Source: Myxococcus sp. (GTDB lineage: Bacteria; Myxococcota; Myxococcia; Myxococcales; Myxococcaceae). Taken from it: DNA of 56,662 nt. Under the pieces are notes generated by a model. It was given only the letters and a program-made list of their open reading frames with translations. It did not search any database and had not been told where the DNA came from. The DNA is taken from positions 1 to 56,662 of the forward strand of contig JACSRE010000258.1 in NCBI GenBank assembly GCA_014879945.1, given 5' to 3'. Position numbers and translations under genes: made by a program. This document shows, in pieces, positions 1-56,662 of the stretch (position 1 is its first letter; every line of letters begins with the position of its first letter).

Positions 1-105
1 CCGGGCGTGTACCGGGTGCGGGTGACGAAGCCGTCGAGCTACCTGGTGGACTCGAACCTGCCGGACTGGAGCACCGAGGTCGTCTCGGCGCTCCGCGTTC
101 CGTAG
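1..105 (+). CDS. C-terminal end of a truncated gene, function unknown
   Basis: Frame 1 is open from the window edge to a TAG at 103-105 and gives the last 34 residues of a protein whose body lies outside the window. The visible tail (PGVYRVRVTKPSSY and onward, ending in SALRVP) alternates hydrophobic and polar residues, as in a beta-rich domain. I recognise no family in this fragment. A GNRA-type hairpin follows the stop codon by four bases, which supports a real gene end. Confidence 0.45.
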   Translation, partial: PGVYRVRVTKPSSYLVDSNLPDWSTEVVSALRVP

Positions 106-109
106 GGCC

Positions 110-125
110 CGGCGCGAAAGCGCCG
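110..125 (+). terminator. Hairpin with GAAA tetraloop just after a stop codon
   Basis: CGGCGC-GAAA-GCGCCG is a perfect 6-bp GC stem closed by a GNRA-type tetraloop, four bases after the stop of the upstream gene. No T-run follows, so it is at best a weak intrinsic terminator or a 3'-end stabiliser. Confidence 0.35.
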
Positions 126-196
126 AGGAAGAGGAACTCGTTGCGGTACAGCCCGATGCCCTCGGCGCCGTGGGCCAGCAGCGACGGGCCTGGTTC
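122..196 (-). pseudogene. Fragment of a ptsI / PEP-utilising enzyme gene
   Basis: Read on the minus strand, positions 184 to 122 encode SLLAHGAEGIGLYRNEFLFLG, preceded by EPGP. This matches the conserved core of PTS enzyme I and related PEP-utilising enzymes, where the family motif is GAEGxGLxRTEFLF. Only about 25 codons match. The similarity stops abruptly at the hairpin at 110-125, and no start or long frame surrounds it, so I infer a decayed remnant left after a deletion or rearrangement. The match is from memory of the family motif, not a search. Confidence 0.5.
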
Positions 197-218
197 GCAG
201 CATGCCGGCTCCTGAGCG

Positions 219-238
219 GGCGCGATCAGCGTCGCGCC
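219..238. repeat. Perfect hairpin GGCGCGA / TCGCGCC
   Basis: A 7-bp perfect inverted repeat with a 6-nt loop lies between the ptsI fragment and the aceB promoter. It could be a terminator remnant, but no T-run follows on either strand. Confidence 0.3.
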
Positions 239-278
239 TCGACGCCGCCGCAGGCGCCTTCGCCCTTCGCACTTCGCT

Positions 279-319
279 ATTAACAAGGAGCACATCCAGC
301 GGACTGGATTGGCGTTAAT
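279..319. promoter_or_regulatory. Nested dyads, candidate operator of the glyoxylate shunt
   Basis: ATTAAC at 279-284 and its inverse GTTAAT at 314-319 flank a perfect inverted repeat ATCCAG-CGGA-CTGGAT at 294-309. A further ATTAAC lies at 353-358. The arrangement sits about 85-125 bp upstream of the candidate aceB -35 box, where activators or repressors commonly bind. No regulator is proven. The XRE-cupin gene just downstream of aceA is the obvious local candidate. Confidence 0.4.
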
Positions 320-402
320 CTGTCAAACGCCCGGTTTACCTTGCGGTGCGGCATTAACTTTTCAGGTTTACAGGAACGCTCCGGATTTTCTCGTGACGCG
401 CC

Positions 403-431
403 TTGTCATTCGGCTGAAGCTGCTGTACTTA
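403..431 (+). promoter_or_regulatory. Candidate sigma-70 promoter of aceB
   Basis: TTGTCA (403-408) matches five of six bases of the -35 consensus. After exactly 17 bp comes TACTTA (426-431), in an AT-rich run that continues to 435. The predicted transcript would have a leader of about 55 nt with a clear GGGAGG ribosome site at 482-487. The -10 match is poor, so the exact hexamer is uncertain. Confidence 0.35.
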
Positions 432-492
432 TTAAGGGTCTTCGCGTCTGGTCTTCCGGCGCCTTCCGTTCACCAATTCACTGGGAGGTCGT

Positions 493-2004
<1,512 letters not shown>

Positions 2005-2066
2005 TCGTCCACCGTCGTCTCGAACCCCCTGCGTAATTCCCCCCTTTGCCTGAAGGAGCCCCACCC

Positions 2067-3344
<1,278 letters not shown>

Positions 3345-3396
3345 GAGACACGTCGTCCGCGGCGCGCGCGGCTTCCCCTCCGAGCGCGCGCTGCAC

Positions 3397-3455
3397 GAAG
3401 GCGTCGCGGCGAAGGCCTCTCGAGAGGCGCTCGTCGCGGCGCCTTCGCCTTTCTT
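3397..3455 (+). terminator. Compound hairpin terminator after aceA
   Basis: Outer arms GAAGGCG (3397-3403) and CGCCTTC (3440-3446) enclose a perfect 14-bp palindrome GCCTCTCGAGAGGC (3415-3428). The right arm is followed by GCCTTTCTT. The structure and T-rich tail fit an intrinsic terminator for the aceBA transcript. Confidence 0.55.
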
Positions 3456-3519
3456 CCGCCTTGACCGGGTGGGGGCTTCGCGCCATCCCTCCGCTCGAAC
3501 GGATGACCCAGGAGGCCCG

Positions 3520-4137
3520 ATGGCCAGCAAGAAGCCGCCCCGCAACGCCGAGGTCGCGCCCAGCGAGACCAGCGCCGATCTCGCGCCCGTCGTCGGTAAG
3601 AACCTGCGCCGCCTGCGCACCGAGCGCGGGCTGTCGCTGGAGCGCCTGGCGCAGGCCTCGGGGGTGAGCCGGGCGATGCTGGGGCAGGTCGAGCTGGGCC
3701 AGTCGGCGCCCACCATCAACGTGCTGTGGAAGATCGCCCACGCGCTCGAGGTGCCCTTCTCGGCGCTCATCAGCAGCACCCAGCAGGCGTCGGTGAAGGT
3801 GCTGCGCGAGAAAGACGCCAAGCGCCTCACCTCGCACGACGGCTCGTTCTCGTCGCGCGCGCTGTTCCCCTTCGATGAGCCCCGGCGGGTCGAGTTCTAC
3901 GAGCTGGTCATCGCGCCGAAGGGCGTCGAGGCCGCTGACCCGCACGCGCCGGGCACCCTCGAGAACCTGGTCGTCTCGAAGGGGCAGCTCGAGCTCGAGG
4001 TGGCCGGCGAGAAGTTCGCGCTGGTGGCCGGCGACGCGATTCTGTTCGAGGCCGACAAGCGCCACACCTACCGCAACCCCGGCAGCACCGAGGCCCGGGT
4101 CTTCCTGGTGATGACCTACGCCGAGCGGGTGGGGTGA
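3520..4137 (+). CDS. XRE-family regulator with C-terminal cupin
   Basis: A 205-residue transcriptional regulator. Residues ~25-80 form an XRE-type helix-turn-helix (NLRRLRTERGLSLERLAQASGVSRAMLGQVELGQSAPT, given here by its landmarks). Residues ~115-200 form a cupin sensor domain (GTLENLVVSKGQLELEV and GDAILFEADKRHTYRNPG). Such proteins bind operator DNA and sense a small effector through the cupin barrel; the effector cannot be read from sequence. The ATG at 3520 is preceded by GGAGG at 3511-3515. An upstream in-frame start at 3469 lacks this and is rejected. It lies directly downstream of aceBA behind a terminator, making it a candidate regulator of the shunt, which is inference from position only. 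Its stop overlaps the start of the next gene. Confidence 0.85.
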   Translation: MASKKPPRNAEVAPSETSADLAPVVGKNLRRLRTERGLSLERLAQASGVSRAMLGQVELGQSAPTINVLWKIAHALEVPFSALISSTQQASVKVLREKDAKRLTSHDGSFSSRALFPFDEPRRVEFYELVIAPKGVEAADPHAPGTLENLVVSKGQLELEVAGEKFALVAGDAILFEADKRHTYRNPGSTEARVFLVMTYAERVG

Positions 4138-5195
4138 CCCCGATGCAGCCCACCCCGGCGCGACGATCGAACCAGACGTGGTTGTGGGTGCTGCTGGGGG
4201 CGGGCGGGCTCTGCGCGGTGTGCGGCGCCGCCGCCGTCGCGCTCGCCGGGCTCGGCCTCGTCGCGGGCGCCTCGGACTCGACGGGGCCGGGAGAGGTGTC
4301 GGCCGCCGAGCAGCCGGGCGCCGCGGGAGGCTTCGCCCTGCAGGTGCCGGCCTCGTTCGCGCTCGTCGCCGAGGGCCGGTGGCGCTTCGAGAAGGCCGAG
4401 GGCTCCGCGCGCCACACCGTCGACGTCATCAAGCTGCCGTCGGTGAGCGCCGAAGCGGGCCCGGTCGCCGCGCTCACGCAGCAATGGAACGCGGCGATCG
4501 TCCGCGACTGGCCGGGCGCGCCCACGCAGGTGCTGCCCCTGCGGCGCTTCGTCAACAACGGCGCGCGCGCGTACTTCACCTCGGCGCAGCTCACCGCGGC
4601 GCAGAACGATCACCCCTCGCTGGTGAGCCTCTACCTCGTCGAGGCCGACGAGCGGCTCGAGCCCTTCGTGGTGTTGCAGGAGTTCTTCGACAAGTCGGTC
4701 GGCGCCGCGATCGTCGCCCAGTACTCGTTCGATCAGTCCCAGCCCGCCGTCGAGGAGTTCATCAAGGGCGTCGAGGGGAGCCCCGTGGGACGGCGGCTCG
4801 TCGACGAGGCCGAGGTGGTGGGCGCGTGGAGGCACGGCTCGGGCGCCAGCATGCAGTACGTGCACGTGCTCACCGGCAGCACCACCTTCAGCGCGGTCTC
4901 GTACACCATCGGCTACACCTTCGGGGCCGACCACAGCTTCCGCTACGAGTACAGCGGCGCCAACACCCAGCTCGGCAGCACCACCTTCGGCGGCGACCGC
5001 GACACCGGCACCTGGAAGCTGGAGCACGATCTGCTGGTGCTCGACGGCGAGCGCTTCGACCGGAAGTTCTTCATCGTCGGCGCCGGGCCGGGACCGGCGG
5101 GGCGCCGGGTGCTGTACCTGGTGCCCGAGGGCCACTGGTCGCTCTCGCCCGGCGCCATCGCCCAGCACGGGCAGCTCTACGAAGAGGCCGAGTAG
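4134..5195 (+). CDS. Hypothetical membrane-anchored protein
   Basis: A 353-residue protein with a short basic N-terminus, one hydrophobic segment at residues ~16-47 and a long soluble domain presumably outside the cytoplasmic membrane. The soluble part looks beta-rich: a first region with FALQVPASFALVAEGRWRF, and a C-terminal region of repeated Thr/Ser/Tyr strands around TTFSAVSYTIGYTFGADHSFRYEYSG (abridged here as a landmark). I recognise no family. The GTG at 4134 overlaps the TGA of the regulator gene (GTGA), the same coupling used elsewhere in this window. An ATG at 4143 is the alternative start. It ends one base from the convergent kinase gene. Confidence 0.7.
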   Translation: MTPMQPTPARRSNQTWLWVLLGAGGLCAVCGAAAVALAGLGLVAGASDSTGPGEVSAAEQPGAAGGFALQVPASFALVAEGRWRFEKAEGSARHTVDVIKLPSVSAEAGPVAALTQQWNAAIVRDWPGAPTQVLPLRRFVNNGARAYFTSAQLTAAQNDHPSLVSLYLVEADERLEPFVVLQEFFDKSVGAAIVAQYSFDQSQPAVEEFIKGVEGSPVGRRLVDEAEVVGAWRHGSGASMQYVHVLTGSTTFSAVSYTIGYTFGADHSFRYEYSGANTQLGSTTFGGDRDTGTWKLEHDLLVLDGERFDRKFFIVGAGPGPAGRRVLYLVPEGHWSLSPGAIAQHGQLYEEAE

Positions 5196-5196
5196 C

Positions 5197-6930
5197 TCAC
5201 TGCGTCTTGAAGGTGAGCGGCAGCGTGATGGTGACCGACTCGTCGACGTGCGCGGGGAACTTGAGCTGCTTGAGGCGGGTCGAAAGGCACGCGCCCACCG
5301 CGGCGCCGTCGACGGCCGACGAGACCTTCACGACCTTGCCGGCGCGGTCGATGGTGATGGTGACGTCGATCTTCCCCTGAGGGCCCGGCAGATCGCCGCG
5401 GTGCTCCTGGAAGCAGCGCACCACCGGCCCGGCGTTGCGCCGGATGACCTGCGAGATCATCGGGGTGGTGAGCACCACCCGCCCCACAGGGCGCTTGACC
5501 GCCGGCTCCACCAGCGCGCCGGCGTCGACTGCTTCCACCACGGCGGCCGGGGTGCCCGCGTCCACCTCCACCTCGTCGCCGCGCCCGGCGTCGACCGCCA
5601 GCGCGACCACCGGCGGCGCGACCACCGGCGGTGGCTCGACGGTCGGCCGCTGCGGCTCGAGCCCCGCGCCGCCTCCGCGGCTGAGCACGGCGAAGGTCCC
5701 GCCGACGCCGATCAGCAGCGCGACCGCGACCGCCAGCACCAGGGTGGCGGAGCTCTTCTGCCGCTGCGCCACCACCGACTTCGGCGCGCCGATGGCGCTC
5801 GTGGGGCTCTCTACCGCGATGTCGATTCGCTTCGACGCCGTCGTTGGGGGGGGCGGCACCACCACCGAGGGCCCCGACGGGTTCGAGGGGGCCTTGGTCT
5901 CGAGCGCCGCCTGGGTCGCGCCGGTCGCCTTCAGCTCGTCGAGGGAGTCGATGCGCGTCTTCGCCGCCACCCGCTCGGCCCCGAAGAAGCTCGTCATGTA
6001 CTGCGTCAGCGCCGCGCCGCTGGTGATCGAGGTGGAGGCGCGCAGGTAGTTCTCGAGCGCCGCGGCGAACTCACCGGCCGTCTGGAACCGGTCGTCTGCC
6101 CTGGGGGCCAGCGCCTTCGTCAGGATCTGGTCGAGCTCCACCGGCAGGTCGGGCCGCAGCTGCCGCGCCGGCCGGTACTCGTTCTTCAGCACCGCGTTGA
6201 GAATGGCGAGGTCGGTGTCTCGCGCGAAGGGGCGCGCGTTGCAGAGCGCCTCGTACATGCACACGCCCAGCGAGTAGACGTCGGCGCGGCGATCGACCGG
6301 GTTCGACTGCGCCTGCTCCGGCGCCATGTACTGGTACTTGCCCTTCACCACCCCGGCGGTGGTGTTGGTGACCCGCGACTCGGCCTTGGCGATGCCGAAG
6401 TCGAGCATCTTCACCTGGCCCGAGTAGGTGACGAAGATGTTCGAGGGCGAGACGTCGCGGTGCACCACGTTCAGCGGCTGGCCCTTGGAGTCGGTGAACT
6501 CGTGCGCGTAGTGGAGCCCGAGCGCCGCGTCGGCGAGCACCTTGAGCGCGATGTTGAGGGGCACCCAGGTGCGCTGCTTCGCCGCCGAGCGGATGATGGT
6601 CGAGAAGTCTTCTCCCGGCAGGTACTCCATCGCGATGAAGTAGCAGCCCTCTTCGAAGCCGAGGTCGAGCACCTGCACCACGTTGGGGTGCGAGAGCCGC
6701 GACGCCAGGCGCGCCTCGTCGAGGAACATCGCGACGAAGTCGCCGGCCGTCGAGAGGTGCGCCAGCATGCGCTTGACGACGACGTTCTTCTCGAAGCCCT
6801 CGACGCCCACCTGCTTGGCGAGGAAGATCTCGGCCATGCCGCCTTCGGCCAGCTTGCTGATCAGGTAGTACTTGCCGTAGCGCCGAAGCGGCACGGGGCC
6901 CGGCGCGGCGCGCGAGTCGGGGGCCGTCAC
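5197..6930 (-). CDS. Ser/Thr protein kinase with TM segment and TonB/AgmX-like C-terminus
   Basis: A 577-residue Hanks-type kinase. The kinase domain spans residues ~18-290: a Gly-rich loop KLAEGGMAEIFLA, Lys53 in VVVKRM, HRDVSPSN with catalytic Asp159, and DFGIAK with Asp177. The HRDVSPSN variant instead of HRDLKPEN is common in myxobacterial kinases. A Pro-rich linker leads to one membrane segment near residues 395-416, then an acidic Ala/Val/Asp-rich stretch. The C-terminal ~95 residues (IRRNAGPVVRCFQEH, then KIDVTITIDRAGKVVKV) resemble the AgmX/PglI or TonB-like C-terminal fold. The kinase thus faces the cytoplasm with a periplasmic sensor or adaptor tail. The GTG start at 6930 overlaps the stop of the FecR gene by four bases. 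A longer frame to 7260 is rejected because it would overlap the FecR gene. Confidence 0.92.
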   Translation of the reverse strand: MTAPDSRAAPGPVPLRRYGKYYLISKLAEGGMAEIFLAKQVGVEGFEKNVVVKRMLAHLSTAGDFVAMFLDEARLASRLSHPNVVQVLDLGFEEGCYFIAMEYLPGEDFSTIIRSAAKQRTWVPLNIALKVLADAALGLHYAHEFTDSKGQPLNVVHRDVSPSNIFVTYSGQVKMLDFGIAKAESRVTNTTAGVVKGKYQYMAPEQAQSNPVDRRADVYSLGVCMYEALCNARPFARDTDLAILNAVLKNEYRPARQLRPDLPVELDQILTKALAPRADDRFQTAGEFAAALENYLRASTSITSGAALTQYMTSFFGAERVAAKTRIDSLDELKATGATQAALETKAPSNPSGPSVVVPPPPTTASKRIDIAVESPTSAIGAPKSVVAQRQKSSATLVLAVAVALLIGVGGTFAVLSRGGGAGLEPQRPTVEPPPVVAPPVVALAVDAGRGDEVEVDAGTPAAVVEAVDAGALVEPAVKRPVGRVVLTTPMISQVIRRNAGPVVRCFQEHRGDLPGPQGKIDVTITIDRAGKVVKVSSAVDGAAVGACLSTRLKQLKFPAHVDESVTITLPLTFKTQ

Positions 6931-8876
6931 CGCGCGCCTCCCTTGCCCAGCCACCGCACCACGTACGTCTCGACGCCGTTGACCACCACGCGGAACACCA
7001 CGCGGGCGCCTGCCAGCGGCGCGACCTGCGCCGAGAAGCGGGCCTTGGCGTCGAGGGTGAGGGGCTGCCCGTTGACGGCCACCTTCACGCCGATGGGCGC
7101 GACGCCCGAGACCGCCACCTTCGCGGCGGCCGGGTCGCCGTTGCGAGGGGCCTTGATGATCAACGCGCGCACGGCGTTGTCGTAGTTGAGCACCAGCTGG
7201 TTCATCTTGCCCGCGGTGCCGATGGGGGTGCCGGCGGCGTCGAGCCACGTCACGTCCCACTGGTAGGCGCCCTCGGGCACCGAGCCGTGCGGCAGCTGCG
7301 CCGAGGTCTTCGAGACGCGGCGCTCCTGGAGCGGGGTGTCGAGCTTGCCGGCCCGGTAGAGCTTGAGCAGGTACTCGGCGACCGGCTTGTCAGGCGCCTT
7401 CCAGGTGAAGGTGAGGGCCGGGGGCTTGTCCTGGAAGAAGATGACCGTCTTCTCGGGGCCGGCGGGCACCTCGTTGGTGATGCCGTCGAGCTCGTCGCCG
7501 ATGCGCTCTTCGGTGATGGCGACCGACCCGCCGGCGATCTCGGTCGCCCCCTCCAGCACCTTCCAGTGCAGCGCGCCCCGCGCCGGCGCCAGGGTGTTGA
7601 ACCACGGCTGGTGGACGATGCCGTCGACGATGGGCCGCTCGAAGGCCGCGTCGGCCGCGAGGATCAGCCGGTACGGCTTGTCGTCGTCGCCGGGCCACAC
7701 CAGCGCGAGCCGCTCGGCGCCCGGGTGCAGCAGCCGCAGGCCCTGCCGCGAGGGGAGCTGCAGCGCCTGCCTGGCGACGTCACGGGCCTCGACGCCGGCC
7801 TTCGTCACGGTCGCGGTCTGCCCGCCCTTCACGGTGACGCGCTGTCCATCCTCGGTCGCCACCACCACGTCGCCCACCACCGAGTTGAGCTCGAGCCCGT
7901 TGCGGCTCTTCACCACGGTGAGCTGGCCGCCTTGTGCCGCTTCGAGCGTCACGCCGTCGCCGGCCTTCAGGGTGCGTCGTTGCCCGAAGGGGAGCGCCAG
8001 CTGCAGCTGCCCCTTCTTGAGCTCGAGCGCGAGCTCCTCGGCGCCGCCGGACCGCTGGCTCTCGCCGATGCCCACCTCGGAGCCCGAGACGAGCGTCACC
8101 TTCGCGTCGCTCCCCGTGGGGCTGAGGGTGACGTTGCCCTTCGTCACCCGCAGGCTGTCACCCGCGCTCAGGGCCGGGGGCTTCTTCGCGTTGACCGCGG
8201 TGAACGCCTTGCCCGACTTCTTCTTGAGCTCGACGCGCCCCGTGGTGTGGAAGATGATGATGGCGAGCGGCTCGAGGGTGAGCCTGCGGTTGGCGCCCTT
8301 CTTCGACAGCGTGCCCGCCGCGCCGGCCTCGAGCGAGAGCGGGCCCCCCTCGCGGCCCACCAGCGTCACCTCGCCCGTCATGACGTCGATCGCCGCTTCC
8401 TCGGGCCCGACGTCGAGCGTGACGCCGCCCGCGCCCACCCGCACCAGGCCATACGGCGTGTCGAGGCTCAGCTGCACCGACGGGCCCGAGCCCGAGGCGA
8501 CGCGCGAGACGACGGTGCCCTGGCCGACGTTGAGGAGCAGCCCGTCGCCTTCGAGGCCGATCTCGAGGCGGCCCTCTTCCCCCAGCTCGAGCTCACGCCC
8601 GTCGGTGAAGCGCAGCACCGCGTTGCTGCCTGCGCCCGTCTCGACCACGTCACCGTCGAAGAGGGGGCCCGGCGCGGCGGGCGCGGCCTGGCCCGCGCGG
8701 AAGAGCGTCACGGCGCCGGTCGCCGACTTCAAGAGCGCCGCCGGCGCCGGCGCCGGTGGGCCCGCGTCGACGATGGGCGCTCCGGCCATCGGGGGCCGCG
8801 CCTCGTCGCGCCCGCTCGAGCACGCGGTGACGAGGGCGACGGCCAGGAGCAGGTGGTGACGCGCGGGTCGAATCAC
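6927..8876 (-). CDS. FecR-domain lipoprotein
   Basis: A 649-residue exported protein. The N-terminus has a basic start, a hydrophobic core and a lipobox ending at Cys19 (LVTACSS), so it is probably lipidated by signal peptidase II. Residues ~50-180 look like a FecR domain (GAVTLFRAG, DGDVVETGAGSNAVLRFTDGRELELGEEGRL). A second FecR-like region follows around residues 215-380 (GRVELKKKSGKAFTAVNAKK, LRVTKGNVTLSPTGSDAKVTL). The C-terminal half contains fibronectin/Ig-like strands (PALTFTWKAPDKPVAEYLLKLYRAGK and GAYQWDVTWLDAAG are landmarks). It starts with GTG overlapping the stop of the upstream gene by four bases and ends overlapping the kinase start, so all three are translationally coupled. 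In known systems FecR relays outer-membrane signals; here the partner is more likely the kinase than a sigma factor, which is inference. Confidence 0.85.
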   Translation of the reverse strand: MIRPARHHLLLAVALVTACSSGRDEARPPMAGAPIVDAGPPAPAPAALLKSATGAVTLFRAGQAAPAAPGPLFDGDVVETGAGSNAVLRFTDGRELELGEEGRLEIGLEGDGLLLNVGQGTVVSRVASGSGPSVQLSLDTPYGLVRVGAGGVTLDVGPEEAAIDVMTGEVTLVGREGGPLSLEAGAAGTLSKKGANRRLTLEPLAIIIFHTTGRVELKKKSGKAFTAVNAKKPPALSAGDSLRVTKGNVTLSPTGSDAKVTLVSGSEVGIGESQRSGGAEELALELKKGQLQLALPFGQRRTLKAGDGVTLEAAQGGQLTVVKSRNGLELNSVVGDVVVATEDGQRVTVKGGQTATVTKAGVEARDVARQALQLPSRQGLRLLHPGAERLALVWPGDDDKPYRLILAADAAFERPIVDGIVHQPWFNTLAPARGALHWKVLEGATEIAGGSVAITEERIGDELDGITNEVPAGPEKTVIFFQDKPPALTFTWKAPDKPVAEYLLKLYRAGKLDTPLQERRVSKTSAQLPHGSVPEGAYQWDVTWLDAAGTPIGTAGKMNQLVLNYDNAVRALIIKAPRNGDPAAAKVAVSGVAPIGVKVAVNGQPLTLDAKARFSAQVAPLAGARVVFRVVVNGVETYVVRWLGKGGAR

Positions 8877-10429
8877 TTCGGCTGGAGGTCCACGTTGAAG
8901 ATGGCCTGGTCGCCGTCCTTCACGGTGACCTGCTTGGTCTGGGTGGTGAAGCCCCTGGCGGAGATCGTCACGGTGTACGTCCCCCCTGCCAGGCGGAAGG
9001 CGAAGCTCCCCTTGTCGTCGGCCTTCGCCTTGAGGTTGGCCTGGGGAATGGAGAGGTTGGCCTTGACGGGCGCGCCGCCGCGGCCGCTGCGCACGAAGCC
9101 GCTCACCGTCGCGGGCTCGCGGCGCTTGACGCTCACCAGGGCGCTGCTCACGGTCGCCTCGACGCCAGGGAGGATGGTGGCGGCCTCGCTCAGCGGAGTG
9201 AAGCCGGCCGCCGAGAGCTCGATGGTGATGGCACCCGGCGAGAGGTCGGCGAAGCGCGCGAGGCCGGTCGCGTTGGTCGCCACCGTGACGCCATTGAGCG
9301 CGACCTGGGCGCCCGCGAGCGCGGCCCCGGTCGCCTTGTCGATGACGGTCACCACCAGGCTGCCGAGCTTGGGGGGCGTCTTCCTGAGCCGCAACTCCAG
9401 GGCGACCTCGTCACCTGCCGTCGCGGTGGCGGTGGCCGACGTGTCGTCGTAGCCGGGCAGGCGCGCGCGCACGGTGACGGGGCCGGGCGTCAGCGGGTCG
9501 AGGCGGGCGGCGCCGGTCTCGTCGAGCACCAGCGCGTCAGCAGCGCCCTCGACCGTCACCGTGGCCGTGGGGGCCGGCGCGCCGTCGGCGTCGAGCACCA
9601 CGCGCACCTTCGCGGCCGCGAAGCCCGGCGCGCTGCGCTCCTCTTCCTTCCACTGCAGGTCCACCGAGAGCCCGCCGCGAACGTGCTGCTGGCTGGCGTC
9701 GACTCCACCGGTGAGGCGATCGGTGGAGTAGGCGGCGTCGAGCATCAAGCCCCAGAGGGCGGTCCCGGTCCGCAGGAGCGCCACGCGCACGCCGCCGCCA
9801 GCCTGGTACCCCGAGGAGGTCGCGCGGGCGCCAGCGCCGTCGTTGGCGGCCAGCGCGAGCGGGTAGTCGAAGCGCCCCTCGAGGGTGACGGGGCCCAGGT
9901 CGAGCAGCCCGCGCGCCGCCAGCAGCAGGCCGTGTCGGGTGCCGGCTCGAAACGCGGGGGCGGCGGAGTCACCGAAGTCGGCCACCTGGTTGAGGGCGTA
10001 GCCGACGATGGGCTCGAGGCGCACCGGCCCCAGCCGAAAGCGCGCCGTCGCCGCGCCCTGCGCCCGCACCAGGCCGCCGCCGGTCACCCGCGCGCTGGTG
10101 GCGCGATCGTAGAGCGCGAAGCCCTCTCGCGAGACGCCCGCGGTGAAGCCCAGCAGGCCACCGAACAGCGGCCACACCCACGCGTGGAGCCCGGGATCGT
10201 TGGGGGTCAGGCCGTCGTAGCCAAGCCCGGGGCCCGAGGCGTCGGTCTGACTCCCGGTGCGCCAGGCGACGCCGTAGCGGAGGCGGAGCTCGAACAGCTC
10301 TTCGGGGGGGCGCCGTGGCGTCGCCGAGGCGACCGGGGTGGTCGAGATCGCGGCCTCTTGCGCTGAAGCACGCGTCGGCCAGGCCGCCCCGAGCGCACTG
10401 AGCACCGCCAGCGCTGTGAGGGCTCGCAC
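8873..10429 (-). CDS. Exported protein with carboxypeptidase-regulatory-like repeats
   Basis: A 518-residue secreted or outer-membrane protein with a signal peptide (cleavage near ASAQ, residue ~24). Residues ~45-265 are rich in alternating strands and Gly (LRLRYGVAWRTGSQ, GGLVRAQGAATARFRLGPV), as in an outer-membrane beta-barrel. The C-terminal half contains three to four carboxypeptidase-regulatory/PEGA-like domains (SLVVTVIDKATGAALAGAQVALNG; TVSGFVRSGRGGAPVKANLS; GTYTVTISARGFTTQTKQVTV). It is the first gene of the operon with the FecR protein and kinase, and could be the outer-membrane or surface component of that signalling unit. The GTG start at 10429 has no Shine-Dalgarno sequence but has TATACT exactly 13 nt upstream, so the mRNA is probably leaderless. 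Confidence 0.8.
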   Translation of the reverse strand: MRALTALAVLSALGAAWPTRASAQEAAISTTPVASATPRRPPEELFELRLRYGVAWRTGSQTDASGPGLGYDGLTPNDPGLHAWVWPLFGGLLGFTAGVSREGFALYDRATSARVTGGGLVRAQGAATARFRLGPVRLEPIVGYALNQVADFGDSAAPAFRAGTRHGLLLAARGLLDLGPVTLEGRFDYPLALAANDGAGARATSSGYQAGGGVRVALLRTGTALWGLMLDAAYSTDRLTGGVDASQQHVRGGLSVDLQWKEEERSAPGFAAAKVRVVLDADGAPAPTATVTVEGAADALVLDETGAARLDPLTPGPVTVRARLPGYDDTSATATATAGDEVALELRLRKTPPKLGSLVVTVIDKATGAALAGAQVALNGVTVATNATGLARFADLSPGAITIELSAAGFTPLSEAATILPGVEATVSSALVSVKRREPATVSGFVRSGRGGAPVKANLSIPQANLKAKADDKGSFAFRLAGGTYTVTISARGFTTQTKQVTVKDGDQAIFNVDLQPK

Positions 10430-10436
10430 GCGACCG

Positions 10437-10464
10437 AGTATAGGGGCGGTGAGGGGGGCGACAA
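10437..10464 (-). promoter_or_regulatory. Leaderless promoter of the FecR-kinase operon
   Basis: On the minus strand TTGTCG (10464-10459), a 16-bp spacer and TATACT (10442-10437) form a good sigma-70 promoter. The -10 box begins exactly 13 nt before the GTG at 10429, so transcription should start at or within a base of the start codon. No ribosome site lies between them. Confidence 0.55.
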
Positions 10465-10475
10465 TTCCACGTTCA

Positions 10476-10490
10476 CCCCATGCTGTGGGG
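10476..10490. repeat. Inverted repeat CCCCA-TGCTG-TGGGG
   Basis: A perfect 5-bp inverted repeat with a 5-nt loop in the 78-bp gap between the rimO stop and the FecR-kinase operon promoter. It could terminate rimO on the minus strand, but no U-run follows. It could equally be an operator just upstream of the -35 box. Confidence 0.3.
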
Positions 10491-10507
10491 AAAAGGGGGC
10501 GGCTGGC

Positions 10508-11953
10508 TCACCGAGGCGCGAGCCAGGTGGGCGGGCTGATGATCTTCTCGCCGCCGCGCACCGCCGCAGGCACGGTCTGCCGCGCGTCGTGCTTCTTCTG
10601 CTTCGGGTTCGGGCGCTCGACGACCTTCGCGACCAGATCGTAGTCGTGGGCCTCGGTCACCTCGACGGTCACCAGCTCTCCGGGGTAGGCGAGGCCGTCG
10701 TTGATGAAGACCTGCCCGTCGATCTCGGGGGCTTGGCCCTCGTGGCGGCCGACCAGCAGGTGCTCCGACTCGGGGCTGACGCCTTCGACCAGCACCTCGA
10801 GGCGGGTGCCCACCAGCTTCTTGTTCTGCTCGCGGCTGATGCGCTTCTGAATGGCCATCACCTCACGCCAGCGGCGCTCGATGGTCTTCTTCGGCACCTT
10901 GTTCTCCATCTCGAACGCGGCGGTGCCCTCTTCATCGGAGTACTGGAAGACGCCCAGGCGCTCGAACCGCAGCTCCTTGACGAAGGCCTTGAGCGCTTCG
11001 AAGTCCTCTTCGGTCTCTCCGGGCAGGCCGACGATGAGCGAGGTGCGGAAGGTGAGGCCCTCGACCCGGGTGCGGATCTTCGCCAGCAGCGTCTTGAGGA
11101 ACGCCGAGTCGCGGCCGCGCTTCATCGACTTCAGCAGCTTGTCGGACGCGTGCTGCAGCGGCATGTCGAGGTACTTGGCGATCTTCTTCTCGGTCGCCAT
11201 CACCTCGATCAGCTCGTCGGTGAAGACGCGCGGGTAGGCGTAGTGCAGCCGAATCCACTTCACGTCCACCTTCACCAGCTCCTTCAACAGCTCGTGGAGC
11301 TTCGGCTTGCCCGGCAGATCGTGGCCGTAGGCGGTCAGGTCCTGCGCGACGAGGTTGAGCTCCTGCACGCCGGCGTCCGCCAGCTGCTTCGCCTCGCGCA
11401 CGATGTCGTCGATGGGCCGGGAGCGCTGCAGGCCGCGCAGGGTGGGGATGATGCAGAACGCGCACTTGTTGTCGCAGCCCTCCGAGATCTTCAGGTACGC
11501 GGTGTACCCGGGCATCGAGTTCACCTTCGGCACCGACGAGGTGTGGATGTAGTCGGGGTCGGGAATGAGATCGCGCGGGCTCGCCTCGGCCGCCAGCAGG
11601 TCGCCGATCTGCACGTACGCGCTGGTGCCCAGGAAGTGGTCGACCTCGGGCAGGTCCTTCGACAGGCCCTCGCCGTGGCGCTGCACCAGGCAGCCGGTGA
11701 CCACCAGCGTCTCGCACTTGCCGGTCTTCTTGTGCTCGGCCAGCTCGAGGATGTTCTCGACCGACTCCTTCTCGGCGGCCTTGAGGAACGCGCAGGTGTT
11801 GATGACGATGACCTCGGCGTCCTTCGCGTCGTCGACCAGCTCGTACCCGCGCTGGTTGAGCGTGCCGAGCATGACCTCGGAGTCGACCCGGTTCTTCGGG
11901 CACCCCAGCGTCATCATGTAGAGCGACTTCGGCGACGGCTTCTTCTTCTTCAC
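10508..11953 (-). CDS. rimO: Ribosomal protein S12 methylthiotransferase RimO
   Basis: Adds a methylthio group to the conserved Asp of ribosomal protein S12, using two [4Fe-4S] clusters and SAM. The 481-residue protein has the UPF0004 domain first ([17 protein letters not shown], cluster Cys18 and others including INTCAFL and [10 protein letters not shown]). The radical-SAM motif [13 protein letters not shown] follows, with Cys160, 164 and 167, and a TRAM domain lies near the C-terminus. [17 protein letters not shown] and [10 protein letters not shown] fit RimO rather than MiaB. I chose the GTG at 11953, which has GGAG six bases upstream. The frame continues open to 12115, but that extension overlaps the upstream gene and is Ser/Arg/Pro-rich. 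A charged C-terminal tail of ~30 residues extends past TRAM. It lies 25 bases after the upstream secreted-protein gene. Confidence 0.93.
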
Positions 11954-11978
11954 GGGGGACTCCAGCAGGGGAAACGTT

Positions 11979-13070
11979 TCAGCGGGCGCCGAGCTCGCTG
12001 CGCTCGAAGTGATCGGACGACCACACGAAGCGCGCGGTCTGCCCGTTGGTGTAGCCGATGAGCAGCTGGCCCGACTCGGCCTCGAGCTCGAAGCGCATCG
12101 CGCGGCCGAGGCCACAGGTCGCCGCCGGCCACTCCAGCACCCGGCTCGCGACGGGCCCCTTCACCACGTACATCGCCAGCCGCAGCTCGTTCGACGGGTT
12201 GCAGGTGTCTTTCGAGTACGGGTTCTTGCCGGTCAGCATGGTGAAGAGCGGCCGGTTGTCGCCGAGCACCAGCTTGCGGGGAATGGGGAGCGCCACCGAC
12301 TCGGGGTCGATGGCGTTGTCGAAGGCGATCAGCTCGCCCAGCGACTCGGGGGTGAAGTCGGCGTCGCCCGACACCCACGTCGGGTAGTGGAGCTTCGAGT
12401 AGCCGACCCACCCGGTCGGCCGCGCCTCGATGCCCTCGACGTCGGCGGTGGGGGTCAGCTTGACGTTCTTTCGCAGCTCGTCGGGCAGCCGCGTGGGCCC
12501 GCCCACCATCTCGCCGGTGGGGCAGGTGAGCGTCTTCACCGGCTCCTGGCCCGCGACGTCCACGTCCTGGTACTCGAAGCAGATCGACAGGGCGAGCTGC
12601 TTGAACGCCTGAAAGCGGGGCAGCGAGCGCGCCGGGAAGGCGAGCTCGAAGGTGGGGCCCTTGTCCGAGTCCTTCACCGCGGCCTTGAGCATCGCCTGAG
12701 TGAACGGCGGCGCGCCCGACTCCTCTGACGGCGGGCGCAGCCCGTCTTTGCCGTAGCGGTAGGTGAAGCCGCGCGAGGTGGTGCCCGAGTCGGGGAAGTA
12801 GAGCGTCACCTCGAGCTGATCGTGCTCGTTGAAGGCGTCGTCTTTCGGCTGAACCGAGAGGTAGAGGGTGTCTTTGTAGAAGGCGGCCTTCGCCACCAGC
12901 TCGGTGCCGTCTTTTCCGGGCCTGGGCACCTTGATCTCGAGCGCCGGCGCCAGGTCCTTGAGCACGCCGTCCACCTTCGGCTCTTTGGCGAGCGACGGGA
13001 GCGGCTTGATGGGCTTCTCGGCTGGAGGCGGCGCCGACAGCGAAACGAGGATCAGCAGGCTGAGGACCAT
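11979..13070 (-). CDS. Secreted CBM9-like protein, function unknown
   Basis: A 363-residue protein with an N-terminal signal peptide ([16 protein letters not shown]). The sequence [19 protein letters not shown] followed by [19 protein letters not shown] looks like the start of a carbohydrate-binding family 9 (DOMON-like) beta-sandwich. That fold often appears in myxobacterial exported proteins of unknown role. The C-terminal half has two Cys-containing segments ([15 protein letters not shown] and [14 protein letters not shown]) that could be disulfide-bonded. No catalytic signature is visible. It is co-directional with rimO. Upstream, GGTAGGGC gives a TA-type -10 box about 18 nt before the ATG, less well placed than at the other unit heads. 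Confidence 0.7.
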
Positions 13071-13174
13071 GGGGCGCTCAGGGCCCTACCAACAAAGCGC
13101 CTGAGGGGGCAACCAGAGGGCTTTGGGGCGGCAGCGCGACTGAAATGAGGCCGGTCTGGCCCGACGGAGCGGGC

Positions 13175-13180
13175 TAGCCT
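13175..13180 (+). promoter_or_regulatory. TAGCCT -10 box, near-leaderless
   Basis: GGCTAGCCT places TAGCCT 15 nt upstream of the ATG at 13190, with no Shine-Dalgarno sequence in between. No convincing -35 box is visible. Confidence 0.4.
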
Positions 13181-13189
13181 GCCCGGCCG

Positions 13190-14599
13190 ATGCGGCGGGC
13201 GCGCGGACTGACTGCGGTGGCGTTGCTGGTGCTCTCGTGCGGCCCGGCGTCGAGCCTGCGCGGCGAGGGCACCGGCCCCTTCGAGTGGGCGGTGAGCGAC
13301 CCCCGCTGCATTCCCACCCGCCGTGACTACACGCCCACCATTCGCCTGGTGGCCGACGGCGGGCTGCCCGACGCGGGGTTTCTGGCCTGGGAGAGCGCCG
13401 AGGTGGTGGTCGAGGGCCTGCCGCCCTGCCGCCCGCTCGACATGATCTTCGGCCAGGCCGTCGGCGGGTTCGCGTACGCGGTCTTCAGGGCCGACTTCGA
13501 GGGCACCGTCAGCACCGGCCGCGACGCGCCCGTGAGTGGTTCATGGAGCGGGGTGGACATCGACGGCCCGGTGTACTCGTCAGAGGGCGGGCTCTTCGTT
13601 CAAGACGTCAACGTGCTGGCCGACTGGGGCGCCGCCGAGTACCTCGAGGTGAACTGGCCCCGGCGCGCGCTCTCTCGCGGGGTCGACGTGCTCCCGATTC
13701 GCGGCGCGCGGGGCGTCTTTGGCGATCTCTACCTGCCATCGACCGCCCCTCCCTGGCCCGTCGTGATCGCCATCGGCGGGAGCGAAGGCGGCACGCTGGT
13801 GTCCTCCGAGGTCGCGCGCACCTTCGTGGAGCAGGGTTACCTGGTGCTCGCGCTCGCGTACTGGGGGCTCGAGGTGCTGCCGCCGTCGCTCGACCGGCTG
13901 CCGCTCGAGTACTTCCGCGAGGCCATCGAGGTCGCGAAGGAGTACCCGGGCGCCCGGCGCGACCGCATCGCGCTGATCGGCGTCTCGCGCGGCTCCGAGG
14001 CGGCGCTGCTGGTGGCGTCGGGGTCGCCTGACGTCTCGGCGGTCGTCTCGGTGGTCGGCAGCGGCGTGTCGTGGCCGGCCTGGGAGCTGTGGACCGAGCC
14101 GTCGTGGACGCGCGGCGACGCCGGCGTCGCGTTCGTGCCGTGGGCCAACGCGCAGCCGACGGTGCGGGTGTTCGACGACGGTGGGGTCGAGGTCTCGTCG
14201 CGCCGCCTGTGGACCGAGGCGCTCCGCGCGGCGTCGCCGATGGCGATCGAGGCGGCGGTGATTCCGGTGGAGCGCATCAACGGGCCCGTGCTGCTGCTGG
14301 GCGCCGACGACGATCAGATCTGGCCCTCGTGCGCGCTCTCGGACTTCGCGTGGGGGCGGCTGGTCGACGCCGGCCACACCGCGCAGTTCCCCGCGGACGG
14401 ACGCGAGTGCTACCAGGCGGCGGGGCACGCCTTGAACCCCGGGTACGTGGGGCTGCCGATGGGCAGCGCGTCGTCGGTCGAGCGCGCCGACGGCGGGGTC
14501 TTCGACCTCTACGGTGGGACCGCGCAGGGAAACGGGCAGGGCAGCCGGGCCGCGTGGAGACGCACCAGCGCCTTCCTCGAGGCGGTGCTGCGGCGGTAG
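13190..14599 (+). CDS. BAAT/acyl-CoA thioesterase-type alpha/beta-hydrolase lipoprotein
   Basis: A 469-residue exported protein with a lipobox ending at Cys17 (LLVLSCGPA). Residues ~55-150 form a beta-sandwich like the N-terminal domain of acyl-CoA thioester hydrolase/BAAT proteins. From ~165 an alpha/beta-hydrolase follows (GVFGDLYLPSTAPPWPVVIAIGGSEGG). The nucleophile elbow is GVSRGSEA with Ser266. Likely triad partners are an Asp in LLLGADDDQIWPSC and the His in AAGHALNPGY. The substrate is unknown: eukaryotic relatives act on acyl-CoA, but an extracytoplasmic lipoprotein more likely cleaves an ester. It faces the RNase J gene with a 104-bp gap in which I see no convincing terminator. Confidence 0.8.
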   Translation: MRRARGLTAVALLVLSCGPASSLRGEGTGPFEWAVSDPRCIPTRRDYTPTIRLVADGGLPDAGFLAWESAEVVVEGLPPCRPLDMIFGQAVGGFAYAVFRADFEGTVSTGRDAPVSGSWSGVDIDGPVYSSEGGLFVQDVNVLADWGAAEYLEVNWPRRALSRGVDVLPIRGARGVFGDLYLPSTAPPWPVVIAIGGSEGGTLVSSEVARTFVEQGYLVLALAYWGLEVLPPSLDRLPLEYFREAIEVAKEYPGARRDRIALIGVSRGSEAALLVASGSPDVSAVVSVVGSGVSWPAWELWTEPSWTRGDAGVAFVPWANAQPTVRVFDDGGVEVSSRRLWTEALRAASPMAIEAAVIPVERINGPVLLLGADDDQIWPSCALSDFAWGRLVDAGHTAQFPADGRECYQAAGHALNPGYVGLPMGSASSVERADGGVFDLYGGTAQGNGQGSRAAWRRTSAFLEAVLRR

Positions 14600-14703
14600 C
14601 GTTCCCCATCCTGATTCCGGTGCTCTGAGGGGTCGATGGAGTGCTGCCGCTGCTCTTCAAGGGCGACCACTTCACCCAGACGGACCTCGAGCGGGCGGAG
14701 GCG

Positions 14704-16344
14704 TCACACCCGCACGACGACGGCGTGAATCATCGGCCTCGAGCCGAACAGCTGCTTGAAGACGCGCCTGACGCCCCGGGTCATCGCCTCACGCACGCGC
14801 TCGTCGTCGCCGCGCACGGCCTCGGAGAGCTCCTTGAGCGCGAGCTGCGCGCCCTCGGCCGCGAGCGTCAGCGCCGACTGCTCCTCACCCGCGAGCCCCT
14901 GGGCCGAGGTGGTCGGGGCGTGGAGGATCTTCCCGCCGCCCTGCTGCATCACCACCACCGCGATCACCAGGCCGGCCTGGGCCAGCTGCAGGCGCTCCTG
15001 CAGCGAGGCCTCGCTCACCGGCGCCAGCGCCTCGCGCCGCATCGGGAGCATGCCGACGGGCGCCCGGCCCAGCGCGTGGAGCCCGTGGCGATCGACGCCC
15101 ATGACGTCGCCGTTGGTGGCGATCAGCGTGCGCTCCTCGGCGATGCCCGCGTCGGTGGCGACCTGCCGGTGCCGGTGCAGGTGCTTGAGCTCGCCGTGAA
15201 TCGGCACGAAGGCCCGCGGCTTCACCGTCTCGATGAGGCGGCGCTGCTCCTGCCGTGACGCGTGCCCCGAGACGTGGACGCCAGGCTCCTGGCTCGGCGT
15301 GACGACCTTCACGCCGCGCAGGTAGAGCTTGTTGAGCAGCAGCGCGATGTTCGGCTCGTTGCCGGGGATCGCGCGGGCCGAGAGCACCACCAGGTCGCCG
15401 GGGTCGAGCCGCAGCGGGCCGGGCTCGTCCGAGATGAGCCAGGTGAGGCCCGAGCGCACCTCGGCCTGCGCGCCGGTTGAGATGATCAGCACCTGTTCGC
15501 GCGGCAGCTTCCCCGCCTCTTCCATCGAGGTCAGCAGCCCATCGGGCACCACCAGCCTGCCGACGCTCCGCGCGAGCTCGCAGTTGCGCTGCAGGCTCCG
15601 CCCCGAGAGCACCACCCGGCGCGACAGCTTCTGCGCCAGCCACAGCAGGTGCTGCACGCGGTGCAGGTGCGAGCCGAACTGCGCCACCACGACGCGGTTG
15701 GGCGCGGCGGTGAAGAGCCGCTCGAACGTCTCTTTCACCAGGCTCTCGCTCGGCACCCAGCCTTCGACCTCGGCGTTGGTCGAGTCCGACAGGAGCAGGT
15801 CGATGCCGCCTTCGGCGAGCTCCCCCAGCCGGCCCAGGTCGGTCAGCCTGCCGTCGATGGGCGAGAGATCGAGCTTGAAGTCACCCGAGTGCACCAGCGT
15901 GCCCGAGGGCGTCTTGATCACCAGGCCGACCGCGTCGGGCACCGAGTGCGTCACGTTCACCGGCTCGACGTCGAAGGCGCCGAGCTGAAACGACGCGCCG
16001 GGGCCGATCTCGCGCAGGTCGGCGCGCAGCCCCGCCTCGTCGAGCCGGTGCTTCACCAGCGCCAGCGTGTACGGCGTGCCGTAGATCGGCACCGCGTGTT
16101 CCCGAATCAGCCAGGGGATCGCGCCCACGTGATCTTCGTGCGCGTGGGTCAACACGATGGCCTTGAAGGCGTCGGGGTCATCGCGCAGCGCGCGGAAGTC
16201 GGGCACTACGATGTCCACCCCGAGCTGGTCGGCGCGAGGGAACATCAGGCCGCAGTCGATCAGCAGGCGCTCGCGCCCGTGCTCCACCACCATGCTGTTG
16301 AGGCCAATCTGTCCGAGGCCTCCGAGCGGCGTCACTTTCAGCAT
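14704..16344 (-). CDS. rnj: Ribonuclease J
   Basis: A metallo-beta-lactamase/beta-CASP ribonuclease with 5'-exonuclease and endonuclease activity on mRNA and rRNA precursors. At 546 residues it matches the family length. The zinc motif HAHEDH is at residues 67-72. Further landmarks are the LVHSGDFKLD metal-binding segment, LLSDSTNAEVEGW, the beta-CASP motif VVVAQFGSHLHRVQ, ISTGAQAEVRSGL, and the GVHVSGHASRQEQ and FVPIHGELKHLHRH segments. The final ~95 residues form the C-terminal dimerisation domain. The ATG at 16344 has TACCCT exactly 13 nt upstream and no ribosome site, suggesting a leaderless mRNA, unusual for an essential-type RNA-processing enzyme. It is divergent from the GldA-like operon. 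Confidence 0.95.
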   Translation of the reverse strand: MLKVTPLGGLGQIGLNSMVVEHGRERLLIDCGLMFPRADQLGVDIVVPDFRALRDDPDAFKAIVLTHAHEDHVGAIPWLIREHAVPIYGTPYTLALVKHRLDEAGLRADLREIGPGASFQLGAFDVEPVNVTHSVPDAVGLVIKTPSGTLVHSGDFKLDLSPIDGRLTDLGRLGELAEGGIDLLLSDSTNAEVEGWVPSESLVKETFERLFTAAPNRVVVAQFGSHLHRVQHLLWLAQKLSRRVVLSGRSLQRNCELARSVGRLVVPDGLLTSMEEAGKLPREQVLIISTGAQAEVRSGLTWLISDEPGPLRLDPGDLVVLSARAIPGNEPNIALLLNKLYLRGVKVVTPSQEPGVHVSGHASRQEQRRLIETVKPRAFVPIHGELKHLHRHRQVATDAGIAEERTLIATNGDVMGVDRHGLHALGRAPVGMLPMRREALAPVSEASLQERLQLAQAGLVIAVVVMQQGGGKILHAPTTSAQGLAGEEQSALTLAAEGAQLALKELSEAVRGDDERVREAMTRGVRRVFKQLFGSRPMIHAVVVRV

Positions 16345-16351
16345 TCGTCAG

Positions 16352-16357
16352 AGGGTA
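16352..16357 (-). promoter_or_regulatory. TACCCT -10 box of rnj, leaderless
   Basis: On the minus strand GGCTACCCT places TACCCT (16357-16352) exactly 13 nt before the ATG at 16344, with no purine-rich ribosome site. No good -35 box is seen. Confidence 0.45.
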
Positions 16358-16404
16358 GCCCCTCGGCGACGAGGGCCTCGCAAAGTTTTCAGAGCGGGCC
16401 ACCC

Positions 16405-16432
16405 TTGACTCTGGTCGCAGGAGATTTAGGGA
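16405..16432 (+). promoter_or_regulatory. Candidate promoter of the GldA-like operon
   Basis: TTGACT (16405-16410), five of six bases of the -35 consensus, is followed after 16 bp by a weak TAGGGA (16427-16432). The ATG at 16459 is preceded by GAGGTG, so this transcript would carry a leader of about 20 nt. Confidence 0.35.
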
Positions 16433-16458
16433 AGCCGCCACATTTTCGAGGTGCGTGC

Positions 16459-17430
16459 ATGCCTTCATCGATGATCCGGATTGAGGGACTCACCAAGCAC
16501 TACGGGCCGACCCAGGCCGTGAAGGGGCTGACGTTCGAGGTCCCCCGCGGGCAGGTCGTTGGTTTTCTGGGGCCCAACGGCGCTGGCAAGTCCACCACGA
16601 TGCGCATCCTGGCGGGGTCGCTGAACCCCACGGGCGGCAAGGCCTTCGTGGGCGACGTGAACGTGGTCGAAGACCCCGTCGGGGCGCGCAAGCTCATCGG
16701 CTACCTGCCCGAGAGCAACCCGCTCTACGACGAGATGATGGTCGTCGAGTACCTGCGCTTCGTGGCCGACGTGCGCGCGGTGCCGAGAGACGTTCGCGCG
16801 GCGCGCATCAAGAGCGCGGTGGAGCGCTGCGGCCTCACCGGCGTCATCTCGAAAGACATCAACCAGCTCTCGCGCGGCTACCGGCAGCGCGTGGGGCTGG
16901 CCGCGGCGATCCTCCACGAGCCCGACCTGCTCATCCTCGACGAGCCCACCGCGGGCCTCGACCCGAACCAGATCGTCGAGATCCGCAACCTCATCAAGGA
17001 CCTCGGCAAAGAGAAGACCGTCATCCTCTCGACGCACATCTTGAGCGAGGTGCAGTCGACCTGCTCGCGGGTGCTGATCATCAACGAGGGCCGACTCGTC
17101 GCTGACGACACGCCCGAGCGGCTCACCGCTGGCGCCGACGGCTCGGGTGAGATCGCCCTCGTGCTCGGCCACCGCCACGGACAGGCCCTCGACGCGGCGG
17201 CGGTGCGCGCGAGCCTGTCGGCCATGGCGGGCGTGACGGCCGTCGAGGTGACCGAAGGCGAAGGCGCGGGCACGCTGGGCTTCCGCGTTCGCCACGGCGC
17301 CGACGACGTGCGCCGCACGCTCTTCGAGACCGCGGTGAAGAACGACTGGGTGCTGCTCGAGCTCAAGCGCACGCAGGTGAGCCTCGAAGACACCTTCCGC
17401 AAGCTGACCGACACCAGGAGGGCCGCATGA
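16459..17430 (+). CDS. ABC transporter ATP-binding protein, GldA-like
   Basis: A 323-residue ATPase of an ABC-2 exporter. Walker A is GPNGAGKST (residues ~34-42), the signature is LSRGYRQRVGLA, and Walker B is LLILDEPTAGLDPNQ with the switch His in STHIL. The ~90-residue C-terminal extension (after VADDTPERLTAG) is typical of GldA/CcmA-like ATPases. It ends in an ATGA overlap with the permease gene. With the next three genes it forms the conserved module otherwise known from Bacteroidetes gliding (GldA, GldF, GldG) and found in many non-gliding bacteria, so a motility role here is not proven. An alternative ATG at 16471 lacks a ribosome site. Confidence 0.9.
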   Translation: MPSSMIRIEGLTKHYGPTQAVKGLTFEVPRGQVVGFLGPNGAGKSTTMRILAGSLNPTGGKAFVGDVNVVEDPVGARKLIGYLPESNPLYDEMMVVEYLRFVADVRAVPRDVRAARIKSAVERCGLTGVISKDINQLSRGYRQRVGLAAAILHEPDLLILDEPTAGLDPNQIVEIRNLIKDLGKEKTVILSTHILSEVQSTCSRVLIINEGRLVADDTPERLTAGADGSGEIALVLGHRHGQALDAAAVRASLSAMAGVTAVEVTEGEGAGTLGFRVRHGADDVRRTLFETAVKNDWVLLELKRTQVSLEDTFRKLTDTRRAA

Positions 17431-18146
17431 ACGCCGCGCTCGCCGTCGCCCGCCGTGAGTTCCGCTCCTTCTTCATCTCGCCCATCGCGTACATCGTGCT
17501 GGGCGGGTTCCTGCTCCTGGCCGGCTGGCTCTACTTCAGCACCCTGTTCCTCGCGGGCCAGGCGTCGCTGCGCGGCTTCTTCTCGGTCGCGCCGGTGCTC
17601 TTCGTGGTGCTGGTGCCGGCGATCACCATGCGCGCGGTGGCCGAGGAGCGGAAGAGCGGCACCCTCGAGCTGCTGCTGACCTTCCCGATGGACGACTGGC
17701 AGATCACCTTCGGCAAGTTCCTCGCGTCGCTGGGCATGGTCTCGGTCGCGCTGGTGTGCACGCTGCCGTACGCCTTCTCGGTGGCGGCGCTCACCGGCCC
17801 GGGGCCTGCGTTCGACTGGGGCCCGGTGTTCGCGGGCTACTTCGGCCTCTTGCTGCTGGCCTCGAGCTTCATCGGCATGGGCCTGTGGGGGAGCGCGCTG
17901 TCGAAGAACCAGATCGTCGGCTTCATCTTCGGCCTGGTGCTGTGCTTCGCGTTCTACTTCGTGGACAAGTTCGCCCCGCTGCTGCCCGACGCGCTCGGCC
18001 AGGTGGTCGAGTTCCTCTCGGTGGACTACCACTTCGAGAACATCGCCCGCGGCGTCATCGACACGCGCGATCTCGTCTTCTACCTGTCGCTCACCGCGCT
18101 GGGCCTCTTGATGACCGCCCGCACGATTCAGTCGACGCGCCTGTAA
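17427..18146 (+). CDS. ABC-2 permease, GldF-like
   Basis: A 239-residue integral membrane protein with about six hydrophobic segments (IAYIVLGGFLLLAGWLYF, FFSVAPVLFVVLVPAITMRA, LGMVSVALVCTLPYAF and others). The landmarks MRAVAEERKSGTLELLLTFPM and ALSKNQIVGFIFGL are characteristic of the ABC-2 type permease family, GldF branch. The start codon overlaps the stop of the ATPase gene (ATGA), so the two subunits are translationally coupled. It forms the membrane channel of the transporter. Confidence 0.9.
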   Translation: MNAALAVARREFRSFFISPIAYIVLGGFLLLAGWLYFSTLFLAGQASLRGFFSVAPVLFVVLVPAITMRAVAEERKSGTLELLLTFPMDDWQITFGKFLASLGMVSVALVCTLPYAFSVAALTGPGPAFDWGPVFAGYFGLLLLASSFIGMGLWGSALSKNQIVGFIFGLVLCFAFYFVDKFAPLLPDALGQVVEFLSVDYHFENIARGVIDTRDLVFYLSLTALGLLMTARTIQSTRL

Positions 18147-18160
18147 CCGGAGCTCCGATC

Positions 18161-19795
18161 ATGAACCGCAAAGGAAACCAGACGACGATCTTCATCGTGG
18201 CCGTCATCGGCTGCCTGGTGCTGCTCAACGTGCTGGGCGTGCGCGCCTTCGCCCGCGCCGACGTCACCCGCGAGAAGGCCTACACGCTCTCGAAGGCCAC
18301 CAAAGACACCATGGCCGCGCTCGAGGAGCCGGTGGTGGTGACGGCGTACTTCACCGAGCAGCTCCCCGCGCCGTACTCGAGCAACGCCCGCTACGTGCGC
18401 GACCTGCTCGAGGAGTTCCGCGCGGCCTCGAAGGGCAAGCTGGCGTTCGAGTTCGTGGACCCGCAGTCGCAAGAGACCGACGCCGACAAAGAGGCCAGGA
18501 AAGAGGTGAAGCAAGACATCTTCGGCCGCCGCTTCCGCGAGCCGACCTCGATCGAGAAGGAGCTGACCGCCGAGGGCATTCAGGCCGTCGAGATTCGCGT
18601 CATCGAGGGCGATCAGCAGCAGACCAAGCGCGCCTTCATGGCGCTGGTGCTCAAGCACCAGGAGAAGAAAGAGGTCATTCCCCTCGTGCAGAACGTGTCG
18701 TCGCTCGAGTACGACCTGACGACGCTGGTGCGGAAGATGACGCGCCCGAAGACGCCGGTGATCGGCGTGCTCCAGGGCCACGACGAGCCGAAGCTGGCCG
18801 AGAAGTACCGCTACCTGCAGACGATGCTGTCGCAGATGTACGAACTGCGGCCCGTCGAGCTGGGCGCGAAGGAGCGCTTCGACGAGGGCCTCGACGCGCT
18901 CTTCGTGCTGGGGCCGAAGAAGGCGCTGGCCCCCAACGAGCTCAAGGCCATCGACCAGTTCCTGATGGAGGGCCGCGCGGTGGCGTTCTTCCTCGACGCG
19001 GTGCACGTCGATCTGCGCACCTTCGAGCCGTCAGAGGCCTCGCACGGCCTGACCGCCCTGCTGTCGAGCTACGGCGTCACCGTGGGCGAGCAGCTGGTGG
19101 CCGACGTGAAGTCGGGCAACGTGAACGTGAGCGAGCGCCGCGGCTTCATGGTGGTGAACCAGCCGGTGCCGTTCCCCTTCCTCCCCATCGTGCCGCGCCT
19201 CGAGGGCGACAGCGTGATCACCGCGGGCCTGGGCGACGTGATGTTCCCCTTCGCCACCGCCCTCGAGGTGAAGCAGGTCGAGGGCACCACGGCGACGGTG
19301 CTCGCGCGCTCGACCCAGAAGAGCTGGCTCGAGAACAAGCCCCCCAACATCAACCCGCAGCGCGACTGGCGCAGCGAGACCATCACGCCGAGCGGCCCGT
19401 ACCCGCTGATGGCGCAGGTGTCGGGCACCCTGAAGAGCCACTTCGCCTCCGAGGCCAACCAGTCGGGCTCGGGCGCGCCCATCGTCGGGCAGAGCAAGGG
19501 CGAGGCGCGGGTCATCGTCGTGGGCACCTCGGCGCTCTTCCAGGACGACTTCATGCAGAACCGGGGCAACCAGGTGTTGGCCATGAACATCGCCGACTGG
19601 ATGCTGCTCGACCCGGCGCTGCTGGCGATGCGCAACCGCGGCCTCGCCCTGCCCACGCTGCAGGCCGAGCTGTCCGACAGCACCCGAAACCTGGTCAAGT
19701 TCGGCAACGCCCTCGGGCTGCCCCTGCTGCTCGCGCTCTTCGGCGTGGTGCGCTGGCGCATGCGTGAGGCGAGCCGCGCCTCGGTCACCGTCTGA
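18161..19795 (+). CDS. GldG-like ABC-associated protein
   Basis: A 544-residue protein with an N-terminal membrane anchor (residues ~10-30) and a second near the C-terminus (LGLPLLLALFGVVRW). The large domain between them contains the GldG/ABC-type uncharacterised transport landmarks: ADVTREKAYTLSKATKDTMAALEEPVVVTAYF, summarised, and a central DUF4350-like region with GVLQGHDEPKLAEKYRYLQ and LVADVKSG. It acts outside the cytoplasmic membrane with the ABC-2 exporter. The ATG at 18161 has GGAG at 18149-18152, 14 bases after the permease stop. An open frame starting at 17756 is an overlap artefact. Confidence 0.88.
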   Translation: MNRKGNQTTIFIVAVIGCLVLLNVLGVRAFARADVTREKAYTLSKATKDTMAALEEPVVVTAYFTEQLPAPYSSNARYVRDLLEEFRAASKGKLAFEFVDPQSQETDADKEARKEVKQDIFGRRFREPTSIEKELTAEGIQAVEIRVIEGDQQQTKRAFMALVLKHQEKKEVIPLVQNVSSLEYDLTTLVRKMTRPKTPVIGVLQGHDEPKLAEKYRYLQTMLSQMYELRPVELGAKERFDEGLDALFVLGPKKALAPNELKAIDQFLMEGRAVAFFLDAVHVDLRTFEPSEASHGLTALLSSYGVTVGEQLVADVKSGNVNVSERRGFMVVNQPVPFPFLPIVPRLEGDSVITAGLGDVMFPFATALEVKQVEGTTATVLARSTQKSWLENKPPNINPQRDWRSETITPSGPYPLMAQVSGTLKSHFASEANQSGSGAPIVGQSKGEARVIVVGTSALFQDDFMQNRGNQVLAMNIADWMLLDPALLAMRNRGLALPTLQAELSDSTRNLVKFGNALGLPLLLALFGVVRWRMREASRASVTV

Positions 19796-19812
19796 GAGAA
19801 GAGGTCTCTGTC

Positions 19813-21291
19813 ATGAACAAGCCGACCATCGCCGCCCTCGCCGCGTTCGTGCTGCTGCTCATCGCCTTCGTCGCCACCCGCGAGAAGGAAGTCTCGGTCG
19901 GGGTGAAGAAGTTCGACGCGCCCGCGCTCGGGGCCGCCTCCATCGACACCATCGTCGTCAGCGGCGCCAACACGGCGAAGCTCGAGCGCTCGCCCAACGG
20001 GTGGACGGTGGCGGACCCGTCGAAGCCCGAGGCGAAGTTCACCGCCGACGACGGCCAGGTGCAGGCGCTGCTCTCGGCGCTCGCCGAGTTCAAGGCCCCC
20101 GACTTCGTCACCGAGAACGAGTCCAAACACGCGGAGTACGAGGTCGACGCGACCAAGGGCACCACGGTGAGCGCGACCGGCGCGGGGAAGACGTTCGCCA
20201 TCGTCCTGGGCAAGGCCTCGAAGAGCGGCGGCACCTACGTGCGCAAGGCCGACGGCAAGGCCGTCTTCGTCTCGGGCTCGCCGGTGGCCGGCTCGGTGAA
20301 GCGCGACGTCACGGCGTGGCGCAAGAAGACGATCACCACGGCCCCGTTCGCCGACGTCACCCAGGTCGACGTCGTCCGCGCCGACGGCGAGGCGTTCACG
20401 TTGAAGGCCGGCGAGGGCGGCGCGTGGGCGCTGACGGCCGCGACGAACGTGTTTGGCGACGTCCTCGGTGATGCGAGCGGGCTCGGCGGGCTTCGCAAGA
20501 GGCCCCGGCCGTTCCGCTTCGACTCCAACGCGGGCCAGCGGCTGGTCACGCAGCTGACTTCGCTCCAGGCGCAGAACTTCCTCGCCGCCGATGCTGACTT
20601 CTCGAAGGCGCACCTCTTCACCCTGACGCTGAAGGACGGAAAGACCGTCAAGGTGTCGCTCGCGCCGACGAAGCGTGACGACGGCACCTTTGCGCTGAAG
20701 GTCGAGGGCGACGCGCAGCAGTACGCGGTCGCGTCGTGGGTGGCGGAGCAGCTCGAGACGAAGATCGAAGGGCTCAGAGACCTCTCGCTCGTCTCGTTCG
20801 ACCCCTCGAAAGCGACGAAGTTGTCGATCACCGCCGCTGGCAAGAAGACGATCGCCGCGCTGGAGGGTGGCGCGTGGAAGTTGGTGGAGCCCAGGACCGC
20901 GCCCGCCGGCGTCGAGTTCGACGGCAACCAGGTCGTCGCGCAGCTGAACCGCCTGCGCGGCCTTCGCGCGGCGCGCCTGACGCAGATCGACGTCACGAAG
21001 GCCGGCCTCGCGTCGCCGTCGGCGGTCATCGAGGTGGTCGTCGATGGGAAGCCGCTCAAGATTGCCTTTGGTGCCGACACGGGGAGCAACTCCGAGGTCT
21101 ATCTGGGGGGCGCGATTGACGACGGCGTGTACGCGATCGCCGGCAGCGAGAAGGCCTCGTGGAGCACCGGCGCGCAGCTCTTCAACAAGCCGCCGCCGCC
21201 GCCCAACTTTGGCGGCATGCAGGGGCTCGATCAGCTCCCGCCCGAGATCCGCCAGAAGCTGATGGAGCAGCTGCGCCAACAGCGGAACTAG
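19813..21291 (+). CDS. DUF4340 domain protein
   Basis: A 492-residue protein with one N-terminal membrane segment (residues ~5-22) and tandem DUF4340 units: each starts with a strand pattern such as DTIVVSGANTAKLERSPNGWTV and continues with a VQALLSALAEFKAP-type helix. DUF4340 proteins habitually follow GldG-like genes in this operon type, so this is probably the fourth component of the transporter. A Pro/Gln-rich tail (KPPPPPNFGGM, MEQLRQQRN) ends the protein. Spacing from the GldG-like gene is 17 bases, with an AGAGAAGAGG purine-rich stretch upstream. The stop is six bases from the convergent POT gene. Confidence 0.85.
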   Translation: MNKPTIAALAAFVLLLIAFVATREKEVSVGVKKFDAPALGAASIDTIVVSGANTAKLERSPNGWTVADPSKPEAKFTADDGQVQALLSALAEFKAPDFVTENESKHAEYEVDATKGTTVSATGAGKTFAIVLGKASKSGGTYVRKADGKAVFVSGSPVAGSVKRDVTAWRKKTITTAPFADVTQVDVVRADGEAFTLKAGEGGAWALTAATNVFGDVLGDASGLGGLRKRPRPFRFDSNAGQRLVTQLTSLQAQNFLAADADFSKAHLFTLTLKDGKTVKVSLAPTKRDDGTFALKVEGDAQQYAVASWVAEQLETKIEGLRDLSLVSFDPSKATKLSITAAGKKTIAALEGGAWKLVEPRTAPAGVEFDGNQVVAQLNRLRGLRAARLTQIDVTKAGLASPSAVIEVVVDGKPLKIAFGADTGSNSEVYLGGAIDDGVYAIAGSEKASWSTGAQLFNKPPPPPNFGGMQGLDQLPPEIRQKLMEQLRQQRN

Positions 21292-21297
21292 CCGAGC

Positions 21298-22905
21298 TCA
21301 GGCCTTCCGGTAGTAGTCCACCAGCGTGTAGCGCTTCGCGTACCAGGCGAAGGCGGCCGCGGCGACGAAGGCGAAGCCGGCGAAGAAGAACATCTGGAAC
21401 GCCATCACGCCGAAGCCAAGGTCGGCGATGCCCTTCGTCACCGCGGCGTTCTTCACCGACGCGTTCACCACCAGCACCCAGAGGTTGCCGATGGTGACCG
21501 AGAGGCTCCAGAAGCTCATCAGCACGCCCTTGAGCTTCGCGGGCGCCTGGCTGTAGGCGAACTCCAGGCCGGTGGCCGACACCAGCACCTCTCCGAAGGT
21601 GAGCAGCGCGTAGGGCAACGACTGCCACAACAGCGGCAGCTTCTCGCCCCCGTCGAGCACCAGCTGGAGCGAGGCCGCGGCGATCCACGCCAGGCCCGAG
21701 AAGGCGATGCCGGCGCCCATTCGCCGCAGCGCCGTCGGCTCGACGCCCAGCTTCTTGAGCGTCGGGTACAGCACGAGGTTGTTGAAGGGGATGAGCAGCA
21801 TCACCAGCAGCGGGTTGAGCGCCTGCATCTGGGCCGCGCTCTTGAACCAGCTCCAGCCGGGCAACTGCATCGCGTTGCCCTGCAGAATCCACGTCGAGGC
21901 CTTCTGGTCGAACAGCGACCAGAACGGCGTCACCAGCGCGAAGATCACCAACACCCGGAGCACCGCCCGCACGCCGTCGATGTCTTCATCGGGGTGAACG
22001 CCGCGCGCGCGCTCGAGCTGCAGCCAGGCGCCGCCGCCCGCGAAGACCAGGAACACCACGATGGCCAGGCAGATGGACGCCACCACGCCCAGCAGCGGGA
22101 TGGTCGCCAGCGCGCCGACCGCGCCCACCAGCCCCACCACGCTCAAGGTGTAGCCGCGTCGCGACCCGGTCGCGCTCCTGGCCTTCAGAGCCGTCAGACA
22201 CACCCGCGCGAAGGAGTGCGGGTCCGACGGGGTGGGCGGCACGTTCACGTAGCGCCGCCGGCCCAGCCAGAAGATCACCGTCGCCACCACCATGAGCATG
22301 GCCGGAATGCCGAACGCCATTCGCGGCAGCGGGGTGTCGAGCGTGAAGAGCACCTGCCCGCCCAGCGTGATGACGGTCGGGGTCGACGACAGGAGCGGCG
22401 GAATGAGCAGCGACGCGAAGAACGAGCCGAAGTTGATGATCCAATAGAAGGCGTCGAACACCACCTTGGCGAGGTGCTTGTTCGTCTGGTCGAACTGATC
22501 GCCCACGAAGGCCGAGACGCACGGCTTGATGCCGCCCGAGCCCAGCGCGATGAGGAAGAGGCCCGCGTAGAAGCCGGGTTTGCTCTCGACCGAGAACGCG
22601 AGCAGGCCCTGGCCGAGGCAGTACACCAACGAGAGCCAGAGGATGGTGCGGTACTTGCCCAGGTAGCGGTCGGACAGCCAGCCGCCCAGCAGGGGGAAGA
22701 AGTACACGCCCATCACGAAGACGTGGAAGACCTCCTTCGCGGCGGCCTGGCGCTCCTGCTCGGCGAGGCCGATGAGCAGGTAGCCCACGAGGAAGTTCGT
22801 GAGCACGTTGCGCATGCCGTAGAAGCTGAAGCGCTCGGCCGCCTCGTTGCCGATGATGAAGGGAATCTGCGGAGGCAGCTTCGCCTTCGGAGTGTCGGTC
22901 GCCAT
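21298..22905 (-). CDS. POT/PTR2 family proton-coupled peptide transporter
   Basis: A 535-residue major facilitator of the proton-dependent oligopeptide transporter family. The hallmark E-x-x-E-R-F-x-x-Y motif is present as NEAAERFSFYGMR near residue 20. The second PTR2 signature region is represented by LIALGSGGIKPCVSAFVGDQFD, and about 12-14 hydrophobic segments are visible. It should import di- or tripeptides into the cytoplasm using the proton gradient, which fits a predatory or proteolytic lifestyle. The ATG at 22905 has TATGGT 14 nt upstream and no ribosome site. Confidence 0.92.
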   Translation of the reverse strand: MATDTPKAKLPPQIPFIIGNEAAERFSFYGMRNVLTNFLVGYLLIGLAEQERQAAAKEVFHVFVMGVYFFPLLGGWLSDRYLGKYRTILWLSLVYCLGQGLLAFSVESKPGFYAGLFLIALGSGGIKPCVSAFVGDQFDQTNKHLAKVVFDAFYWIINFGSFFASLLIPPLLSSTPTVITLGGQVLFTLDTPLPRMAFGIPAMLMVVATVIFWLGRRRYVNVPPTPSDPHSFARVCLTALKARSATGSRRGYTLSVVGLVGAVGALATIPLLGVVASICLAIVVFLVFAGGGAWLQLERARGVHPDEDIDGVRAVLRVLVIFALVTPFWSLFDQKASTWILQGNAMQLPGWSWFKSAAQMQALNPLLVMLLIPFNNLVLYPTLKKLGVEPTALRRMGAGIAFSGLAWIAAASLQLVLDGGEKLPLLWQSLPYALLTFGEVLVSATGLEFAYSQAPAKLKGVLMSFWSLSVTIGNLWVLVVNASVKNAAVTKGIADLGFGVMAFQMFFFAGFAFVAAAAFAWYAKRYTLVDYYRKA

Positions 22906-22913
22906 GGCGGCGG

Positions 22914-22919
22914 ACCATA
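22914..22919 (-). promoter_or_regulatory. TATGGT -10 box of the POT transporter gene
   Basis: On the minus strand GGGTATGGT places TATGGT (22919-22914) 14 nt before the ATG at 22905. The same GGGTATGGT string occurs 16 nt before the ATG at 46477. Confidence 0.45.
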
Positions 22920-22989
22920 CCCGGCAGGCGCGAGGCGTCTTGAGTTGTTCCTTCGGTCAGCCGGGGGCGCAGTCCGCGTCTGGCTCGCG

Positions 22990-23625
22990 ATGCTCCCCTC
23001 CGCGACGCTCCAGCTCGACGACGACGCCGCCATGGCGGTGCTGGCCGACGCGCTCGCCTCGGCCGGAGACCCGCGCGGCACCCTCATGCACCTGCAGCTC
23101 GCGCGTGAGGCGCGGCCCCACGACCACAGGCTGGCAGAGGCCGAGGCGCGACACCTGGCGCTCCACGGGAAGGCGCTGCTCGGCGCGCTCCAGACGGCCA
23201 GCTCGATGCTCACGCTGACGTGGCGCCGCGGCTTCCTCGAGGCCGTCACCCTCAAGAGCCTCGCCGGCGACGCGCGCTGGGGTGACCCGGTACGCGTCCG
23301 TCAGCGGTCCCGGCTCCCGCGGCTGCTGCGCGCGCTGGGCGCGCTGCCGGTGGCCCAGCGGCTCGGGCAGCTCACCGTCGCGATGCCGTGGTCGAGCTTC
23401 TGCCTCGCGCACCTCACCGAGGCGCTCGAGGCGGCGCTGGCGTCGGCGCCGGCCTCGCTGCGCCTACTCCGCGTCGAGGTGCTGGTGGCCGACGTCGATG
23501 ACGGCGACCCGTGGCGGGCGCGGACGCAGATCGTCCGGGCGCTGCGGGGCGGCGTGCGGCTCGAGGTCGACCAGGCGCTGCGGCCCTGGCTGGAGCGGGC
23601 GGGGCTCGTCGCCCGGCTCCCGTGA
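22990..23625 (+). CDS. TIGR02996-type protein
   Basis: A 211-residue protein. Residues ~8-60 (DDDAAMAVLADALASAGDPRG followed by TLMHLQLAREARPHDHRLAEAEA) match the TIGR02996 N-terminal pattern, in which an acidic start leads to a helix and GDPRGELI-x-LQ. That family is greatly expanded in myxobacteria and planctomycetes and has no known biochemical role. The remainder is Leu/Arg-rich with a repeated LLRALG / LRLLRVEVLVADV pattern, as in leucine-rich-like repeats that often follow this domain. The start is uncertain: the ATG at 22990 has no ribosome site and no TA box at the usual distance. A TTG at 22945 is an alternative. Confidence 0.65.
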   Translation: MLPSATLQLDDDAAMAVLADALASAGDPRGTLMHLQLAREARPHDHRLAEAEARHLALHGKALLGALQTASSMLTLTWRRGFLEAVTLKSLAGDARWGDPVRVRQRSRLPRLLRALGALPVAQRLGQLTVAMPWSSFCLAHLTEALEAALASAPASLRLLRVEVLVADVDDGDPWRARTQIVRALRGGVRLEVDQALRPWLERAGLVARLP

Positions 23626-23634
23626 AGTCGCGAT

Positions 23635-23671
23635 GACGAGAGGGGCGTGTCGCGCGCGCGCCCCTCTCGTC
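23635..23671. terminator. Bidirectional hairpin between convergent genes
   Basis: GACGAGAGGGGCG (23635-23647) and CGCCCCTCTCGTC (23659-23671) form a perfect 13-bp GC-rich stem around an 11-nt loop. It lies between the ends of the TIGR02996 gene and uvrA and would fold on either transcript. No T-run is attached. Confidence 0.6.
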
Positions 23672-23685
23672 GGCGGCGAAGACCG

Positions 23686-26550
23686 TCAGCCGGCGATGCG
23701 CACGCCCACGCGCTGCTTGCGGCCCTTCTCGAGCACGTGCTTGAGGTACTTGCCGGTGTACGAGCCCTTCACCGCGGCGACGTCCTCCGGCGTGCCTTCG
23801 GCCAGAATGCGCCCGCCGCCGTCTCCACCCTCGGGCCCGAGATCGATCACCCAGTCGGCCGACTTGATGACGTCGAGGTTGTGCTCGATCACCAGCACGG
23901 TGTTCCCCGCGTCCGCCAGCCGGTTGAGCACGATGAGCAGCTTGCGAATGTCTTCGAAGTGCAGCCCCGTGGTGGGCTCGTCGAGGATGTAGAGGGTGCG
24001 GCCGGTCGCCACCCTCGCCAGCTCGCGCGACAGCTTGATGCGCTGCGCTTCACCGCCCGAGAGCGTCGGCGAGGGCTGCCCCAGCTTCAGGTACGAGAGC
24101 CCCACGTCGTCGAGCGTCTGCAGGTGCCGCATGATGTCGCGGTGCACGCCGAAGTGCTCGATCGCTTCGCGCACCGACATCTCGAGGATCTCGGAGACGT
24201 TCTTGCCCTTGTACCGCACCCGCAGCGTCGCCTCGTTGAAGCGCTTGCCGCCGCACACCTCGCACGGCACGTACACGTCGGCGAGGAAGTGCATCTCGAC
24301 CTTCTTCACGCCGTCGCCTTCACACGACTCGCAGCGGCCGCCCTTCACGTTGAAGCTGAAGCGGCCGGGCGTGTAGCCGAACGCGCGCGCCTCGGCCGTC
24401 TGCGCCAGCACCTCGCGGATCGGGTCGAACACCTTGGTGTAGGTCGCCGGGTTCGAGCGCGGCGTGCGGCCGATGGGCCGCTGATCGATGTCGATCACCT
24501 TGTCGAGGTGCTCGACGCCGGTGATGGCCGCGTGCTTGCCTGGCATCACCCGTGACTCGGTGAGGTGGCGCGCGAGGGCAGGGTAGAGGATCTCGTTCAC
24601 CAGGGTGGACTTGCCCGCGCCCGAGACGCCGGTGACGGCGATGAAGGTGCCCAGCGGCAGGTCCACGTCGACGTTCTTGAGGTTGTTCTCCTTCGCGCCG
24701 CGAATGGTGATCTTCGTCTTGAGCCCCGGGCGGCGCGTCGGCGGCACGGCGATCTCGAGGCGCCCCGAGAGGTAGCCACCGGTGACGCTCTGCTCGTCGC
24801 GCATCACCTGCTTGGGCGTGCCCTGCGCCACCACCGCGCCGCCGAGCTCTCCGGCGCCGGGCCCGAAGTCGACGATCCAGTCGGCCTCTTCCATCGTCTC
24901 TTCGTCGTGCTCCACCACCAGCACGGTGTTGCCCAGGTCGCGCAGCTTCTTGAGCGTGGCGATGAGGCGCCCGTTGTCACGCTGGTGCAGGCCGATGGAA
25001 GGCTCGTCGAGGATGTAGATGACGCCGGTCAGCTCGCTGCCCATCTGCGAGGCGAGGCGAATGCGCTGGCTCTCTCCTCCCGACAGCGACGACGCGCTGC
25101 GGTCGAGCGTGAGGTAGCCCAGGCCCACGTCCACCAGGAAGCCCAGCCGGGAGCGGATCTCTTTGAGCAGCTCGGCCCCGATGGTGGCCTCGTTCTTCGT
25201 CAGCGGCATCGCCCCGAGGAAGCCCTGGGTGTCGCTGATGGTGAGGCGCGAGAGCTCGACGATCGTCTTCCCGTGCACCTTCACCGCCCGCGACTCGGGC
25301 TTGAGCCGCTCCCCCGCGCAGGTGGGGCACGGTTTGTCCGACAAGAAGCGCATGTAGTACTGCTTCATCGCCTCGGAGCTGGTCGACTGGAACCCCCGCA
25401 TCAGCTTGTTGACCAGGCCCTCCCACTCCATCTTCCAGCGGGCGTCGCCCCACTTCATCGACACCTCTTTCCCGCTCGAGCCGAACATCACGACGTCGCG
25501 CTGGGCCCTGGGCAGCTTCTCCCACGGGGTCTCGAGATCGATGCCGAAGGCGCGTGAGAGCGTGTCGACGAGATCGGCCGTCCACCCCTCGCCGCGGGTG
25601 ACCCCCGACGCCCACACCTCGACCGCGCCGTCGCGAATGGAGCGCGTCTTGTCGGTGACGATCAGATCGGGGTCCATCTCGGGGCGGGTGCCCAGGCCGG
25701 AGCAGTCGGTGCACATGCCCAGCGGGTTGTTGAACGAGAACGAGGCCGGGGTGAGCTCGGGGAACGAGAGGCCGCAGTGGTGGCAGGCGTTCAGCTCGCT
25801 CATGGTGCGATCGCCCTGCTTGTCGGCGTGCTCGTCGGCGACGATCAGCACGCCCTTGCCCTCTTTGAGCGCGTTCTCGACCGAGTCGGTGAGGCGCGGG
25901 CGCAGGTCGGCCTTGAGCACCAGGCGATCGATGATCAGCTCGATGTCGTGCTTGGACTTCTTGTCGAGGGTGATCGACTCCTCGAGCGACCGCACCTTGC
26001 CGTCGATGCGCGCGCGGCTGTACCCACGGCGCTGGGCGTCGACGAGCAGGTCTTTGTGCTCACCCTTGCGGTTCACCACGATGGGCGCCAGCAGCTGCAG
26101 CTTGGTGCCCGGGGCCAGCTTCATGATCTCGTCGACGATCTGCTGCGCCGACTGCTTGCCCACCTTGCGGCCGCAGCTGTGGCAGTGCTGCACGCCCATG
26201 TTCGCGAAGAGCACGCGCAGGTAGTCGTGCACCTCGGTGACGGTGCCCACCGTCGAGCGCGGGTTGTTCGAAGCCGCCTTCTGCTCGATCGAGATGGTGG
26301 GCGAGAGGCCGCGAATGGTGTCGTACTTCGGCTTCTCCATCTGCCCGAGGAACTGCCGCGCGTACGACGACAGCGACTCGACGTACCGGCGCTGGCCCTC
26401 GGCGTAGAGCGTGTCGAAGGCGAGCGAGGACTTGCCCGAGCCGGACACGCCGGTGAAGACGACCAGCTTCTTCTTGGGGATCTCGAGATCGACGCCCTTG
26501 AGGTTGTGCTCTCGGGCGCCACGAACGGTGATGACTTCTGGCTCGGCCAT
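23686..26550 (-). CDS. uvrA: UvrABC excinuclease subunit A
   Basis: The damage-recognition ATPase of nucleotide excision repair, 954 residues, the usual length. It has two ABC modules: the first Walker A is [15 protein letters not shown] (near residue 35) with signature [12 protein letters not shown], and the second is [14 protein letters not shown] with signature [12 protein letters not shown]. Zinc-module cysteines are visible in CHHCGLSF...[15 protein letters not shown] and [27 protein letters not shown] (landmarks only). [20 protein letters not shown], typical of UvrA, is intact. The ATG at 26550 has TAGGAA 15 nt upstream. A GAACAGGTGTTC dyad 51-62 bp upstream suggests SOS-type control. 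Confidence 0.97.
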
Positions 26551-26559
26551 GGGGGCGGT

Positions 26560-26565
26560 TTCCTA
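26560..26565 (-). promoter_or_regulatory. TAGGAA -10 box of uvrA
   Basis: On the minus strand GCTAGGAA places TAGGAA (26565-26560) 15 nt before the uvrA ATG, giving a leader of at most a few bases and no ribosome site. Confidence 0.4.
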
Positions 26566-26600
26566 GCGTCGAAGGGGCGGCGGCGCTCTGGCTTGTGGCG

Positions 26601-26612
26601 GAACAGGTGTTC
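26601..26612. promoter_or_regulatory. LexA/SOS-box-like dyad GAACAGGTGTTC
   Basis: GAACA-GG-TGTTC is a dyad with perfect 5-bp arms that fits the Gram-positive SOS-box consensus GAAC-N4-GTTC. With its flank (GTTCAGG) it also agrees at 15 of 17 positions with the LexA site I recall for Myxococcus xanthus (CTRHAMRYBYGTTCAGS). It lies between divergent uvrA and an MFS gene, 51 bp upstream of the uvrA start, which is the expected neighbourhood for LexA control of uvrA. Confidence 0.5.
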
Positions 26613-26668
26613 AGGGTCAAGCCGTTCGAGCGGGGCCGAATAACCCGGCGCGCCTGGCGAGGGGTTGC

Positions 26669-26674
26669 TAGCTG
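26669..26674 (+). promoter_or_regulatory. TAGCTG -10 box, leaderless
   Basis: TGCTAGCTG places TAGCTG exactly 13 nt upstream of the ATG at 26682. No Shine-Dalgarno sequence is present. Confidence 0.4.
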
Positions 26675-26681
26675 CCCGCGC

Positions 26682-27821
26682 ATGACAACGGTGCGGCGGT
26701 GGCCGGCGTACGTGGGCGTCTTCGCGGCCGCGTTCGACAACTTCGCCATGACGCCGCTGGTGAAGGCGATCGCCGGCGACCTGAAGGTCGAGCTGGGCGC
26801 CGCGACCGCCGTCGCCACCGCCTACTACCTGGCCTACGGGCTGCTCCAGGTGCCGTGGGGCATGGTGTCGGAGCGGGTCGGAAGGGTCGCCGTCTTCAGG
26901 GTCGGCCTGGCCGCCGGCGCCCTGGGCTCCATCGCCTCGGTGATGGCTGGCTCGCTCGAGGGGCTGTTGCTGGCGCGCTTCGTCACCGGCGCGGGCATGG
27001 CGGCGGTGGTGCCGTCGGTCATCGCGTGGATCGGTGAGGTGCTGCCAGAGGGCGAGCGGCCCGGCGCGGCGATGGAGATGAACTCGGTCTACTCCGTGGG
27101 CGCGGCGCTCGGTGTCCTCGGCGCTGGCGTGCTCGCTGACCGCGTCGGGTGGCGCGCCGGCTTCGGCGCCGCGGGGCTCCTGTCACTGCTCGCGCTGTTG
27201 ACGTCGGGCGCGCTGTTCGCGCCGCTGAAGCCCGCGAGGCCCGGCAGCGTGCGTGACGCCCTCTCGGTGGGGGCGGTGCGGCAGCTCGCGCTCATCGGGC
27301 TGGTCGAGGGCTCGGTGCTCTTCGGGCTCTTCGCGTTCCTCGCGCCCACGCTCCTGCGCTCAGGCTCGTCCGCGTCCACCACCGGGCTCCTCATCGCGGG
27401 CTACGGCCTGTCGGTCGTCATCTGGAGCCAGCTCGCCCGGCGCCTCTCGGGCCGGGTGTCGATCTTGCGTTCGATGTCGGTGGGCGGCGGGTTGCTGGTG
27501 GTGAGCTGGGCGGCGGTGGCCATCGCGCCGGGGCCCGCGGGGGTGTTCTTCGCCTCCATCGCCATGGGCGCCACCATCGTCATGTTCCACTCGAACCTGC
27601 AGGTCTGGGCGACCCAGGCGGCCCCTCAGGCCCGCGGCCCAGCCATCGCCTTCTTCTCGGGCAGCCTCTTCGTCGGCGCGTCGGTCGGCACCGGGCTGGC
27701 GAGGCCGCTGTTCGACGCAGGTGAGGTGTCGCTCCTCTTCGGCGTCGGCGCGGCGATCGCCCTGGGCGTCACGGTGGTCGCCGTCTCGAGCCGCGAGCGG
27801 AGCCTGAGGCCCTCGCGCTGA
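26682..27821 (+). CDS. Major facilitator superfamily transporter
   Basis: A 379-residue MFS permease with about 12 hydrophobic segments and little else. The MFS motif A region is VPWGMVSERVGRVAVFR near residues 57-73, and a second copy is VLADRVGWRAGFG. The overall pattern fits a drug/efflux-type (DHA1, YbjJ/CynX-like) carrier rather than a sugar importer, but the substrate cannot be read. I chose the ATG at 26682. The frame is open to 26595, but that segment contains the LexA-like dyad and is not protein-like. It is divergent from uvrA and might share SOS control. Confidence 0.85.
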   Translation: MTTVRRWPAYVGVFAAAFDNFAMTPLVKAIAGDLKVELGAATAVATAYYLAYGLLQVPWGMVSERVGRVAVFRVGLAAGALGSIASVMAGSLEGLLLARFVTGAGMAAVVPSVIAWIGEVLPEGERPGAAMEMNSVYSVGAALGVLGAGVLADRVGWRAGFGAAGLLSLLALLTSGALFAPLKPARPGSVRDALSVGAVRQLALIGLVEGSVLFGLFAFLAPTLLRSGSSASTTGLLIAGYGLSVVIWSQLARRLSGRVSILRSMSVGGGLLVVSWAAVAIAPGPAGVFFASIAMGATIVMFHSNLQVWATQAAPQARGPAIAFFSGSLFVGASVGTGLARPLFDAGEVSLLFGVGAAIALGVTVVAVSSRERSLRPSR

Positions 27822-27855
27822 CGCGGCTGGCGCCGACCGTGGCAGTGCCGGCGCA

Positions 27856-27870
27856 GCGCTCTTCGAGCGC
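27856..27870. terminator. Hairpin GCGCTC-TTC-GAGCGC between convergent genes
   Basis: A perfect 6-bp stem with a 3-nt loop sits in the 52-bp gap between the MFS stop and the methyltransferase stop. It is probably a short bidirectional terminator, without a T-run. Confidence 0.4.
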
Positions 27871-27873
27871 GCT

Positions 27874-28524
27874 TCACCGCACCGCGGGGCGCACCTCGAG
27901 GGTCTTGGCCTTCTCGGCGCGCTTGCGCGACAGCTCCACGCCGACACCGTCGAGCCCGTGACGGTTGGCGACCGCCAGCACCGTGCCCAGGCCGCAGAAC
28001 GGATCGACCACCACCCGCGCCTGGGCCTTCTGCTTCACGAACTTCACCGCCACCTCACACGCCTCGACCCCCATCGCGCGCGCCCAGGGCATCTCGCCCA
28101 GCTTTGGCAGCACGTCGGCCGTCGAGTCGCCCGGGTCGACGCGCAGCTCGCGGCTGAAGGCCAGCAGGTGCGCCCAGGCCGGCCGCCCGAACGTCGTCAT
28201 GCCCGCGGGCGCCCGGCACACCGCCTTGTGGAACAGCTGCGCGCTGCCTGCCCGCTCCGCGCCGCGCTGCACCAGGTAGCCCTTGTCCACCCACCGCCCG
28301 TCTCGCTTGATGTCGGTCTGGAAGAACAGCGCCACGCCCGTCGGCGCGAGGCGCTCGCAGATGAGCTGCGCGGTGTCGCTGAACCAGTCGCGCCAGGCGT
28401 CGAAGGGCAGCCCCAGCTCCGACACGTCGGGCAGCGAGGTGATGACGGCGTGATCGGCCTCGAACGTCTGCTCCCGCAGCCAGGCCACGCCGTCGGTGCA
28501 GTGAATGGTGCGCGAAGGAGGCAT
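27874..28524 (-). CDS. Class I SAM-dependent methyltransferase (DNA- or RNA-type)
   Basis: A 216-residue protein with the SAM-binding loop DPFCGLGTVLAVANRHGLDGVGVELS near the C-terminus (shown as DPFCGLGTVLAVAN). A motif IV-like segment VITSLPDVSELGLPFDAWRDWF lies near the N-terminus, where the catalytic xPPY/DPPY of N6/N4-adenine methyltransferases is replaced by SLPD. This circular order (catalytic motif first) is seen in beta-type DNA methyltransferases and TRM11/DUF-type enzymes. The altered motif makes the target uncertain. The ATG at 28524 is preceded by AGGCGGAG. The frame extends to 28620, but that part overlaps the region upstream of the START-domain gene. Confidence 0.7.
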   Translation of the reverse strand: MPPSRTIHCTDGVAWLREQTFEADHAVITSLPDVSELGLPFDAWRDWFSDTAQLICERLAPTGVALFFQTDIKRDGRWVDKGYLVQRGAERAGSAQLFHKAVCRAPAGMTTFGRPAWAHLLAFSRELRVDPGDSTADVLPKLGEMPWARAMGVEACEVAVKFVKQKAQARVVVDPFCGLGTVLAVANRHGLDGVGVELSRKRAEKAKTLEVRPAVR

Positions 28525-28628
28525 GCGTCTGGCTCCGCCTCGCCCACTCGCCGGCCCGTGTCCACTCGCTTTCCCACGGCGCGCGCTGGTTTCAGGCCCC
28601 TCGATGGCGGTGGCTGGCACTCGCGGGG

Positions 28629-28634
28629 TACGGT
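28629..28634 (+). promoter_or_regulatory. TACGGT -10 box, leaderless
   Basis: GGGTACGGT places TACGGT exactly 13 nt before the ATG at 28642. The same GGGTACGGT string occurs upstream of the gene at 53073. Confidence 0.45.
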
Positions 28635-28641
28635 GTCCGAC

Positions 28642-29268
28642 ATGCGCACCGTCGTCAGTGGAGCCCTCTTGTTGTCCCTCTCAGCGCTGGCCCAGCCGGT
28701 GAGCGGCCCTCAGCTGACCGAGGCCGAGCTCAAGAAGCTCGGCGCAGGCGAGGTGGCCATTCGCGAGACGGCGCCCACCGGCGGCAAGGGGGTGGGCGCG
28801 ATGGCCTTCGGGGTCGTCGACGCCACCAGCGACGAGGTGTGGCCGGTGCTGCGCGACTGTCAGCACTTCTGGCAGTTCATGCCGCGCACCAAGAAGAGCT
28901 GGGTGAAGGACGAAGCCGGCGTCGGCCACATCTGCCACGTCGAGCTGTCCATGCCGTTCCCCCTGCCCGATCTCTGGAGCGACACCGTCGCGCAGATCCG
29001 TGAAGAGCCCAAGGGCCACTACCTGCGCGCGTGGACGCTGGTGCGGGGCAGCTACCACCGCAACAACGGCTCGTGGACCATCGTGCCCTGGGGAGACGGC
29101 AAGCAGAGCCTGGTCGTCTACGCCATCGACACCGACCCGAAGATGGCGGTGCCCGACCCGCTGATCCGCATGGGGCAGGCTGGCTCCTTGCCCGAGGTGA
29201 TCAGCCAGATTCGTAAGCGGGTCGCGACGGTGCGCGTCGCGACGCCCGGCACCGCGGCCTCGAAGTAG
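28642..29268 (+). CDS. Secreted START/SRPBCC-domain protein
   Basis: A 208-residue protein with a signal peptide (cleavage after LSALA, residue ~17). Residues ~45-195 form a START/polyketide-cyclase-like lipid-binding fold: ATSDEVWPVLRDCQHFWQFMPRTKKS, then the ICHVELSMPFPLPDLWS strand, SYHRNNGSWTIVPWGDGK, and the C-terminal helix. Its hydrophobic pocket should bind a lipid or other nonpolar ligand in the periplasm or outside the cell; the ligand is unknown. It has no operon partner and ends one base from the convergent Ig-repeat gene. Confidence 0.8.
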   Translation: MRTVVSGALLLSLSALAQPVSGPQLTEAELKKLGAGEVAIRETAPTGGKGVGAMAFGVVDATSDEVWPVLRDCQHFWQFMPRTKKSWVKDEAGVGHICHVELSMPFPLPDLWSDTVAQIREEPKGHYLRAWTLVRGSYHRNNGSWTIVPWGDGKQSLVVYAIDTDPKMAVPDPLIRMGQAGSLPEVISQIRKRVATVRVATPGTAASK

Positions 29269-29269
29269 C

Positions 29270-30904
29270 TCATGGGCCGAAGGTGAAGGTGGCCGACTGG
29301 CCGTGCATGCTGGCGATGGCGAGGGCCTCGCCCCCGGCGTGGCTGTAGGTGCCGCGCGCTCCCGGCGTGTTGCTGACGATGAGCCCGGCGCTGCTCGAGC
29401 GGAAGTCGCACAGCTCGGTCACGTCGAGCACCTCGTCGTCGCCGTAGGTCGCCCAGACCCGCAGGCTCCGCTCGGGCGTGCCCACCTCGCGGGTGGGCTG
29501 CACGACGGCCAGGCGCACCAACGAGGCGTCGCTCACCTCGAGCTGCAGGCTCCGCAGGTAACCGCTGGCCTCGACCTCGATGCTCGCGGGCCCGTCTGCC
29601 AGGGCCTCGATGACCGCGAGATCGGCGCTCCGGCTCAGGCTCACCAGCGGCGACGCCCGGAGCACCGCCACCGGCGTCAGGTTCAGCACCGCGCCGTCGC
29701 TGAAGCGGCCGAACACCGCGAAGGACGCGCGCTGGCCCACCAGCAGCCGCGGCCGCGCCAGCGTCACCTCGAGGCCCTCGAGCACCGGCGCCTGCACCCC
29801 GACCGTGAAGTCCACCTGGCGACCCCCGTAGCGCGCGACGAGCTGCGACAGCCCCTGCTGCGCTCCCGTCACGGTGCCGTCGAGGGCCACCGAGGCGACC
29901 TGCTCGTCGGCGCTCAGCCACTGCGCCACCTCCGAGACGTCGAGCGCGCTGCCGTCGTCGAACGCCGCGTACACCCGGAAGCGGAAGGTGCGGCCCGCGG
30001 GGACGTCTGCGTGCGGAATGGAGCCGGTCAAGGCCACCAGCTCGCGCGCCGTCACCACCACCGCGCGTGAGATCGACCGCCCCTCGTAGCTGGCCACGAT
30101 GCGCGCCCGGCCTGGCGCCAGCGCCACCACCTCACGCGACGACACCCGCGCGATGTGGGCGTCGAGCGAGAGCACGCTCGCCTCGAGGGTGACGTCGCGG
30201 CTCGAGCCGTCGGTGAAGGTCGCGACCGTCGAGAGCGGCATGGCCTGGCCCGGCCGCAGGGGCGCGCTCATCGGCGCCATCGTCAGCGAGACGATGGCAG
30301 GCGGCAGCACGCGCACGCGCTTGCTCGCCTCGAGGCCGTCGAAGCGGGCCACCAGCGCCACGTCACCCTGCGTCTCGAGCCGGAAGTGCCCCGGGTCGCT
30401 CAGCAGGGCGGCGCCGGCGCCGCCCGCGCTCCACGCCGCCTCGTCGCTGACGTCGCGCCGGGTGCCGTCGGTGAAGGTGGCGAACAGCCGAAGGCGCGGC
30501 GAGAGCCCGCGAGGCGCCTCGAAGAGATCGGAGGGGAAGAGCTCGAGCGCCCGGGCCCGCGCCGCGGCGACCTCGATGGTGGTGCCGCCCTGCTGGCCCT
30601 CGAGCTCAGCGGTGATGCGGGCGCTCCCCGGCGCGACGAGGTGGGCGAGCCCTGCCTGATCGACCTCGATGATCGAGGGGTCAGACGACGCCCACCGCAC
30701 CGTGCTCGACAGCTTCGCCTTGGCGCCATTGCCGAACAGCCCGTACGCCTGCAGCTGCACCGTCGCCTTCACCGAGAACCGCGCGCCGGGCGCCTGCACC
30801 TCGACCAGCTTCAAGGCCGACGCGGTGCTGCCCGACGACGATCCACCGACACACGCCGACACCGCGACCGCGAGCGCGGCCGACATCACAGACGTTGTTT
30901 TCAT
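29270..30904 (-). CDS. Lipoprotein with Ig-like (BIG2-type) repeats
   Basis: A 544-residue exported protein with a lipobox ending at Cys18 (AVAVSACVGG), hence probably lipidated. It is built of about six Ig-like domains of ~85 residues. The recurrent motif is a strand resembling A-x-F-x-D-G-[ST]-x-x-D-V-[ST], seen as FATFTDGTRRDVS, VATFTDGSSRDVT, YAAFDDGSALDVS and FGRFSDGAVLNLT, which is the BIG2/bacterial Ig-like signature. No adhesive or catalytic residues are evident. It likely forms a stalk on the outer membrane or cell surface. It is the last gene of a minus-strand group that includes lspA, the enzyme that would process its lipobox. I see no clear ribosome site. Confidence 0.85.
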   Translation of the reverse strand: MKTTSVMSAALAVAVSACVGGSSSGSTASALKLVEVQAPGARFSVKATVQLQAYGLFGNGAKAKLSSTVRWASSDPSIIEVDQAGLAHLVAPGSARITAELEGQQGGTTIEVAAARARALELFPSDLFEAPRGLSPRLRLFATFTDGTRRDVSDEAAWSAGGAGAALLSDPGHFRLETQGDVALVARFDGLEASKRVRVLPPAIVSLTMAPMSAPLRPGQAMPLSTVATFTDGSSRDVTLEASVLSLDAHIARVSSREVVALAPGRARIVASYEGRSISRAVVVTARELVALTGSIPHADVPAGRTFRFRVYAAFDDGSALDVSEVAQWLSADEQVASVALDGTVTGAQQGLSQLVARYGGRQVDFTVGVQAPVLEGLEVTLARPRLLVGQRASFAVFGRFSDGAVLNLTPVAVLRASPLVSLSRSADLAVIEALADGPASIEVEASGYLRSLQLEVSDASLVRLAVVQPTREVGTPERSLRVWATYGDDEVLDVTELCDFRSSSAGLIVSNTPGARGTYSHAGGEALAIASMHGQSATFTFGP

Positions 30905-30967
30905 GGTTGCCCTGGGAGGAGGGGAGAAGACCTGCGCCGCCTCAGAGCAATCGATGTGCCTTCGGAA

Positions 30968-31537
30968 TCAGCCGTCCTGGCGCGGGGTTTCGGGCGCGGG
31001 GGCAGGGTCGCTCGCGACCGGGTGAGTCGAGGCGGCAGCGGCCTTCGCCTTCGCGGCGCGGTCTTGTCTCCAGCCGGCGATGAGCAGCACGCCGATGCCG
31101 GCGAGGATGGCGAGGTCGGCGATGTTGAAGACGCCCGTGCGCAGCGAGCCCAGGCCCATGTTCATGAAGTCCACCACCACGCCGTCGAAGCGGGCCCGAT
31201 CGATCCAGTTCGAGAAGCCGCCCGAGACGATGAGCGCGTAGCCGGTGAGGTTGGCGGTGTCGACGGGGTTGCGCAGGGCCTGCACGGTGATGGCGAGCAA
31301 CAGCGCGCCCACGCCGACGGTGAGCAGCCAGAACCGCACGTTCGCCGGCAGGTTGCCGCCCAGCGAGAGGAAGGCCCCCTCGTTGGTCGCGTACTGAAAG
31401 CGGAAGGTGTCGCCCAGGTAGCTGAGCGTGGGCTTGCCCTTGAAGGCGTCGGTCGCCAGCACCTTCGTCACCTGATCGAGCGCGATGGAGAGGAAGGTGA
31501 CGAGCCCGAAGATGAGGAACCTGCGCGCGATTGACAC
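30968..31537 (-). CDS. lspA: Lipoprotein signal peptidase (signal peptidase II)
   Basis: An inner-membrane aspartyl protease that cleaves the signal peptide of diacylglyceryl-modified prolipoproteins. It is 189 residues with four hydrophobic segments. The catalytic aspartates fit D113 (FSNWIDRAR) and D141 (FNIADLAI), with the conserved TNEGAFLSLG segment between helices 1 and 2. The C-terminus carries an extra Ala/Lys/Pro-rich cytoplasmic tail of ~35 residues (AAKAKAAAASTHPVASDPAP), beyond the usual ~160. I chose GTG at 31537, with AAGGG upstream; a TTG at 31573 is the alternative. It follows the PAP2 gene by 39 bases and precedes a lipoprotein gene by 63. Confidence 0.92.
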   Translation of the reverse strand: MSIARRFLIFGLVTFLSIALDQVTKVLATDAFKGKPTLSYLGDTFRFQYATNEGAFLSLGGNLPANVRFWLLTVGVGALLLAITVQALRNPVDTANLTGYALIVSGGFSNWIDRARFDGVVVDFMNMGLGSLRTGVFNIADLAILAGIGVLLIAGWRQDRAAKAKAAAASTHPVASDPAPAPETPRQDG

Positions 31538-31576
31538 GGGCAGGCCCTTGCCACTGGTACCCGAGCGGCGCAACCG

Positions 31577-32383
31577 TCAGAACATCCCAGAGACGCTCAG
31601 CCCGTTCGGCGTGGGGCTGGCGCTCACCTTCACCGGCGCGTCCTCCCGGCCGTGGAAGAGCAGGGGCAGGGCGACCGAGAACGCGCTCCCCACCACGGCC
31701 CCCACGAGGATGTCCGTCATCCAGTGTTTGTCGGCGGCCATGCGCAGCGTCGCGGTGGTCAGCGCCATGGGCAGCGCGACCGCCCACGACAGCCAGGCGC
31801 TCTGGTAGCCGCGCAAGAGGCCCACCACGCCGCCCGACACCGCCAGGCCGATGGTGAAGGTGGTGTGGCCCGAGAAGAACGAGAGGTTGGCGTCGCGCGG
31901 GTCCTTCGCCTGCGCGAGCAGCTCGGGCGGCGCGTCCACCGAGAAGGGGCGGCCCCGGCCTGCCGCGAACTTCACCGTCTGGTTCAACGCGAGCGCCGAG
32001 AAGGTGGCCTCGAGGATGATCACCATGTCGACGGCCCACGTCTTCAGGAACTCCGGCGAGTCCTTCGCGCCCAGGGCGTCGATGGCCGCCACCACCAGCG
32101 GCACCCCGGCGAAGCCGAGCACGTCAGACGCGGTGGCCGCCGGCCGAATGCCCGACGCGCTCGGGCTCAGGCTCGGGTTGAAGGCCCGGCGCACCGCGGT
32201 GTCGAACCCGTTGGTGGCGCACCAGCGGCACGTCGCGGGCGCCAGCGCGTCCTTCGCCAGCTCACTGGTCAGCCAGCCCACCATCAACACGCCCGTCACC
32301 GGCAGATCGACGCGCGGGTCCCACTTGAGGCGGTGGGGCGCGGGGCTCGCAGCGACGACGGTCGCGAGGGCGAGGGCCAGCAC
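31577..32383 (-). CDS. PAP2-family phosphatase
   Basis: A 268-residue membrane phosphatase of the type-2 phosphatidic acid phosphatase family. The three motifs are present: KFAAGRGRPF (KX6RP-type), FFSGHTT (PSGH-type, with Phe in place of Pro) and LRMAADKHWMTDI (SRX5HX3D-type, Leu in place of Ser), with both catalytic histidines intact. About five to six hydrophobic segments and an N-terminal signal or anchor are visible. Candidate substrates are undecaprenyl pyrophosphate or phosphatidyl-glycerol phosphate, which link to cell-wall lipid recycling; this is inference. Its GTG start directly follows the TGA of the M16 gene (TGAGTG), so it is translationally coupled. Confidence 0.88.
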   Translation of the reverse strand: MLALALATVVAASPAPHRLKWDPRVDLPVTGVLMVGWLTSELAKDALAPATCRWCATNGFDTAVRRAFNPSLSPSASGIRPAATASDVLGFAGVPLVVAAIDALGAKDSPEFLKTWAVDMVIILEATFSALALNQTVKFAAGRGRPFSVDAPPELLAQAKDPRDANLSFFSGHTTFTIGLAVSGGVVGLLRGYQSAWLSWAVALPMALTTATLRMAADKHWMTDILVGAVVGSAFSVALPLLFHGREDAPVKVSASPTPNGLSVSGMF

Positions 32384-35110
32384 TCACTTCACCTCGTTGC
32401 CGTCGGCGTCGAGCACCGTCACCGTGCCCAGCTTCAGCTCCCTCACGCCGGCCTCGATCTTCGAGCGATCGCCCACCACGATCCACACCAGGCTCTGCGG
32501 CTTGAGCACCTTCTTCGCGGCCGCGTCGTAGCTCTCGCGCGTCAGGCTGCGCACCCGCTCGGCCCAGGTCTGGAAGTAGTCGTCGGCGAGCCCGTAGACG
32601 ATCACCTGGCCCATCGAGCCCTGCACCGAAGACATCGTCTCCCACGCGCCCGGGAGCTTGAGCACCCGGTCGGACTGAATGCGCTCGAACTCCTCTTTGG
32701 TGGTGGGCCGCTTGCCGAGGAACTCGGTCAGCTCCTTCTGGATTTCGAAGAGGCTCTCCTTCGTCTTGTCGGTCTGCACCGGCGCCGAGACCGCGAAGAG
32801 CCGCTGGCCGCGCGCATCGGAGAAGAAGGTGCGCACGCCGTAGCTCCAGTGCTTGTCCTCTCGCAGGTTCATGTTGAGGCGCGAGTTGAAGTCGCCGCCC
32901 AGCACGATGTTGGCGCCCATGATGGCGGCCTCGTCGGGGTTGTTGGTGGGCACCGTGGGGTGGCCCACGAGGATGACGCTCTGCTGGCTGCCGGGGCGAT
33001 CGACCAGCCACACCGTCGGCTTCGCGGCGAGCGCGACCTCGGGCACCTTCAGCGGCGTGGCCTCTCCGGCCGCCCAGCCGCCCAGGGCCTTCTCGAGCTT
33101 CGGCAGCAGCTCAGCCATCGAGATGTCGCCCACCACGCCGAGCGTCGACGAGCCCGGGCGGACCCACGCCTTCGCGTAGGCCACCACGTCGTCACGCGTC
33201 AGCTTCTGCACCGAGGCCTCGAAGCCCGACGCCGGCAGCGCGTAGGGGTGGCCTTCTCCGTAGAACAGCTTGCCCGCCAGGCGCGAGGCGAGGCCGCCGG
33301 GCGAGTTCTTCTCCTGCTTGATGCCGGCGAGCCGCTGGTTCTTGAGCCGCTCGAAGTCGGCGGCGGGGAAGGTGGGCTTGGTCAGCACGTCGGCCATCAA
33401 CGCCAGCGAGGGCTCGAGGTTCGTCTTCAGCGCCGTCATCGACACCGAGGCGCCGTCGAGGCCGGCGCCGGTGCCGAGGGTGGAGCCGAGCCGCTGGAGC
33501 TCTTCGCTGATCTGAATCGCCGAGCGCTTGCCCGCGCCCTCGTCCAGCAGATCCATGGTGAGGCTGGCGAGGCCGGCGGTGGCCGGCACGTCGGCGGCCG
33601 AGCCACCCTCGAGCCGCAGCCGCAGATCGAGCACGGGCAGGCCGCGGCGCTCGGCGAGCACCACCTTGAGCCCGTTCTTGAGCGTCGCCCGCTGCAAGGT
33701 GGGGAACGAGACGGCTGGCGGCGCCCCGAGCTCGGGGAGCTTCTTGCGGTCGACGCCTTCCTTCGCGGCCGTGAAGGTGCCGAAGGGGCGCACCACGATG
33801 TCGAGGTGCGGCGCGCCCAGCCACGTCTGCGCGGCGGTCTGCACCTGCTTCGCGGTCGCCGTCTCGAACGTCTTGAGCGAGTCACGCCAGCCGTCGGGCT
33901 TGCCCAGGTACACCTGGCTCTCGGCCAGCACGTCGCTCTTGCCGCCGAAGCCGCCGATGCGCTCGAGGCCACGAATGATGCCGGCGACCGTCTGGGTGCG
34001 CAGGCGGGCCAGCTCGTCGGCGCTGGGCCCCTCTTTGAGGAACTTCGCCAGCTCCTCGTCGATGGCGCGCTCGACCTTCTCGAGCTCGACGCCGGGCTTC
34101 ACGGTGGCGATGAGAATGCCCTGGCCCGAGACCTCTCCGTCCCACACGCCGCCGCTGACGTCGGTCGCCAGCTGCTCGGTGTAGACTAGGCGCTTGAAGA
34201 GGCGGCTGGTCTTCCCCTGGGCCAGCAGCGCCGTGCCGATGGAGAGGAAGTCGTTGTCGGTGTCGGTCATCGGCGGCGTCACCCAGAAGCGGTACAGCCG
34301 CGTCTGCGGCACGCGATCTTCGAGCTCCTTGCGGATGTTGCTGGGCAGCCGCTGCACCCACGCGCGCTTGCGCTGCACCGGCGGCCCCGCGGGAATGTCG
34401 CCGAAGTACTTCTTCACCTTCTCGAGGGCCGTCTTCGCGTCGACGTCGCCGGCGATCACCAGGGTGGCGTTGTTGGGGCCGTACCAGGCCTTGAACCAGT
34501 CCTGCACGTCCTTGAGCGAGGCGGCGTCGAGGTCCTCCATGCTGCCCAGCACCGTGCCGCGCGGGTAGGCGTACGGGTGGTGCGAGGGGAAGAGCACCTT
34601 GTTGGCCTCGTTGAAGACCTGGCCGTAGGGCTGGTTCTCGCTCTGGCGCTTCTCGTTCTGCACCACGCCGCGCTGCTCATCGAGGCGCGCCTGGTCGATG
34701 ACGCCCAGCAGGTGTCCCATGCGATCGCTCTCGAGGAACAGCACGCGATCGAGGCCGCTGACCGGCACGTTCTGGAAGTAGTTGGTGCGATCGCGGTTGG
34801 TGGTGCCGTTGAGATCGGTGCCGCCCATCGCGCCCAGCGCCTTGAAGTAGTCGGTGTTGAAGTTCTCGGAGCCGTTGAACATCAGGTGCTCGAAGAGGTG
34901 CGCGAAGCCGCTCTTGCCGGGCACCTCGTCCTTCGCGCCGACGTGGTACCAGACGTTGACGGCGACGATGGGCGCCTTGTGATCTTCGTGCACGATGAGC
35001 GTGAGCCCGTTCTCGAGCACGAACTTCTCGAACTTCACGTCGATGCTGGAAGAGAGCGACGCAGGCGCCGCGGCGAGCGAGGCGGCGGTCAGCAGGGGGA
35101 GGATCGTCAT
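32384..35110 (-). CDS. M16-family zinc metallopeptidase, two-repeat
   Basis: A 908-residue periplasmic or secreted peptidase with a signal peptide (residues 1-18). The first M16 half has the inverted zinc motif HLFEH (His71, Glu74, His75), preceded by VGAKDEVPGKSGFA. The second half, after ~residue 450, is the non-catalytic M16 partner (LKNGLKVVLAERRGLPVLDLRLRLEGGS). Two further M16_C domains flank these (ATLVIAGDVDAKTALEKVKKYFG and STLGVVGDISMAELLPKLEKALGG). The complete four-domain layout resembles the processing-peptidase/pitrilysin class that digests peptides in the envelope. The ATG at 35110 has TATGCC 14 nt upstream. It leads the operon with PAP2 and lspA. Confidence 0.93.
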   Translation of the reverse strand: MTILPLLTAASLAAAPASLSSSIDVKFEKFVLENGLTLIVHEDHKAPIVAVNVWYHVGAKDEVPGKSGFAHLFEHLMFNGSENFNTDYFKALGAMGGTDLNGTTNRDRTNYFQNVPVSGLDRVLFLESDRMGHLLGVIDQARLDEQRGVVQNEKRQSENQPYGQVFNEANKVLFPSHHPYAYPRGTVLGSMEDLDAASLKDVQDWFKAWYGPNNATLVIAGDVDAKTALEKVKKYFGDIPAGPPVQRKRAWVQRLPSNIRKELEDRVPQTRLYRFWVTPPMTDTDNDFLSIGTALLAQGKTSRLFKRLVYTEQLATDVSGGVWDGEVSGQGILIATVKPGVELEKVERAIDEELAKFLKEGPSADELARLRTQTVAGIIRGLERIGGFGGKSDVLAESQVYLGKPDGWRDSLKTFETATAKQVQTAAQTWLGAPHLDIVVRPFGTFTAAKEGVDRKKLPELGAPPAVSFPTLQRATLKNGLKVVLAERRGLPVLDLRLRLEGGSAADVPATAGLASLTMDLLDEGAGKRSAIQISEELQRLGSTLGTGAGLDGASVSMTALKTNLEPSLALMADVLTKPTFPAADFERLKNQRLAGIKQEKNSPGGLASRLAGKLFYGEGHPYALPASGFEASVQKLTRDDVVAYAKAWVRPGSSTLGVVGDISMAELLPKLEKALGGWAAGEATPLKVPEVALAAKPTVWLVDRPGSQQSVILVGHPTVPTNNPDEAAIMGANIVLGGDFNSRLNMNLREDKHWSYGVRTFFSDARGQRLFAVSAPVQTDKTKESLFEIQKELTEFLGKRPTTKEEFERIQSDRVLKLPGAWETMSSVQGSMGQVIVYGLADDYFQTWAERVRSLTRESYDAAAKKVLKPQSLVWIVVGDRSKIEAGVRELKLGTVTVLDADGNEVK

Positions 35111-35118
35111 GAGCCGAG

Positions 35119-35124
35119 GGCATA
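35119..35124 (-). promoter_or_regulatory. TATGCC -10 box of the M16 operon
   Basis: On the minus strand CGCTATGCC places TATGCC (35124-35119) 14 nt before the ATG at 35110, again leaving essentially no leader. Confidence 0.4.
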
Positions 35125-35176
35125 GCGCGCCTCAACTCGAGCTTCGACGGTTCCTGGTGATGCCCTTCGGCGCGGC

Positions 35177-35734
35177 GTGGTGATCCCACGCACCGGCACC
35201 GGTGCACGCCGAAGGCCTGTGCAGGCGTGGCGAGCGGTGCCACCATGCGGCGATGTGTCTGAGGGGGCGCGGGCGGGCGGCGGCAGCACGAACACGGTCG
35301 TGCCTGCCTGTCTTCGCGAGCTGATGCAGTCCTGCGGCATCGAGGGGCTCTGCGGAAGACGAGCGACCGATGGCGGCGAAACGCGCTGCTACGCCTCCGG
35401 CGCGACCCTCACGATCGATGGCCAGTCGTGCAATCCAGGCAACGTGGCTTCGGTGGAGCGGGGCTTTTCCCCCGACGGAGGCCTCTGCTTCTCGCGGACG
35501 ACGCTGCTCAACTACAGCCATGCCTGCGAGACGGGCACCATCTCGATCAGCGACGGCGCCGGCACGGTCAACGCGACGGGCGGCGTGAGTTGGAGCCGGA
35601 CGGGCCCGCGCGCGACGGTGACGTGCCTGGTCAATGGCGAGACCGGGCCTCCGCCCGGCGCCCACTCCCTCTGCCCGGTTCCTGCCCCTGACAGAGAAGG
35701 AGCGCCGCGCCTGGTGGCGGCGAGCCCCGTTTGA
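35177..35734 (+). CDS. Cys-rich hypothetical protein, possibly 5'-truncated
   Basis: The frame is 185 residues. From about residue 37 (STNTVVPACLRELMQSCGIEG) the sequence looks like a real extracytoplasmic domain with regularly placed cysteines (ACLRELMQSCGIEGLC, TRCYASG, GQSCNPG, GLCFSR, HACETG, VTCLVNG, SLCPVP) and a Gly/Ser/Thr-rich beta pattern. I recognise no named family. The first ~36 residues are Arg/Pro/Gly-rich, with no signal peptide, ribosome site or TA box, which is odd for a disulfide-type protein. The 5' end may have been lost, in which case this is a pseudogene. The start at 35177 is only the longest frame. Confidence 0.4.
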   Translation: MVIPRTGTGARRRPVQAWRAVPPCGDVSEGARAGGGSTNTVVPACLRELMQSCGIEGLCGRRATDGGETRCYASGATLTIDGQSCNPGNVASVERGFSPDGGLCFSRTTLLNYSHACETGTISISDGAGTVNATGGVSWSRTGPRATVTCLVNGETGPPPGAHSLCPVPAPDREGAPRLVAASPV

Positions 35735-35763
35735 CCGCTAGCCAGGGCGTCAGCTCCAGCCGA

Positions 35764-35769
35764 TACAGT
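35764..35769 (+). promoter_or_regulatory. TACAGT -10 box of addB, leaderless
   Basis: TACAGT lies exactly 13 nt before the GTG at 35777, which favours that start over the GTG at 35768. The box would overlap the latter codon. Confidence 0.45.
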
Positions 35770-35776
35770 GCGCCTC

Positions 35777-38700
35777 GTGTCGTCTCGCGTCGCCTCGACC
35801 CTCGTCGTTCGCCCTGACTCGGGCCGGGTCGAGCTCGCGCTCCTCGAGGCCAGCCGCCGCGACGGCTTCGTCGACGCCGGCGCCCACCTGACGTTCGCTC
35901 AGCTCGTCGACGCGTGCGGCGGGCCTGCCTTCGCGGGCCTGGCGCCCGCCGACCCGTGGCTGGTGCGCGCGCTGATCGCCGTCGAGGCCAGGCGCCTCGC
36001 CGCCCCCGTGTTTGGAGACGTCGCCTCGACCGCCGACTTCGCGCTCCAGGCCGACGTGCTCCGCGGAGAGCTGTGGGCGCAAGACGTCTCGCCCTCGCGC
36101 CTGGGCGACCTCTCGAGCCAGCTCTCGTCTCGCGCGGGCGACAAGGTGAAGGCGCTCGCGGCGTTGTTCGAGACCGTGGACGCGCGGGTCGAAGGCCACC
36201 AGCGCGTCGATCGACGCGCGATCGTCTCGCTCGCGGCGAAGCGGCTCAAAGAGAAGGGCCTGCCCGATGCCCTGCTGCGCTTCGAGGCCGTCGAGGTGCG
36301 CGACCTGCACGATCTGGTGCCCGCGCGGCTGGGCTTCCTCGACGCCCTGGCCCGGGCCTGCGTCGCCTCGAACCGGCGCTTCCGCCTCGTGGTGCCCTGG
36401 GCCGGCAGCCCGCACACCGACGCCTTCGTGGGCGGCGTCGCGCGCTTCTTCGAGAAGCGGTGGGAGACGCTCGAGGGGGCTGAGCTGGTGCCCGAGGCCT
36501 CCGAGCTCCCCCTCGCGGTTCACCTCCGCCAGCTCTTCGCCGCCGACGCTACCCCGGCCGCCCTGCCAGGGCTGCGGCTCGTCTCGTGCGCGACGCCGCG
36601 TGACGAGGCGCGCGCCATCGCGTCGGGCGTCAAGCAGCAGCTCGAGGCGGGGGTGCCGCCGGAGCGCCTCGCCGTCGCCTTCCGCGATCTCGCCGATGAC
36701 ACCGAGCTGCTGGTCGAGCAGCTCGACGCGCTCGGCATTCCTTCACGCGCGCGCCTGGGCCTGCCGCTCGTGCGCAGCCCCATCGGCCGCCTCGCCGCCT
36801 CGCTGCTGTCGCTGGCCGACGACGACTTCCCCGTCGACGACGTCGCGGCGCTCCTCGAGAGCCGGTACGCGAGGGCGCTGTCGAAGGGCATGCCGCCGGG
36901 CCGCGGGGCCTTCGCCGAAGCCGGTGTTCGCAACGACGTCATCGGCGCGAAGGGCGGGCAGGGCGCCTGGGTGGTGCGGTTGAGCGCGCTGCTCGAGCGC
37001 AGAGCCCGTGAGGCCGCCAGGCGCCGGGCGCTGACCGCCGACGTGCACGAGCTCGACGCGCTGCTCGACGGCGTCAAGCGGGTGCAGGCGTTGGCGCGGT
37101 CCATCCCGCCGCGCGGAAACGCCACGGCGCTGCTCGAGGCGTGGTGGAAGGCGGTCGGCAGCCTGGGCATCGCCGAGGCGCTCGCCGAACTGGAGCCTTC
37201 GCTCCGCGGCCACCTCGTCGAGGGCGAGGTCGATCGCGCCGTCGCCCGCGATCAGGCGTCGTTCGAGGCGCTCTCGTCGCTGGTGCGCTCCCTGCGGCTC
37301 GCGCTCGACTCGTCGGGCCTGGGCGCCACCTCGATGGACCGGCGCGCCTTCTCTCGCTGGCTCTCGGTCGCGATGGGCGAGGTCAACCTGCAGGCCCGCG
37401 GGCCGCGCGCAGGTGCGGTGTGGCTGGTGGACGTGCGCGAGCTGCCCGGCGCCGCCTTCGACGCCGTCTTCGTGGGCGGGCTGCTCGACGGCCGGTTCCC
37501 CGGGCGGGCCCCGCCACCCGCCCTGCTGTCCGATGACGAGCGCGCCGAGGTGAACGCCGCCGCGGCGATGGCGCTCTTTCGCCTCTCGGTGAGCGACGAC
37601 GGCGTCGCGCTGCCCCACCGCCTCGCGGAGGATCGGCTGCTGTTGCACCACGCGCTGCTGGCGGCCCCGACGGTGACGCTGTCCTTCCCGCGCTCCGACG
37701 CGCGCGGGCGAGAGGCGCTGCGCTCGCCCTTCCTCGACGCGCTGGCGCGGCTGTTGCCCGAGCTGCCGCGCACCGTGCGGGCGCACCGCCCGGTGCCGTT
37801 GCTCGACGACGTGGAGTCCGCCGCCGAGCTGGCCACCCGCGCGGCCCTCGAGCTCTGGAGCCCCCTCGAGACCCGCCAGTCTCCCCGGGACGCGCGCGCG
37901 CCGGCGCTCGAGGCCGCGGTGCGAGACGAGGCGTGGGCCGTGAACGCGCGCACCATGTCGGCGATCGAGATCGAACGGCTGCGCTACTTCTCGAGCCGGG
38001 AGGCCGAGCCGGGGCGCTTCTCCGGCGCCGTGCGGGAGCCCGAGGTGCTCGCTCGGCTTCTCCCTTCGCTCGAGTGGAGCGCCGCCCACCCCATCAGCGC
38101 CAGCCAGCTCGAGAGCTGGGCCAACTGCCACTTCCTCGGGCTGGGGCGGCGGGTGCTGCGCCTCGAAGAAGACGACGAGGCCGGCGAAGAGATGGACCAC
38201 CGCGCCCTCGGCGAGCTGCTGCACGCGGCCCTCAAGCGGCTCATCCCCTCGCTGCAGGCGCAGGGGCGCTGGCCGCCCGCCACGCCGCAGCTCGACGCCG
38301 TCACGAAGGAGCTCGACGCGGCGCTGGTCGCCGCTGCCGTCGAGGTCGCGCGCGCGATGCCGGTCGGCCACCACCTGCTGTTCGACATCAGCGTGGAGCG
38401 CGCGCGGCGTGAGCTCTTGCGGCTCCTGTTCGACACCGCCATCACCCCGTTCACCGGCGCGGTGCCCCACGCCTTCGAGAGCACCTTCGGTCGAAGGGAC
38501 TCGGCCGAGGCCGTTCAGCAGGTCGCCATCCCTCCCGCGCTCCCGCACGAGCGGCCCATCTACCTGGTGGGGGCCATCGATCGCCTCGACGTCGCGCCGG
38601 GGCAGGTGGCGGTCATCGACTACAAGCTCTCACGCTCGGGCACGCCGAAGGCCCGCCTCGACGCGCTGCTGCTGAAGGACTTCCAGCTGCCGCTCTACCT

Positions 38701-39021
38701 CTTCGTCGCGCGCGCCCTGCACCCCGGCAAGACGGTGGACGCGGCGTGGGTGGCGCTGCGCAAGAGCGACTCGCTGGTGCTCTCGCGGGTGCTCAAAGAC
38801 GCCGACTACACGCTCGACGACGTGCTGGCCGTCGACCTCGAGACGCGGCGCGCGCTCGCGCTCGAGGGGCGCCCGAACCTGGCCAACGCCGTGCACGGGC
38901 TCCAGGCGTCGCTTCGGAGTGGAGACTTCGGCGCCCGGCCGCTCGACTGTCAGTACTGCCACCTGCGCAGCGTGTGCCGCATCTCGGCCCGCCGCCTCAG
39001 CGACACGCCGGAGCTCGACTG

Positions 39022-39022
<1 letters not shown>
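35777..39022 (+). CDS. addB: AddB-like nuclease/helicase-fold subunit with Fe-S nuclease
   Basis: A 1081-residue partner of AddA in the AddAB (RecBCD-like) complex that resects double-strand breaks. The C-terminal RecB-type PD-(D/E)XK nuclease has Asp935 (GAIDRLD) and Asp948-Tyr-Lys950 (VIDYK). Four cysteines fit the Fe-S cluster of AddB: Cys784 (ESWANC) and Cys1058, 1061 and 1067 (CQYCHLRSVC), the C-x2-C-x5-C spacing of the family. The N-terminal Walker A of canonical AddB is not visible, so this half is probably an inactive, scaffold-type helicase domain. I chose GTG 35777 because of its TACAGT box; GTG 35768 is an alternative adding three residues. Its TGA overlaps the addA ATG by one base, so the subunits are coupled. 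Confidence 0.88.
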
Positions 39023-44170
<5,148 letters not shown>

Positions 44171-44173
44171 CCG

Positions 44174-44611
44174 CTACTGCCGGAGCTGCTCGACGTGCTT
44201 GCGATCGATCGCCTGCAGCGCGCGATCGACGTCGCCGGAGCGCCCGATGATGAACTGCACCAGCGGCTTGCCGTTGCCCTCGATCTGCTCCTCGGCCAGG
44301 CGCAGCACCGGGGTGACGTCGATGACCGTCTCGACCTCGCCCTCGCGCACCACCGCCTTCTTCCAGGTGTCGCCGGCGCGCGACGAGGCGAGCGTCAGCA
44401 CCCGTTTCCCGGGAGCACCGCTCACCTTCACGGTGACGCCCTTCGCCTCGTCGCCCGCGAACTGCGCGTCGTAGAAGCCGCGCACCTTCTCGAAGCGCAT
44501 CGGCAGGCGAAACGTCCTCTGCTCAGCCGAGGCCGCGAACGGCTTGCCGTCGATGGTCGGCAGGGGGAAGGCGCCGGCGGTCAGGGTGAGCGCGAGGACG
44601 GTCGAGAGCAT
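44174..44611 (-). CDS. Hypothetical secreted protein
   Basis: A 145-residue protein with a signal peptide (LSTVLALTLTAGAFPLP). The rest is a compact alpha/beta domain with a hydrophobic-strand pattern (KGVTVKVSGAPGKRVLTLASS, EVETVIDVTPVLRLAEEQ) and no catalytic motif. I recognise no family. It ends with a charged Arg/Lys/Gln tail (DRKHVEQLRQ). I chose the ATG at 44611; a TTG at 44647 would add 12 residues before the signal peptide. It lies 45 bases after the SLC13 transporter gene on the same strand, probably in its operon. Confidence 0.6.
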   Translation of the reverse strand: MLSTVLALTLTAGAFPLPTIDGKPFAASAEQRTFRLPMRFEKVRGFYDAQFAGDEAKGVTVKVSGAPGKRVLTLASSRAGDTWKKAVVREGEVETVIDVTPVLRLAEEQIEGNGKPLVQFIIGRSGDVDRALQAIDRKHVEQLRQ

Positions 44612-44656
44612 GAGGCGAGTTGATGTCAGGGGCGCGACCGGGCGCAATGCCCACCC

Positions 44657-46114
44657 TCAGGGCGGCATGGCTGGCACCACCAGCGGCAGGTACAGCCACC
44701 CGTAGAGGACCAGCAGGCTCGCGGCGGCCACGTCGAGCTGAAACCCCACCCGCATCATCGACGGCAGGTGCACCCGGCCTGAGCCAAAGACGATGGCGTT
44801 GGGCGGCGTCCCGGCCGGCAGCGCGAAGTCGCACGACGCCGCCAGGGTGACGGTGGACAGGAGCGGCAGGTTCACCGGGAGCAGGTTGAGCAGCAGGTTC
44901 ACCGTCGCGGTGTTCGAGGCCACCGCCGACAGCGCCACCGCCGAGAACGTCGCCAGGGTCAGCTGCACCAGCGCCGGCTGGGCGCGGAGCGGCTCGAGCT
45001 GCAGCCCCAGCCAGGCCGACAGCCCGCTGCCCTCGATGCCGGCCGCCATCGCGAAGCTCCCGCCCAGCAGCATCAGGGCGCTCACCGGAATGCGCCGGAG
45101 CGCCGCCAGCGGGAGGCAGCGCAGCCCCCACAACACCGCCGCCGCCACCATCGCGACGGTGGCCTCGTAGTGTCGGTTGGCCAGCTCGAAGGGGAGCTGC
45201 GGCGCCAGCCTGGCGCGGAGCGGATCGCCGAAGACCCACAGCGCCGCCGCGACGAGGAAGACCCGGCCGACGAGGTGCTCCTTCGCCGACAGCGGCCCCA
45301 GCGCCTCGAGCTGCGCGCGCAGCACGTCTCTCCCAGCGTCAGAGGTGGGCGCGTCAGCCCGGCCGAACCGCCACAAGGCGCCCCACAGCACCGGCACGAA
45401 GAGCACCACGAAGGGCAGGCCGATCAGCACGTAGCGCAGGAAGCTCAGGTCGAGGTGGTGCGTCTTGGCGAGCCAGCCCACGAAGATCGAGTTGGTGGCC
45501 GTGCCGATCTTGGTCGCGATGCCGCCGACGTTCGCGGCGTAGGCGACCGCCAGCATCAGCGCCATGCCGTAGCGGGCCAGGGGCCGCCTGGCCTGGGCCT
45601 CGAGCTCACCCACCACCGCCAGGGCGATCGGCAACATCATCACGGCGGTCGCGGTGTTCGAGATCCACATCGAGATGGCCGCGGTGGCCACCAGCAGCCC
45701 CAGCAAGAGCCGCGGCGGCGACGCGCCGATGCGGATCATCAGGTGCAAGGCGATGCGGCGGTGCAGGTTCCAGTGCTCCAGCGCCGCGCCCACCGCCATG
45801 CCTCCGAGGAAGAGGAAGATGTACGCGTTGAGGTACTCGGCGCCGGACTTCGCGGTGTCGCTCACCACGCCGCCGCCGAACACGCCCAGCACCGGGAAGG
45901 CCACCAGGGGGACCATCGCCGTCCAGTGAATCGGGAGCGCCTCGGTGAACCACCAGATGGCCATCAGCAGCGAGACGCCGGCGGCGAGGGCAGGGCGAGC
46001 CCCGAAGCCGGGCAGGTGCTTGAGCGGGGTGTCGATCAGCGCGAAGGCGAGGAAGACGGCGAGCCCGATCGCCAGCCCGGCCAGTCGGGTGCGGCTCAGG
46101 CGCAGCAGCGACAC
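44657..46114 (-). CDS. SLC13/DASS-family anion:sodium symporter
   Basis: A 485-residue inner-membrane transporter with about 11-12 hydrophobic segments. The two Ser-Asn-Thr motifs that bind sodium and substrate in the divalent anion:sodium symporter family are present: ISNTATAVMM near residue 153 and ASNTATVNLLL near residue 405. The characteristic segment AAGTPPNAIVFGSGRV (here LPAGTPPNAIVFGS) is also present. By family knowledge it imports a dicarboxylate such as succinate or malate, or sulfate. Dicarboxylate uptake would suit the glyoxylate-shunt metabolism encoded at the start of the window, though that link is inference. The GTG start at 46114 lies three bases after the stop of the upstream coiled-coil gene. 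Confidence 0.88.
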   Translation of the reverse strand: MSLLRLSRTRLAGLAIGLAVFLAFALIDTPLKHLPGFGARPALAAGVSLLMAIWWFTEALPIHWTAMVPLVAFPVLGVFGGGVVSDTAKSGAEYLNAYIFLFLGGMAVGAALEHWNLHRRIALHLMIRIGASPPRLLLGLLVATAAISMWISNTATAVMMLPIALAVVGELEAQARRPLARYGMALMLAVAYAANVGGIATKIGTATNSIFVGWLAKTHHLDLSFLRYVLIGLPFVVLFVPVLWGALWRFGRADAPTSDAGRDVLRAQLEALGPLSAKEHLVGRVFLVAAALWVFGDPLRARLAPQLPFELANRHYEATVAMVAAAVLWGLRCLPLAALRRIPVSALMLLGGSFAMAAGIEGSGLSAWLGLQLEPLRAQPALVQLTLATFSAVALSAVASNTATVNLLLNLLPVNLPLLSTVTLAASCDFALPAGTPPNAIVFGSGRVHLPSMMRVGFQLDVAAASLLVLYGWLYLPLVVPAMPP

Positions 46115-46117
46115 CGG

Positions 46118-46477
46118 CTACTTCTTCTTCGCCCTGGCCAGCTCGTCTTGCAGCCGGCGGTTCTGCATCTCAAGCTGCACGATCTTCCGCGCCACGTCGC
46201 CCTTGGTCTCGTCACCTTCGTCGCAGGCCTCTTTGGCCTTCTCGATCTCCTTCAGCGACGCCTTCAGCTTCTGGTTGAGATCGTCGTTGGCCTTGAGCGA
46301 CGTCCACGTGCGCTCCTGCGCCTCGGCGAGCCGGTTGCGGCCCACCACCAGCACCGTGATGGTGAGGGTGATCGACACCGCCAGCAGCAGCCACGGCAAG
46401 GGTGACTGGCCGCGGCGATAGCCGACCGCTGGCATCTCCAGCGACTCCCGCCTGACTTCCTCCCACGGAGAGGCCAT
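46118..46477 (-). CDS. Small single-span coiled-coil protein
   Basis: A 119-residue protein: a short cytoplasmic N-terminus (MASPWEEVRRESLEMP), one membrane helix (residues ~30-48, LPWLLLAVSITLTITVLVVG), and a highly charged C-terminal coiled coil (SLKANDDLNQKLKASLKEIEKAKEA). It ends in a Lys-rich tail. The layout resembles FtsL/DivIC-like or other small bitopic envelope proteins, but no family motif is evident. I place the start at ATG 46477, 16 nt after TATGGT. It leads the operon with the SLC13 transporter. Confidence 0.65.
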   Translation of the reverse strand: MASPWEEVRRESLEMPAVGYRRGQSPLPWLLLAVSITLTITVLVVGRNRLAEAQERTWTSLKANDDLNQKLKASLKEIEKAKEACDEGDETKGDVARKIVQLEMQNRRLQDELARAKKK

Positions 46478-46487
46478 GTGCGAGGGC

Positions 46488-46493
46488 ACCATA
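46488..46493 (-). promoter_or_regulatory. TATGGT -10 box of the coiled-coil gene
   Basis: On the minus strand GGGTATGGT places TATGGT (46493-46488) 16 nt before the ATG at 46477, with no ribosome site. Confidence 0.4.
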
Positions 46494-46580
46494 CCCGATA
46501 CGGAGCGCTTTGAGCCCACCTCGTGCCGTTCCAGACTGCGCGGTATCGATGGGCCGGCTCGCTGACAGAGGGTGCCGCTG

Positions 46581-47624
46581 ATGGGCCGCGCGTCGCGGCG
46601 CAAAGGGGCCGTGGTCGCGGCCTGGTTCAACGGCCGCGCGCGCCGGGTGACGCCGAAGCGCATCGAGGCCTTCCGCCGGGCGATGCCGAACGCCACGATC
46701 TACGCCGCCACTTCGCTCGAAGAGGCGCGCGCCGACGCCAGAGCCCTCGTCGAGGCCCGCCCGACGTTGGTCCTCTGCGGCGGGGGGGACGGGACCGCGG
46801 TCGTGCTGCTCAACCTGCTCCGGGAGGCTGGCTGCACGCGCTTCCCGACGCTGGCGCTCCTCAAGCTCGGCACGGGGAACGGGTGGCCGAACGCGGTGGG
46901 CGCCTTCGGGTACACCCGCACGCTCGAGGCGCTGGCGCGGCTGCCCAAGACGCTCCCGACCCAGCGGTTCGACCTGATCGAGACCGAGGGCCGGCTCAGC
47001 GTGTTCGCCGGCGTCGGCTGGGACGCGACGCTGGTGCACCACTACCACTCGAACCTCGCGCAGGCCCGGCAGACCCCCATCGCGGGCCCCCTCGCGGGCA
47101 AGCTGAACGAGGGCGTCGGCGGCTACCTCTTCTCGCTCTTCACCCGCACGGTGCCGTCCGAGATCGGCCAGCTGGTGTTCAAGGGCCGCACCACCATGCG
47201 CGTCGAAGATCTCGGCGGTGACGCGCTCGAGCTGGTGAAGAACGAGGTGGTGCGCGCCCGCGGCGGCAAGGTGCTCTACGACGGGCCCGTCTCGGTGGGC
47301 GCGGCGGCGACCGAGCCCTACTGGGGCGCGAAGTTCAAGGCCTTCCCCCACGCGCGCCGGGTGCCCGGGCGCCTCAACTTCCGCGTCTACGATCGCCCCG
47401 TCTTCGAGGGCGTGGCGAACATGCTCAACCTCTGGCGCGGCAGCCGGGTGGCCGGCATGCACGACTGGTTCGTGCGCGCGATTCGCATCAGCCTCTCTCG
47501 GCCCATGCCGTTTCAGATCGGCGGCGACGTCATCGGCCTGCGCGAGCAGATGGAGTTCAAGGTCGCCGCCGAGACGGTCGAGGTGCTGGACTGGGCGGCG
47601 CTGCGTCGGAGCCTCTCTCGCTGA
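46581..47624 (+). CDS. Diacylglycerol/lipid kinase family protein
   Basis: A 347-residue protein with the DAGK catalytic domain in its N-terminal half. The nucleotide-binding loop is LCGGGDGTAVV (the GGGDGT signature), followed by LKLGTGNGWPN (the GTGN motif). The C-terminal half is the beta-sandwich of YegS/DgkB-type lipid kinases, rich in Gly and strands. The substrate could be diacylglycerol, sphingolipid or another lipid alcohol; it is not fixed by sequence. I chose ATG 46581, preceded by AGAGGG at good spacing. A GTG at 46572 is the alternative. TATCGA at 46544-46549 may be its -10 box, giving a leadered transcript. Its stop lies in a palindrome shared with the convergent Crp/Fnr gene. 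Confidence 0.88.
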   Translation: MGRASRRKGAVVAAWFNGRARRVTPKRIEAFRRAMPNATIYAATSLEEARADARALVEARPTLVLCGGGDGTAVVLLNLLREAGCTRFPTLALLKLGTGNGWPNAVGAFGYTRTLEALARLPKTLPTQRFDLIETEGRLSVFAGVGWDATLVHHYHSNLAQARQTPIAGPLAGKLNEGVGGYLFSLFTRTVPSEIGQLVFKGRTTMRVEDLGGDALELVKNEVVRARGGKVLYDGPVSVGAAATEPYWGAKFKAFPHARRVPGRLNFRVYDRPVFEGVANMLNLWRGSRVAGMHDWFVRAIRISLSRPMPFQIGGDVIGLREQMEFKVAAETVEVLDWAALRRSLSR

Positions 47625-47632
47625 CGTCAGCG
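47619..47632. repeat. 14-bp palindrome spanning both convergent stop codons
   Basis: CGCTGACGTCAGCG is a perfect palindrome. It contains the TGA of the lipid kinase gene (47622-47624) and the reverse-complement TGA of the Crp/Fnr gene (47627-47629). It may act as a tiny shared terminator or simply reflect the stop-codon constraint. Confidence 0.4.
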
Positions 47633-48328
47633 CCCGGCGTCGGCCGCGGCCCGCAGGCCCGGCAGATCGAGGATCTCGACCTCGCCGTACGACACCCTGA
47701 CGAGGCCGCGCGCCTCGAGCTCCTTGAGCACCTGGTTCGTCGTCTGGCGTGACGCTGACACCATCGCGGCGAGCAGCTCTTGTGGGGCGCGCAGCACGCG
47801 GCGCGAGCGATCGCTGAGCTCGCCGTGGGCGTCGGCCATCAGCGCGAGGCGGCGGGCCACCCGGGGCAGCAGCGGCAGCAGGGCCATGTCCTCCATCACC
47901 ACGAAGGCCAGGCGCAGCTTGGTGGTGACCAACAACCCCAGCTCGCGCCACCAGGCAGGGTGCTCGGCCAGCATCGCGTCGAGCGCTGGGGTGCTGACGT
48001 GGGCCACCGTCGCGCTCGCCGAGGCCGAGGCGTCGTGCGTGCGCGGCAGCCCATCGAAGACCGCGATCTCTCCGAACCACTGCGGCGCCTCGACGACGGC
48101 CAGCACCGCCTCTTTGCCGCTCTCGCCTACGCCTCCGATGCGAATGCTCCCGTCGAGCACCGCGTAGAGCCCGTCGGGCGCGTCGCCGCGCGAGAAGACC
48201 CGCCCGTCGGCCGGCAGCTCCCGCACCACGCCCTCGCGGAGCAGCCGCTCCGAGAACCCTGCGCTCAGGCCCTGAAACCACCGGCCCGACAGCAGCAACT
48301 CGCGGTAATCACGGGCGGTCTTGGGCAT
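47627..48328 (-). CDS. Crp/Fnr-family transcriptional regulator
   Basis: A 233-residue regulator. Residues ~20-135 form a cyclic-nucleotide-binding domain (ELPADGRVFSRGDAPDGLYAVLDGSIRIGG, PQWFGEIAVFDGLPRTHDASAS, landmarks only). The FGEIAVFDGLPR loop has the Glu and Arg expected for ligand binding. Residues ~150-230 carry the Crp helix-turn-helix (RAPQELLAAMVSASRQTTNQVLKELEARGLV). No Fnr-type Cys cluster is present, so an Fe-S oxygen sensor is unlikely. The start is ATG 48328; the frame to 48547 is rejected because it overlaps the divergent gene. The 60-bp divergent gap holds a 16-bp dyad with Crp-site geometry, suggesting autoregulation. Confidence 0.85.
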   Translation of the reverse strand: MPKTARDYRELLLSGRWFQGLSAGFSERLLREGVVRELPADGRVFSRGDAPDGLYAVLDGSIRIGGVGESGKEAVLAVVEAPQWFGEIAVFDGLPRTHDASASASATVAHVSTPALDAMLAEHPAWWRELGLLVTTKLRLAFVVMEDMALLPLLPRVARRLALMADAHGELSDRSRRVLRAPQELLAAMVSASRQTTNQVLKELEARGLVRVSYGEVEILDLPGLRAAADAGR

Positions 48329-48338
48329 ATGCGCGAAG

Positions 48339-48354
48339 TGTCGGCTGGCTGACA
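48339..48354. promoter_or_regulatory. Crp-like operator TGTC-N8-GACA
   Basis: TGTCGGCTGGCTGACA is 16 bp long with inverted TGTC/GACA arms, the geometry of the E. coli Crp consensus TGTGA-N6-TCACA. It lies 11 bp upstream of the Crp/Fnr-family gene start and overlaps the place where a -10 box would be (GACACT, 48342-48337). That fits autorepression. It could also influence the divergent Mpo1-like gene. Confidence 0.4.
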
Positions 48355-48383
48355 GTCTGGCGGGGGATGACCGGGCACAGTCT

Positions 48384-48393
48384 GTCACATGAC
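48384..48393. repeat. Dyad GTCA-CA-TGAC over a start codon
   Basis: GTCACATGAC overlaps the ATG (48389) of the Mpo1-like gene. It may be part of a second binding site in this divergent region or may be fortuitous. Confidence 0.25.
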
Positions 48394-48937
48394 GACGCCC
48401 AACCGACTCCTCTCGCAGCTCGCCAGCTACGCGACGTACCACCGCGACTCGCGCAACATCGCCACCCACTTCGTCGGCGTGCCGATGATCGTCTTCGCGG
48501 TGACGTCGCTGCTCTCGCGGCCCGGCTTCGAGCTGTTCGGGCTGCACCTCTCACCCGTGTGGTTCGTGGCGCTGGCGGCGTGTGTCTTCTACCTGCGCCT
48601 CGAGCTCCGCTTCGGGCTGGTGATGTCGGCGCTGCTTGGGGTGTCGGCGTACGGCGCCTCGCTCCTGGCGGCGCAGAGCACCGCGCTGTGGCTGGGCGGC
48701 TCGCTGGGCCTCTTCGGCCTCGGCTGGGTGATTCAGCTCGTCGGCCACGCCTGGGAGGGCCGCAAGCCGGCCTTCGTCGATGACCTCGTCGGGCTGCTGG
48801 TGAGCCCGCTCTTCGTCACCGCCGAGGTGGCGTTCGCGCTCGGCCTGCGTTTGGAGCTCAAGGCCCGGATCGAAGCGCTCGCGGGGCCGACCCGGCAGGG
48901 CAAGGCGCTGGGTGGTTCGTCGATCGCCGGGGTCTGA
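48389..48937 (+). CDS. Mpo1-like (DUF962) membrane protein
   Basis: A 182-residue protein of the Mpo1/YGL010w-like family. Landmarks are YHRDSRNIATHFVGVPMIVF near the N-terminus and QLVGHAWEGRKPAFVDDLVGLLVSPLFVTAE (given as GHAWEGRKPAF). The conserved His residues of these segments, including those of THFVGVP and GHAWE, form the presumed Fe(II)-dioxygenase site of yeast Mpo1, which oxidises 2-hydroxy fatty acids. Four hydrophobic segments cross the membrane. Myxobacteria contain hydroxy fatty acids and sphingolipids, so lipid alpha-oxidation is plausible; this is inference. CACAGT sits 13 nt upstream of the ATG. Confidence 0.85.
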   Translation: MTTPNRLLSQLASYATYHRDSRNIATHFVGVPMIVFAVTSLLSRPGFELFGLHLSPVWFVALAACVFYLRLELRFGLVMSALLGVSAYGASLLAAQSTALWLGGSLGLFGLGWVIQLVGHAWEGRKPAFVDDLVGLLVSPLFVTAEVAFALGLRLELKARIEALAGPTRQGKALGGSSIAGV

Positions 48938-48942
48938 GCGGG

Positions 48943-51639
48943 TCAGGCTCTCCACTCGTCGATGAGGCTGGCCACCAGCCCCGTCCACCCCGTCTGGTGG
49001 CTCGCGCCGAGGCCTTCGCCGGTCTCGGCGTGGAAGTACTCGTAGTACTGCAGCAGCTCCTTGAAGTGCGGGTCCTTCGCGAAGAGCTCGGCCCGGCGCG
49101 TCCCGCGGGGCCCGTGGCAGGGGCGGTACCCGTCGACGTCGGGCACGAAGATCGAGATCAACCGGTCGGCGAGGTTTCGCGCGAGCCCCGAGAGGGTGAC
49201 CTGGCCGACCTCGTGGGTGATGGGGTCGGCGATGGCGATGGTGAAGCCGGCCCCGAAGCCCTTCTCGAGCTTTCGCAGCGTCTCGATCATCAAGAAGCTG
49301 GTGGGGAACCACACCGGCCCGCGCCAGTTGCTGTTACCGCCCTTGAGCTTGCTGCTCGCCTCGGCGGGCTCGTACCGAACGACCGCGTCACCAAAGACGA
49401 ACGGGTGCTCGTGGTGGAACTTGCTGAGGCTGCGCACGCCGCACGGCGAGAGGAACTCGGCCGGGTCGACGAGGCGATTGAGCAGCATTTCGAGCTGGTG
49501 GCGATCGACGACCGCCAGGACGTGCGTGGTCTCGTCGCCGTGCTTCACGGTGCTGACCGTCTGCCGGGTGATCTCGGGGCGGAACTTCATGAACCAGCGG
49601 AAGTTCTCGCTGAAGACGGGGAAGGGCTCGATCCACGCCTCTTCGAGCCGCTCGATGGCGAAGAGCGGAATCAGCCCCACCAGCGAGCGCACGCGGAACG
49701 GCACCGAGTGGCCGTCGGGGAAGCGGAGCAGATCGTAGAAGAAGCCGTCTTCTTCGTCCCACAGCGTGTGGCCGTGGCGCTCCAGCTTCATCGCCGCGCC
49801 GATGTAGACGTAGTGCTCGAAGAACTTGGTGGCGAGGCCCTCGTAGACGCTCCGGGTCTTCGCGAGCTCGAGCGCCATGCGCATCATCACCAGCGAGAAC
49901 ATGCCCATCCACCCCGTCGCGTCGCTCTGCTCCAGCGTGGCGCCGCCCGGGAGCGGGTTGCTTCGGTCGATCACCGTGATGTTGTCGAGCCCGAGGAAGC
50001 CGCCCTCGAAGACGTTGTTGCCCTCGTGGTCCACCTTGTTGACCCACCAGGTGAAGTTGAGCATCAGCTTGTGGAAGCAGCGCTCGAGGAAGTCGAGATC
50101 GCCCTCGCCGCGCTGGAGCCGGTCCATGTTGTAGACGCGCCAGACGGCCCACGGGTGAACCGGCGGGTTGAGATCAGAGAACTCCCACTCGTACGCGGGG
50201 AGCTGGCCGTTGGGGTGTTGGAACTGCTCGAAGAGCATCAGCCACAGCTGCTCCTTGGCGAACTCGGGGTCGATGCGGGCGAACGGCACCATGTGGAAGG
50301 CCAGGTCCCACGCCGCGAACCAGGGGTACTCCCACTTGTCGGGCATCGAGAGCACCCGCATCGAGTTCAGGTGGCGCCAGTGGCGGTTGCGCCCCTGCTT
50401 GCGGCTGGCCGGAGGCGGGCTCGAAGGGTCGTCTCCATCGAGCCAGGTCGCGACGTCGAAGAGGTAGCTCTGCTTCGACCAGATCATCCCGGCCCAGGCC
50501 TGGCGCTGCACCTGTCGCTCGACCGAGGTGGCCTTCTTCGGGTGGAGCGCCTCGTAGAACGCGTCGGCCTCGTCGCGACGGCGCCGGACGATCGCGTCGA
50601 GCTCGTCGTCGCTCGCCGCCGGCAGCTCCGCGGGGCACAGGCGCATGCGCATCACGGTCGAGCCCCCAGCCGGGACCAGCGAGCGCTGCCGGGCGCAGGC
50701 GCGCGTGCCCTGCTGCGCCGGGTTCACCGCGGAGACGTCGTGCTGCACGATGCGGCGGTGAAAGGCGTCCTTCACCCAGGGGCTGCGCGACGTCGCGCCG
50801 GGGCCGTAGACACGCGGGCCGTTCGTCTCGTTGTCGGTGAAGAAGAGCTCGACGCCGCGCGGCAGCTCGAGCCGGCGTGGCCCGAGCCGCGAGTCCGCCA
50901 TCAGCCCATCGAGCGGTGGCGCGCCTGAGTCGTCCGCCAGCAGGGCCGGCGCGCCGCGGGATCGATCGACCGTGATGACCGGCTGGGCCGGCGCCGCGGG
51001 GCCCCAGCTCCAGGTGTTGCGGAACCACAGGTGCGGGATGAGGTGAATCGGCGCGGCGTCGGGGCCGCGGTTGTGCGCGGTGACGCGAAAGATGAGCGCC
51101 TCGGGCCCGTCTTTGGCGACCTCGATCTCGACGTCGAAGTAGCGCCGCTCGTCGAAGACCCCGGTGTCGATCAGCTCGTACTCGGCGCCCTGGCCCGCGC
51201 GTCGGCGGTTCTCTTCGATCAGCTGCGCGTAGGGGAACTCGGCCTGCGGGTACTTGTACAGCATGCGCAGGTACGAGTGGCTGGGCGTGCCGTCGGCGTA
51301 GAAGTAGCACTCCTTCACGTCTTCGCCGTGGTTGCCCTCGGACGGCTCCACCCCGAAGAGGCGCTCCTTGAGGATCGGGTCGCGCTCGTTCCACAGCGCC
51401 AGCGACCAGCAGAGGATCTGGTAGCGATCGCTGACGCCGGCGAGGCCGTCGTCGCCCCAGCGGTAGGCCTTCGAGCGCGCGAGGTCGTGCGGCAGGTGGG
51501 CCCAGGCGTCGCCCGTCGCGCTGTAGTCCTCGCGCACCGTGCCCCAGGAACGATCAGAGAGGTACGGCCCCCAGCGCCGCCAGCGACGGACCTCGGGCTC
51601 GCGCAGGCGTTGGTGTTCGATCGAGGTCTCGCGTGGCAC
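48943..51639 (-). CDS. Glycoside hydrolase family 63-like protein
   Basis: An 898-residue protein. From [20 protein letters not shown] (near residue 10) to the C-terminus it matches the bacterial GH63-like family (mannosyl-oligosaccharide glucosidase-like). An N-terminal beta-sandwich (residues ~30-330) precedes an (alpha/alpha)6 barrel. Barrel landmarks are [35 protein letters not shown] (with the likely catalytic Asp in AAWDLAFH), [21 protein letters not shown] and [16 protein letters not shown]. The sugar substrate is unknown; trimming of glucosides, trehalose or glycogen-type sugars is possible. No signal peptide is visible, so it is probably cytoplasmic. The start is uncertain: GTG 51639 gives a family-like N-terminus, but no ribosome site or TA box supports it. 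Confidence 0.85.
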
Positions 51640-51775
51640 GGCCCAGTGTCGGATCGCCTCACGCGGCTTTCCAGCGCCGATCGCGTCGAGGTCGTCGCCG
51701 CGCGCCTTGACGTGGTGCCCCTGACTCAGCCTGAGCGCTCTCTCGGCGACGCCACCCCGGGTCAGCGCCCCGGCG

Positions 51776-52303
51776 CTACCTCCCGGCAGGCTCGAAGCAC
51801 TCGACCCGCCCGTAGGCCGCGACGCATCGGCCCCGCGGGTGCGACGAGCACCGCACCACGCCATAGGCGGCGACGCACGAGTAGCCGCAGGCCGTGACGC
51901 CGTACGCGCTGGTGCACGAGGTGGGCGGGGTCGGCCCGCGCCGGGCGCTCCAGGCCGGGTCGCCGCAGGTGACCTCTCCGTAGGCGGCCGCGCACCTTCC
52001 CGCTGGCGTCTGCGCACAGCGAACGACGCCGTACGCCGCGACGCACGAATACCCGCACGCCGTCGTGCCGTAGGCGCTCTTGCACTCCGCGCGAGGGGCG
52101 CGCTCCAGCTCGCGGCGCGGCAGGTCGGGGTCGAAGCAGGTGATGCGCCCGTAGGCCGCCGCGCACACGCCAGCGGGTGTGGCGGCGCACGCGACCTCTC
52201 CGAACGCCGAGACGCAGCCGAAGCCGCAGGCGGTCTGACCGCCGCCGCTGACGCAGGTCGCGGTTTGTTGGGTCACGAGCGCCACGGCCAGGGCAAGGAG
52301 CAT
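51776..52303 (-). CDS. Secreted protein of nine CxxAYGxxxC modules
   Basis: A 175-residue protein with a short signal peptide ([10 protein letters not shown], then TQQTAT) and 18 cysteines. It consists of three repeats of about 56 residues. Each repeat holds three copies of a 10-residue module C-x2-[AG]-[YFG]-G-x3-C, so nine in all: for example [30 protein letters not shown]. Cysteine spacing per repeat is C-x8-C-x3-C-x8-C-x7-C-x8-C, invariant in all three copies. All 18 cysteines fall in modules. A Pro/Arg-rich linker separates repeats. The first module is degenerate ([10 protein letters not shown]). I know no named family; local disulfides or metal binding are plausible. It lies 46 bases downstream of the SRAP gene on the same strand. 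Confidence 0.8.
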
Positions 52304-52324
52304 GGGCCCCTCGACGCAGCGGGC

Positions 52325-52339
52325 GGCGAAAAATTCGCC
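52325..52339. repeat. Inverted repeat GGCGAA-AAA-TTCGCC
   Basis: A perfect 6-bp inverted repeat with a 3-nt AT loop lies between the SRAP stop (52349) and the ATG of the cysteine-repeat gene (52303). It could terminate the SRAP transcript, attenuate readthrough, or bind a regulator. Confidence 0.4.
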
Positions 52340-52348
52340 TCCAGCGCC

Positions 52349-53029
52349 TCAGAGGAGCTCGAGCTGAACGGCCTTCGCCGGCTCGAGGCACCGCGGGTCG
52401 TCGAACGCCACGTGGTTGACGTGGGTGCCCACCTCGAAGGCCGTGAACGAGGCGTCGGCGCCTCGATGGAGCAGCGCCTGCACCTCGGCCGCGCTCGTCG
52501 ACGACGACAGCCACGCCTCACGCGCGCCGGGCGCCACGAACAGCGGCATGCGGGTGTGAATGCGCGAGATCATCGCGTCGGCGGGCGTGGTGATGATCGA
52601 GAACGTCACCACCTCGAGCCCCTCGGGAGAGCGCCACGCCGTCCACACCCCGCCCATCGTCTGGATCGGGTGCTCCGGGGCGTGGATGAACAGGGGCGTC
52701 GCCTGCTTGCCGTGGTGGCGCCACTCGTAGAAGCCGTCGCACGGCACCAGGCACCGCGCGTGCGCGAGGGCGCTCGAGAACATGCGCTTCTCGGCCAGCG
52801 ACTCGGCCCGCGCGTTGATGTGCTTGGCGCCCTCGTGAAAGTCCTTCGCCCACTGCGGCGTGAAGCCCCAGCGCGCCATCACCAGCTCGCGCGGGTTCTG
52901 ATCGAGCTGCACCGGCGCGGCCTGGGTCGGGGCGATGTTGTAGCGGGGCTCGAGCACCGGCTCGTGGTCGAGGTGCAGCTCGCGCTGCAGATCGACGCCC
53001 TTCGCCTTGAGGGTGTAGCGGCCGCACAT
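52349..53029 (-). CDS. SRAP-family protein (YedK/HMCES-like)
   Basis: A 226-residue SOS-response-associated peptidase-fold protein. It forms a thiazolidine crosslink with abasic sites in single-stranded DNA through Cys2, which is the second residue here (MCGRYTL). Other active-site landmarks are present: PRYNIAPTQ (Asn), NARAESL (Glu), PCDGFYEW, and SRIHTRMP (His). Length and motifs are standard. The role is protection of abasic-site lesions during replication. The ATG at 53029 has TAGACT 15 nt upstream. I see no LexA-like GAACNNNNGTTC dyad upstream, in contrast to uvrA, so SOS control is not supported here. Confidence 0.95.
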   Translation of the reverse strand: MCGRYTLKAKGVDLQRELHLDHEPVLEPRYNIAPTQAAPVQLDQNPRELVMARWGFTPQWAKDFHEGAKHINARAESLAEKRMFSSALAHARCLVPCDGFYEWRHHGKQATPLFIHAPEHPIQTMGGVWTAWRSPEGLEVVTFSIITTPADAMISRIHTRMPLFVAPGAREAWLSSSTSAAEVQALLHRGADASFTAFEVGTHVNHVAFDDPRCLEPAKAVQLELL

Positions 53030-53038
53030 CGTGGGTGA

Positions 53039-53062
53039 AGTCTACCCGGCAGCGGGTACGGT
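53039..53062. promoter_or_regulatory. Overlapping divergent promoters on a shared dyad
   Basis: TAGACT on the minus strand (53044-53039) and TACGGT on the plus strand (53057-53062) are the -10 boxes of the SRAP and LMF1-like genes. The end of each, with flanking CGGG, forms a perfect dyad TACCCG-GCAG-CGGGTA at 53043-53058. One bound protein would control both directions. The LMF1-like promoter is 16 nt from its ATG. Confidence 0.4.
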
Positions 53063-53072
53063 CGCTGGCGTC

Positions 53073-54530
53073 ATGCCCGTTTCGTCGATGCGCCTGACCG
53101 TTCGGCTCACCCTCGCGGCCTTTGGCCTGGTGGCGGTGTTCGCGACCGCGAGCCTGTGGGCGCAGCTGCCCGGCCTCTACGGCAGCCGCGGCATCACGCC
53201 GATCGCCGAGGCCATGGAGGGCCTGCGCCGCGGGGACGTCTCGGTCTTCCAGGTGCCGACGCTCCTGTGGCTCGGCTGGTCGGACGTGGCGCTCCACCTG
53301 CTGCTCGGGCTGTGCGTGCTCGCCTCGGTCTGCGTCACGGCGGGCCTTTCGCCGCGCTGGTCGTTGGTCGCGCTGTATGCAGGCTGGCTCTCGGTGGTGC
53401 AGGTCGGCGCGCCCTTCCTCAACTTCCAGTGGGACCTGCTGCTGCTCGAGACCGCCGTCGTCTTCCTCTTCCTGGCCCCGCCGGGGCTCCGGCCTTTCCA
53501 CGGCCCGAAGACCTGGGAGCCGGGCAGGGCGGCGCGCTTCGCCGCGGCCGTGCTCGCCTGCAAGGTGACGCTGGGCTCCGGGCTGGTGAAGCTGGCCAGC
53601 GGCGACGAGAGCTGGAGAGAGCTCACCGCGCTCACCTTCCACTGGTGGACGCAGCCGCTCCCGACGTGGACGAGCGTGCTCGCGAACGAGTGGCCGCTCG
53701 GTGTTCAGAAGGCCCTGTGCGCGGTGATGTTCGTGCTCGAGCTGCCGATTCCGCTGCTCGCGCTGGGGCCGCGGCGCGCGCGGCTGGTGGCGGCGGCGGG
53801 GCTGATGGCGATGCAGCTCGGGCTGATCGTCGCGGGCAACTACAGCTACTACAACGTGCTCACCTTCGTGCTCGCGCTCCCGCTGCTCGACGACGAGGCC
53901 CTGGCGCGTGTCTCGCGCGCACCCTTCGAGACTGTCGCGCCAGCGCGCTCGGCGTGGTGGGCCTGGGCGCTGGCGGCCGCGTACACCTTCTTCAGCGTGA
54001 CGGCCTTCTCGCGCCGCTTCGTGGTCGACCCGCCGCTGGCGCGCGTTCAGGCGTGGCTCAACCCGCTCCACGTCATCAACGCCTACGGCGCCTTCGCGGT
54101 GATGACGAAGACGCGGCCTGAGATCATCGTCGAGGGCAGCGACGACGGGGTGGCGTGGCGGGCCTACGACTTCCCGTGGAAGCCGGGGCCGCTCGAGCGC
54201 CGGCCAGACTTCGTGGCGCCGTGGCAGCCGCGGCTCGACTGGCAGATGTGGTTCGCCTCGCTGGGCAGCTGCTCCCAGAACCCCTGGTTCCTCTCGTTTC
54301 AGCAGCACCTGCTCCAGGGCACCCCTGAGGTGCTGGCGCTGCTCCGCCCGGGGCCGTTCGCAAAGGCGCCGCCGAAGTACGTCCGCTCGACCACCTGGGA
54401 GTACCGCTTCGCGCCGCTCGCTCAGCCCGGCGTGTGGTGGACCCGCACCCGGACGGGGCCCTACTGCCCTCCGCTCGCGCTGGCCGAGAACGGGCGCTTG
54501 CGGCGCGCAGAAGAAGTCGAGCCTCAATGA
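53073..54530 (+). CDS. Lipase maturation factor (LMF1)-like membrane protein
   Basis: A 485-residue integral membrane protein with about eight hydrophobic segments. Landmarks of the LMF1 family are present: FLNFQWDLLLLETAVVFLFLAP (QWD..LLET in loop 2), FHWWTQPLPTW, NYSYYNVLTF, and the C-terminal RVQAWLNPLHVINAYGAFAVM followed by TKTRPEIIVEGSDDG and PRLDWQMWFASLG. In vertebrates LMF1 is an ER factor needed to fold lipases; in bacteria the role is unknown, presumably envelope protein maturation or export. I chose ATG 53073 over a GTG at 53031, which overlaps the promoter. It is divergent from the SRAP gene. Confidence 0.9.
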   Translation: MPVSSMRLTVRLTLAAFGLVAVFATASLWAQLPGLYGSRGITPIAEAMEGLRRGDVSVFQVPTLLWLGWSDVALHLLLGLCVLASVCVTAGLSPRWSLVALYAGWLSVVQVGAPFLNFQWDLLLLETAVVFLFLAPPGLRPFHGPKTWEPGRAARFAAAVLACKVTLGSGLVKLASGDESWRELTALTFHWWTQPLPTWTSVLANEWPLGVQKALCAVMFVLELPIPLLALGPRRARLVAAAGLMAMQLGLIVAGNYSYYNVLTFVLALPLLDDEALARVSRAPFETVAPARSAWWAWALAAAYTFFSVTAFSRRFVVDPPLARVQAWLNPLHVINAYGAFAVMTKTRPEIIVEGSDDGVAWRAYDFPWKPGPLERRPDFVAPWQPRLDWQMWFASLGSCSQNPWFLSFQQHLLQGTPEVLALLRPGPFAKAPPKYVRSTTWEYRFAPLAQPGVWWTRTRTGPYCPPLALAENGRLRRAEEVEPQ

Positions 54531-54566
54531 ACTGGAGCGCCGCTTGCGCGGTCGCGTCCGCCCGGC

Positions 54567-54572
54567 TACCTG
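54567..54572 (+). promoter_or_regulatory. TACCTG -10 box of the DprE1-like gene
   Basis: GGCTACCTG places TACCTG 15 nt before the ATG at 54582 (12 nt before an in-frame GTG at 54579). No Shine-Dalgarno sequence is present. Confidence 0.35.
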
Positions 54573-54581
54573 CTGCTCGTG

Positions 54582-55895
54582 ATGACTGATTCGCGCATCG
54601 AGGGGTGGGGCCGCACGTCCGTGATGGGCGAGGAGCTGTCTCCGGACAACCTGGAGCAGACCCCGCCGGTGTTGTTCCGCGGGCTGGGCCGCTCGTACGG
54701 TGACTCGTCGCTCCCCACGCCGGGGAGCCAGGTCGTCAACACCACCCGCGCCAACCGCATGCTGGCCTTGGACAACGCCACCGGCATGCTGCGCGCCGAG
54801 GCCGGCCTGTCGCTGCTCGACCTGCACCGCACGCTGCTGCCGCGAGGCTGGTTCGTGCCCGTCACCCCCGGCACCCAGTTCGTCACCCTCGGCGGCGCCG
54901 TCGCGGCCGACGTGCACGGAAAGAACCACCACGTGGACGGCTGCTTCGGCGCCCACGTCAGGCGCCTGAAGATGCGGGTGGCCGACGGCCGGGTGGTGGA
55001 GTGCGGGCCCGATCTCGAGCGCGAGCTCTTCCTGGCGACCGTCGGCGGCATGGGCCTGACCGGACAGATCCTCGAGGTCGAGTTCCCGATGTCGCGCATC
55101 CCCACGCCGTGGATCTGGCAGGAGTCGGAGCGCGTCGCCGACATCGACGAGTACATCGCGAAGCTCAAAGAGGCCGCCGCGCAGTGGCCGATGACGGTCG
55201 GGTGGATCGACTGCCTGAGCCAGGGCGCGAACCTGGGCCGCGGCATTCTGATGAAAGGGAGATGGGCCCACTCGCACGAGGCGCCCAACCGCTTCCCCAC
55301 CGAGCCGCCCAACCTGCGCTTCCCGTTCGAGGCGCCGCCGTGGCTGCTCAACCCGCTGTCCATCAAGGCCTTCAACTTCGCCTTCTACTGGAAGCACCTG
55401 CCGAAGAAGCGCGAGGGCATCGTCGACCCGTTCACCTTCTTCTGGCCGCTCGACTTCGTGAAGGACTGGAACCGCATGTACGGGCGGCGCGGCTTCACCC
55501 AGTACCAGTGCGTGCTGCCGAACGAGGCGGGGCCGGGCGCGGCCCGACGGTTCCTCGAGCGCCTGACGAAGCGGGGAGGCGCCAGCTTCCTCTGCGTCAT
55601 CAAGGACTGCGGGCCCGAGAGCGCCGCCTTCCTCTCGTTCCCCAGGAGCGGCATCTCGGTCGCGCTCGACATTCCCATTCGCAGTGACACCCAGGCGCTC
55701 GTGGACGAGCTCAACGAGCACGTGCTCTCAGAGGGCGGGCGCATCTACCTCGCGAAAGACACCTTCACCCGGCCCGAGCACTTCCGCGCCATGGAGCACC
55801 GGCTCCCCAGGTTCCTCGACGTGCGCGAGAAGTGGGACCCTCAGCACCGGTTCCGCAGCAGCCAGTCGGTGCGCCTGTTCGGAGATCGGGAATGA
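54582..55895 (+). CDS. DprE1-like FAD-dependent oxidoreductase
   Basis: A 437-residue flavoenzyme. The FAD_binding_4 domain has GLGRSYGDSSLP (PP-loop-like), VTPGTQFVTLGGAVAADVHGKNHHVDG (landmark TLGGAVAADVHGKNHH) and VGGMGLTGQILEVEF. The C-terminal D-arabinono-1,4-lactone-oxidase-like region contains KDTFTRPEHFRAM and EKWDPQHRFRSSQSVRLF. It closely resembles mycobacterial DprE1, the decaprenylphosphoryl-ribose 2'-epimerase subunit, which oxidises the 2'-OH of a polyprenyl-phosphoryl ribose. A reductase partner follows with an ATGA overlap, the same DprE1-DprE2 order as in actinobacteria. The ATG at 54582 is preceded by a GTG at 54579. The substrate here is inferred. Confidence 0.88.
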   Translation: MTDSRIEGWGRTSVMGEELSPDNLEQTPPVLFRGLGRSYGDSSLPTPGSQVVNTTRANRMLALDNATGMLRAEAGLSLLDLHRTLLPRGWFVPVTPGTQFVTLGGAVAADVHGKNHHVDGCFGAHVRRLKMRVADGRVVECGPDLERELFLATVGGMGLTGQILEVEFPMSRIPTPWIWQESERVADIDEYIAKLKEAAAQWPMTVGWIDCLSQGANLGRGILMKGRWAHSHEAPNRFPTEPPNLRFPFEAPPWLLNPLSIKAFNFAFYWKHLPKKREGIVDPFTFFWPLDFVKDWNRMYGRRGFTQYQCVLPNEAGPGAARRFLERLTKRGGASFLCVIKDCGPESAAFLSFPRSGISVALDIPIRSDTQALVDELNEHVLSEGGRIYLAKDTFTRPEHFRAMEHRLPRFLDVREKWDPQHRFRSSQSVRLFGDRE

Positions 55896-56635
55896 GGCGC
55901 GTCGCGATTCTGGGGGCCACGCGGGGCATGGGTCGATCGCTCGCCCGGCGCTTCGTCGAGCGCGGTGACTTCGTGGCGGTGCTCGGCCGCGGCGACGACG
56001 AGGTGGCGCGCAGCGTGGCCGATCTCGAGGCTCGCGGCGTTCCCGGCACCCGCACCGTCGGCGTGCCGTGCGATCTCGAGCACCCCGACTCGTTCAAGCC
56101 CGCGCTCGAGCGCGCCGAGCAGGCCCTCGACGGCCTCGACACCGTCGTCGTCACCGCTGGCGCGTTCGCCACCCAGGAGCAGCTGGAGCGGGACCCCGCC
56201 CTGGCCGCCAGGGTGTTGACCGTGGACTTCTCGAACACCGTGCTGTTCTGCGAGGCCGCCCGCAAGAAGCTGCTGATGCGCGGCGGCGGAACGCTGTGCG
56301 TGTTCTCGTCGGTGGCCGGCGATCGCGGGCGCTCACCCGTCATCCTCTACGGAGCGGCGAAGGCCGGCCTGTCGGCGTACCTCGAGGGGCTCGATCACAA
56401 GTACCGCAAAGAGGGGTTGATCACCGTCTGCGTGAAGCCCGGCTTCGTGCGCACCCAGATGACCGAGGGCCTGAAGGCGCCGCCCTTCGCGGGGGAGCCC
56501 GAGGCGGTGGCCGAGGTGGTGTTGCGCGGCATCGACGAGGGCGCGCCGGTCGTCTACGCGCCGCCCATCTGGCGCGCGGTGATGACCGCCATCAAAGCGA
56601 TGCCCCGCTTCGTGATGCGCCGCGTGAAGTTCTGA
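55892..56635 (+). CDS. DprE2-like SDR oxidoreductase
   Basis: A 247-residue short-chain dehydrogenase. The cofactor loop is GATRGMGRSLARR (GxxxGxG, residues ~7-19), and the catalytic triad region has SSVAGDRG and YGAAKAG (Tyr-x3-Lys). The product fits DprE2, which reduces the keto intermediate made by DprE1 with NAD(P)H, completing a 2'-epimerisation. The start ATG overlaps the DprE1-like stop (ATGA), strongly suggesting a two-subunit pathway. The frame to 55832 is an overlap artefact. In actinobacteria the product is decaprenylphosphoryl-arabinose for arabinan synthesis; whether this organism makes an arabinose-containing polymer is unknown. Confidence 0.88.
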   Translation: MRRVAILGATRGMGRSLARRFVERGDFVAVLGRGDDEVARSVADLEARGVPGTRTVGVPCDLEHPDSFKPALERAEQALDGLDTVVVTAGAFATQEQLERDPALAARVLTVDFSNTVLFCEAARKKLLMRGGGTLCVFSSVAGDRGRSPVILYGAAKAGLSAYLEGLDHKYRKEGLITVCVKPGFVRTQMTEGLKAPPFAGEPEAVAEVVLRGIDEGAPVVYAPPIWRAVMTAIKAMPRFVMRRVKF

Positions 56636-56662
56636 GCGGCGGTGGCGCGTGCCCTCGCCAGC

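Follow-up and report, generated by a model that had tools for sequence, protein, structure and literature searches.

What kind of protein is encoded by a gene in which 18 of 175 codons specify cysteine, and what would hold such a protein together? The question is raised by an open reading frame (ORF) in the window, by which we mean the whole 56,662-nucleotide stretch of DNA analyzed here. The ORF begins with an ATG at position 52303 on the minus strand, a strand assignment that was absent from an earlier note on this locus. Its features are as follows.

51776..52303, minus strand: ORF for a cysteine-rich repeat protein of 175 amino acids with 18 Cys, very probably exported (ORF call and homologues)
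52307..52312, minus strand: GAGGGG, a possible Shine–Dalgarno sequence just 5′ of the ATG (as read from the sequence)
52259..52303, minus strand: hydrophobic N terminus of 15 amino acids, a probable signal peptide (sequence and N termini of relatives)
52127..52255, minus strand: unit 1, amino acids 17 to 59, six Cys; predicted hairpins at 52226-52255, 52187-52216, and 52136-52165
51956..52084, minus strand: unit 2, amino acids 74 to 116, six Cys; predicted hairpins at 52055-52084, 52016-52045, and 51965-51994
51788..51916, minus strand: unit 3, amino acids 130 to 172, six Cys; predicted hairpins at 51887-51916, 51848-51877, and 51797-51826

The gene and its repeat unit

The protein sequence is kept in homologues from other genomes, which match the window protein with E values down to 2.6e-38 in a single-protein search, and thus the ORF is a real gene. 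Its third-position G+C content is 0.90, compared with 0.91 to 0.96 for the neighboring genes. The relatives begin either with signal peptides that are equivalent to, or clearer than, that of the window protein or with lipoprotein signals. These N termini, along with the hydrophobic start of the window protein itself, support the proposal of the earlier note that the protein is secreted with a signal peptide, which would probably be encoded by nucleotides 52259 to 52303.

The gaps between successive cysteines are 8,3,8,7,8, then 17, then 8,3,8,7,8, then 16, and finally 8,3,8,7,8. This list confirms the invariant spacing C-x8-C-x3-C-x8-C-x7-C-x8-C previously claimed for all 18 cysteines. When the mature sequence was shuffled 20,000 times, the unit, which the window protein contains three times, did not arise even once. 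Repeat starts lie 57 and 56 residues apart, in keeping with the three repeats of about 56 residues that had been described. The three-unit architecture is therefore certain, as is membership of the protein in the family defined by C-x8-CG[YF]xC-x8-C-x7-C-x8-C with an A-x-T-P-x-G linker, a definition to which its sequence conforms.

The description of the protein as nine near-identical modules is too strong. Among the nine loops, seven carry AYG, one AFG, and one GGG, and the flanking residues vary. The motif C-x2-AYG-x3-C, offered as the defining module, proves to be the version of a subgroup, since some relatives have NYG, DYG, EYG, or GYG, and the loop tips of most relatives are DG, NG, or unrelated residues. 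Relatives instead conserve the six-Cys unit, in which CGYxC and CAxTPxGxC serve as linkers. The natural domain is this 43-residue unit, C-x8-C-G-[YF]-x-C-x8-C-A-x-T-P-x-G-x-C-x8-C-[FW]-D-P.

Distribution, age, and genomic setting of the family

Sequence searches of Pfam, NCBIfam, PHROGs, and the PDB with the window protein or its unit revealed no covering family. When membership in Pfam-A or NCBIfam was judged by a profile score above the curated cut-off, the unit region belonged to neither, giving only chance-level matches (DUF4124, Defensin, DUF6464, and Neuroparsin) that all fell below the cut-off where one is listed. The earlier note had recognized no named family and had regarded an existing Pfam family as grounds for refutation; the Pfam and NCBIfam searches bear out its view. 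We built a unit profile from 33 seed units, which is ready for use in annotation. The three window units score 66.5, 66.1, and 62.9 bits against it (E values of 2e-17 to 3e-16), partly by construction because they are among the seeds.

The profile matches 87 of the 195 genomes from the phylum, comprising 81 of the 96 from the bacterial family of the window and 6 of the 99 from elsewhere. All 15 genomes of the family that lack the unit are smaller than 8 Mb. Many large genomes hold seven units, divided between one 4-unit and one 3-unit protein, and the genome of the window does likewise, with the present 3-unit protein and a 4-unit paralogue on another contig. One relative (L004) comes from a metagenome-assembled bacterium of a different family in the same phylum, and no tblastn match pointed to phage or plasmid carriage. 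The unit also lies at the C terminus of TPR proteins (L067, L082, and L131) and of lipoproteins (L138, L133, L065, L066, and L074). Among the distant lipoprotein-type members, one domain weakly resembles DUF2799 at a score below cut-off. This C-terminal placement in several unrelated exported proteins shows that the unit is a shuffled domain. Judged from these sequence comparisons, the six-Cys domain family is an undescribed one that is almost always present in the bacterial family of the window, a group of large-genome bacteria that are probably myxobacteria of the Myxococcaceae. Its near-constant presence there, in most cases divided between a 4-unit and a 3-unit paralogue, makes a steady role outside the cytoplasm probable.

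The likeness of the units is old. Tandem Repeats Finder (TRF) detects no DNA-level repeat in the gene, where repetition exists only at the protein level, and identical residues of different units share codons in 42 of 79 cases when 48 are expected from codon usage. The codon comparison and the TRF result rule out recent tandem duplication or homogenization at the DNA level and indicate that the likeness has been kept at the level of the protein. In proteins with xYG tips, the residue preceding YG is also more alike within a protein (0.71) than after shuffling (0.37; reached in 0 of 20,000 trials), although the shuffle ignores kinship between proteins. Because this residue is alike even though the codons differ, selection would appear to maintain it.

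A SRAP/YedK-type gene (52349-53029, minus strand) ends 45 bp before the start of the cysteine-rich gene on the same strand, and co-transcription of the two at this locus is possible, an arrangement not seen in relatives. Two genes away from the cysteine-rich gene, at 53088-54530 on the plus strand, lies a gene for a lipase maturation factor family protein (LMF1 and LMF1_C, E value 4e-47). Eukaryotic LMF1 assists the folding of lipases that contain disulfides. No partner gene is conserved across groups, and relatives have other neighbors. In the genus of the window, the 4-unit gene follows, in conserved order, genes that we take by eye to be SixA-like and frataxin-like (L101, L102, L106, L107, and L128), and this locus adjoins genes that seem to resemble frr, pyrH, tsf, and rpsB. 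Since neighbors differ among relatives, and the 4-unit gene is placed elsewhere in other genera, no functional partner is indicated.

Proposed hairpin model and disulfide pairing

Three patterns among the relatives bear on how the cysteines might pair. The first concerns loop lengths. In 189 distinct units parsed with the permitted linker ranges preset at 2-4 and 5-9, the C2-C3 gap is always 3 and the C4-C5 gap always 7, and all changes in length (7-10) are confined to the C1-C2, C3-C4, and C5-C6 loops. In the same units, Gly occupies loop position 5 in 53 to 66% of loops. The second is cysteine loss. Among 350 distinct units from 117 proteins, the sole clear loss takes C1 and C2 together (unit 3 of L012, where C1 is replaced by Tyr and C2 by Phe), the remaining incomplete rows being explained by truncated frames, by proteins with consecutive hairpins, or by the edges of alignments. 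The third is growth of the repeat, in that relatives carry three, four, or five consecutive hairpins with the same alternating linkers.

A disulfide inside each C-x8-C segment fits the constant linkers, the joint loss of C1 and C2, and the hairpin-wise growth, and the 18 cysteines of the window protein are even in number and all accounted for by the paired loops. Where a hairpin turns over two residues, its positions 1 and 10 lie opposite one another as a non-hydrogen-bonded pair, and model hairpins are locked by Cys residues at their two ends (PMC10096425); the alternation of hydrogen-bonded and non-hydrogen-bonded pairs in hairpins has been described (PMC10096425, PMC12813973). A turn at loop positions 4-5 would thus place both cysteines face to face at a non-hydrogen-bonded pair, the usual location of a cross-strand disulfide. 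We propose that each C-x8-C segment forms a two-stranded β-hairpin with a two-residue X-Gly turn and a disulfide between its own Cys pair at the base. The constant linkers G-Y/F-x and A-x-T-P-x-G-x would lock three hairpins into one compact domain, and the looser linkers would string three domains together. The cysteines and linkers would then constitute a fixed scaffold, with the hairpin arms and tips as a weakly constrained surface.

Structure prediction gave little confidence, with mean AlphaFold pLDDT values of 37 for the full length (two sequences) and 47 for one unit (six sequences). Even so, the low-confidence models pair strands where the loops lie, at 6-9/12-15 and 35-39/42-46 in the single-unit model, which we count as weak support for the hairpins. 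Because confidence is low, we only infer the fold and the pairing. Covariation between mirror positions within loops is not above that of other pairs, and since a single loss of a Cys pair was found, the pairing is argued from this one event and from the length patterns. The host genome encodes DsbA-type proteins that score above cut-off, and no DsbB was found there by Pfam.

Most 3-unit paralogues elsewhere (41 of 49) contain 19 Cys, because one further conserved Cys follows their final unit, where it forms a C-x-H motif (for example L091, 8133-8753; typical sequence PSLLHCDHS). This odd count means that not all family cysteines can be paired within one chain, and the extra residue is predicted to be either free or intermolecular. 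Among 4-unit proteins, 50 of 52 contain 26 Cys, and the two extra residues, which flank unit 4 (for example in L002, 1480-2265), probably form an additional disulfide.

The same exported family might instead adopt another disulfide topology, such as C2-C3, C4-C5, and C1-C6, or a knot, in which the x8 segments would be exposed loops. The constant lengths of C2-x3-C3 and C4-x7-C5, whose linkers show low pN/pS values, would suit tight disulfide loops, and the weak AlphaFold models leave room for such an arrangement. However, the lone cysteine loss removes C1 with C2, the family expands by whole C-x8-C pieces, and the turn-like Gly residues and length changes sit inside the x8 loops, so we consider a different topology rather unlikely. 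A disulfide within each C-x8-C hairpin is the likely pairing, and an exported scaffold of disulfide-closed hairpins, leaving any binding role aside, is only slightly less probable. The earlier suggestion of a stack of small disulfide hairpins thus fits the evidence from loop lengths, co-loss, and hairpin number. Far more tentatively, the family could represent a new fold class that evolves by units no smaller than one disulfide-closed 10-residue hairpin, with these hairpins joined through two alternating rigid linkers and used for exported multivalent display in one bacterial family, probably myxobacteria.

Function and comparison with known systems

Among 25 orthologues of one genus, pN/pS is 0 for cysteines, 0.18 to 0.28 for linkers, and 0.60 to 0.65 for hairpin positions; these ratios are overestimates because synonymous sites are partly saturated. 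The pattern is as expected from a scaffold with a tolerant surface. Diversifying selection at the hairpin tips was considered and rejected, as pN/pS there is below 1. Most likely, the protein is an exported, disulfide-stabilized, multivalent module with a binding or structural role. A stable module located in the periplasm, on the outer-membrane surface, or in the matrix would present its hairpin faces and tips, and such a display would serve multivalent binding to a surface, a glycan, or a protein partner. Binding or display is our guess, however, and a doubtful one.

Other functions could also make use of so many cysteines or loops. Tandem, short, disulfide-closed loops on a constrained scaffold, themselves weakly constrained by pN/pS, could act as substrate-like protease inhibitors that shield the secreting cell from its own proteases or those of its prey, and inhibitors do occur among secreted cysteine-rich repeat proteins (PMC6262176). 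Yet sequence searches matched no inhibitor family, there is no fixed P1-like residue, and the AYG or NYG tips give no canonical inhibitor loop, which makes inhibition improbable. A structural coat or matrix protein, with cross-linked tip tyrosines in its AYG-type members, would account for the residue before YG being kept alike within each xYG protein despite differing codons, and would agree with the near restriction of the family to large genomes; the tip Tyr is nevertheless missing in most paralogues (DG, NG, EG, and others), no cross-linking enzyme was noticed nearby, and we rate this idea marginally below inhibition. The surface fiber and the lectin-like coat suggested in the earlier note are conceivable on the present evidence. 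As for the copper or iron binder of the earlier note, 18 cysteines at invariant spacing in 175 residues might suggest metal binding or storage by thiolates. Clusters of the metallothionein type (CC, CxC, or CxxC) occur in 0 of 379 units, however, and the probable export, the lipoprotein signals on some members, the gain of cysteines hairpin by hairpin, their single loss as a pair, and the placement of all 18 in paired loops leave a metal-binding function very improbable. An exported binding or structural module is the reading that we prefer.

This module invites comparison with the secreted cysteine-rich repeat proteins (SCREPs), a broad architectural class with bacteria among its reported sources (PMC6262176). 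Like SCREPs, the window protein is apparently exported and consists of tandem copies of one presumably disulfide-rich domain, a "pure domain repeat" (PMC6262176). With regard to the features by which SCREPs are recognized, a signal peptide and repeated disulfide-rich domains, the repeat is present, and the signal peptide and disulfides are predicted. The window domain differs in that no described family was found for it and in that its repeat grows by steps of a single hairpin.

Bacterial cis-defensins such as xanthusin-1 are known from Myxococcaceae and relatives (PMC11561630). They too are small, secreted six-Cys domains with a C-x3-C step, probably from the same bacterial group, whereas the window-type unit lacks C-x-C and occurs in tandem copies. 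The published cis-defensin pattern, CX(2,18)CX(3)CX(2,12)CX(4,17)CXC (PMC11561630), matches 0 of 117 family proteins, and membership is rejected.

A short hairpin loop closed by a disulfide would likewise be shared with Bowman–Birk-type inhibitors, although there is no sequence relationship. Bowman–Birk loops have C-x7-C spacing around a reactive-site core that does not vary. The C-x8-C length itself is also found in designed peptides. In designed disulfide-cyclised β-hairpin peptides, a terminal Cys pair locks a short hairpin (PMC10096425), as proposed here, but the window-type hairpins are natural, are chained in threes by conserved linkers, and are not homologous to the designs. If the proposed pairing is right, the family would be the natural equivalent of hairpins designed with a disulfide closure.
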